Assembly (NCBI GenBank): GCA_028289015.1
Contig: JAQGHC010000030.1
Coordinates: 1 to 35,817, forward strand
Origin: Candidatus Saccharimonadota bacterium
GTDB taxonomy: Bacteria > Patescibacteriota > Saccharimonadia > Saccharimonadales > Saccharimonadaceae
Direction of reading: 5' to 3'
Length of the DNA stretch: 35,817 nucleotides
Part shown: piece after piece, positions 1-35,817 of the stretch
How the letters are laid out: every line of letters begins with the position of its first letter
Position numbering within the stretch: the stretch's first letter is position 1
Notes under the pieces: model-generated
What the model saw: the letters and a program-made list of their open reading frames with translations, nothing else
What the model was told of the DNA's origin: nothing
Databases searched by the model: none
Program-made: the position numbers and the translations under genes

Positions 1-80
1 TTTAGAGAAATACTATTACTACTAAAGCTCGGGTCTGTTTCCGTATGCGGCATTACTTACATCTACTTTCGTGTTTATGT

Positions 81-86
81 TATCAT
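81..86 (+). promoter_or_regulatory. -10 box of the receiver-domain gene
   Basis: TATCAT lies 10 nt before the ATG at 97. There is no Shine-Dalgarno sequence, so the transcript probably starts at or just before the start codon, as at many genes in this window. No convincing -35 is seen. Confidence 0.4.
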
Positions 87-96
87 TGTATCAATA

Positions 97-468
97 ATGA
101 CAAAAATAGCCATCATTGAAGACGACACTGTAATTAATCAAATGTACCGCATGAAATTTGAGGCGGATGGGTTTGAAGTGCAGTTAGCCGACAATGGTAA
201 ACGTGGCGTCGCACTGGTTGAATCTTTCCAACCTGACCTTATCTTGTTAGACCTTTCAATGCCTGAAATGACCGGTGATGAAGCACTAGCTGAAATTCGT
301 TCACATGACTGGGGTAAAAATATTCCCGTTATCATCTTGACCAACTTAGGCGAAGAAGAGGCGCCAAAAAGCCTTCGATCCCTTGGTATTCATAGCTACA
401 TCGTCAAAGCAGACCTGACACCAAGCCAAGTTGTTGGTCGCGCTAAAGAAGCACTCGATATTAAATAG
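97..468 (+). CDS. Stand-alone response-regulator receiver protein (CheY-like)
   Basis: This 123-aa protein is a single receiver domain with no output domain. The expected residues are present: acidic pair D9/D10, phospho-acceptor D52 in LLDLSMPEM, T82 after the fourth strand (VIILTN), and K104 in YIVKAD. Such single-domain regulators act by protein-protein contact or in phosphorelays. No kinase gene is adjacent, so the partner is unknown; the kinase at 28178-29182 has its own regulator. The gene is convergent with folD, with only 2 nt between the two stop codons. The start at 97 is supported by a -10 box just upstream and by the N-terminus falling directly on the first beta strand. Confidence 0.93.
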   Translation: MTKIAIIEDDTVINQMYRMKFEADGFEVQLADNGKRGVALVESFQPDLILLDLSMPEMTGDEALAEIRSHDWGKNIPVIILTNLGEEEAPKSLRSLGIHSYIVKADLTPSQVVGRAKEALDIK

Positions 469-470
469 GC

Positions 471-1292
471 TTATTCAGCTTTTGCGGTAACTTTCGTCGC
501 TGCCTGAATGACGCCGTCACATAAGGCAGCGATAGTTAACGGACCAACACCGCCTTTTTCGGGGGTCATATTCAAATCATCACGAGCTCGGACAGTCTGA
601 TCGGTGTCACCAACGATAACGCCATTTTCGCTTGCCGTCCCTGCATCGATAACTGTTGCGCCGATTTGCACCATTTCGGTAGTGATTAAGCCTGGCACGC
701 CAGTTGCTGTCACAATAATGTCACTTCTATACAAAATGCCCGCGATATCCGGCGTCGTGTCATCTACCACGGTCACATTGTAATTGCTCTGCTGCCAAAT
801 ATGAGCAAGCGGGGCACCGACTAAACGTCCGTTACCGACGATCGTAATTACTTTGTCGCGCAAATCGATCGCATACCCCGACAGTAGCCAGTTGATCGCC
901 GTCGCAGTCGCACTGTCGTAATGCGCGTCTTTGCCTAGCCCGTCAACATCTTTCTCAGGAGCAATCAGATTAATAATACCGTCCGTGAGTGAAGAATCCG
1001 CCAAAGGGAGCTGAACGATAATGCCATGCACCGACGGGTCTGCGTTTAGACGCTCAATCGCTGCTGACATGTCAGGTTCGTCTAACGTCTCAACCGCAGT
1101 TTCGATCAAAATCTCTTCTGCATACCGCTGTTTCATACGGATATACGTATCTATTACCGGTGACGCGGTGGTACTTTTAATAATCACAAGACGGGGAAAA
1201 ATATGCGACGCTTGACGCAGCGCACGGACCTGTCGCGCCTGACGCTCTTGGATATATCCAACTATTTCTGTACCGCTTAATATTTTAGCCAT
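471..1292 (-). CDS. folD: FolD bifunctional methylene-THF dehydrogenase / cyclohydrolase
   Basis: FolD oxidises 5,10-methylene-THF to methenyl-THF with NADP and hydrolyses that to 10-formyl-THF in the cytosol. The 273-aa length is slightly short for the family (about 280-290). Visible signatures are Y50 and K54 in DTYIRMKQRYAEE (catalytic Tyr/Lys), VHGIIVQLPL near 88-97, the EKDVDGL substrate loop near 112-118, the nucleotide-binding GNGRLVGAPL near 152-161, and EKGGVGPLTIAAL near the C-terminus. In the last motif EKGG replaces the more usual VPGG. A probable -10 (TAAGAT) lies 8 nt before the ATG. It supplies the same folate pool as glyA (23966-25243), which is not linked to it. Confidence 0.95.
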   Translation of the reverse strand: MAKILSGTEIVGYIQERQARQVRALRQASHIFPRLVIIKSTTASPVIDTYIRMKQRYAEEILIETAVETLDEPDMSAAIERLNADPSVHGIIVQLPLADSSLTDGIINLIAPEKDVDGLGKDAHYDSATATAINWLLSGYAIDLRDKVITIVGNGRLVGAPLAHIWQQSNYNVTVVDDTTPDIAGILYRSDIIVTATGVPGLITTEMVQIGATVIDAGTASENGVIVGDTDQTVRARDDLNMTPEKGGVGPLTIAALCDGVIQAATKVTAKAE

Positions 1293-1352
1293 TACTCTCT
1301 ATCTTATCATCGTGGTAAAATAAAGGCTAAGAGAAAATAATATGGAGAACAA

Positions 1353-1925
1353 ATGAACCTACTGTCGCTATTCGGCCAAACGTCAAATGATATGTACGCT
1401 GTAGACATGTCTAACATTGCATCGGACGGTGTTATTCTAGGGATTACTATATTCTTCATTAGCATTGCAGTCATTGCATATGCGATTATTTCCTACCTTT
1501 TAAGTCGCATTTTTAAAAAAGCAGGCATTCCGGGTTGGAAGGCATGGGTGCCGGTATACAGCACTTGGGTGACACTTGAGCTTGGAGGTCAAGCGGGCTG
1601 GCTTTCGCTGCTGTTAATCACCCCTTCGGTGGCGAACTTATTATCTTCTACACCGGGCGCAGATAACGTTACTATCGCGCTGTTTGTCGTATCCGTTATC
1701 ATTTGGCTTGTTGCAACCGTATATCTATACATCGCCATGTACAAAATCGGACAGCATTTTGGCAAAGAAGACTACTTCGTCCTATGGGCCATCTTTTTAC
1801 CAATCGTCTGGTATGCTTGGTTGGCGTTTGATCAATCGACATGGAAAAAATCTCCTATTACGGCTAAATTTGACCATTCGCAAAATAAAAACGACGATAG
1901 TCATTCCGCACCACCGACTATGTAG
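1353..1925 (+). CDS. DUF5684-type four-helix membrane protein
   Basis: A 190-aa integral membrane protein with hydrophobic segments near residues 27-50, 80-98, 104-128 and 138-157. The stretch IFKKAGIPGWKAWVPVYSTW, followed by a Gly/Trp-rich helix and KIGQHFGKEDYFVLWAIFLP, matches the conserved pattern of the DUF5684 family (recognised from memory). The function of that family is unknown. The C-terminal 30 residues are polar, rich in N, D and H, and probably cytoplasmic. GGAGAA lies 4 nt before the ATG and acts as ribosome binding site. The next gene has its own -10 box right after this stop codon. Confidence 0.7.
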   Translation: MNLLSLFGQTSNDMYAVDMSNIASDGVILGITIFFISIAVIAYAIISYLLSRIFKKAGIPGWKAWVPVYSTWVTLELGGQAGWLSLLLITPSVANLLSSTPGADNVTIALFVVSVIIWLVATVYLYIAMYKIGQHFGKEDYFVLWAIFLPIVWYAWLAFDQSTWKKSPITAKFDHSQNKNDDSHSAPPTM

Positions 1926-1931
1926 TATAAT
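1926..1931 (+). promoter_or_regulatory. -10 box upstream of the 519-aa membrane protein
   Basis: A consensus TATAAT directly follows the stop codon of the preceding gene and lies 55 nt before the ATG at 1987. This would give a leader of about 48 nt. No clear -35 is seen. Confidence 0.4.
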
Positions 1932-1986
1932 AAGCGGCAGACTATACAGCCTACTCGCTTACAACTTATAAGAAACTTCTATATCT

Positions 1987-3546
1987 ATGAAAAATGAACT
2001 TACCCCACTTGGTCAGCAATTTATCGCGAGCTTGACGCATAGCCGCGCTATCGCCGCTGAAAAAAATAAAGTAGATACATCCGCAGAAAAGGTGCACGTT
2101 GTCGGTGGTGGCGGCACGATCGTTGCCGCATACGAGCAATTTCGCAATGCCGCCGAATACACTGAAGAACATTTGTTATTACAGCGTGCAATTCGTCGCT
2201 ACTACAAACGCTTATTCCTATCTCAGGACCGCAATCAGCTTGCACATAGCGCAGAAGAGTTGATTGTCGAACTGACGCTGGCTGGATACCTAGCAAATGA
2301 TTCGATTCCCCACAAGCTGCTGTCAACTATCGACTCGCTGGCGACAGTCTACTTTGACGCGCACGTGCAGTTGCAGTTGCAAAATAATACCCATTTTAAA
2401 GAGGCATGGACACTGGACGTCTTATCAGTTCGGGTCGAGGACACTCTTCATGACCTGACAGATGAAAATATTTTTGCACAATTATGTTTTGATCATTTCA
2501 TTTCAACAATTGACATGAACACACTTACGAAGGATACGAATACGAGCGACGCTGAACCTGCATTGTTCGTCGCTATCCATCGTTCACTACTTCGTTCGGG
2601 CGATGCGACAATCCGCACGGCGCTTCTTGACCGCTATCGCCAAACCCCTGAAACGCTTGAAAGCTACGTCGCAGTCAATCATCAGATTGATCAGTTATTC
2701 GATGCGGATACTACTGATAAACTAATGCGAATCGTGACGCGACGCGGTGCGCCGCTTCGTGTTTTTCGACATATGCTTAGCGATCAAGAGAATGTTGATA
2801 GCCTTTTGCAATCACAGGCAAACTTTTTATCAAGCTTTGAAGCGCAAACGAACAAAGAATATGAAAGCATCGCTCATCGTATTAACCGTGGCATCATCAA
2901 AAGCGTTATATTCTTAATTATTACGAAAGTAATAATCGGCCTTGCAATCGAAGTGCCGTATGACTATGCCGTGCACGGCGGAATCATCTTACTGCCACTG
3001 ATTATCAATTTACTCTTTCCACCGCTATATATGATTTTACTTCGTCTGACATTGGTATTGCCTGGCTATGCGAATACAGCTGCCTTGGTTGACCGTATTG
3101 ACGCGATTTTCTATGGGCAGCCGGCACAGTATCTTACCCGTAAACGTGGCGGTCGATTCGGCGTTGCGTTCAATATTGTTTACGCCGCAATTATCATCGG
3201 CGTCTTTGGTTTAGTTAGCTGGTGGCTCATCAGCCTTGGATTCTCCTTCCTTCATCTGCTTATCTTCTTTGTCTTCCTCTCCACTGCAAGCTTCCTTGGA
3301 TTCCGCTTGTCGCGTATGGTGAGAGAAATTGAAGTAGTCGACGCCGACCAAAACGGCATTACTTTCGTGCGTGACGTACTGTATATGCCTTTCGTCGTTG
3401 TCGGCCGCTGGATTAGCGAAAAGTATGCCAAAGTAAATATTGTTGCCACTGTACTTGACCTTGTCATCGAGTTGCCACTCAAAACCGTTCTGCGATTAGT
3501 TCGTCAATGGGGCGCTTTTATTAGCAACAAAAAAGACGAATTATAG
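1987..3546 (+). CDS. Large membrane protein of unknown function
   Basis: I do not recognise a family. The 519-aa product has a soluble, helix-rich N-terminal part (residues 1-300). Then come four hydrophobic segments near 303-322, 331-358, 392-415 and 419-440, and an amphipathic C-terminal stretch at 461-505. A Gly-rich patch (VVGGGGTIVAAYE, 38-50) and a conserved-looking RRYYKRLF near 70-77 stand out. There is no signal peptide, so residues 1-300 are probably cytoplasmic. Arginine is almost always CGN, unlike the polysaccharide cassette downstream. The start is preceded by AAGAAAC, a weak ribosome site. The gene ends about 100 nt before tRNA-Lys. Confidence 0.85.
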   Translation: MKNELTPLGQQFIASLTHSRAIAAEKNKVDTSAEKVHVVGGGGTIVAAYEQFRNAAEYTEEHLLLQRAIRRYYKRLFLSQDRNQLAHSAEELIVELTLAGYLANDSIPHKLLSTIDSLATVYFDAHVQLQLQNNTHFKEAWTLDVLSVRVEDTLHDLTDENIFAQLCFDHFISTIDMNTLTKDTNTSDAEPALFVAIHRSLLRSGDATIRTALLDRYRQTPETLESYVAVNHQIDQLFDADTTDKLMRIVTRRGAPLRVFRHMLSDQENVDSLLQSQANFLSSFEAQTNKEYESIAHRINRGIIKSVIFLIITKVIIGLAIEVPYDYAVHGGIILLPLIINLLFPPLYMILLRLTLVLPGYANTAALVDRIDAIFYGQPAQYLTRKRGGRFGVAFNIVYAAIIIGVFGLVSWWLISLGFSFLHLLIFFVFLSTASFLGFRLSRMVREIEVVDADQNGITFVRDVLYMPFVVVGRWISEKYAKVNIVATVLDLVIELPLKTVLRLVRQWGAFISNKKDEL

Positions 3547-3572
3547 TACATATTTACAAATCCACCCCTATT

Positions 3573-3581
3573 TGATATAGT
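3573..3581 (+). promoter_or_regulatory. Extended -10 (TGATATAGT), possibly for tRNA-Lys
   Basis: TG-A-TATAGT is an extended -10 lying 64 nt before the tRNA. It would give a 5' leader of roughly 58 nt removed by RNase P. Assignment to the tRNA is inference. Confidence 0.3.
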
Positions 3582-3645
3582 CTTTAGAGTTACATTGCCA
3601 GCTTTTATTTGAAGTCGCACCTTTTACACTACACACAACATATAC

Positions 3646-3722
3646 GGGCCAGTAGCTCAGCTGGTTAGAGCACCTGCCTCTTAAGCAGGGTGTCGAGGGT
3701 TCAAGTCCCTCCTGGCCCTCCA
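3646..3722 (+). tRNA. tRNA-Lys (CTT)
   Basis: A full cloverleaf can be drawn. The acceptor GGGCCAG pairs with CTGGCCC, the D stem is GCTC/GAGC, and the anticodon stem CCTGC/GCAGG carries loop CTCTTAA (anticodon CTT, reads AAG). The T stem GAGGG/CCCTC carries TTCAAGT, the discriminator is T, and the CCA is encoded. A rho-independent terminator follows 18 nt later. The last 10 bases recur exactly at the end of the repeat at 4387-4416. Confidence 0.96.
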
Positions 3723-3740
3723 AGCATAAGTGTCATAACA

Positions 3741-3761
3741 GACTTCTTCGGAAGTCTTTTT
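3741..3761 (+). terminator. Intrinsic terminator of tRNA-Lys
   Basis: GACTTC / GAAGTC stem closed by a stable TTCG tetraloop and followed by TTTTT. Confidence 0.85.
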
Positions 3762-3767
3762 GTTTGG

Positions 3768-3773
3768 TACAAT
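3768..3773 (+). promoter_or_regulatory. -10 box setting a leaderless start at 3781
   Basis: TACAAT is followed by 7 nt and then ATG at 3781. An in-frame ATG at 3772 overlaps this box and would not be transcribed from it, so 3781 is the better start. Confidence 0.5.
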
Positions 3774-3780
3774 GAATCTT

Positions 3781-4383
3781 ATGGATAACGCAAAATATAT
3801 TGAATTGGTCAAGACGGCGTTAGGATCTACTAAGAATAGGATTGAGTGTATTATTAATGTTGCCGCAATTGAATTACCGAAAGATGCCGATCCATTAATA
3901 GCACTCATTCACGGTGACGCCCTACAGCTTCAAGATGCGATAAATTATGCTAAGAATGATGATCCTGTCTCCCCTAGCGATGAAGCTATTTCAAAGCTCA
4001 GCGCTGCACTATCTATCAAAATTAAGCAAAAATTGGAAAGATACCTCGCCGACTGGGACGACGGCAATACCTACCGCTATTCATTTGACCTAAAAGCGAC
4101 CTACGGTACTTTTAAAAATGACCGAGGAGAGGTGGAGTATATCGATGTTATCAATCGAAATACATCGATAGAAACAATTGAAGACGCCGTTCGGTCTGCA
4201 CAAGAGTGGGAATCGCAACTCTTAGAAAGGATTAAAATTTATGCTGATCAAAAAACTAGCCATAAACGTATCTCAGTTAAACCAACGTATGTCATACGAG
4301 ACAAGAAATTACATAAAGTCGCCGCTGGAACATTAGAATTTAGTGACGGCTCTGGCATTAGCACTTGGCTCAATCAAATATAA
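3781..4383 (+). CDS. Unknown soluble 200-aa protein
   Basis: I do not recognise this protein. It has no membrane segment or signal peptide. The first half is helical (INVAAIELPKDADPLIALIH; LSAALSIKIKQKLERYLADW). The second half looks alpha/beta, with a long charged helix at about 130-155 (IETIEDAVRSAQEWESQLLE) and a Lys-rich strand-like C-terminus. It sits between tRNA-Lys with its terminator and a 30-bp repeat whose end copies the tRNA 3' terminus, a position common for inserted cargo. Transcription ends at a bidirectional hairpin shared with the convergent gene at 4484. In-frame starts upstream (3760 TTG, 3772 ATG) are less likely because of the -10 box. Confidence 0.75.
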   Translation: MDNAKYIELVKTALGSTKNRIECIINVAAIELPKDADPLIALIHGDALQLQDAINYAKNDDPVSPSDEAISKLSAALSIKIKQKLERYLADWDDGNTYRYSFDLKATYGTFKNDRGEVEYIDVINRNTSIETIEDAVRSAQEWESQLLERIKIYADQKTSHKRISVKPTYVIRDKKLHKVAAGTLEFSDGSGISTWLNQI

Positions 4384-4386
4384 TTT

Positions 4387-4416
4387 AGTTGCGATAAGGT
4401 CGACTGTGGCCCTCCA
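4387..4416 (+). repeat. 30-bp direct repeat, copy 1 (tRNA-3'-end-like)
   Basis: This 30-bp stretch recurs at 11953-11982 in the same orientation with 28 of 30 bases identical. Its last 10 bases, TGGCCCTCCA, are identical to the 3' end of tRNA-Lys (3713-3722). An internal GGTCGACT resembles a T-loop. It may be a decayed copy of a tRNA 3' end, as left by site-specific integration. No integrase gene is visible. Confidence 0.6.
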
Positions 4417-4419
4417 TAG

Positions 4420-4453
4420 AAATAAGATCTGTCCGCTAGGATAGGTCTTATTT
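4420..4453. terminator. Bidirectional hairpin terminator
   Basis: Arms 4420-4434 and 4439-4453 form a 15-bp stem with two G-U type pairs and a GCTA loop. The stem base is A/T-rich, giving a T-run in either direction. It separates two convergent genes. Confidence 0.75.
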
Positions 4454-4483
4454 CATGAAGCAGATTACTAAGCCGACTACTAA

Positions 4484-5479
4484 CTACTGCCAGTTGCCGT
4501 TCGCGTCACGCTGCTCATACCTACCATTCCAAAACTGCAGATTAGGGCACGAGGCTTGCGCGTTGCGTGCGATTGGCGCCAACTGCTCTATTGCCGCAGG
4601 GCTGGTATGGATGCGGATTGGCGCGTCGTCAAAATCCGAGACCAAAACAATGCCCGTCGCATCATATGCTTGTCTGGCGGCGTCACCATCGTCTTCAATG
4701 TTTGAACCTGGGTAATAAAATCCGATCACCTTACATGCACCTAGGACTTCTGTAGCTTGTTCGACTGTTAATGCCTTATATAATAGCCCGCTACTAAATG
4801 CTTTTGATGAAGAGACATTTCCACAACGTTCGGGGGCATTTCGCGCCGCTTCATCCACCGTCGCAAGATCCTCTTTTGCTATATAACTTTCGTACGACTT
4901 CCACGTAACATTGTCGGCAGAAGTAATAGAGGGTGGAATAGTACCCGTTCCCTCACGAACAGATTGGACCTCGCAATTATTTATGCGTTTGATCGCTTCT
5001 GCTGTTGATATCGTTTTTTCTTGATAATAGTCTGCCGTTGCCTGACCGCTAGAGTTATAGATTATCGACCATACAAAAAGCCCAATAACAACGGCACCAA
5101 TTGCAAGTACGGCAATTGGCAAAATTAACTTTTTGCCACGGGGCTTACGCTTTACAAGATAGATAATCGCCAAGATAATGTCGACCAATAAAAACACGGG
5201 GGTCAAAAGCAGTAATGGAATTAACGCAAACGCAATAAATTCCGTGCCCGAAGCGCCGTCTTGTGCCATTTTAACCAGACCAGCCATAATGATTTCATAT
5301 ACTATCACCGGTGCAATCGTGAGAAAACCAAATATAATTGCAATGATAAGCCATTTCTTAGAAGGTCTTGAAACTGGCATTGCTAGAGGCAGCGAATTAT
5401 AGGCTGGACCGCCCTGTTGAAGATTTGGAGCCTCATCCTTTGATTGATTGGTGTTGCCTGAGTTTGTGTCGGGTGTCAT
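4484..5479 (-). CDS. Three-helix membrane protein with extracytoplasmic Cys-containing domain
   Basis: I do not recognise a family. The 331-aa protein starts with a polar, Pro/Asn/Gln-rich cytoplasmic tail (1-40). Hydrophobic segments follow near 43-66, 81-109 and 117-140, the last flanked by KRKPRGKK. The remaining 190 residues are a soluble domain, probably outside the membrane. It has exactly four cysteines (C169, C219, C249, C311), enough for two disulfides, and ends in a Trp/Asn-rich tail. A possible -10 (TAAAAA) lies 7 nt before the ATG. It is the first gene inside the segment bounded by the two 30-bp repeats and is convergent with the gene at 3781. Confidence 0.82.
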   Translation of the reverse strand: MTPDTNSGNTNQSKDEAPNLQQGGPAYNSLPLAMPVSRPSKKWLIIAIIFGFLTIAPVIVYEIIMAGLVKMAQDGASGTEFIAFALIPLLLLTPVFLLVDIILAIIYLVKRKPRGKKLILPIAVLAIGAVVIGLFVWSIIYNSSGQATADYYQEKTISTAEAIKRINNCEVQSVREGTGTIPPSITSADNVTWKSYESYIAKEDLATVDEAARNAPERCGNVSSSKAFSSGLLYKALTVEQATEVLGACKVIGFYYPGSNIEDDGDAARQAYDATGIVLVSDFDDAPIRIHTSPAAIEQLAPIARNAQASCPNLQFWNGRYEQRDANGNWQ

Positions 5480-5522
5480 TTAACTATTTTTACCGATTAC
5501 GTTTATTGACTTCAGTGTATCA

Positions 5523-5648
5523 TTAATTACTGACGCTCACTGGATTTCCTGCCGCAATGCCTGATATAGCCATACTATTACGTTCAGCATCAAATCGTAT
5601 CAGCTTAAACGCGTAGTGGAGATTACTGCTACTCAGGAATAGACACCT
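5523..5648 (-). pseudogene. Possible C-terminal remnant of a lost coding sequence
   Basis: A 41-codon open stretch without a start reads HYAFKLIRFDAERNSMAISG followed by IAAGNPVSVSN and a TAA. The composition is protein-like and unlike the random frames around it. I cannot name a family. It may equally be chance. Confidence 0.2.
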
Positions 5649-5827
5649 ATTCTATACTCGTATTATGAATGTCGAAAGTTGAAATTCAGTTGCAATAACG
5701 TGCAGGATCGCCACCCACCGACCAACCAGTCTGAGTTCACCCAATGTTGCCGATGCCTTTTCAAGCACTTCTACCCACCCGGCAAACGCAGATCAGTTAA
5801 ACTAAAAGTTACTTACTGAAGTTTTAA

Positions 5828-5858
5828 TTTAGTGAGAAAAATCAGGATTTTCACTAAA
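5828..5858. repeat. Inverted repeat in the pre-cassette spacer
   Basis: TTTAGTG (5828-5834) and CACTAAA (5852-5858) pair perfectly. The inside continues with an imperfect AAAATC/GATTTT pairing. There is no T-run, so it is more likely an operator or RNA structure than a terminator. Confidence 0.45.
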
Positions 5859-6012
5859 TCTAAATTATCCAACTGAACGAAGCTGACCACGCCTATGTTA
5901 ATCGATTGATCCACGGTCAATGTGTTGAGCTTATCTAGACAGGGTAGTTATATTGTCAATTTTCAAAGCTCGGACCTCATCAGTTAACGAAATAACGTGA
6001 TAAAATCCTTGC

Positions 6013-6081
6013 ATGTCAAATGTATATATTCCGATGACTCCACCTTTTCCAGCTATTAACCTACAGCCCCTAGGGGCATAG
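6013..6081 (+). CDS. Possible 22-aa leaderless peptide
   Basis: An extended -10 (TG-A-TAAAAT, 5998-6006) is followed by exactly 6 nt and an ATG, the same geometry as proven-looking genes here. The reading frame is MSNVYIPMTPPFPAINLQPL plus GA, then TAG. A palindrome overlaps its end. There is no homology argument, so it remains a candidate only. Confidence 0.2.
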   Translation: MSNVYIPMTPPFPAINLQPLGA

Positions 6082-6165
6082 CATAAATACCTTCTCATTA
6101 TACGTAGATTTTTATTGTTGATCTATTACTCACTTGATGTTAATATCTAGATAATCCCGAATCAA

Positions 6166-6180
6166 TCGACTCGACTCGAC
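6166..6180. repeat. Short tandem repeat (TCGAC x3)
   Basis: Three perfect copies of the 5-mer TCGAC in the spacer before the cassette. Confidence 0.6.
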
Positions 6181-6270
6181 TTACTCACCTACTTACTACT
6201 GACTTGGATTAACTAAAAAGCAGACATAAAAATCGGCTTAATAACACTTCTTAATTTTTATATCAAACCT

Positions 6271-6293
6271 TAGTATTCGCTTAGCGAATACTA
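6271..6293 (+). promoter_or_regulatory. Perfect hairpin / operator-like palindrome before the cassette
   Basis: TAGTATTCGC (6271-6280) and GCGAATACTA (6284-6293) form a 10-bp perfect stem with a TTA loop, 37 nt before the first gene's ATG. With no T-run it is not a standard terminator. A repressor site or an RNA element controlling the cassette are both possible. Confidence 0.5.
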
Positions 6294-6330
6294 CTTGTTC
6301 AGATTAAACCATGAAAAAGGATTATTAAAA

Positions 6331-7644
6331 ATGCAAGAAATATCAGTTATTGGCCTAGGATATGTGGGTCTTCCTTTAGCGGTACAAGCGGCTGAAAAAG
6401 GCTATAAAGTTAACGGTATCGATTACAACAAAGAGCTCGTTGATACGATTAACGACAGGCGCTCACCGTACGTGAATGATGTTCGGTTCGAACGAGCATT
6501 GAGTCGCGTGTCTTTAAGCAATTTCAACGCCACCTCTTCATACGAGAATATCGCAAATTCCGATACGGTCATTATCTGCGTGCCAACGCCAACTGAAAAC
6601 AACGTTCCCGACCTTTCCATTGTATCTAAAGCCTCCGAGCAAGTTGCCGAGCATTTGCGCGAGGGCCAGCTGATTGTACTTGAGAGCACGGTCAATCCAG
6701 GCGCCACGCGCTCGGATGTACTGCCCACACTAGAAAACATATCTGGATTGAAAGCAGGAAATGATTTTTCACTCGCACATTGCCCTGAAAGAATCGACCC
6801 CGGGAATGACCGTTTTCATGTGGGGAATCTTAATCGCGTAGTAGGGGGCATGACGCCGGCGTGTACAGATAAGGCTACGAGCTTTTATAAAAGCATCATC
6901 GATGCAAAAATCCTTCCGTTAGGTTCTTTGGAAGAAGCTGAATTTGTCAAATCTTGGGAAAACAGCCATAGGAATGTAATGATCGCACTCGCAAACACCG
7001 CGGCAATATTGTGCGATTCTATGGATATGAACATTGATAATGTGCTGCAGGGCCTAAATTCTAAGGTCGAACAATTTGGATTATCTCTCGCGTCGCCTGG
7101 CATCGGCGTCGGTGGGCACTGCATCCCAGAAGATATTCATTACGTAATACGTAGCGCCAGAGAGAGCGGTATAGATACTAGGTTCCTTGACTCCGCTGCC
7201 GACCTGAACGACAAGATGCCACGCTATGCCGTACATCAGCTACAAGAACTGGTGGCAGAGCGAGGGAATAAGCTCGAAGACCTTAATGTCGCGCTACTTG
7301 GCCTGGCCTACAAACCTAACATTGGTGACGCTCGCCGAAGTCCAGCAATAGAGGTTGCTCATCAGCTTGCTCGTTATTCAAATTCCCTGTCAATGCATGA
7401 CCCATTTGCAGCTAAAACGAAAGAAACCATAATTCATGGCGCGAGAAGATACGACACTATAGAGGAAACATTGTCGGCAGCAGATGTAGTATTCATTGGT
7501 ACCGCACACGATGAATACATTACGGAGCTTACGCCCGATTTACTAAAGAGACATGGTATTAAATACCTTTACGACGGCAGGAACTGCATAGGCGAACAGA
7601 CGGTGACTTCAGCGGGAGTCATATACCAGGGTGTTGGTAGATAA
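6331..7644 (+). CDS. Nucleotide-sugar 6-dehydrogenase (UDP-HexNAc type)
   Basis: This enzyme oxidises C6 of a UDP-sugar to the uronic acid with two NAD+. The 437-aa protein has the Rossmann motif IGLGYVGLPL (7-16), the loop VCVPTPTEN-like, ESTVNPGATR, CPERIDPG, K207 in VKSWENS, and the catalytic cysteine C264 in GIGVGGHCIPED. The C-terminal GLAYKPNIGDARRSP is also present. GGHCIP and the PERIDPG loop fit the UDP-GlcNAc/UDP-ManNAc dehydrogenases (WbpA/WecC type) better than UDP-glucose dehydrogenases. The ATG at 6331 is preferred because the protein then starts on the first Rossmann strand and AAAGG lies 10 nt upstream. It is the first gene of a three-gene operon with 1-2 nt gaps. Confidence 0.93.
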   Translation: MQEISVIGLGYVGLPLAVQAAEKGYKVNGIDYNKELVDTINDRRSPYVNDVRFERALSRVSLSNFNATSSYENIANSDTVIICVPTPTENNVPDLSIVSKASEQVAEHLREGQLIVLESTVNPGATRSDVLPTLENISGLKAGNDFSLAHCPERIDPGNDRFHVGNLNRVVGGMTPACTDKATSFYKSIIDAKILPLGSLEEAEFVKSWENSHRNVMIALANTAAILCDSMDMNIDNVLQGLNSKVEQFGLSLASPGIGVGGHCIPEDIHYVIRSARESGIDTRFLDSAADLNDKMPRYAVHQLQELVAERGNKLEDLNVALLGLAYKPNIGDARRSPAIEVAHQLARYSNSLSMHDPFAAKTKETIIHGARRYDTIEETLSAADVVFIGTAHDEYITELTPDLLKRHGIKYLYDGRNCIGEQTVTSAGVIYQGVGR

Positions 7645-7645
7645 T

Positions 7646-9031
7646 ATGATGATGGAAATAAGAAGAATCATCAGATGGGAAAAGAAACATCATTTAATCC
7701 CCCACTTCATCGTTCTCGTTCTTCTTAGCTTCGTTCTCGCCAAGGCATTCTTTAGAATAATCGAAATTGATCCTTTGTTTTTTACATATGGCATTACAGT
7801 AACATACGTAGTCACCTTGCAATTTTTTATTGCATTCTATTTATTCAAAGACCCCTATAAAATTTCACAAAAGAGAAAATCACAGGGTCAAATCCCTTTG
7901 GATGATAAAAAACCATATCTTGTTAGCTGTCTTGTTGCTGTATATGATGAAGAAAAGATTATTGAAAAATGTGTCGAATCGATATCACTGCAAACTTATT
8001 CGAATATTGAAATAATTTTCGTTGACGATTGCAGCACAGATAATACTGGTAAAATTCTTGACGACCTAGCCAATAAATATCCCATCCGAGTATTACACCT
8101 ATCGTCGAATAGCGGGAAGAAAGCCGCACTTGCTGAAGCTGTATATATGTCTTCGGGTGACATAATCGCCATGACAGATAGTGATTCAACATGGTCGCCT
8201 ACTGCAATAGAACACATGGTCGAAATTTTTAGGTATCACGAAGACGTGGGGGCCGTCAGCGGATATAGCCGTGCGATGAATGCTAGTACTAATTTCCTAA
8301 CTAAGGTACAAGATTCATGGTATGAAGGCCAGTATTCCGTGAGAAAGGCGTTTGAAAGCCATTTCGGCGTAGTTTCTTGTGTCTCAGGTCCATTGGCTGT
8401 ATTCCGGCGAGAAGCTATATATAATTATATGCCAGCTTGGGAGAATGATAAGTTCTTGGGTCAAGAGTTCAGATTCGCGACCGATAGAACTCTGACTGGA
8501 ATAGTATTAGGCGCACCATACATCGGAGAGAAATTGCGCTCGAAGTACACTTCATCTAAATTTATGGAGAAGCTGTATCCGATAAGAAAATATAAAGTTG
8601 TATATACAAAATTCGCAAAAGCACGCACGCACGTTCCTGACACGTTTAGTCGGATGTTGAAACAACAAGTACGATGGAAAAAAAGCTTCATACGAAATAC
8701 CTTTTTTACTGGCTCATTCTACTGGCATGCGCCCTTTATACCAATGATGGTCTATTACCTTCATATAATTTTTGTAGTCGTCGGGCCGTATATTGTCTTT
8801 CGGCATCTTATATATCTCCCTTCACAGGGAAACACATATACTTTCATGCTATATATTGCTGGGATAATTTTTATCGGCTTCATGTTTGGCCTAGCCTTCA
8901 AACTTGAGAACCCGCAATCCCGTCGCTGGGTATATCGACCATTCATGAGTTTAATCTCCACGCTAATCTTGAGTTGGCTTATCTTTTATTCCGCTTTCAC
9001 AATTAAGAATATGAAATGGCATAGAGGATAA
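7646..9031 (+). CDS. Processive GT2 glycosyltransferase (hyaluronan/NodC-like synthase)
   Basis: A membrane polysaccharide synthase that polymerises and probably exports a glycan. The 461-aa protein has two N-terminal helices (19-36, 47-67), then a GT-A domain: SCLVAVYDEE (D101), VDDCSTDNTG (D127/D128), the metal-binding DSD in MTDSDS (178-180), TDR (D280) where NodC/hyaluronan synthases have GDDR, and the processive signature QQVRW (340-344). Hydrophobic segments follow near 357-385, 398-418 and 430-452. The ATG at 7646 starts 1 nt after the upstream stop; two further ATGs follow directly. AGA/AGG arginine codons are frequent, unlike the flanking genes. Its donor may be the uronate made by the preceding enzyme plus a hexosamine. 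Confidence 0.9.
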   Translation: MMMEIRRIIRWEKKHHLIPHFIVLVLLSFVLAKAFFRIIEIDPLFFTYGITVTYVVTLQFFIAFYLFKDPYKISQKRKSQGQIPLDDKKPYLVSCLVAVYDEEKIIEKCVESISLQTYSNIEIIFVDDCSTDNTGKILDDLANKYPIRVLHLSSNSGKKAALAEAVYMSSGDIIAMTDSDSTWSPTAIEHMVEIFRYHEDVGAVSGYSRAMNASTNFLTKVQDSWYEGQYSVRKAFESHFGVVSCVSGPLAVFRREAIYNYMPAWENDKFLGQEFRFATDRTLTGIVLGAPYIGEKLRSKYTSSKFMEKLYPIRKYKVVYTKFAKARTHVPDTFSRMLKQQVRWKKSFIRNTFFTGSFYWHAPFIPMMVYYLHIIFVVVGPYIVFRHLIYLPSQGNTYTFMLYIAGIIFIGFMFGLAFKLENPQSRRWVYRPFMSLISTLILSWLIFYSAFTIKNMKWHRG

Positions 9032-9033
9032 TT

Positions 9034-11892
9034 ATGAAAGCGCGGACGAAGCACATACGAGACTTTTTTAGAAAATTAAAGGTTAAAGAGCCTAAGGTGA
9101 AATACCTTTTTTTTGCAGAGCTGGTAGTATTCCTAGTGGTGATTCTTATCTTTACAGTTAAGATAGCGAACTATTTTGGCGTCGAGACTTTTAAAATCAA
9201 AAATGTCGCCGAAAACATATCATCTTACACTAATAAAGAGCTGGAATATCACTCCCAAAATAAACTATTTAGACAATGTCCCGACAAGCTGCAGAAAATC
9301 GATGTCGGTCGCAGTTACGTTTGTCGGAGTGACACGGAAGAAAATGAAAGCGTCCGCATTTACGACACGTACGATAAAATTTCAAATGAAAGGGAGTACA
9401 TATACGGAGAAGCCGCACGGGGAAATCTGGAAGAAGCTAGACTTTTAGTCGACGAAAGCAAATTCGATTTTGGCCGTAACGAGCCTACTAAAATTGAAAA
9501 TATCACCTGGAGGGAAGACCCTTATAATGACAGATACTGGAGATTCAACTTTTATGGACTCCAGGCCTTAGACGACCTAGCTGCGGGATACGAGAAAACG
9601 AAGGATAGAGCATATTCTAAAAAGGGACAAGATATAATTCACAGCTTCGCATCCGTAGGCGTCGAAGCGGGCCATTCTTGGGACGATAACCACGCAGTAG
9701 CCTTCAGGACTATGTCCCTTATTAACTATTGGTGGAAAATGCGTCAGAATGACGCTCTTGATATCAACACTAGCAATGAAATAATTACACTATTAAAATC
9801 CCACGGAACTTTTCTCGCCGACCGAAACCATTTTGAAGCCGCACACAATCATGGCGTGAACGAAGCTGCTGCACTCTTACTGCTCGCCCATACCTTCCCT
9901 ACTTTGTCAGGAGCAAATCACTGGAAGCAACTTTCTCACCAAAGAATCCAAGACACGTTAAATGACCTTATCGACAAAGATGGCGTCTTAATTGAAAACT
10001 CTCCTTTTTATCATTTTTACACTTTGAGGAAGTATTGGAATATTTATACTTACGCTAAAGAACAAAACATAGACATGAGCCCGTTACTTAAAACAAAAAT
10101 TGACCAAATGGTCAATTACGCCACGTACATTCTTCAGCCTAACATGCATCCGCCGACAATTGGTGCCAGCTTAGACTCTGAAATATTTTATAACGAAGAG
10201 TATGAAGAAATTGCCCATGAATACCCTAACTTTAAATATATTTTGACCCGAGGGACGTACGGCAAAGCGCCTTCAGCAAAAAATGGCGTTTTCTATACAG
10301 CGGGCGAGGCGATACTCCGAAGTGAATTCTCAAAAGGATTTGACAACCATGTTCAATCAGTATTCCATGCAGCAGACTACAGATCAGACCATAGCCATTT
10401 AGACGCCTTAAGCGTAACTCTGAACTCCGGCGCTGATAGGGTACTTATCGACTCCGGCCTATACGCTTATGAAGATGATGTCGTAAGTCAATACTTCCAA
10501 GGTACTAGTGCCCACAACACAGTAGTAGTTGATGGAAAAAATCAGAGACCCGGACGATCGACACTCTCTTCCCTAGTAGAGAAAGATGACACCACAATCG
10601 CTAGCGGCTCACACGATCTGTATACTGACGTAAATCATAGTCGCTCAGCTATGTTAATAGGTGACCATACGTATGTTATCTATGACAAGCTTACATCTGA
10701 AGATACTCACACTTACACGCAAATTTTCCATCTCGACTCCAATACTAATGCAGTTAAAAGTTTAAAAGTACCCTCGACAATAGAAGCAACCTTGCAGCCA
10801 AGTAATAAGAATTTTCGGATAAGACAATTAGGAGTCGTAGATAATACCGAAGTATTTTCATCATCGAGTAAAGCGCCAGTCGGTGGATATTGCTCTACTC
10901 AATACAAAAAAATCAAAGAATGTCCGCAAATAAATTACACTCTCACCGGTAAAACAGTGAGCTTCATGACTGTAATAGAACTAAAGGAAAGAAATCAAAA
11001 ATATACATATGAAAATAATTCCTTATCTATCTCCACCAACAATAATAAATCCTATAAAGCAAACTTTAGCACAACAGCCTCATCACCTGTTGAGATTACA
11101 CCTGCGAATATAAAAATTTCGGCTGTCACTGAGCAGAAGACAAACATCGGACTGGTTATGAAGAACGGCAGTGCTACTGTCGATTACGTGCGGCTGCCGC
11201 TCAAAAAGTATGGATATAAGGGCATCGTGAGCATGCCAGCTCGATACCTTACTCAGCACTATGCCTATACCTTATCTTCCTCTGAGCTCAATAGGCTACA
11301 AAAAAACGATGGGTGGGACATCGTTAACCAGGGATATAGCAAGAATGATGACCTGACCGCAATTCTAGCGGAAAATAGGATTGATGATTACGAAAGTGAT
11401 ATCGTAAGAGGCGCCCTAGCCTATCGCGACATGGAACGCAACGCTAATCCACTATGGTTCTCACATGCAGGCAGCGTTGCAGACGAGCTCTCTAATGCTT
11501 CGAGTGTAAAATACTATCCTCTTAATTTTGCTTTAGATGAAAAACGCACTGCAGATAATACTGCGTCTTCATACAACGTAACTGACGATACTACCGTAGA
11601 TGAGGTGAAGCAACAGATTGACAACGCAATAAATAATAAGCAAACGCTAATGATTACATTCACAAGATTCAACTCCGTAAATAATGGTGACGGATTCTAT
11701 ATAGGAAATTTTGAAGAAATTCTTTTATACATGAAAAAACGAGAAATCACTGCGAGTAATCTAACTGAAATAGCCGAATCACTAGGTTACACCCTAGAGG
11801 CTAACAGCGAATTTAACGATGGAAAATTGACATCTATTTCACCTCGTCTTGAGATTATAAACGGAAAGAAATGGTACGAATTCTGGCGATAA
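9034..11892 (+). CDS. Membrane-anchored heparinase II/III-family protein with degenerate deacetylase-like C-terminus
   Basis: A 952-aa protein with an N-in anchor helix (24-47) and the rest outside the membrane. Residues about 150-420 fit the alpha/alpha-toroid of uronate lyases: WREDPYNDRYWRFNFYGLQA, SWDDNHAVAFR, and HNHGVNEAAALLLLA (H271, H273) are visible. The segment ENSPFYHFY gives Y326/Y329. Residues 440-640 fit the beta-sandwich Hepar_II_III domain: YRSDHSHLDALSV (449-461) and SAHNTVVVDG. Such enzymes cleave uronic-acid glycans by beta-elimination. Residues 690-950 read like a NodB deacetylase fold, but the metal motif DDG is KNG (710-712) and the SH-x3-H motif is NQGYSK (765-770), so that part is probably inactive. 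It starts 2 nt after the synthase stop and likely trims or handles its polymer. Confidence 0.85.
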   Translation: MKARTKHIRDFFRKLKVKEPKVKYLFFAELVVFLVVILIFTVKIANYFGVETFKIKNVAENISSYTNKELEYHSQNKLFRQCPDKLQKIDVGRSYVCRSDTEENESVRIYDTYDKISNEREYIYGEAARGNLEEARLLVDESKFDFGRNEPTKIENITWREDPYNDRYWRFNFYGLQALDDLAAGYEKTKDRAYSKKGQDIIHSFASVGVEAGHSWDDNHAVAFRTMSLINYWWKMRQNDALDINTSNEIITLLKSHGTFLADRNHFEAAHNHGVNEAAALLLLAHTFPTLSGANHWKQLSHQRIQDTLNDLIDKDGVLIENSPFYHFYTLRKYWNIYTYAKEQNIDMSPLLKTKIDQMVNYATYILQPNMHPPTIGASLDSEIFYNEEYEEIAHEYPNFKYILTRGTYGKAPSAKNGVFYTAGEAILRSEFSKGFDNHVQSVFHAADYRSDHSHLDALSVTLNSGADRVLIDSGLYAYEDDVVSQYFQGTSAHNTVVVDGKNQRPGRSTLSSLVEKDDTTIASGSHDLYTDVNHSRSAMLIGDHTYVIYDKLTSEDTHTYTQIFHLDSNTNAVKSLKVPSTIEATLQPSNKNFRIRQLGVVDNTEVFSSSSKAPVGGYCSTQYKKIKECPQINYTLTGKTVSFMTVIELKERNQKYTYENNSLSISTNNNKSYKANFSTTASSPVEITPANIKISAVTEQKTNIGLVMKNGSATVDYVRLPLKKYGYKGIVSMPARYLTQHYAYTLSSSELNRLQKNDGWDIVNQGYSKNDDLTAILAENRIDDYESDIVRGALAYRDMERNANPLWFSHAGSVADELSNASSVKYYPLNFALDEKRTADNTASSYNVTDDTTVDEVKQQIDNAINNKQTLMITFTRFNSVNNGDGFYIGNFEEILLYMKKREITASNLTEIAESLGYTLEANSEFNDGKLTSISPRLEIINGKKWYEFWR

Positions 11893-11952
11893 GCCTACCT
11901 GCTCATTTAGGGTGTTAGTAATTTAAAAAGTACTCTCATGCTGCATAGCCTC

Positions 11953-11982
11953 AGTTGCGATAAGATCGACTGTGGCTCTCCA
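11953..11982 (+). repeat. 30-bp direct repeat, copy 2
   Basis: This is the second copy of the 4387-4416 repeat, 28/30 identical and in the same orientation. The two copies bracket the 331-aa membrane gene and the polysaccharide cassette. It lies 60 nt after the last cassette gene. Confidence 0.6.
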
Positions 11983-11997
11983 AGATCATTACGTACA

Positions 11998-12021
11998 ATG
12001 GGACTTCAATAGAAGTCCCAT
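11998..12021 (+). terminator. Hairpin after the cassette
   Basis: A perfect 10-bp stem, ATGGGACTTC / GAAGTCCCAT, with an AATA loop. It lacks a proper T-run (ATAGCT follows), so it is a weak terminator or an RNA-stabilising structure. Confidence 0.45.
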
Positions 12022-12089
12022 ATAGCTGGATACTAGTCCAGCCCCATTACAGCTTTCCATTGTAATAATATTTGATACAATAACGCCGC

Positions 12090-12209
12090 ATGACAGAGTT
12101 TTCTACATACATTGGATGCCTGACGCTAGCTTACCTAGGCGAGTTTCGAATCAATCTCATATTAGGTGCTCCAATTGGCAATAAGCAATTCGTAGATATT
12201 AGCGCATGA
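12090..12209 (+). CDS. Possible 39-aa leaderless protein
   Basis: TACAAT (12076-12081) is followed by 8 nt and an ATG. The frame begins MTEFSTYIGCLTLAYLGEFR and ends in QFVDISA, then TGA. There is no recognisable family. If real, TGA would be its stop, which is otherwise seen here only in stop/start overlaps. It is convergent with the zinc-ribbon gene. Confidence 0.25.
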   Translation: MTEFSTYIGCLTLAYLGEFRINLILGAPIGNKQFVDISA

Positions 12210-12219
12210 CTACTTCAAC

Positions 12220-12522
12220 CTAAAAGTCAAACAAGTCGCCTAGGAAATTTTCTTTCTTGTGTTTTTTGTGGTGATGTCCCTGGTTATCATGTCGTGGCTC
12301 ATGTCGATATTGACTATCGGCTGACCTCGGCTGCTCATAATTTCGGCGATCATTGAGCGGTTGAGTCGCGACGGGCGCAACAGCGGAAGCCTCGCTTCGT
12401 TCGATAATCTTATCCAATTCACCGCGATCCAACCAAACACCACGACACTGTGGGCAATAATCTATCTCTATTCCCTGTCGCTCGGTCATGACTAAATTAT
12501 TATTATCTAATGGACATTGCAT
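12220..12522 (-). CDS. Zinc-ribbon (zf-TFIIB type) protein
   Basis: A 100-aa protein whose N-terminal 45 residues match the zf-TFIIB pattern. It has CPLD at the start, then DYCPQCRGVWLDRGELDKI, giving Cys ligands at C3, C24 and C27. The fourth ligand expected near residue 6 appears to be absent. The middle is low-complexity and rich in Q, R and P. The C-terminus is His/Lys-rich (HHKKHKKE) and ends in the acidic-aromatic tail GDLFDF. The function of these small proteins is not established; nucleic-acid or protein binding is usually assumed. GGAGGT is a full Shine-Dalgarno sequence 5 nt before the ATG. Confidence 0.75.
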   Translation of the reverse strand: MQCPLDNNNLVMTERQGIEIDYCPQCRGVWLDRGELDKIIERSEASAVAPVATQPLNDRRNYEQPRSADSQYRHEPRHDNQGHHHKKHKKENFLGDLFDF

Positions 12523-12706
12523 ATATTACCTCCAATTTTTACTTCTATTCTACTATAGGTGTCTCTCTGTACCATTATACTATTGCTCTGTGTTTTTATT
12601 CTTTAATGCATTGTACGATACTCAATAAATATGGTATGGCAGTTGATGCATACAAGTAATGATTATACGATAGACACCAGCGGAATAGTACTTTAACTGA
12701 AAAAAA

Positions 12707-12713
12707 GGGGGGG
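12707..12713 (+). promoter_or_regulatory. A7G7 homopolymer tract in the 5' leader of the broken surface gene
   Basis: Seven A (12700-12706) run directly into seven G, 6 nt before ATGAGC. The G-run could act as a Shine-Dalgarno variant. Similar G-runs precede both major pilin genes. Runs of this length are prone to slippage. Confidence 0.5.
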
Positions 12714-12719
12714 TGAGAA

Positions 12720-13311
12720 ATGAGCGTCCTAAAATGGTTTTTCGGGGAAGCAAGATTCGGAGTAGTGGCCTTTTTCATCACTGCTGCGGGTCTGACGTAT
12801 GGCTTCTCTAAACTCAGCGTTAGAGAAACAGCCATCACCGGATCGTTTGTTCGTGCGGCGGGGGTAACTGTAGCGACAGCAAGCTTTAGCGATAAGACCA
12901 CCACACCCGCCACCGGCTTCACCTACACTGTCCGCACAGTAGACGCCGGTGGTAATGCAATACTTAATGAAATTCAACGTCGCTAGCGTCAATAGACAAA
13001 CAGTTAAATCTGCCAAATTACACCTGTACGCTACCAACCCGTCAAACGTTGGCGGAATATTGAAGCGCGTCTCCAATACGACCTGGACCGAAACCGGCGT
13101 CACCTGGCATACCACACCCGCACAAGATACTAGTACGATGGCTTCCTTGCCAGCCATCACGCAAGATACATGAATAGAACTAGATCTTACCTCGTTAATC
13201 ACAGATGATGGTACATATGCAATTCGCCGCAGTTCGACATCCGCAGATGGTGCTGGGTATAACAAAAAAGAGTTCACGACGAATAAACCAGAACTTGCAC
13301 TTACTGTTTAA
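12720..13311 (+). pseudogene. Broken DNRLRE / CBM96-type surface protein
   Basis: The first frame (12720-12941) gives an N-terminal hydrophobic anchor (FGVVAFFITAAGLTYGF) and the start of a beta-sandwich domain (TTTPATGFTYTVRTV). Homology then continues in another frame: VVMQYLMKFNVASVN, VKSAKLHLYATNPSNVGG, NTTWTETGVTWHTTPA. That frame meets a TGA at 13171-13173, then continues IELDLTSLITDDGTYAIR to a TAA at 13309. The pattern matches the single DNRLRE-type domain found in secreted bacterial surface proteins (recognised from memory). The lesions are one frameshift near 12942-12945 and one nonsense codon where the family has Trp (TWxELDLTS). Assembly error could explain the frameshift but less easily both. 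Confidence 0.7.
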
Positions 13312-13354
13312 TAATCAATATCCGTCCGTCACAATGCTAAGAAAAATACGTTTT

Positions 13355-13363
13355 TGCTATACT
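13355..13363 (+). promoter_or_regulatory. Extended -10 of the SemiSWEET-like gene
   Basis: TG-C-TATACT, 7 nt before the ATG at 13371; leaderless geometry. Confidence 0.6.
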
Positions 13364-13370
13364 TACCCAT

Positions 13371-13658
13371 ATGCCTCACATAATAAATAAAGAAACAGCA
13401 CAGACACTACTCGTTGACCGCCTTGTTAACATCGCCGCCATCGTTCATCCACTTACTGCGCTGCCCCAGGTTTATTCGATTTACTCAACCCATAATGTTG
13501 CTGGCATATCATTATGGACATGGCTTGGATTTATGTTAATCGGATTCGTTTTTTTAGCGTACGGCATTACACATCACTTGAAGCCGATCATACTTACGCA
13601 AGTCCTCTGGTTCTTTGTCGACCTAATGGTTATTATTGGCATCATACTATACCAATAA
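13371..13658 (+). CDS. SemiSWEET / PQ-loop-type small membrane transporter
   Basis: A 95-aa protein with three predicted helices (about 17-35, 44-66, 70-93), the size and topology of bacterial SemiSWEET sugar transporters, which work as dimers. The PQ-loop signature is visible in helix 1: HPLTALPQVYSIYSTHNVAG followed by ISLWTW. The substrate cannot be read from sequence; in SemiSWEETs it is a sugar such as sucrose or glucose. The extended -10 immediately upstream supports the start. It has its own promoter and the next gene also does, so it is probably monocistronic. Confidence 0.8.
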   Translation: MPHIINKETAQTLLVDRLVNIAAIVHPLTALPQVYSIYSTHNVAGISLWTWLGFMLIGFVFLAYGITHHLKPIILTQVLWFFVDLMVIIGIILYQ

Positions 13659-13700
13659 GTCAACGAATATGCCGGCCGCGCTAAAAAAATAAAAAACCTG

Positions 13701-13706
13701 TATACT
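13701..13706 (+). promoter_or_regulatory. -10 box of the Kef-type antiporter gene
   Basis: TATACT, 8 nt before the ATG at 13715; leaderless geometry. Confidence 0.55.
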
Positions 13707-13714
13707 AATTACTA

Positions 13715-15394
13715 ATGCTTGACTCTGTCTTCACTCAATTAAGCCTAGTAATCGTTGTCGCCGGTGTGGTGTCGATCATCATGCGCATATTAAATCAGCC
13801 CCTTATCATGGGTTACATTATTACTGGAATTTTGGTTGGACCAACGCTTCTCAACCTCATTCATGAAAAGGATGCCTTTGAAACATTCAGTGAAATTGGC
13901 ATTGCACTACTACTGTTTATCATCGGCCTCGAATTAAGTATTACTGCAATAAAACGGCTCGGTAAACCCGTATTCATTACCGCCTTGGCACTACTTGGCG
14001 TAATGATCTCGATAGGGTATTTAATCAGTACCGCATTAGGGTTTACGCCCACCGAAGCGATCCTTACCGGTTTTGCGTTATTTTTTAGCAGCACAATTAT
14101 CATTGCGAAAGTTTTAAGTGACAAAAAACAATTGACGCGCTTGAATGGCCAGTTAGCTATTGGCGTTATTTTAATCGATGACGTCATTGCGACATTCGCA
14201 CTACTATATGTTACGACAAATACCGGCGGTGGCTTAGACTTACTAGACGTTGGATTTTTAATCCTTAAGGGGTTGATGACGGCCGCCGTTCTTATACTGC
14301 TCGGTGCGAAAATATTGCCAAAGTTTACAAAATTTATCGCCTCGTCCCAAGAACTGCTATTCATATTCGCACTGGCCTGGGGATTCGGTATCGCATCTCT
14401 TGTTAATGCAATTGGCTTCTCTGTTGAAGTTGGCGCACTGTTTGCTGGCGTCACCCTCGCCCATCTGCCGTATGTACACCAGATCGGGGCAAAGCTAAAA
14501 CCGTTACGAGATTTCTTTATTATCCTATTCTTTATTAGTCTTGGGGAAAGTCTTGAACTGAACAACCTTGCATCTGCCATCATTCCGGCATTAATCCTGT
14601 CAGCCGTCACAATTGTAATTAAGCCGTTGGTAGTTATGACGACATTAGGACTGTTACGTTACACTAAACGCACAAGTTTCATGACAGGTATTAACCTGTC
14701 GCAGATTAGTGAATTTTCCATTATTTTAATCGTTCTTGCCCATAGTGCAGGCCTGGTTAGCTCACAGCTTAGTGCGATCATCACGCTCGTTGCAATCATT
14801 ACGATCGCTACCTCTACGTATCTGATGAAATATGATGACGCAATTTTTCGAAAGTTCGAAAAGCATTTGCACTTGTTTGAACGCAGCATCGTTAATGAAT
14901 CGCAACATCGTGCCAAAGCGTATCCACTTGTGTTATTCGGTTTTTTAAATGGCGGCGACAAGTTCTTAAAGACCTTTCATGCTATGGGAGAACGCTTTGT
15001 TGTCGTCGATTACGATCCAGAGGTAATTGAGAGCTTAGAGCGCAAGCGCATCGAGTTCTTATACGGAGACGCGACCGACCCCGAACTGCTAGCTGATATA
15101 GATTTTGAAAAAGCCAAGCTTGTCGTCAATACGATCGCCGATCATTTTGTTAACGTCGCGTTAGTCCGATATGTTCACCGCCATAATCCGGACGCTATTA
15201 TGATCTGCTATTCCAATGACTACAACGAAGCTGCCGAGCTGTACAAATTAGGCGCCAGCTACGTCATGCTACCTCATTTTATCGGCTCAGAACAACTAAG
15301 CTCGTTCATCCACACTCACGGCTTAAACAGACAAAGTTTTGAAATCTATCGCAAGAAACACCTCGCCGACATAAACAAAGATAGCCTTATTTAA
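13715..15394 (+). CDS. Kef-type CPA2 cation/proton antiporter with TrkA-N domain
   Basis: A 559-aa protein. Residues 1-375 form the Na+/H+ exchanger-type membrane domain with about 12 helices. Visible motifs are QPLIMGYIITGILVGP (28-43), LLLFIIGLEL, FFSSTIIIAKVL, GVILIDDVIATF (the paired Asp expected for CPA2 proteins) and EVGALFAGVTLA. Residues about 405-540 are a Rossmann-like TrkA-N domain (VVVDYDPEVIESLE, YGDATDPELL, ANVAL-like). The nucleotide glycine motif is atypical (LFGFLNGGDKF), so NAD binding is uncertain. The family exchanges K+ or Na+ for H+ for pH and ion control. The end overlaps by 8 nt the broken GerMN gene on the other strand. Confidence 0.92.
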   Translation: MLDSVFTQLSLVIVVAGVVSIIMRILNQPLIMGYIITGILVGPTLLNLIHEKDAFETFSEIGIALLLFIIGLELSITAIKRLGKPVFITALALLGVMISIGYLISTALGFTPTEAILTGFALFFSSTIIIAKVLSDKKQLTRLNGQLAIGVILIDDVIATFALLYVTTNTGGGLDLLDVGFLILKGLMTAAVLILLGAKILPKFTKFIASSQELLFIFALAWGFGIASLVNAIGFSVEVGALFAGVTLAHLPYVHQIGAKLKPLRDFFIILFFISLGESLELNNLASAIIPALILSAVTIVIKPLVVMTTLGLLRYTKRTSFMTGINLSQISEFSIILIVLAHSAGLVSSQLSAIITLVAIITIATSTYLMKYDDAIFRKFEKHLHLFERSIVNESQHRAKAYPLVLFGFLNGGDKFLKTFHAMGERFVVVDYDPEVIESLERKRIEFLYGDATDPELLADIDFEKAKLVVNTIADHFVNVALVRYVHRHNPDAIMICYSNDYNEAAELYKLGASYVMLPHFIGSEQLSSFIHTHGLNRQSFEIYRKKHLADINKDSLI

Positions 15395-15942
15395 GAGATA
15401 GCACATCATCAAGTGTCTTGGCATTTACCGTGATGTTCACAGCTGATACGGCCCCAGATTCCTTAATCGTTTTTTCTAGCTGAGACTTAGCTTGGGCGGC
15501 ATCGCGCGCTCCAGAAAGTCGAAAGGTCACCGCATCTAGCGTTAAAGGTGACTGCCAAAGTGCTTTATATAACTTCGAGGCGCCATATCATTCAGATTTT
15601 CCAGTAAGCGACGCCTGCATTGTTCTCTCGATAGGACTGGTCACTTGCACGACCTTACTTACCGTGACGACACTGTCTTCGTAGCCGGTTGCCTTTCCCG
15701 CTCTACTGTTATTACCTATCGCGATATAGGCAATCTTGACCTGCTGCTGGGTGATGGCAGGGAGACGAGGCGGAAACCGCTATTATTTATTATTTTTGCT
15801 CGCTGACAGGGGTAGAGGGCGCATTAGCACTTTGCTGCCAGGGAGTAGTAAGCGCCCACATGACCCCCCAAATGAGGGCAGCCAATATAATGATAGCTGC
15901 AATAACAAGAAGGTGTTGCGGTAAGCGAGACTTAATATTCAT
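15387..15942 (-). pseudogene. Broken GerMN-domain membrane-anchored protein
   Basis: Reading the minus strand from ATG at 15942, the first 50 codons encode an N-terminal anchor (HLLVIAAIIILAALIWGVMW) and a short Pro/Ser linker, then stop at 15790-15792. The homology resumes in another frame: QQQVKIAYIAIGNNSRAG, YEDSVVTVSKVV, then a TGA at 15588-15590, then YGASKLYKALWQSPLTLDAV and VNITVNAKTLDDVLSLK to TAA at 15387. The second part matches the GerMN (spore-germination M) domain, which in non-sporing bacteria is an extracytoplasmic domain of unknown role. Lesions are a frameshift near 15780-15800 and one nonsense codon. The gene still has a good Shine-Dalgarno (AAGGA), so the 50-aa anchor peptide could still be made. 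Confidence 0.7.
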
Positions 15943-16013
15943 ATTTCTGTCCTTATTACTATCTTTATTATAATACTTACTGAAATGTCACGTACGTTTA
16001 ATCATAATTACAC

Positions 16014-16050
16014 TACTAAAATAGCGCCGAAAGTTGGCGCTATTTTAGTA
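16014..16050 (-). terminator. Strong hairpin after the 68-aa gene
   Basis: A 15-bp perfect stem (16014-16028 with 16036-16050) and 7-nt loop; its GC core is GCGCC/GGCGC and its base is T/A-rich. It lies 15 nt beyond the stop codon of the minus-strand gene at 16066. Confidence 0.8.
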
Positions 16051-16065
16051 TCATTGCAATATAAC

Positions 16066-16272
16066 TTATCGAAGTCGCTCGACCGCATCGTTCGCACGAT
16101 TGGCCATACTTTGAGCTTCACCTGCCTTATCGAGCGCAGTGATAGCTAAAACCAAGGCGATCACTGAGGCAATCATCGCTAAAGTTGAAAGTAATTTTGC
16201 GAGCTTTGACTCAGAATGTGCCTCATGGACATCCTTGCGCAGTTCGTGTGCATTGTTATATTCTTCTGGCAT
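16066..16272 (-). CDS. Small single-helix membrane protein
   Basis: A 68-aa protein with a charged N-terminal helix (1-24, rich in E, H and K), one strongly hydrophobic segment (about 25-47, LLSTLAMIASVIALVLAITA) and an alanine-rich polar C-terminus (KAGEAQSMANRANDAVERLR) with coiled-coil character. I do not recognise a family; the shape resembles small membrane-stress or scaffold proteins, but no function is claimed. The full Shine-Dalgarno AAGGAGATAG stands 10 nt before the ATG and a TATACT -10 lies near 16307-16312 on the minus strand. It ends at a strong terminator. Confidence 0.75.
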   Translation of the reverse strand: MPEEYNNAHELRKDVHEAHSESKLAKLLSTLAMIASVIALVLAITALDKAGEAQSMANRANDAVERLR

Positions 16273-16409
16273 AATAATCTATCTCCTTTATTACTATCGT
16301 GACTATAAGTATAGGAAATGACATTTATTTGGAATGTAATTTTTTTTACTAAAGTAAAATAACCATTAAATTTTTCTTAAATATAGTTGTGTCTGCGAAA
16401 CCGAATTGC

Positions 16410-16600
16410 AAAACGGACCAAGGAAGAGGACCTGTCTTTCGATGAGCCCTTTTCCTTGGTATCGCACACTAGTCACTGTTAGAACCACACTGTCACAAGT
16501 TGAATGTCCGACATCACCTATCTACCGCATTAACAAACTCAGCTCAAGTCATGGCGCGAGAGTGAGCGCTCCGTCATCAATAGTGATAAGTTCAACTTCA
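16410..16600 (-). pseudogene. Decayed tRNA-like locus with relic terminator
   Basis: Positions 16419-16465 align without gaps to 19721-19767, the terminator and 3' end of tRNA-Arg(TCG), with 33 of 47 bases identical. The next ~120 nt keep faint tRNA features on the minus strand: GTTAGAACC where TTCGAACC is expected for a T-loop, and TCTACCGC...AACTCAGC where a D-arm would fall. No cloverleaf can be formed. I read this as an old tRNA gene copy in decay. The rest of 16273-16751 holds no gene I can support. Confidence 0.35.
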
Positions 16601-16732
16601 TATTCACATAGGCTATCTAACTATTATCTTGCTGCGGCTTACATTAATGACCGCGTACGTTACCATCTCTTGCCTCTATCCATAGTGAGTAGTGCTACGA
16701 AAGGTATTTTCTACAACTAAAAGTTTCTTTCG

Positions 16733-16741
16733 TGATATAAT
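16733..16741 (+). promoter_or_regulatory. Extended -10 of the redox operon
   Basis: TG-A-TATAAT, a near-perfect extended -10, ends 10 nt before the ATG at 16752. This decides against the upstream in-frame GTG at 16692, which lies before the promoter. Confidence 0.6.
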
Positions 16742-16751
16742 CTGCCTAGGC

Positions 16752-18176
16752 ATGGGTATTATACTTTTGCGTGCGATACACAATAGCATCGATATGACAG
16801 ATAAAGATTACATTTTTTGGTACAAACGCAACATAGGCTGGATACTTATCGCTTTTTTTTGTGCCGTACCAGTAATATTTTGGCTGTCCATGCATACAAT
16901 AAGTGATTCGTTCTACAATATGTCACAGACGTTCCTCAGTATTGGAAAGCTCGTCGGCCTGGTGGGCTTTATTCTTTACTCAATTAATATGGTCTTAACG
17001 CTACGACAACACTGGCTGGAAAATATATTCAACGGCCTTAATCGTGTCTATATTGCCCACCATATCACCGGGGGTATCGCACTTGCTTTTTTGGTATTTC
17101 ATCCCCTACTAATCGCGCTCCAATATGTCGAATTAGAAATCGCCACCTCGATCAAGCACGCCGCATCGGCTCTACTACCCCAATCCATAAACTTCGAAGA
17201 TACCTTCCCGTTCGTACAAGAGGCCGTCGCCTACAATAGCGGCATCATTGCCTTCATTGGCATGGTCGTCCTGTTGATGATCACCTTTTACGCAAAATTA
17301 CCTTATAATTTTTGGCTTTTCACTCACAGGTTTTTAGGAGTCGCTTTCTTATTCGCCGGAGTACATGTCGTCTTCATTGATTCAGACGTCTCTGGCTCGC
17401 TGTTCCTGACCGTCTATATGTTATTCTGGATTTCAGTTGGAGTCTTTGCCTTTATATATAAAACAATACTTGGAAATATTTTGATTCGACGCAGTCCTTA
17501 CAAAGTAAGCAGCGTCGGTGTTCTACCTGGCAACACAGTTGGCATCCATCTTACACCTATGAATAAACCTATCGACTTTAAGCCTGGACAATTTATATTT
17601 ATACGCTTCTTGTGGAGCACAGACAGTGGCATTGAGCGTGAGATCCACCCCTTCTCAGTCGCTTCGGAACCAGCGGGCAATGGATTTGTTCTTTATATCA
17701 AAGCCCTCGGTGATTTCACTAACAGCCTAAAGAAGCTTCAGGTCGGTACAATCGCCGAAGTCGAAGGTGCGTTCGGTAAGTTTAGCTATACGAACTTTCA
17801 AGATTCGTCGCAAATATGGATAGCGGGCGGTATTGGCATTACACCCTTTCTCAGCATGGCGAGGAGCATCGACAAACACTGCCCGCAGGTAGACTTATTC
17901 TATAGTGCACAAAACCGAGATGAACTGCTCGATCAGGCTACTCTTGCAAACTACCTTCCAGCCCACTACCCAAACTTTAAATATCATCCCTATGTAAGTT
18001 CCGAGACGAATGCCTTCTTGTCGGCTCGCTACATCGCCGATAACATAGAAGACATATTACATAAAGAGATCTTCATATGCGGACCCCCCGCAATGATGAA
18101 GGCAATGAGATCCCAGTTAAAAGGGCTGGGCGTAAAAAATAGTAAAATCCACACGGAAGAATTTTCAATGTCATGA
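16752..18176 (+). CDS. Ferric-reductase-like flavocytochrome (FRE/NOX type)
   Basis: A 474-aa membrane oxidoreductase. The N-terminal half has about six helices with histidines placed to hold hemes: H103/H104 and H117 in one helix (AHHITGGIALAFLVFHP), H192 and H205 in another (THRFLGVAFLFAGVHVVF). The C-terminal half is a ferredoxin-reductase-type module: FAD motif HPFSVAS (299-305), NAD(P) motif IAGGIGITPF (358-367) and ICGPPAMM near the end. Such proteins move electrons from NAD(P)H through FAD and heme across the membrane to Fe3+, oxygen or a partner. The stop overlaps the next start (ATGA), so it is translationally coupled to a cytochrome b5-domain protein, a likely partner. Confidence 0.9.
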   Translation: MGIILLRAIHNSIDMTDKDYIFWYKRNIGWILIAFFCAVPVIFWLSMHTISDSFYNMSQTFLSIGKLVGLVGFILYSINMVLTLRQHWLENIFNGLNRVYIAHHITGGIALAFLVFHPLLIALQYVELEIATSIKHAASALLPQSINFEDTFPFVQEAVAYNSGIIAFIGMVVLLMITFYAKLPYNFWLFTHRFLGVAFLFAGVHVVFIDSDVSGSLFLTVYMLFWISVGVFAFIYKTILGNILIRRSPYKVSSVGVLPGNTVGIHLTPMNKPIDFKPGQFIFIRFLWSTDSGIEREIHPFSVASEPAGNGFVLYIKALGDFTNSLKKLQVGTIAEVEGAFGKFSYTNFQDSSQIWIAGGIGITPFLSMARSIDKHCPQVDLFYSAQNRDELLDQATLANYLPAHYPNFKYHPYVSSETNAFLSARYIADNIEDILHKEIFICGPPAMMKAMRSQLKGLGVKNSKIHTEEFSMS

Positions 18177-18850
18177 TAGTAAAAAAAATTGTCACCAGTG
18201 CCTTAATTATTTCCCTAAGTTCACTTGGTGTGATCCTTGTTGCTGGGTTGTTTGTACCAACATCATTCCTAAGCCTAATGAGCGGGTCAAAAACGTCAAC
18301 TGGCGGCGCGCCGATCATCGCTGTAGATAGAAACGGTAGCAAAATCGATGCGCTATCTTCTGGCAGGCAAGAAGGTGGCACGAATGACGCAACGCCAAAC
18401 GAAACAACCGGAACAACTCAAGACCCGACACAATCAAAAGAGTCAGGAGCTAGTACAACTGCACCAAATAGTCAATCCAGCCCACAGCCTACTGCGCAAA
18501 CTCCAAAGCCCAGCATAGTACCCACCCCTACGCCAACGGCACCTCCCGCTCCTGCTCCTACGCCTGCTGCTCCAGCATGCGGGTCAGGCGGTCCTTGCAC
18601 CGCCGCTCAGGTCGCAGCACACAACACTCAAGCAAACTGCTGGGTGATATATAACAACAAAGTCTACAACGTCACAGGCTTCGTATCGCGACACCAAGGG
18701 GGTAGAGATGTATTCAACGGCAACACGTGCGGCAGAGATATTAGCTCATACATCTCCGGAGCCCGCGAGCCCACCTCCGGCAAGCAATATAAGCATAGCA
18801 GCAGCCAAATGAGTGATATTAACCCTTATTACGTCGCCAACTTAGGATAA
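18173..18850 (+). CDS. Exported cytochrome b5-domain protein with Pro/Thr-rich linker
   Basis: A 225-aa protein. Residues 8-30 are a signal anchor, and 60-135 are a disordered linker rich in T, Q, S and then P/A (PTPTPTAPPAPAPTP). Residues 142-223 are a cytochrome b5-like heme domain: TAAQVAAHNTQANCWVIYNN, KVYNVTGFVSRHQGG with heme ligand H174 (HQGG for the usual HPGG), and H208 in YKHSSSQM as second ligand. C156 and C186 could form a disulfide. The anchor plus linker suggests a heme domain tethered outside the membrane. Its start overlaps the reductase stop by 4 nt. Electron transfer between the two is inferred from context. Confidence 0.88.
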   Translation: MIVKKIVTSALIISLSSLGVILVAGLFVPTSFLSLMSGSKTSTGGAPIIAVDRNGSKIDALSSGRQEGGTNDATPNETTGTTQDPTQSKESGASTTAPNSQSSPQPTAQTPKPSIVPTPTPTAPPAPAPTPAAPACGSGGPCTAAQVAAHNTQANCWVIYNNKVYNVTGFVSRHQGGRDVFNGNTCGRDISSYISGAREPTSGKQYKHSSSQMSDINPYYVANLG

Positions 18851-18854
18851 ACCC

Positions 18855-19397
18855 ATGAAAAAGAAATATATATTCAGATCCAAGTACCACTTTAGCAGCC
18901 AACAACTACTAATAGTAGCCTCGGCTATATCCGGTGTCATCATCGGACTGATAGTCGTCATTGCAACTATACAGGCAGTCAAGACACCCATAGTAAGCGT
19001 TGGCGAAACTGCACTTAATACGAGCAGCGCCTTAACCGTGGAGGCTGTCACGCAAACTGACGCGAGAGAATTATTTAGCGGAAAAATTGTAGAGAAAGAG
19101 AAAGGGCTGATCATTCGCTTGCAAGTTGAGAATAAAACCGATAGTTCGCAGCCGTTCCTTCCTGTGAATCAGGTCTTTTTGAAAAGTGCAGACGGCAGGA
19201 TTTACCAGATGCGGCCAATTGCAGGCGTAAAAGACCCCATCGTGGGCGGCGACATCAAAGCCCACGCTACGGCCGTCGGAGAAGTCAGTTTCATGGTTGA
19301 TGACTCAGCCCAAGAGCTTTGGCTATATTTTGACGGTCGCTGGAATAACGATGCTCCGCTCGTTAGCGCACTACCACAAGTGGCTAAAACAAGGTAA
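18855..19397 (+). CDS. Membrane-anchored DUF4352-like protein
   Basis: A 180-aa protein with a basic N-terminus (MKKKYIFRSKYHF), one signal-anchor helix (about 19-43) and an exported beta-rich domain. The pattern KGLIIRLQVENKTDSSQPF, a central DGRIYQM, and GEVSFMVDDSAQELWLYFD resembles the Ig-like DUF4352 fold of surface proteins. This assignment is moderate, as the core is short. The gene begins 4 nt after the cytochrome b5 gene and is the third and last gene of the operon; hairpins at 19602-19639 and 19664-19695 can end transcription. A role in scaffolding or binding at the cell surface is possible but not shown. Confidence 0.75.
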   Translation: MKKKYIFRSKYHFSSQQLLIVASAISGVIIGLIVVIATIQAVKTPIVSVGETALNTSSALTVEAVTQTDARELFSGKIVEKEKGLIIRLQVENKTDSSQPFLPVNQVFLKSADGRIYQMRPIAGVKDPIVGGDIKAHATAVGEVSFMVDDSAQELWLYFDGRWNNDAPLVSALPQVAKTR

Positions 19398-19601
19398 CAA
19401 AAAACCGCACAGCAGCGGAATATACTATATCGGTGAGCCAGATATCACTGACCTTGACGGAAATGCCGATGCAAATTGTGGCGCATCAAATAGCTTAAAG
19501 CATGGCCATACTGGACATACGTCAACTTTTAATAATTTAAAAACAGTCACCCCTCATTTGCCAGATTTTCCAGGAAAACCCATCCAGCTAATCTTAACTA
19601 C

Positions 19602-19639
19602 AAAAGGGCTTGAAATACTCCTTCGCAGTGAAGCCTTTT
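19602..19639 (+). terminator. Candidate terminator after the redox operon
   Basis: AAAGGGCTT and AAGCCTTTT pair with one bulge, followed by a weak T-rich tail. The stretch 19398-19724 has no gene I can support; an open frame ending at 19665 lacks a start outside the preceding gene. Confidence 0.45.
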
Positions 19640-19663
19640 CACTTAGACCACCCAAACGTAAAT

Positions 19664-19695
19664 AAAAGCACATCCAATGAAGCGCTTTTGTTTTT
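19664..19695 (+). terminator. Second candidate terminator after the redox operon
   Basis: AAAAGC / GCTTTT stem with a 14-nt loop and a GTTTTT tail. Confidence 0.5.
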
Positions 19696-19724
19696 ATACA
19701 TACCTAAAATTGGTACGGCACAAG

Positions 19725-19751
19725 AAAAAGAACCCATCGTTCGATGAGTTC
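19725..19751 (-). terminator. Intrinsic terminator of tRNA-Arg(TCG)
   Basis: On the minus strand, GAACTCATCG and CGATGGGTTC form a 10-bp stem with an AA turn and one G-U pair, followed by TTTTTC. A decayed relative lies at 16419-16465. Confidence 0.8.
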
Positions 19752-19758
19752 CTGTTCT

Positions 19759-19835
19759 TGGTACACCCGGCAAGATTCGAACTTGCGACACCTGGTTCCG
19801 AAGACCAGTGCTCTAATCCGCTGAGCTACGGGTGC
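19759..19835 (-). tRNA. tRNA-Arg (TCG)
   Basis: Minus-strand cloverleaf: acceptor GCACCCG/CGGGTGT (G1-U72 wobble), D stem GCTC/GAGC, and anticodon stem CTGGT/ACCAG with loop CTTCGGA (anticodon TCG). The T stem GCAAG/CTTGC carries TTCGAAT, the discriminator is A, and CCA is encoded. A promoter and a terminator flank it. Confidence 0.95.
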
Positions 19836-19844
19836 GTAGGGGTA

Positions 19845-19853
19845 ATTATAGCA
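19845..19853 (-). promoter_or_regulatory. Extended -10 of tRNA-Arg(TCG)
   Basis: TG-C-TATAAT on the minus strand, 9 nt before the tRNA 5' end. It is divergent from the murB promoter 20 bp away. Confidence 0.65.
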
Positions 19854-19872
19854 TATTTAGGCGCTTATGGGC

Positions 19873-19878
19873 TATAAT
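19873..19878 (+). promoter_or_regulatory. -10 box of murB
   Basis: Consensus TATAAT, 8 nt before the murB ATG; leaderless geometry. Confidence 0.65.
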
Positions 19879-19886
19879 TAAGCTAC

Positions 19887-20906
19887 ATGGAAATTCATAC
19901 GAACATCCCTCTAAAAAACTACACGACGATGCGATTAGGTGGAAATGCACGTTTCATGGCCGAGGCGCACACGCCTGAAGACATTGCCGCATTATCACGC
20001 AACTCAAAAAAACAGGGCCTCCCCATCTTCATATTGGGCGGTGGCAGTAATATTATCGCTCATGACGAAGGATTTTCAGGTCTGGTCGTTCGTAACCGCA
20101 TTCCAGGTTTTGAGATTCTTGAGGATGACGCAAGCCATACCATAGTCCGAATTGGAGCCGGAGAGAACTGGGATGACATTGTAAAGCGTACGGTCGAAAT
20201 GAACCTAACCGGCATCGAAGCAATGTCCGCTATCCCCGGCACCGCGGGCGCAGCACCTATCCAGAACGTCGGCGCATACGGTCAAGAGATTGCCGACACT
20301 CTTGTATCACTAGAGGCGTACGATAACATCACCGATAGTTTTGTCGTACTGCAAAATCAAGATTGTGCCTTTTCATATCGACATAGTATATTTCGAGGCG
20401 AAGCATCAGGTAGATACACCGTAACATCAATTACACTACAGCTATACAAAGCGCCACCACAGCCGCCGTTCTATAAAGCGATTGAAGATTACTTCACTAC
20501 AAACGGTATTACGATGTTTACGCCGCAAATTATCCGCGACGCAGTTATTAATATACGAACCGAGAAGCTCCCCGACCCAAAGATCACGCCCAATACCGGC
20601 TCATTCTTTAAAAATGCACTGATAGAAGATTGGCAACTGAATGAACTCAAAAAAAAATATCCCGATATACCAAGTTACGATATGCCCGACGGCAAGTTCA
20701 AAATCCCAACCGGCTGGCTAATTGAGCAGACAGGGTTAAAGGGTAAAACGCTGCATGGGATGCGGATTCATGACAAAAATGCACTTGTCCTGATTAATGC
20801 ATCCGCCACAAGCTACCAAGAGCTTGCTGCAGCGCGTGACGAGATCAGCAGTGCGGTGCGGGATCAATTTCGTATCACAATTGAACAAGAGCCACTTGAA
20901 ATTTAA
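19887..20906 (+). CDS. murB: UDP-N-acetylenolpyruvoylglucosamine reductase MurB
   Basis: MurB reduces the enolpyruvyl product of MurA to UDP-MurNAc with NADPH and FAD in the cytosol. The 339-aa length fits the E. coli-like type I enzymes. Visible motifs are NYTTMRLGGNARF near the start, the FAD pyrophosphate loop ILGGGSNIIAHDEGF (about 50-64), GAGENWDDIV, AIPGTAGAAPIQNVGAYGQE, YRHSIFR, the active-site serine in NTGSFFKNAL (usually NPGSFFKNP), GWLIEQTGLKG, and a C-terminal HDKNALVLIN. The step before it is encoded by the HTH-MurA gene about 4.4 kb away. It lies alone between tRNA-Arg and the prepilin cluster, with its own promoter. Confidence 0.95.
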   Translation: MEIHTNIPLKNYTTMRLGGNARFMAEAHTPEDIAALSRNSKKQGLPIFILGGGSNIIAHDEGFSGLVVRNRIPGFEILEDDASHTIVRIGAGENWDDIVKRTVEMNLTGIEAMSAIPGTAGAAPIQNVGAYGQEIADTLVSLEAYDNITDSFVVLQNQDCAFSYRHSIFRGEASGRYTVTSITLQLYKAPPQPPFYKAIEDYFTTNGITMFTPQIIRDAVINIRTEKLPDPKITPNTGSFFKNALIEDWQLNELKKKYPDIPSYDMPDGKFKIPTGWLIEQTGLKGKTLHGMRIHDKNALVLINASATSYQELAAARDEISSAVRDQFRITIEQEPLEI

Positions 20907-20937
20907 AAAGTCCTTGCTCAAATATAGTAAACCTCTT

Positions 20938-20943
20938 ATGCTA
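20938..20943 (+). promoter_or_regulatory. -10 box of the prepilin cluster
   Basis: TATGCT lies 6 nt before the ATG at 20950, which puts the expected transcript start on the A of ATG. The overlapping TATAAG is too close to the ATG to serve. Confidence 0.45.
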
Positions 20944-20949
20944 TAAGAT

Positions 20950-21444
20950 ATGAATCGTCACACGGGGTTTACAATTGTCGAACTGGTTATAACGCTTGCT
21001 ATAATGACCATCCTGATAGTCCTGTCAGTGGTCGAGCTTAGCGATAGCCTCGCCCAGGCGCGTGATGAAGAGCGAAATTCCGACGTTGAAAATATCATCA
21101 TGTTCCAAGAAAACGCGTATAATAGGTCGACGGACCGCTCCTATTTTCACAACGCAACCGTTTCCACCCCTGCACTGATTGAGTCAACGTATACAAACAT
21201 TGATCGAGATAATTTACGAGCGCCTGGCGTCGTCTCGCCGAACTATAGTCTAGTCATTGCTACAAATACGACCCAGACAGCCACTGGCGTACTGCCACAG
21301 CCTACCGCGACAACATACGTTTATCAGCCACTTGAAGCAGATGGAACAATTTGTGATGACGCAGCCTCGTGTCGTAAATTCAATATTTATTATCGAGAAG
21401 AGTCGACAAGCACCACGATAATGAGAACGAGCAGAAGCCAATGA
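20950..21444 (+). CDS. Type IV pilin-like prepilin (minor pilin)
   Basis: A 164-aa prepilin with a short leader MNRHTG, the prepilin-peptidase site G6|FTIVE with E at +5 (E11), and a hydrophobic N-terminal helix (FTIVELVITLAIMTILIVLS). The soluble part has a Cys pair (CDDAASC) near residues 137-143 that could form the D-region disulfide. It is the first of three overlapping prepilin genes; its TGA overlaps the next ATG (ATGA). Minor pilins start or tune pilus assembly. It diverges strongly from the two major pilins after the first helix. Confidence 0.88.
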   Translation: MNRHTGFTIVELVITLAIMTILIVLSVVELSDSLAQARDEERNSDVENIIMFQENAYNRSTDRSYFHNATVSTPALIESTYTNIDRDNLRAPGVVSPNYSLVIATNTTQTATGVLPQPTATTYVYQPLEADGTICDDAASCRKFNIYYREESTSTTIMRTSRSQ

Positions 21445-21827
21445 TAAAACACAATCTACAATCAGGCTTTTCTGCTGTTGAACTTTTGATCAGTTTATTC
21501 ATTGCCGTTGCTTTTATTGGTGCAGGTTATCAGCTATATTCAGTCATCATTAAGGATGGAAGCGAAGCTCGCCTGCGCGCTCGGGCGAATAATATAGCCT
21601 ACGAAAACCTACGCTACTACTCTCCCCAGGTTACTGATCCCTGCACGGCGTTCACTCCATCTCCAGCCCCCGTCCTGCCAAATCCTAGCGGCCTGTCAAA
21701 TGCTACCTTGACTGTGACAATCAGCTGTCCATACGCTAACCCAAATCCGACATCAAAAATATCTGTAACTGTATTATATGGAACACCACAACAAGAGGTC
21801 ACACATGCACTATTCGTCAATAAATAA
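21441..21827 (+). CDS. Type IV pilin-like prepilin (second minor pilin)
   Basis: A 128-aa prepilin with leader MIKHNLQSG, cleavage at G9|FSAVE and E at +5, then the hydrophobic helix FSAVELLISLFIAVAFIGAG. The remainder is short, with two Cys (C in DPCTAF and ISCPYA) able to form a disulfide. It overlaps the upstream gene by 4 nt and the downstream gene by 23 nt, so translation of all three is probably coupled. The exact role in the pseudopilus tip cannot be assigned. Confidence 0.85.
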   Translation: MIKHNLQSGFSAVELLISLFIAVAFIGAGYQLYSVIIKDGSEARLRARANNIAYENLRYYSPQVTDPCTAFTPSPAPVLPNPSGLSNATLTVTISCPYANPNPTSKISVTVLYGTPQQEVTHALFVNK

Positions 21828-22617
21828 TCAAACGCGCCAATCTACTACTGGCTTTACTCTTATCGAGATGTTGATCATCGCACCGATTGTCATCCTTGCA
21901 ATTGGAGGTTTTATCGCGGTTATCGTTACCATGGTAGGTAGCGTCCTTGCGACGCGTGACCAAAGCATCATGACCTATGAAAGCCAAGACACATTGAGTC
22001 GCATCGAAGATGATGTCAGGCTATCTGCACAATTTTTAGCGACGACAGGTACGCTCATCACCCCTCAGGGAAGTGACAATAACTTTGCAGGAACCGCGGC
22101 GTTTACAAATGGTACGGATAAACTCATACTATATACACTTGCAACCACCAAAAATCCAGCGGATTCCACGCGTGAATTAGTCTATTATGCCAACCAGCCA
22201 AACTTATGCAGTGGCGCTAAAATGTATAACAAAGTATATTTCAATAAAGTCATCTATTTTATTAAAAGCGGCTCGCTTTGGCGAAGAACGGTAATGCCAG
22301 ACTATAATACGAACGTGACGGTGGATAGCGAAACAGTATGCGCAGCTCCCTGGCAGCAAAATAGCTGCAACCCAGGCTATGCGTCCGCGACACGATGCAA
22401 AACTAATGACATCGAGCTCATGAAAAATGTTTCAACTTTCGCTGTTGAATACTACTCAAGCTCAAGCAGTTCGACCATTATCAGCCCTGAAAATGCCACG
22501 ACTGCGACTACGATCAAAGTATCCGTCACAGGCAACAAAAACACCGCCGGACTCCCCTACACTATGACGCAGTCCACCCGTGCAACTCGACTTAATCTTG
22601 CCGTTGATGTGCCATAG
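21805..22617 (+). CDS. Type IV pilin-like prepilin (PulJ/GspJ-like, third minor pilin)
   Basis: A 270-aa prepilin with leader ending STTG, cleavage before FTLIE, and a hydrophobic helix with a Pro (MLIIAPIVILAIGGFIAVIV). The body RDQSIMTYESQDTLSRIEDD is typical of the large minor pilins (PulJ/GspJ class): long helix, then beta-rich domain with several Cys. The ATG at 21805 is preferred over 21778 because AGAGGT precedes it and the leader length becomes normal. It overlaps the preceding gene by 23 nt. Transcription then reaches about 115 nt of spacer with the major pilin promoter. Confidence 0.85.
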   Translation: MHYSSINNQTRQSTTGFTLIEMLIIAPIVILAIGGFIAVIVTMVGSVLATRDQSIMTYESQDTLSRIEDDVRLSAQFLATTGTLITPQGSDNNFAGTAAFTNGTDKLILYTLATTKNPADSTRELVYYANQPNLCSGAKMYNKVYFNKVIYFIKSGSLWRRTVMPDYNTNVTVDSETVCAAPWQQNSCNPGYASATRCKTNDIELMKNVSTFAVEYYSSSSSSTIISPENATTATTIKVSVTGNKNTAGLPYTMTQSTRATRLNLAVDVP

Positions 22618-22659
22618 AGACACGCAAATATCCACCTCCTGATTGTGCACTGAAAATGC

Positions 22660-22688
22660 TTGTGCTAACTAAAACATCGTAGTATAGT
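22660..22688 (+). promoter_or_regulatory. Promoter of the first major pilin
   Basis: -35 TTGTGC (22660-22665), 17-bp spacer, -10 TATAGT (22683-22688). Upstream AAAATGC is shared with the second pilin promoter. It gives a leader of about 37 nt carrying a G6 tract at 22713-22718. Confidence 0.65.
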
Positions 22689-22712
22689 ACGTCATATATA
22701 ACTAATAGGTAC

Positions 22713-22718
22713 GGGGGG
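22713..22718 (+). promoter_or_regulatory. G6 tract in the first major pilin leader
   Basis: GGGGGGCAAAAAAA stands where a ribosome site would be, though 13 nt before the ATG. The second pilin has GGGGGCAAA directly before its ATG. The G-run probably serves as ribosome site. Confidence 0.4.
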
Positions 22719-22731
22719 CAAAAAAATTAAC

Positions 22732-23181
22732 ATGAGCATTAAAAATATGAGCAGAGAACGCGGTTTTACAATCGTTGAACTTTTGATCGTTATCGTGGTC
22801 ATCGGTATCTTAGCTGCAATCACAATCGTTGCTTACAACGGCGTACAGAACCGTGCACGAACAACAACTAACCAAGCGAATGCGCAAGAAGTACAAAACA
22901 AAGCAGAAGTCTACGCTGCCGACACCGGCAATGGCGTGTTCCCTGCAAACGGCACGGCATTTGAAGCAATCGTTGCCACCGACACCGCTGCATTATCTCC
23001 AAAAGTTAAGCTTTTGCTTGGCACAGTCCTTCCCGCGTCGGGAACTCCGACAGTCCTCATCTACCAACAATGTGGTACAGATGGCGCCAAAGTCGGCTAT
23101 TATGACCACGTAACCCCAGGAGTAGTATACCTTTACGCAGGTAACGCAACTTCTGCGACTACATGCGCAGCAGCAGCTTAA
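22732..23181 (+). CDS. Type IV major pilin, copy 1
   Basis: A 149-aa prepilin with leader ending RERG, cleavage before FTIVELLIVIVVIGILAA, E at +5, and the Saccharibacteria-like continuation AYNGVQNRARTTTNQANA. The globular part has two Cys (QQCGTDGAK and TTCAAAA) placed to make the C-terminal D-loop disulfide. It is a tandem paralogue of the next gene: the first helix is nearly identical in protein and DNA, while the exposed parts differ. Major pilins polymerise into fibres for attachment, twitching or DNA uptake. It has its own promoter and terminator, so it is expressed separately from the minor pilins. Confidence 0.93.
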   Translation: MSIKNMSRERGFTIVELLIVIVVIGILAAITIVAYNGVQNRARTTTNQANAQEVQNKAEVYAADTGNGVFPANGTAFEAIVATDTAALSPKVKLLLGTVLPASGTPTVLIYQQCGTDGAKVGYYDHVTPGVVYLYAGNATSATTCAAAA

Positions 23182-23200
23182 TCTAGTTACCGCTCATTGC

Positions 23201-23240
23201 AATAGAACCTTTCGAATCATGCGAGAGGTTCTATTTATAT
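23201..23240 (+). terminator. Terminator of major pilin copy 1
   Basis: AATAGAACCTTTCG and CGAGAGGTTCTATT form a 14-bp stem with one G-U pair and a 7-nt loop, followed by TATATT. Confidence 0.75.
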
Positions 23241-23253
23241 TCAGAAGCCCTAT

Positions 23254-23275
23254 GCCGCCCTCAAGTGGCGGCTTT
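23254..23275 (+). terminator. Second hairpin after major pilin copy 1
   Basis: GCCGCC / GGCGGC stem with a CTCAAGT loop and a short TTT tail; may back up the terminator upstream. Confidence 0.5.
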
Positions 23276-23360
23276 CATCGTATCTAAAATGAGACATTAA
23301 GCTTTGATGCTGCCGACATGCAATAATACCTACTATTAAATGAAAAACTATGCAAAATGC

Positions 23361-23389
23361 TTGTCCTTAAGCGGGCCAGTCGGTATACT
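23361..23389 (+). promoter_or_regulatory. Promoter of the second major pilin
   Basis: -35 TTGTCC (23361-23366), 17-bp spacer, -10 TATACT (23384-23389), preceded by AAAATGC as in copy 1. The promoter was duplicated along with the gene. Confidence 0.7.
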
Positions 23390-23415
23390 GGAAGAGGTTT
23401 AAAAAATAAATTCTA

Positions 23416-23420
23416 GGGGG
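23416..23420 (+). promoter_or_regulatory. G5 tract / ribosome site of the second major pilin
   Basis: GGGGG followed by CAAA and ATGAGC; the only candidate ribosome binding site for this gene. Confidence 0.45.
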
Positions 23421-23424
23421 CAAA

Positions 23425-23880
23425 ATGAGCTTACAAAATATAAACAAAGAACGCGGCTTTACAATCGTTGAACTTTTGATCGTTATTGTGGTCATTGGTA
23501 TCTTGGCGGCGATTACAATCGTTGCTTACAACGGCGTACAGAACCGTGCACGTACAACAACCAACCAGGCAAACGCTGGTGAACTACGCGACAAGGCAGA
23601 AGTATACTCAGCCGACACAGGTAACGGCGTCTTCGGTACAGCTGCAACGCTAGAAGGCCTTGCTGCAACTGATACTGCTGCACTATCGCCAAAGCTTAAG
23701 GGCTTACTTAACGAAGTGGCGCCTACGACTCTTCCAGCTAGCGGGACTCCAACGGTGATTTCATACCACATTTGTGGCACAACTGGTGCAAAAATTGGCT
23801 ACTGGGATCACGTTGCAGCCGGAGTACGCTACCTTGCAGCTGGTACGGCGCCTACTGATCCTCTAACTTCTACTTGCTAA
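23425..23880 (+). CDS. Type IV major pilin, copy 2
   Basis: A 151-aa paralogue of the previous gene with leader ending KERG and the same FTIVELLIVIVVIGILAA helix and AYNGVQNRARTTTNQANA continuation. The globular domain keeps the layout (AEVYSADTGNGVF, ASGTPTVISYHICG, GYWDHVAAGVRYLAAG) and ends in Cys, so the disulfide with the earlier Cys is conserved. The tandem pair may give two fibre types or allow antigenic change by recombination. The start is fixed by the G5 tract 5 nt upstream and the conserved leader. Confidence 0.93.
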   Translation: MSLQNINKERGFTIVELLIVIVVIGILAAITIVAYNGVQNRARTTTNQANAGELRDKAEVYSADTGNGVFGTAATLEGLAATDTAALSPKLKGLLNEVAPTTLPASGTPTVISYHICGTTGAKIGYWDHVAAGVRYLAAGTAPTDPLTSTC

Positions 23881-23904
23881 TATAGCAGCTGCAAATAGTT
23901 GATA

Positions 23905-23940
23905 TTAAATAACCTTCGTAGCGATACGGAGGTTATTTAA
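23905..23940. terminator. Hairpin between pilin copy 2 and glyA
   Basis: TTAAATAACCTTCGTA and TACGGAGGTTATTTAA form a 16-bp stem with one G-U pair and a GCGA tetraloop. It serves the pilin gene and, in reverse, the convergent glyA. Confidence 0.75.
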
Positions 23941-23965
23941 TGGCGATAAATGTAAATCGTTTTTG

Positions 23966-25243
23966 CTACTGGTCACTTGGCAAAGGAAACTCTTGAACAA
24001 ACAGTTTTACCTCTTCACGCAGCCGAGACAAAGCAGTTTCGTCAGTGCGCACGTCAACAGCCCGCTTCATCCAATCAGCGATCAGTGGCATATGCTCTTC
24101 TCGCAACCCTCTTGTCGTGATGGCCGGCGTCCCTAGGCGGATACCGCTAGGCGTAAACCGCGGCAATAGATCATCAGGTGTACTGTTCGCGTTTAACGTC
24201 AGGCCAATTTTATCCAATGCGATTTCAACCTCCTTGCCATTAATGCCAAAGCTGCGATAAACATCAGCTAGAATCAAGTGATTACTTGTACCCCCAGTAA
24301 TTAAGTGGAACCCTTTTTCTTGCATAGCAGCTGCTAAAGCAGTCGCATTTTTAACAATTTGAGCCGCGTATTCCTTAAATTCTGGTCGAAGTGCTTCCTC
24401 GAAAGCGACAGCCTTAGCTGCAATCACGTGCATGTGCGGCCCACCTTGCATGCCAGGAAAAACCGCTCGGTCGATTAGTGTCGGTATATTTGCTAACGTC
24501 TTTTCAGGAGCCTTCAATGGATTGCCTACGACACCGCGAGACAGTATCGTGCCGCCGCGAGGCCCACGAAGCGTTTTATGCGTCGTGGTCGTAATGACAT
24601 GAAAACCATAATCCAAAGGATTTTTTGCAACGCCACCGGCGATCAGCCCAGCAATATGCGCCATGTCAGCCATCAATAATGCACCAACTTCGTTACCGAT
24701 TGCAGCAAACCTCTCGTAGTCCAGTTCGCGAGGATACGCGCTAAACCCGGCTAAGATAATTTTTGGCTTGTGTTCTAATGCTAGCGTGCGAAGCTCGTCA
24801 TAATCAATTTCACCCGTTTCGATATCTTTCATTTTATAGCGAACAAAATTGTACAGCTGCGCACTACGCGTTACAGCCGCACCGTGCGTCAAATGCCCAC
24901 CGTGCGACAGATCCATCGCTAAAACAGTGTCACCAGGCTCTAGCCATGCGCTGTACACCGCTTCGTTTGCCGGTGCGCCTGAATGCGACTGCACGTTCGC
25001 GTGATCTGCACCAAACAATAGCTTAGCGCGGTCAATAGCCAATTGCTCAATTTGATCGGTAAATTCTTGGCCACCGTAATAGCGTCTGCCTGGGTATCCT
25101 TCGGAATATTTATTAGTTAGCACGCTGCCTAGCGCATTTAGTACGTCACGCGATACGTAATTTTCACTTGGAATCAACTCTAAGCCATCGCGTTGTCGCT
25201 GTTGCTCGCCTGCAATTAAATCTTGGATTTGGGTATCTATCAT
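23966..25243 (-). CDS. glyA: Serine hydroxymethyltransferase GlyA
   Basis: This PLP enzyme converts serine and THF to glycine and 5,10-methylene-THF, feeding FolD. The 425-aa length is typical. Motifs are LIPSENYVSRDVL and TNKYSEGYPGRRYYGG near the N-terminus, VQSHSGAPANEAVY, MDLSHGGHLTHG, MADMAHIAGLIA, the PLP-lysine motif TTTTHKTLRGPRGG, and near the C-terminus LGTPAITTRGL. The usual SGSQAN is replaced by SHSGAPAN, as is often seen. AGGAGAA stands 8 nt before the ATG. Its promoter faces the murA promoter and shares the inverted repeat at 25265-25303, so the two may be co-regulated. Confidence 0.96.
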   Translation of the reverse strand: MIDTQIQDLIAGEQQRQRDGLELIPSENYVSRDVLNALGSVLTNKYSEGYPGRRYYGGQEFTDQIEQLAIDRAKLLFGADHANVQSHSGAPANEAVYSAWLEPGDTVLAMDLSHGGHLTHGAAVTRSAQLYNFVRYKMKDIETGEIDYDELRTLALEHKPKIILAGFSAYPRELDYERFAAIGNEVGALLMADMAHIAGLIAGGVAKNPLDYGFHVITTTTHKTLRGPRGGTILSRGVVGNPLKAPEKTLANIPTLIDRAVFPGMQGGPHMHVIAAKAVAFEEALRPEFKEYAAQIVKNATALAAAMQEKGFHLITGGTSNHLILADVYRSFGINGKEVEIALDKIGLTLNANSTPDDLLPRFTPSGIRLGTPAITTRGLREEHMPLIADWMKRAVDVRTDETALSRLREEVKLFVQEFPLPSDQ

Positions 25244-25264
25244 GCGGATTCTCCTATTACTACA

Positions 25265-25303
25265 AGTATATCACTACTCATGATATATCGTATGTGATAT
25301 ACT
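25265..25303. promoter_or_regulatory. Divergent glyA / HTH-murA control region with TGATATAY repeats
   Basis: AGTATATCAC (25265-25274) and GTGATATACT (25294-25303) are perfect inverted copies 19 bp apart; a third copy, ATGATATATC, lies between (25280-25289). Each outer copy also reads as an extended -10 (TG-A-TATACT), one for glyA on the minus strand and one for murA on the plus strand, 7 nt before the murA ATG. The repeats could be operator half-sites for the HTH domain of the MurA fusion, or only two facing promoters. Confidence 0.6.
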
Positions 25304-25310
25304 AGCACCT

Positions 25311-26840
25311 ATGAGCAATGATGATTATAAAGTAAAAATTGGTTCATTAATTCAAGAAGCGCGCATTGGCCGAGGGCTGACTCAAACCGAACTCGCGAAG
25401 GAACTTAACACTAGCCAAAGTGCTGTCAATCGCATCGAAAAAGGCGGTCAGAATATCAGCCTAGAAATGATTGCGCGCATTAGCGACGTCCTTAACAGCA
25501 ATATTGTCACTCTTAATCAATCTGGAAAAATTAACTTTCGCATTAATGGCGGTAAAAAGCTATCTGGCAGTATCGAAGTAAAGACTAGCAAAAATGCAGC
25601 CGTTGGGCTACTTTGCGCGGCATTGCTTAACAAAGGCAAAACCACCCTTCGTCGCGTAGCTCGAATCGAAGAGGTTAATCGTATTATTGAGGTCCTACAG
25701 AGCATTGGCGTCAAAACCCGCTGGATTAACGACACGAATGACCTTGAAATCACTCCACCAAAACGACTTGAACTTGATAAAATGGATGAAAACGCAGCCA
25801 AGCGGACTCGTACGGTCATTATGTTTTTAGGCCCGCTACTCCATCAGTACGATGATTTCAAACTACCGTTCGCTGGCGGATGCAACCTTGGAACGCGTAC
25901 GGTTGAACCGCACATGTCAGGTCTTGCCCCATTTGGTCTGCATGTTGTCGCAAAAAGTGACTACTACCACGCGACGGTCAGTAAACAATCTGTTAAACGA
26001 ACGATCTTACTTACCGAACGAGGTGATACAGTAACGGAAAATGTTATCATGGCCGCCGCACTTTATGACGGCGTCACAATGATTCGCAACGCTAGCCCCA
26101 ATTATATGGTTCAGGACGTCTGTTTTTACTTGCAGAAACTAGGAGTGAAGATCGAAGGCATTGGCACGACCATACTAACAATTCATGGCAAAAAAACAAT
26201 TAATCAAGATGTCGAATATTTCCCAAGTGAAGATCCCATTGAGGCAATGAGCCTAATTGCAGCCGGTGTCGTTACTGATTCAGAAATCACCATTTCTCGT
26301 GCGCCAATCGAATTCATCGAACTCGAACTTGCCATCCTCGAGGAAATGGGGCTTAAATACGAACTTGGCAAAGAATATATCGCCCGCAATAAAGCGACGA
26401 GACTTGTTGACGTTCATTTAAAGCATTCTAAGCTTGTTGCACCGAAAGATAAACTACACAGTATGCCCTTCCCTGGTGTAAATATGGACAACTTGCCGTT
26501 CCTTGGCCTGGTTGCGACAGTCGCCAAAGGCCGCACACTTGTTCACGACTGGTCGTACGAGAACCGGGCAATTTACTTCACCGAGCTTAGTAAACTGAAC
26601 GCTCAAATCGAACTTGTTGACCCGCATCGCGTTTATATTACCGGACCAACAAAATGGAAGCCTGCCGATGTTGTTGCCCCACCAGCACTACGCCCATCGG
26701 TTGTCATTCTACTTGCGATGCTTGCGACACCTGGAACGTCAGTGCTACGCGATGTGTATTCTATTAACCGTGGATATGAAGATTTTGCTAACCGCCTTAA
26801 TACCCTTGGTGCCGATATCGAAACGCTTCAAGACTTTTAG
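25311..26840 (+). CDS. murA: HTH (Xre-type) - MurA fusion: UDP-GlcNAc 1-carboxyvinyltransferase
   Basis: A 509-aa protein, about 80-90 longer than usual MurA. Residues 8-64 are an Xre/HTH_3 domain (IGSLIQEARIGRGLTQTELA, NTSQSAVNRIEKG), the class of lambda-repressor-like DNA binders. Residues 73-509 are MurA, the first committed peptidoglycan enzyme (PEP + UDP-GlcNAc). Conserved parts are KTSKNAAVGL (K94/N95, like K22/N23 of E. coli), the PEP-binding cysteine C191 in FAGGCNLGTRTVEPH, and DNLPFLGLVATVAKG. The catalytic Cys is present, so it should be active and fosfomycin-targetable. The join is in frame with no stop. A leaderless start 7 nt after an extended -10 overlaps possible operator repeats, which suggests autoregulation. 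Confidence 0.93.
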   Translation: MSNDDYKVKIGSLIQEARIGRGLTQTELAKELNTSQSAVNRIEKGGQNISLEMIARISDVLNSNIVTLNQSGKINFRINGGKKLSGSIEVKTSKNAAVGLLCAALLNKGKTTLRRVARIEEVNRIIEVLQSIGVKTRWINDTNDLEITPPKRLELDKMDENAAKRTRTVIMFLGPLLHQYDDFKLPFAGGCNLGTRTVEPHMSGLAPFGLHVVAKSDYYHATVSKQSVKRTILLTERGDTVTENVIMAAALYDGVTMIRNASPNYMVQDVCFYLQKLGVKIEGIGTTILTIHGKKTINQDVEYFPSEDPIEAMSLIAAGVVTDSEITISRAPIEFIELELAILEEMGLKYELGKEYIARNKATRLVDVHLKHSKLVAPKDKLHSMPFPGVNMDNLPFLGLVATVAKGRTLVHDWSYENRAIYFTELSKLNAQIELVDPHRVYITGPTKWKPADVVAPPALRPSVVILLAMLATPGTSVLRDVYSINRGYEDFANRLNTLGADIETLQDF

Positions 26841-26884
26841 TACTTAATTGTCCCTTTCAAATCTAGCCTTCACCCCGATAAATG

Positions 26885-26893
26885 TGCTACAAT
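26885..26893 (+). promoter_or_regulatory. Extended -10 of tRNA-His
   Basis: TG-C-TACAAT, 11 nt before the tRNA. Confidence 0.6.
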
Positions 26894-26904
26894 AGCTAAA
26901 GTTT

Positions 26905-26982
26905 GGCGAATGTAGCTCAGTTGGTTAGAGCGCCGGGTTGTGGTTCCGGAGGTAGAGGGTTCAATCCCCTTCATTCGCCCCA
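26905..26982 (+). tRNA. tRNA-His (GTG)
   Basis: Acceptor GCGAATG/CATTCGC with the extra G-1 (26905) opposite C73, as tRNA-His requires. The D stem is GCTC/GAGC and the anticodon stem CCGGG/TCCGG (one G-U type pair) carries loop TTGTGGT (anticodon GTG). T-loop TTCAATC; CCA is encoded. The terminator stem begins on its last base. Confidence 0.95.
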
Positions 26983-27021
26983 AATAAAATACCAGTTCCT
27001 CGTCGAACTGGTATTTTATTT
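26982..27021. terminator. Bidirectional terminator shared by tRNA-His and the convergent gene
   Basis: A perfect 17-bp stem (26982-26998 with 27005-27021), 6-nt loop, A/T-rich base. The minus-strand gene at 27016 has its stop codon inside this stem. Confidence 0.8.
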
Positions 27022-27399
27022 ATAGGGGTTGTAGCCACGCACTGACGGTTCAATGAAGTTTGGCCGATTCGCGGGCTTAACAACGTCTGATATTAATCCG
27101 CCTACTGATCGTCGACTAAACCGATCTTCCACATCTGGTCGCTGCGTTGAGTTTACCTCAGGACGAATTGGCAATGCTTCCAAATTTGCTCGCTGATAAT
27201 GTAAATTGCGGTGGTGGCCGTTCGCCAGCATTGAATCATGATACCGACCTACGGATTGCCTATTGCGCTCTATATGTAGTCGCTGATTAAAAGACTGAGG
27301 ACTGAATACGTTCATCTGACTTTTTTTTGCCGCTTCAGCATAACCACTTGAATGAAGTGAAATATCGTTAGTGCCATCAGTGCGCTTATCGCTATCCAT
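27016..27399 (-). CDS. Small hydrophilic protein of unknown function
   Basis: A 127-aa protein rich in R, N, S and H with no membrane segment and little predicted order. I do not recognise a family. The segment MNVFSPQSFNQRLHIERNRQ and the C-terminal NRPNFIEPSVRGYNPYK look like short conserved interaction motifs in a disordered chain. The composition is compatible with nucleic-acid or protein binding, but that is guesswork. There is no strong Shine-Dalgarno; a TATACT -10 lies about 36 nt before the ATG on the minus strand. The coding strand ends inside the terminator shared with tRNA-His. Confidence 0.65.
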   Translation of the reverse strand: MDSDKRTDGTNDISLHSSGYAEAAKKSQMNVFSPQSFNQRLHIERNRQSVGRYHDSMLANGHHRNLHYQRANLEALPIRPEVNSTQRPDVEDRFSRRSVGGLISDVVKPANRPNFIEPSVRGYNPYK

Positions 27400-27461
27400 A
27401 TGAATATGTCCATCTTTTTTACATAGTATAATTCTTACGCTTTCTATTATACGCTAAAATC

Positions 27462-27470
27462 TGTTATAAT
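27462..27470 (+). promoter_or_regulatory. Extended -10 of tRNA-Gly
   Basis: TG-T-TATAAT, 10 nt before the tRNA. Confidence 0.65.
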
Positions 27471-27480
27471 TTTATAGCAC

Positions 27481-27555
27481 GCGGGCGTCGTATAATGGCT
27501 AATATGCCTGCCTTCCAAGCAAGCGATGAGAGTTCGATTCTCTCCGCCCGCACCA
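27481..27555 (+). tRNA. tRNA-Gly (TCC)
   Basis: Acceptor GCGGGCG/CGCCCGC, D stem GTAT/ATAT (one G-U pair), anticodon loop CTTCCAA (anticodon TCC, reads GGA), T stem GAGAG/CTCTC with TTCGATT, discriminator A, encoded CCA. The anticodon stem CCTGC/GCAAG has one C-A mismatch (27-43 region, second pair). Confidence 0.92.
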
Positions 27556-27569
27556 GATAGAGCCATTGG

Positions 27570-27600
27570 AGACGTCAGAGATTTCTGGCGTCTTTCTGTT
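27570..27600 (+). terminator. Terminator of tRNA-Gly
   Basis: AGACGTCAGA / TCTGGCGTCT, a 10-bp stem with one G-U pair and a GATT loop, followed by TTCTGTT. Confidence 0.7.
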
Positions 27601-27605
27601 ATTAT
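27597..27605 (+). promoter_or_regulatory. Extended -10 of the 27612 gene
   Basis: TG-T-TATTAT, exactly 6 nt before the ATG at 27612, so the transcript should start on the A of the start codon. Confidence 0.55.
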
Positions 27606-27611
27606 TAGAGC

Positions 27612-28063
27612 ATGTACATTAAGTCTTACCACCGGTTTTTCACAAATTGGAATCATTATTTCACATTCCTATGGATTATCGCTATTGCGTTTACGGCAAT
27701 TATTATTGCTGGGTATGCAGAACTGTCTCGTATTACAGAAGAGAGTCCAGCAAGCGGACTGCATTCGTAGGGGTAATCACCTACGTAGCGATACTATTGT
27801 TGTTTATTAGATTCATTGCAATAAATTACTTTGTACGGAAAAAGATTGCCAGCAATATCAAAATATCAAATCGTTTTCTGATTACATCTTGGGTAGTTAT
27901 AGCAATATCAGCTATTGGATTATTAGGGGTTATCTCTTCAAACCAAATGAATCAATCCTACTACGAGAAAAATGTTGCGCCAAAACGTGAGCAGTGTTAT
28001 CAAGAATACTTAGCAGGCAATCGCACGACGCCTTACAAAAACTGCGTAAATCCAGAGGAATAG
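27612..28063 (+). pseudogene. Small membrane protein, apparently frameshifted
   Basis: The promoter points to ATG 27612, which opens a 52-codon frame with one membrane helix (FLWIIAIAFTAIIIAGYA) ending in TAG at 27768-27770. The next frame stays open from 27647 to a TAG at 28061-28063. Its part after 27770 encodes two more helices (GVITYVAILLLFIRFIAINY; FLITSWVVIAISAIGLLGVI) and a polar tail with two Cys (REQCYQEYLAGN, YKNCVNPEE) but has no good start of its own. One three-helix protein broken by a frameshift near 27770, where a GGGG run occurs, explains both. Two genes, or programmed frameshifting, are alternatives. No family is recognised. Confidence 0.5.
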
Positions 28064-28177
28064 CTCAACATGGCCGTGTAAGAACTCCGGTACAGAAACG
28101 TCGAATGATGATGGTTCTTATTCTATTACCCCACTCGCTTATTGTACAAAATAAAGATGACAGCAGAATGATAAAAC

Positions 28178-29182
28178 TTATTTCAAAGCAAGAATGATCG
28201 CGAAAGTAGTAAGGTTCTTGTCAGAAACAACTTCAATTTTTCCACCGTGAAGGTCAACTGCCCGTTTAGCTATAGCAAGCCCTAGGCCATAGCCTTGAGC
28301 CGAATGACTTGGCTCGGTTTGATAAAATCGTTCAAATAAATTTTTAATCTTTTCTTTAGGTATTTGAGGGCCCCTATTCTTGATACTAAGCCTTAATTCG
28401 CCTGGTCGCTCCTCGACTTCAATTAATATTATTGATTGCTTGGATGAGAACTTTATAGCGTTGTCGAGTAAGTTACCGACGGCTGCCGTAAGTAGTTCGT
28501 AGTGACCGCTGATTTGTTTGTTACTGAGATGCTGGGAGAGCTTAATATGAATACCCCTTTCTTTGGCCTTAGGTTCATAAAGCTCCACTACTTCGTTGAG
28601 GAGTTTGGTAATATTAATTTTCTTGATATTTTGAAGTTTTGACTCACTACTTATCCGGCTCAGGTAGAGTAACTCATGAACCAAATTTGTCATACGAGAA
28701 ACCTCACGTGATGTATGTGCAATTGTTTGTTGGTACTCTTCTTTCGTTTTACCTGGCTTTCCTCCCAGTTCTAGCTCCCCTGATATAACTGCGAGTGGCG
28801 TACGAAGTTCATGAGAAGCATTGGCAATAAAAGCGCGCTGTTCTTCTTGGCTTTTTACAAGCGGACGTAGTGAACGTTTAGATAATTGATAGGCGAGTAA
28901 CGGGATAAGCACAAAGCCTATAAAATTCACTACGACGATGATATTACGCAATTGATCGAGCGCAACGTCAGCAGCAACAGTAGCGGCGTGGTCGGATAAT
29001 TCTTTGTTTGAACCGCCACCATCTGATCCTTCAACGAGCTCGTTGATATGATTAAGATAGCCTTCACCGAATGAATTATTAGTCCATAAATAAATTCCTG
29101 CGCTAAAACTCCATATGAACACAAAGAAAACAATTGAATAGATAATAGTTAGCCTAAGGGTCGTTTTAGTAACCTGATTCAT
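28178..29182 (-). CDS. Sensor histidine kinase
   Basis: A 334-aa EnvZ/PhoR-type kinase. Helix 1 (11-32) and helix 2 (81-100) enclose a short extracytoplasmic loop of about 48 residues, rich in G, S and D (EGSDGGGSNKELSDH), too small for a standard PAS or Cache sensor. The HisKA domain has the phospho-acceptor H124 in FIANASHELRTPLA. The ATPase domain has the N box (GNLLDNAIKFS), the G1 region (KNRGPQIPKE, with NRG for the usual DxG), the F box (LFERFYQ) and G2 (GYGLGLAIAKRAVDLHGG). The start overlaps the regulator stop (ATGA), so regulator and kinase form an operon with the regulator first. Confidence 0.93.
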   Translation of the reverse strand: MNQVTKTTLRLTIIYSIVFFVFIWSFSAGIYLWTNNSFGEGYLNHINELVEGSDGGGSNKELSDHAATVAADVALDQLRNIIVVVNFIGFVLIPLLAYQLSKRSLRPLVKSQEEQRAFIANASHELRTPLAVISGELELGGKPGKTKEEYQQTIAHTSREVSRMTNLVHELLYLSRISSESKLQNIKKINITKLLNEVVELYEPKAKERGIHIKLSQHLSNKQISGHYELLTAAVGNLLDNAIKFSSKQSIILIEVEERPGELRLSIKNRGPQIPKEKIKNLFERFYQTEPSHSAQGYGLGLAIAKRAVDLHGGKIEVVSDKNLTTFAIILALK

Positions 29183-29850
29183 GATTGTAATTTATACCCT
29201 AAGTTGCGTATGGTTTGAATTTGATTGCCGTCACCGCCGGCATCACTAATTTTATGACGAAGGTACCGTACATATGTTTCAACTACATTTGAAAAACCTT
29301 CATAATTCATATCCCACACATGTTCAAGCAGATTATTTTTTGAGAGTACTTCGCCCGGATGACTCATGAAGTACTGAAGCAGTGTATATTCTTTGGCGGT
29401 GAGTACTATTGGACTGGAACCGTAAAACACTTCTTTTGTGACTGTATTAAGTCGTAGCAGCTTTGCCTCAAGAATAACATGATTTGCTTTAACACCCCTG
29501 CGCAGAAGCGCCCTTACTCGAGCAGACAGCTCGCCAAACGAGAACGGCTTTACGAGATAGTCATCAGCCCCGGTGTCGAGCCCCTTGATGCGATCGTCAA
29601 TTCCATCAAGTGCTGTCACCATTATCACAGGTATATCTCTATTTGTTTCTCGAATCATTCGACAGACTTCAATACCATCAACCTCTGGGAGCATGACATC
29701 AAGCACGACGAGGTCATATGTATTAATCTCAAAATTATCAATTGCCGATTGACCGTCATGGACCACATCCACCATGTAGCCATCTTCAGTTAGGGCTCGT
29801 TTTGTGAGTGATGCAAGGTGTGTATGATCTTCCGCAAGGAGTATTTGCAT
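29179..29850 (-). CDS. OmpR/PhoB-family response regulator
   Basis: A 223-aa two-domain regulator. The receiver has acidic E7/D8, phospho-acceptor D51 in LVVLDVMLPEVDG, T in PVIMVTALD and K in DDYLVKPFSFGEL. The C-terminal winged helix (about 125-222) shows LTAKEYTLLQYFMSHPGEVL, the recognition region GFSNVVETYVRYLRHKI and the wing IRNLGYKL. It should be phosphorylated by the overlapping kinase. A TACAAT -10 on the minus strand lies 6 nt before the ATG, so the mRNA is probably leaderless. The divergent promoter region to the peptide gene at 29978 holds a palindrome, a natural place for autoregulation. Confidence 0.95.
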   Translation of the reverse strand: MQILLAEDHTHLASLTKRALTEDGYMVDVVHDGQSAIDNFEINTYDLVVLDVMLPEVDGIEVCRMIRETNRDIPVIMVTALDGIDDRIKGLDTGADDYLVKPFSFGELSARVRALLRRGVKANHVILEAKLLRLNTVTKEVFYGSSPIVLTAKEYTLLQYFMSHPGEVLSKNNLLEHVWDMNYEGFSNVVETYVRYLRHKISDAGGDGNQIQTIRNLGYKLQS

Positions 29851-29856
29851 ATACTA

Positions 29857-29862
29857 ATTGTA
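29857..29862 (-). promoter_or_regulatory. -10 box of the two-component operon
   Basis: TACAAT on the minus strand, 6 nt before the regulator ATG; leaderless geometry. Confidence 0.55.
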
Positions 29863-29882
29863 GCGCACCCCCAATGATAGCT

Positions 29883-29909
29883 AGATGAGAATGATTGTTA
29901 TTTTCATCT
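29883..29909. promoter_or_regulatory. Operator-like palindrome between regulator and peptide genes
   Basis: AGATGAGAAT and ATTTTCATCT are inverted repeats with one mismatch and a 7-bp centre. The inner 19 bp (29887-29905) match the classic Fur box at 14 of 19 positions by eye. It lies about 30 bp from the two-component operon start, where a repressor or the regulator itself could control both directions. Confidence 0.5.
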
Positions 29910-29977
29910 CATGCTACTCTCACGCGCAGTTTCTTATAATTAAGTTGTAAACATTTAACGATAGGAGAACTCTCGCT

Positions 29978-30184
29978 ATGAAAAAGAAAGTATTAGGACT
30001 GCTCATCATTCCTTTGGCTATTGGCGCTATTGGCCTCACGGCCGTAAGTGGGGTTAGCACTCACGCAGAGTCTGCGAAAGCAGCAAAGGCACAGGTTGTT
30101 GACGCACCAGAACCTGGTGATACGCCGGACGCGAACGAAGTAGAGGACAATAACACTACGGCGGATGTTGAAACAAACGACTAG
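29978..30184 (+). CDS. Small exported acidic peptide
   Basis: A 68-aa protein with a clear signal peptide: MKKK, then LGLLIIPLAIGAIGLTAVSG, and a likely cleavage after STHA (about residue 31). The mature part is about 37 residues, first Lys/Ala-rich (ESAKAAKAQVV) and then strongly acidic (DAPEPGDTPDANEVEDNN). It has no Cys. I do not recognise a family; an acidic exported peptide could bind cations or be sensed by the kinase opposite, but this is speculation. AGGAGA stands 8 nt before the ATG, and TATAAT occurs near 29935-29940. Its place opposite the two-component genes suggests it is a target. Confidence 0.75.
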   Translation: MKKKVLGLLIIPLAIGAIGLTAVSGVSTHAESAKAAKAQVVDAPEPGDTPDANEVEDNNTTADVETND

Positions 30185-30203
30185 TTTTAGTTCGAAGAAT
30201 ATG

Positions 30204-30238
30204 GGAGTCTCAGCTATAATCCTGTGGGCTCCTTTTTC
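30204..30238 (+). terminator. Candidate terminator after the peptide gene
   Basis: GGAG / CTCC stem with an inner CAG/CTG pairing, then TTTTTCTC. The stem is interrupted, so termination may be partial and allow read-through to the membrane-protein genes. Confidence 0.5.
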
Positions 30239-30304
30239 TCATGTTGTTCTCATGTATTATTTGTCACAATGATAGCAGTAAATATAGAAAAGGGTGACTT
30301 GACT

Positions 30305-31090
30305 ATGGATATGTCTGAGGAAAAAAAAGATGAAGTAGCCTTACTGCTGAATAAAGTGCCTGAAGTAACGATATTTTTCTGGATTATTAAAATACTTTGC
30401 ACGACCGTTGGAGAGACAGCGGCCGATTATCTCAATAGGAATATTGGACTCGGACTTTCAGTAACGACTTATATTATGAGTGCACTTCTTGTCGTGATGC
30501 TTCTCGCGCAGTTTAAGACCAAGAAGTATATTGCGCCAGTGTATTGGACGGCTGTTGTGTTCATCAGTGTGGTTGGTACACTCATTACCGATAATCTAAC
30601 CGACAACCTTGGAGTGCCACTTCTCGCAAGTACAATCGTGTTTGCGATAGCTCTTGCTGTAACATTTGCATTATGGTATCGCTCGGAAAAAACACTTTCA
30701 ATTCACTCAATTCGAACACCTAAGCGAGAGGCCTTTTATTGGGCGGCCATCCTATTTACATTTGCACTAGGGACGGCAGTGGGCGACCTAATCGCAGAAC
30801 ACTATGCCATCGGCTACCTACCGTCATTTATCATTTTTAGCATTGTTATTGCACTCATCGGAATTGAATGGCGTATCTTTAAATTCAGTTCGGTACTAGC
30901 GTTTTGGGCTGTGTATATTCTTACTCGACCACTTGGTGCTTCTTTCGGTGATTTCCTTTCACAGCCAATAAATGCAGGTGGTCTTGGCTTGGGAGCAACG
31001 GTGACGAGTTTTATTTTCCTATTCCTCATTTTGGCATTTGTGACGTATCTTATAGTTACTAAAAAAGATGTGGCAGTAAACCATACATAA
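30305..31090 (+). CDS. COG4705-type conserved membrane protein
   Basis: A 261-aa polytopic membrane protein with about eight helices that closely matches the COG4705 pattern (NKVPEVTIFFWIIKILCTTV, GTLITDNLTDNLGVPL, EAFYWAAILFTFALGTA, YILTRPLGASFGDFLSQP). Its function is not established to my knowledge. Inside it I see four copies of G-x4-D: G36/D41, G91/D96, G156/D161, G211/D216, spaced 55, 65 and 55 residues, as in a duplicated transporter-like core. The ATG at 30305 is chosen because GGTGA lies just upstream and the protein then starts at the conserved region. It probably belongs to the peptide-initiated cluster. Confidence 0.85.
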   Translation: MDMSEEKKDEVALLLNKVPEVTIFFWIIKILCTTVGETAADYLNRNIGLGLSVTTYIMSALLVVMLLAQFKTKKYIAPVYWTAVVFISVVGTLITDNLTDNLGVPLLASTIVFAIALAVTFALWYRSEKTLSIHSIRTPKREAFYWAAILFTFALGTAVGDLIAEHYAIGYLPSFIIFSIVIALIGIEWRIFKFSSVLAFWAVYILTRPLGASFGDFLSQPINAGGLGLGATVTSFIFLFLILAFVTYLIVTKKDVAVNHT

Positions 31091-31118
31091 CCCACTCAAC
31101 CCAGCTCACACCATCAGA

Positions 31119-31592
31119 GTGCTTCATCCACAATCACGCTTTGATAAGATTTTCGAGTATAGCATGCTCATTAAAGGAGTAGGTGGAGCGCTCGAGTTGC
31201 TTGGAGCGTTTCTGTTATTTTTTATACGCCCAGAACAAATTTACGGATTTATTGCCGTCGTTACGCAGAAAGAGTTATTTAAGGACACCAACGATCATAT
31301 TGCGACTCTATCGCTTCACGCAGCGACGAGTATCCGGCACGGCTCTGTATTATTTGCTATTATATACCTGCTCATTCACGGAATAATTAAACTTGTTGCT
31401 GTAACTGGTATCTTAAGGCAACAACTTTGGGCATACCCTTTTTCACTTATTGCCTTAGGACTTCTTATGATATACCAGCTATATTCAATTTACGAAAAGC
31501 CATCGGTAGAAATGATTCTCCTTACGCTGTTTGACATGTTTATTTCATGGCTCATTTGGCAAGAATACAGACAGGTAAGGTTATTACTATGA
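31119..31592 (+). CDS. DUF2127 membrane protein
   Basis: A 157-aa protein with about four helices (17-36, 76-97, 101-118, 128-146). The pattern FEYSMLIKGVGGALELLGAF near the start, LLIHGIIKLVAVTGILRQQL, WAYPFSLIALGLLMIYQLY and TLFDMFISWLIWQEYRQVR matches the DUF2127 family, whose role is unknown. The start is a GTG at 31119; an ATG at 31164 would cut into the conserved first helix. The TGA stop overlaps the next ATG (ATGA), so it is translationally coupled to the esterase gene. Confidence 0.8.
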   Translation: MLHPQSRFDKIFEYSMLIKGVGGALELLGAFLLFFIRPEQIYGFIAVVTQKELFKDTNDHIATLSLHAATSIRHGSVLFAIIYLLIHGIIKLVAVTGILRQQLWAYPFSLIALGLLMIYQLYSIYEKPSVEMILLTLFDMFISWLIWQEYRQVRLLL

Positions 31593-32476
31593 CGTCTCGA
31601 AACTGGTGGGGATGGATTATCCTTTTTACTGCTGTTGGTGTTGGCGTCTTTTCTGTTTTTGCAGCCACTCCTAAAAATTCCGATAGTTTAGATTCACTGT
31701 CCTTAGCAGCTAAGAATATTTATTATTGCGACACCAATAGCAAGTACCAAACGATGGATCTTTATCATCCGAAAGAAAGTAATAGAACCATTACCCCTGT
31801 AATTATTTATATACACGGTGGGGGTTGGAACAGCGGAAGTAAACAAAATAATTTTCTTCGTACGTACGGCCCTCTCTTTATTAAAGAAGGCGTTTCCGTC
31901 GCCGCAATCGACTACCGGCTGAGCCCAGAAGATCGCTTTCCTGATCAAAACAATGATATTACCTGTGCACTACGCTATTTAGCACATCATGCTATTGAAT
32001 TACGTATAGATATACAGAAGTCACTGTATGTAGGTGAAAGTGCAGGCGCGGAACTTGCTACTTTTGCCGCGCTTAATCCTCCTGACATAAACTCCCCTTA
32101 TCCCGCTCCGCTGGGTGTGATTGATTTTTATGGGGTTACCGATTTTTCAAAAATCATCTCTGGCGCGCACCCCGATCTGAATGCTCGAAAATATCTTGGC
32201 GCAAATTACACACAACGCGCCGCTCCAGCTAGCCCAATCACTTATATCAAGAATAGTTCTCCTCCATTCCTCATTTTTCACGGTACGGCAGATAATATCG
32301 TACCCGCGTCCCAGTCTAAGCTTCTTCATGAAAGGCTTACCGAAGTGGGCGTGAGCTCACAGCTGGTATTGATTCGAGGAGCACATCACGGTTTTGCGGG
32401 GTACGAGTCCTCTAAGAAGGACTACGAAGTAATTCAGCAAAACATGAAAGCATTCATCCAAAGAGTTTTATTTTAA
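31589..32476 (+). CDS. Membrane-anchored alpha/beta hydrolase (esterase)
   Basis: A 295-aa esterase/lipase of the HGGG group. An N-terminal anchor (about 6-26) places it outside the membrane. Catalytic parts are the oxyanion motif HGGGW (76-80), nucleophile S151 in GESAG, D234 in HGTADNIVP and H266 in GAHHGF. Residues 43-62 (IYYCDTNSKYQTMDLYHP) are the usual entry strand. Such enzymes cleave short acyl esters, for example acetyl groups on glycans; the natural substrate here is unknown. The ATG at 31589 overlaps the preceding stop, the reason for choosing it over 31547. It is the last gene of the cluster. Confidence 0.88.
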   Translation: MTSRNWWGWIILFTAVGVGVFSVFAATPKNSDSLDSLSLAAKNIYYCDTNSKYQTMDLYHPKESNRTITPVIIYIHGGGWNSGSKQNNFLRTYGPLFIKEGVSVAAIDYRLSPEDRFPDQNNDITCALRYLAHHAIELRIDIQKSLYVGESAGAELATFAALNPPDINSPYPAPLGVIDFYGVTDFSKIISGAHPDLNARKYLGANYTQRAAPASPITYIKNSSPPFLIFHGTADNIVPASQSKLLHERLTEVGVSSQLVLIRGAHHGFAGYESSKKDYEVIQQNMKAFIQRVLF

Positions 32477-32592
32477 CAACTTTACTGTCGGGCGCTGTAA
32501 AAATAAGCAAAATGTTTTTTATATTTAACTGCTACTTATCATAATAAAAGTGTAAATACGCCCAAAACTTGACTCCCCCTACTATATAGACT

Positions 32593-32624
32593 GGGCAGGG
32601 TTAGTTACTATCTGCTCTGTTTTT
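32593..32624 (+). terminator. Terminator after the esterase gene
   Basis: GGGCAG / CTGCTC with one G-U pair and a 13-nt loop, followed by TGTTTTT. Confidence 0.5.
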
Positions 32625-32638
32625 AATGACAACTTAAT

Positions 32639-33055
32639 CTAGTGTTCGTGTTCGTCCGCATCCGCCTCTTCCTTTGTCACATGGACGGTTCCATGGGGGT
32701 GCTCGGCTGGCGCGTAAATCGAATACACCTTCAAAACTTCACTGCCTGTATTAACGAGATTATGCCATGTTCCCGCCGGGACAAAGACTGCATCATCATC
32801 TTGAGCCTGCTGCTCTGTAAGATCGTCTTCGCTCGGGCCCATATACACTGTAGCGCTTCCCTGTTCGATTCTTAAAAACTGATCATGATCATCATGAACC
32901 TCTAGACCGATGTCATGCCCTGGCTGAATCGCCATCACAGTCACCTGTAAGTTCTTACCCGTCCACAATGTTGTCCGATAGTTTTCGTTTTCAAGTGTTG
33001 CCGATTCAATATTTGCCACGTATGGCTTCGGTCCGTAATCAGTAATCTTCATCAT
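32639..33055 (-). CDS. Cupin-domain protein
   Basis: A 138-aa single cupin. Motif 1 is PGHDIGLEVHDDHDQFLRIEQG, with His and Gln/Glu ligands to a metal, and motif 2 is VPAGTWHNLVNTG. The N-terminal strand reads YRTTLWTGKNLQVTVMAIQP. The C-terminus is His/Glu-rich (HPHGTVHVTKEEADADEHEH) and may add metal affinity. Related small cupins include mannose-6-phosphate isomerase-like and dioxygenase-like proteins, but the reaction cannot be assigned. Two ATGs in tandem (33055, 33052) are possible starts, with AGGAGAG a few nt before. It stands alone between the esterase gene and tRNA-Arg. Confidence 0.88.
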   Translation of the reverse strand: MMKITDYGPKPYVANIESATLENENYRTTLWTGKNLQVTVMAIQPGHDIGLEVHDDHDQFLRIEQGSATVYMGPSEDDLTEQQAQDDDAVFVPAGTWHNLVNTGSEVLKVYSIYAPAEHPHGTVHVTKEEADADEHEH

Positions 33056-33134
33056 ACACTCTCCTTTTATAATTTACTTCTACGTATCTATTATAAGCGA
33101 CCAGCCAACGTAGAGGAAATAACCATAAATACGC

Positions 33135-33140
33135 TATAAT
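33135..33140 (+). promoter_or_regulatory. -10 box of tRNA-Arg(TCT)
   Basis: Consensus TATAAT, 9 nt before the tRNA. Confidence 0.6.
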
Positions 33141-33149
33141 AACAGACAT

Positions 33150-33225
33150 GCCCCGGTAGCTCAGTGGATAGAGCAGAGGACTTCTAAGCCTAAGGTCGTT
33201 GGTTCGATCCCAACCCGGGGTACCA
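33150..33225 (+). tRNA. tRNA-Arg (TCT)
   Basis: Acceptor GCCCCGG/CCGGGGT (G1-U72), D stem GCTC/GAGC, anticodon loop CTTCTAA (anticodon TCT, reads AGA), T stem GTTGG/CCAAC with TTCGATC, discriminator A, encoded CCA. The anticodon stem GAGGA/GCCTA has only three canonical pairs; the first (G-A) and last (A-G) are mismatched. Promoter and terminator suggest it is used. Confidence 0.9.
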
Positions 33226-33262
33226 TAGTAAAAACTCATCCTTCGTGGGTGAGTTTTTACTA
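33226..33262 (+). terminator. Terminator of tRNA-Arg(TCT)
   Basis: A 16-bp stem (33226-33241 with 33247-33262) with one G-U pair, TTCGT loop and an A/T-rich base giving a T-run within the second arm. Confidence 0.8.
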
Positions 33263-33276
33263 TTATTCAGAGCTTG

Positions 33277-33301
33277 AATGGAATCAATGGAATCAATGGA
33301 A
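33277..33301. repeat. Short tandem repeat of 9-bp unit
   Basis: AATGGAATC repeated 2.8 times without mismatch, in the spacer after tRNA-Arg. Confidence 0.6.
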
Positions 33302-33373
33302 GTAGGAAGCAAGGCGACCGCCTCCCAACCTACGACACCATTTCGATATAACATAGAAATTATTCTCATCCGC

Positions 33374-33379
33374 TATACT
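33374..33379 (+). promoter_or_regulatory. -10 box of the DUF3137-like gene
   Basis: TATACT lies 6 nt before the ATG at 33386 and 3 nt before the ATG at 33383, which favours the second of the two tandem ATGs as a leaderless start. Confidence 0.55.
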
Positions 33380-33385
33380 TAGATG

Positions 33386-34333
33386 ATGCAACTCAACTAT
33401 CAAATACCTCAGCAGTTTTCAGACTTCAAGCCAGATTACATTGCCAATTTGGCACAACAAAATAACTACCCCTACATCCCGTCAAGTCTAGGCGACGCCG
33501 CCGAATCAAGCCTCTATAATAACCCAAAGACAAATACCGCCGAGCTCTACAAGCTACAATTTGAGATTGCAGGACTAAAGTGCGAATACTACACCGCTGA
33601 CTTTACTCCGATGATATACCAAAATACACCACAAGGCGGCATTCAGGGTACTAATATAAACCCAGGGGATGCATCTACTGTGCGCATGCAAGTGCAGGTA
33701 TTCTCTATCGACTTACCTTATGATATCGAAAATTTGTATGTTGAATCACGGACAAACATTACGTTCAATAATATCCTTGGTTTAAAATCTGTTGCGTTTA
33801 AAGATTCAGATAATGTACAGCTTGAGGGCGACTTTAGCTACTTTTTCAGAGCATACGTACCCAAAAATGAAGAAATCAACGCCTTTACGATACTCGCCCC
33901 AAACCTCATGCTCCAACTACTAGCCGATGGTGGAGACTACGATTTTGAGTTTTCTGGCAGTAAAATATACTTCTACAGAACATTTGGCGTAGTTCAGAGT
34001 GGTATCATTCCGCTCAAACAGAGTGCCTATAATCACATGTTGGCATTTGGAATCAAGTCAGCGCAGTCACTAGCACGTGCGTCTAGACCCGCCAAATTAA
34101 CCGATACAACTAATGTCCCCGAAATGTGGCAACTATACGGCCTTAGCAATGTAAAACTAGCTTTCACGATAGGATTAATTATAGCCAGCTTTTTCTTCTT
34201 GTTCGCATGCTTGACCTTCCCGCCGTTTTGGCCGCTCGGCATAGTCATAATAATATTATTCTATACAAAATACCGTCGCCTACTAAAAAAACGAGAGCGA
34301 TTAGTCGTGGAATGGCACGCTAAACAGGGTTAA
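33386..34333 (+). CDS. DUF3137-like protein with C-terminal membrane anchor
   Basis: A 315-aa protein. The soluble part (1-245) has a helical start (QQFSDFKPDYIANLAQQNNY) and a beta-rich middle. The stretch LEGDFSYFFRAYVPKNEEIN, ILAPNLMLQLLADGGDYDFE, SGSKIYFYRTF resembles the DUF3137 family; the match is by eye and moderate. Two hydrophobic segments follow (about 253-275 and 279-296), ending in a basic tail KYRRLLKKRERLVVEWHAK. Because the only membrane segments are at the C-terminus and the tail is basic, the soluble part is probably cytoplasmic. Function unknown. A leaderless start sits 6 nt after the -10 box; no second gene follows. Confidence 0.75.
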   Translation: MQLNYQIPQQFSDFKPDYIANLAQQNNYPYIPSSLGDAAESSLYNNPKTNTAELYKLQFEIAGLKCEYYTADFTPMIYQNTPQGGIQGTNINPGDASTVRMQVQVFSIDLPYDIENLYVESRTNITFNNILGLKSVAFKDSDNVQLEGDFSYFFRAYVPKNEEINAFTILAPNLMLQLLADGGDYDFEFSGSKIYFYRTFGVVQSGIIPLKQSAYNHMLAFGIKSAQSLARASRPAKLTDTTNVPEMWQLYGLSNVKLAFTIGLIIASFFFLFACLTFPPFWPLGIVIIILFYTKYRRLLKKRERLVVEWHAKQG

Positions 34334-34452
34334 TTGCGCTCTAGCTTCGCATACTATGCTGTACTAATTTTATTTATACATAGAAACTATCGTAAGAAAA
34401 TCAAAAAAACCGCGCACCCCCCTTTTTTTTGGGAAATAAGGTCCTGACCATA

Positions 34453-34510
34453 GCCGTACGGGGCTCAGCTGGCACGAAGCGGGATTTCGCTTCAAAGTCC
34501 GCCCTACGGC
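34453..34510. other. Nested stem-loop structure
   Basis: Outer arms GCCGTA / TACGGC, extended by GGG / CCC across a bulge, enclose an inner perfect hairpin GAAGCG / CGCTTC. There is no T-run. It could be a small structured RNA, a repetitive extragenic palindrome or an insertion end. Confidence 0.4.
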
Positions 34511-34522
34511 ATAATGAAAATC

Positions 34523-34714
34523 CTAAATGGTTGTTCTGAAGCTATCCTCTTCATATCCAAGACTTGGAACTTTTTGTTTGCATTCTTGCTGGCAAAGAGT
34601 AAATACCTCGCTACTGGCCACGCCGGCTGAACCAGCCTCCAGTAACGAAGAATCGGCCGCGGCAAATGCAACTTGATACAGCTTTGCGGCAAGCGCCAAA
34701 GCAATGCGACGCAC
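34523..34714 (-). CDS. Possible 63-aa Ala-rich protein
   Basis: A GTG-started minus-strand frame reading MRRIALALAAKLYQVAFAAA, then DSSLLEAGSAGVASSEVFTL and a Cys pair (CQQECKQK). The composition is protein-like, but there is no ribosome site and no recognised family. It may be a remnant. Confidence 0.25.
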   Translation of the reverse strand: MRRIALALAAKLYQVAFAAADSSLLEAGSAGVASSEVFTLCQQECKQKVPSLGYEEDSFRTTI

Positions 34715-34739
34715 ATACGTTTAGGGAAGTAAATAATAA

Positions 34740-35063
34740 GAACTACAGCAAAATGGCTATCTCATTGCTATCGTCTCTTCTGCGGCAATCGCTGCGGGTA
34801 TAGTCGAGACAGGAGTGACAGTACAGGCTAGCGTAACGACCGACATACCTAATTTGCAACCACTTGCGAGTATCGGCTGGCGGTACATCTTACATACGTG
34901 AAGTGAGGCTATGGAAAATGTCACTATCTGAAAATTACTTTTAACGAAGCGAGAATTAAAGTCTCGCACAGAGGAAGTTAAAGCGCCACGCGTGTCGTAC
35001 GAACTGATGCCTTATAAAAATTTCCCCGTCGTCAACCAAAATGATGTGATTACGCATAAGTAA
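34740..35063 (+). pseudogene. Possible gene remnant with two in-frame TGA codons
   Basis: From 34740 to the TAA at 35061 one frame is open except for TGA at 34899 and 34929. It reads GYLIAIVSSAAIAAGIVETG, then IGWRYILHT-stop-SEAMENVTI-stop-KLLLTKRELKSRTEEV and ends PVVNQNDVITHK. The parts look protein-like, but the opposite strand also has a protein-like frame here, so this is weak. Confidence 0.25.
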
Positions 35064-35252
35064 ACTGCAAATGGACGGACTGACAATGTTATTCACCGGG
35101 CAGCTAGCAAGCAAGTTGGCGCATACTTCAATTCTGTTAAATAAATTACTGTGGCACATTGCATGCCGACGCATAATAATTATTGTTCATCACAAACCCA
35201 GGCTTTGGTTAGTGCTAAGGCCTAGGTCCTGTTTATATATTAGGGAGAGACT

Positions 35253-35817
35253 ATGATCAATGCGACAAAAACGGCCCTGCTACTTGTCGATTTACAAAAC
35301 GCCTACTTTAATAATGGCGAACTTTACGAGCGGCAAGATATGTTAATAAAAAATGCTAATGAACTTATCGCTATCGGCTATCGAAATAGCATGCCCGTAT
35401 TTAATATTCGAACCGAGCATCTAAAAGATAATGCCACCTGGACATTGAATATGCTCGACGACAAAGAAGGCTATTTATTTAAGGGCGACGGTGATAGTAA
35501 AAATATTACGGGACTGCACACACAAAATACTATCGAGGTATTGAAAACGCGTGACAGTGCATTTTATAACACAACCCTGCTGTCAATGTTGCAAAATTAC
35601 CACATCACAAGTGTGATTATTTGTGGCGTCTCTACACATACGTGCATACTGCAGACCGCCGCCGACGCCTACGCGGCAAATATACGTGTCACACTAGCAC
35701 ATGAGTCGATCGCCAGTCACAAACCAGAGTTCCACGACGTCTCGTTAAAGATGCTCCATATGGAGTACCGACAAAAATTAATGACAAATTCAGAATTAGA
35801 AAATAATATTAAGAATA
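35253..35817 (+). CDS. Isochorismatase-family cysteine hydrolase (partial, runs off the window)
   Basis: The visible 188 residues cover nearly a whole isochorismatase-like hydrolase. The catalytic triad is D13 in LLLVDLQNAYF, K98 in IEVLKTRDSAFYNT, and C131 in CGVSTHTCILQTAADAYAAN. The following RVTLAHESIAS fits the family. Members hydrolyse nicotinamide, N-carbamoyl compounds, isochorismate or similar amides; Cys at 131 argues for an amidase-type enzyme, not the EntB-type isochorismatase that lacks it. The substrate cannot be assigned. AGGGAGAG precedes the ATG by 6 nt and TATATT lies 8 nt further up. The stop codon is beyond 35817. Confidence 0.9.
   Translation, partial: MINATKTALLLVDLQNAYFNNGELYERQDMLIKNANELIAIGYRNSMPVFNIRTEHLKDNATWTLNMLDDKEGYLFKGDGDSKNITGLHTQNTIEVLKTRDSAFYNTTLLSMLQNYHITSVIICGVSTHTCILQTAADAYAANIRVTLAHESIASHKPEFHDVSLKMLHMEYRQKLMTNSELENNIKN

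Follow-up and report, generated by a model that had tools for sequence, protein, structure and literature searches.

A MurA enzyme carrying an Xre-type DNA-binding domain, and a predicted operator at its own promoter, in Patescibacteria and Actinomycetota

The MurA protein encoded in the window (the whole stretch of 35,817 nucleotides analysed here, contig 21 of an 846-kb genome that is 93.6% complete and has Saccharibacteria as its nearest named relatives) is fused to an Xre-type HTH domain, and this HTH-MurA is most probably a working MurA that regulates its own gene by negative feedback through a dyad at the murA promoter. Such autoregulation, proposed earlier from the window alone, is well supported by three lines of comparative evidence, namely conservation of the dyad, its loss together with the HTH domain, and covariation of the recognition helix with the operator bases. 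The circuit appears to be widespread in Patescibacteria and to have been passed, together with its operator, to Actinomycetota. Patescibacteria are organisms with small genomes that, as far as known, grow attached to other bacterial cells. The ways in which they adjust wall synthesis to supply are poorly understood in general; in the present case, control very probably resides in the enzyme itself.

The HTH-MurA protein and its active site

The in-frame fusion of an Xre-type HTH to a MurA with an intact catalytic Cys, reported in the preliminary description, was confirmed. A single ORF of 509 amino acids is matched by Pfam in both domains (EPSP_synthase/MurA at residues 79-496, E 7.8e-45; Table 1), and E. 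coli C115 corresponds to Cys191. The protein also matched the NCBIfam MurA subfamily NF006873 above its cut-off (E 1e-97); for the equivalog TIGR01072 its score falls below the cut-off. In an AlphaFold2 model (pLDDT 89.9, pTM 0.82) four HTH helices occupy residues 3-20, 25-32, 36-43 and 51-61 and are joined to the MurA domain by a short, poorly ordered linker (residues about 62-73). The top structural matches of this model were solved MurA structures. No EPSP-synthase-family protein other than HTH-MurA was matched in the 93.6% complete genome.

Table 1. Features of the glyA-murA region of the window
Feature	Position	Strand	Basis
glyA (serine hydroxymethyltransferase), divergent neighbour	23966..25243	-	Pfam SHMT, E 8e-155
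TGATATACT, probable extended -10 of divergent glyA	25265..25273	-	Lies outside the dyad
Predicted operator, 7-4-7 dyad TATATCG-TATG-TGATATA, 18 bp	25284..25301		Conservation alongside the fusion; not found in unfused relatives; single occurrence in the genome
murA -10 box TATACT, TG extension at 25295-25296	25298..25303	+	Sequence and constant spacing in relatives; predicted promoter
HTH-MurA gene, 509 aa, stop codon included	25311..26840	+	ORF, Pfam, NCBIfam, solved-structure matches
HTH_3 (Xre/Cro type) domain, residues 14-65	25350..25505	+	Pfam, E 1.9e-14
Recognition helix and N-cap, residues 35-43 (SQSAVNRIE)	25413..25439	+	Residue 35 covaries with operator base 5
MurA domain, residues 74-509; catalytic Cys191 codon at 25881-25883	25530..26837	+	Pfam, alignment, model

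Besides the catalytic Cys, the E. coli MurA residues K22, N23, R91, R120, D231, D305, R331, R371 and R397 are kept. All ten positions, including C115, are invariant among 149 fused sequences, except for gaps in the row of one broken gene. In the HTH domain, S35, Q36, S37, E43, G45 and N48 are invariant in 58 aligned sequences. The enzyme part and the DNA-binding part are both under sequence constraint. Since its catalytic residues are invariant, HTH-MurA looks like an active enzyme and, at the same time, a predicted autorepressor.

Two positions of the active site differ from E. coli. Across the whole subfamily, fused or unfused, another residue stands in place of the DLRA Asp (E. coli D369), and the window carries PALRP in place of the canonical DLRA (26685-26693). 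The position of E. coli K160 is occupied by Glu throughout the HTH-MurA subfamily, which is often the only MurA found and thus has a partly rebuilt active site. We did not treat the change at D369 as decisive against MurA function, because in many genomes no other MurA was found.

The predicted operator and the fused HTH domain

Three TGATATAY repeats had been noted upstream of murA, two of them as an inverted pair, and had been read as one possible operator covering the -10 boxes of both murA and glyA. All three octamers are present (plus strand at 25281 and 25295, minus strand at 25273), but the conserved element is the inner dyad and not the pair singled out at that time. A single operator over both -10 boxes was not confirmed. 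The outer TGATATAC (25273-25265, minus strand) was rejected as an operator half, being the probable extended -10 of glyA, and the inner dyad persists where glyA is missing. The plus-strand TGATATAT at 25281 shares merely TATAT with the left half of the dyad. A hairpin of the DNA strand was also considered and rejected, scoring no better than shuffles.

The right half of the dyad overlaps the extended -10 of murA (TGATATACT), and the left half sits in the spacer between -35 and -10. The -10 box ends only 7 nt ahead of the ATG, and many relatives keep this distance, so that a near-leaderless murA transcript is likely. The exact operator pattern occurs at one site in the genome, the one before murA, all other near-matches carrying 3 mismatches. 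The circuit therefore looks dedicated, and the idea of a large regulon was rejected.

Upstream of the gene in relatives a single element is conserved, TATATCR-NNNN-TGATATA, and in most loci its end lies 8-13 nt ahead of the start codon. Under a uniform operator criterion (at least 9/10 fixed positions and 5/7 arm pairs, within 140 nt) the dyad was detected upstream of 137 of the 157 distinct genes for HTH-MurA (Patescibacteria and Actinomycetota together), and upstream of 0/16 genes of this MurA subfamily that lack the HTH. The expectation that the repeats are conserved in relatives keeping the fusion was thus borne out for the inner dyad. Control rates were 0/16 for canonical murA, 8/316 for other ORFs and 1.24% for shuffles. 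Among 103 distinct patescibacterial genes 88 have at least 12 of 14 fixed bases (59 are perfect), a value of 12 being reached by less than 2% of shuffles. At TGATATA sites before murA, 6-7 of the 7 left-half bases were present in 69/84 cases, compared to 0/99 at sites elsewhere in the same loci. Chance or promoter bias as source of the dyad is ruled out by the shuffles, the other ORFs and the other TGATATA sites. In Actinomycetota the dyad is altered symmetrically in both arms (TATCTCA-NNNN-TGAGATA).

In the tree, unfused genes comprise a basal set and several nested losses of the HTH. Of 8 supported independent pairs, about 6.4 on average show loss of the operator together with the HTH; the reverse was never observed (median p 0.03). 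The recognition helix is wrecked in three fused genes (L144, L167, L220), all of them without operator. In two further fused genes (L133, L138), which seemed to have no operator within 80 nt, it lies farther upstream and retains 13/14 bases. The 20/157 fused genes that fail the uniform criterion include a group of about nine related genes (L031, L103-L108, L110, L130) with an intact helix and a decayed left operator half. The actinobacterial L167 (genome G385) is frameshifted, giving two overlapping matches, and is possibly a decaying copy; no better MurA copy was present in this genome among the matches listed.

The order of genome G190 exhibits two main operator forms, TATATC...GATATA with TSQS helices and TATAGC...GCTATA with TTQS helices. 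A lone TAQS helix (L212) is accompanied by TATAAC...GTTATA. Across 154 sites, G in the left arm was found with Thr-35 in 13/14 and with Ser-35 in 5/139 cases (Fisher p 5e-14, kinship ignored). Of residues 6-71, residue 35 has the highest normalised mutual information with operator base 5 in both arms. Four supported independent pairs in the tree differ in residue 35, two of which switch together, none in the opposite direction and two without a switch. Three of the Ser-35 genes with G (L103, L130, L136) look like mis-picked sites; L200 and L211 are true exceptions. No single residue was found to account for the difference at base 4 between the phyla (TATATC and TATCTC). The matching residue of the 434 repressor, which we take to be Thr27, contacts a thymine methyl and would fit the covariation. 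These comparisons are strong evidence that the fused HTH binds the predicted operator. They also give a direct handle on specificity, and the predicted DNA code can be checked in vitro, making culture of the organism unnecessary.

According to this reading, two HTH domains would bind the 18-bp dyad, whose half-site centres lie 11 bp apart, about one helical turn. Binding as a dimer is suggested by the symmetry of the dyad, and repression by the position of the site on the promoter; MurA is usually described as a monomer. HTH-MurA on the dyad would hinder RNA polymerase at the murA -10 and so block its own near-leaderless promoter, by which the level of the enzyme would be held through negative feedback. 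With less confidence, we suggest that DNA binding may be tuned by whether the MurA domain is open or closed, depending on substrates or product, with UDP-GlcNAc, PEP and UDP-MurNAc as candidate ligands.

Alternatively, the repeats might simply be the extended -10 boxes of two promoters that face away from each other, the HTH acting elsewhere or being idle. The right half, TGATATA, does coincide with an extended -10, and the -10 of glyA accounts for the outer copy, but the left half is no murA promoter element and is nevertheless conserved at fixed spacing, also without glyA and in Actinomycetota. As it also disappears with the HTH and covaries with it, we regard this explanation as very improbable. 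Slightly less improbable, though still unlikely, is that HTH-MurA binds the dyad and activates murA, e.g. by aiding polymerase at a promoter without -35. A consensus scan found no good -35 for murA at the window locus; in several relatives, however, TTGACN lies directly upstream of the dyad, and a site over -10 and spacer is in the position of a repressor. The least probable of these readings is that some other Xre regulator recognises the dyad, with the HTH of MurA as a passenger. Other small Xre proteins are encoded in some of these genomes, and in a few the operator pattern occurs away from murA. Against this, the dyad is lost upon loss of the fused HTH though the gene stays, the operator bases follow residue 35 of the fused HTH itself, and the gene appears to have reached another phylum along with its operator.

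A hand count in 61 genomes gave 45 distinct exact operator sites, 23 of them directly before murA, and a single site for the reversed-pattern control. The about 22 exact operator-like sites away from murA are clustered in few genomes (G010, G015, G034 and others) and perhaps belong to another Xre regulon.

Distribution and transfer of the fusion

Nearly all matches in the 61 closest genomes include the HTH and continue to the MurA end, and the fusion was found elsewhere in Patescibacteria, too. The order of G190 has the fusion in about 32 of 98 genomes and an unfused close relative in 8. Among Actinomycetota, 16 of 296 sampled genomes carry the fusion, which also occurs in Knoellia, Janibacter, Actinocatenispora and Streptomyces otsuchiensis. 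HTH-MurA is the only MurA found in six Knoellia/Janibacter genomes and in G450 and G512. In most larger actinobacterial genomes it stands beside an ordinary MurA.

In the MurA-domain tree a single clade (100/99) holds all HTH-MurAs of Actinomycetota; it is the sister of the family of the window and is placed inside Patescibacteria. The simplest reading is that gene and operator appear to have been transferred once from the patescibacterial side to Actinomycetota. Sister placement alone is no proof of direction; the direction is indicated by the next outgroups, which are all patescibacterial. Saccharibacteria known so far have their hosts in Actinomycetota. The apparent move would be a rare instance in which the host phylum obtained a core wall enzyme, together with its operator, from a lineage of epibionts. 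A phage or plasmid origin was considered and rejected, the two fused matches labelled as plasmids being actinobacterial replicons of 2.8 and 11.9 Mb. Among the phage matches listed there was no fused copy.

The glyA neighbour and comparison with known systems

The preliminary description had also proposed that murA is linked to glyA as a feedback between wall precursor and one-carbon metabolism. The adjacency of the two genes stood up: of 97 patescibacterial loci with sufficient flank, 70 have a divergent glyA. A general wall-to-one-carbon circuit was not supported, with a divergent glyA in 0/16 actinobacterial and 0/8 unfused loci. We regard it as rather unlikely that the dyad also controls glyA, which would couple MurA to the metabolism of serine/glycine (or D-alanine). 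In the window the gap between the genes is 67 nt and, judged from the sequence, a protein bound there would lie over the -35 region of glyA, so that control of glyA is possible at this locus. In many relatives the gap exceeds 100 nt, making an effect on glyA less likely there, and the dyad persists at loci lacking glyA.

A D-alanine link would fit the absence of a match to Ala_racemase_C in the window genome and in 52 of the 61 genomes searched, a search that was positive in only 8 of 14 control genomes. D-Ala-D-Ala ligase (Ddl) is present in the window genome. Since the GlyA of chlamydiae is able to make some D-alanine (PMC3935232), the divergent glyA may supply it here, and glyA and murA could be a wall-precursor pair rather than a one-carbon link, which we give as a lead only.

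In its fold and catalytic residues HTH-MurA resembles canonical MurA of E. coli and Acinetobacter (1uae, 5u4h), which lacks an HTH, shares about 30% identity with it and differs at D369 and K160. BirA and PutA are active biosynthetic or catabolic enzymes that regulate transcription of genes of their own pathway. They have other DNA-binding folds and other enzyme domains, and their ligand switch is proven, unlike the hypothetical one of HTH-MurA. To our knowledge, there is no cell-wall enzyme among regulators of this type. BzdR of Azoarcus consists of an Xre-type HTH and a shikimate-kinase-like domain (PMC3602430). Like HTH-MurA, it carries the HTH N-terminally on a metabolic enzyme fold. In BzdR this fold is the effector-binding part and the protein binds a promoter, as predicted for HTH-MurA; however, its enzyme activity is lost, it senses benzoyl-CoA and it controls a catabolic cluster (PMC3602430). 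The MurA part of HTH-MurA, in contrast, is an enzyme fold with intact catalytic residues, and its predicted target is its own gene.

Streptomyces coelicolor has a second MurA, MurA2 (SCO5998), next to acnA (SCO5999) (PMC12161575). The actinobacterial HTH-MurA gene of G527 (L182) is divergent to a gene for a 909-aa aconitase. Because of this common aconitase neighbour, MurA2 probably belongs to the HTH-MurA group. The passages of that account dealing with SCO5998 mention DmdR1 and SigB, and neither an HTH nor self-regulation is mentioned in them (PMC12161575). A search of the literature available to us found no paper on the function of the HTH-MurA fusion; public databases may well show the domain pairing as such.

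A row of prepilin-like genes lies at 20950-23880 of the window. Two pilin-like neighbours in this row (22732-23181 and 23425-23880) have nearly the same N-terminal halves, indicating a tandem duplication.
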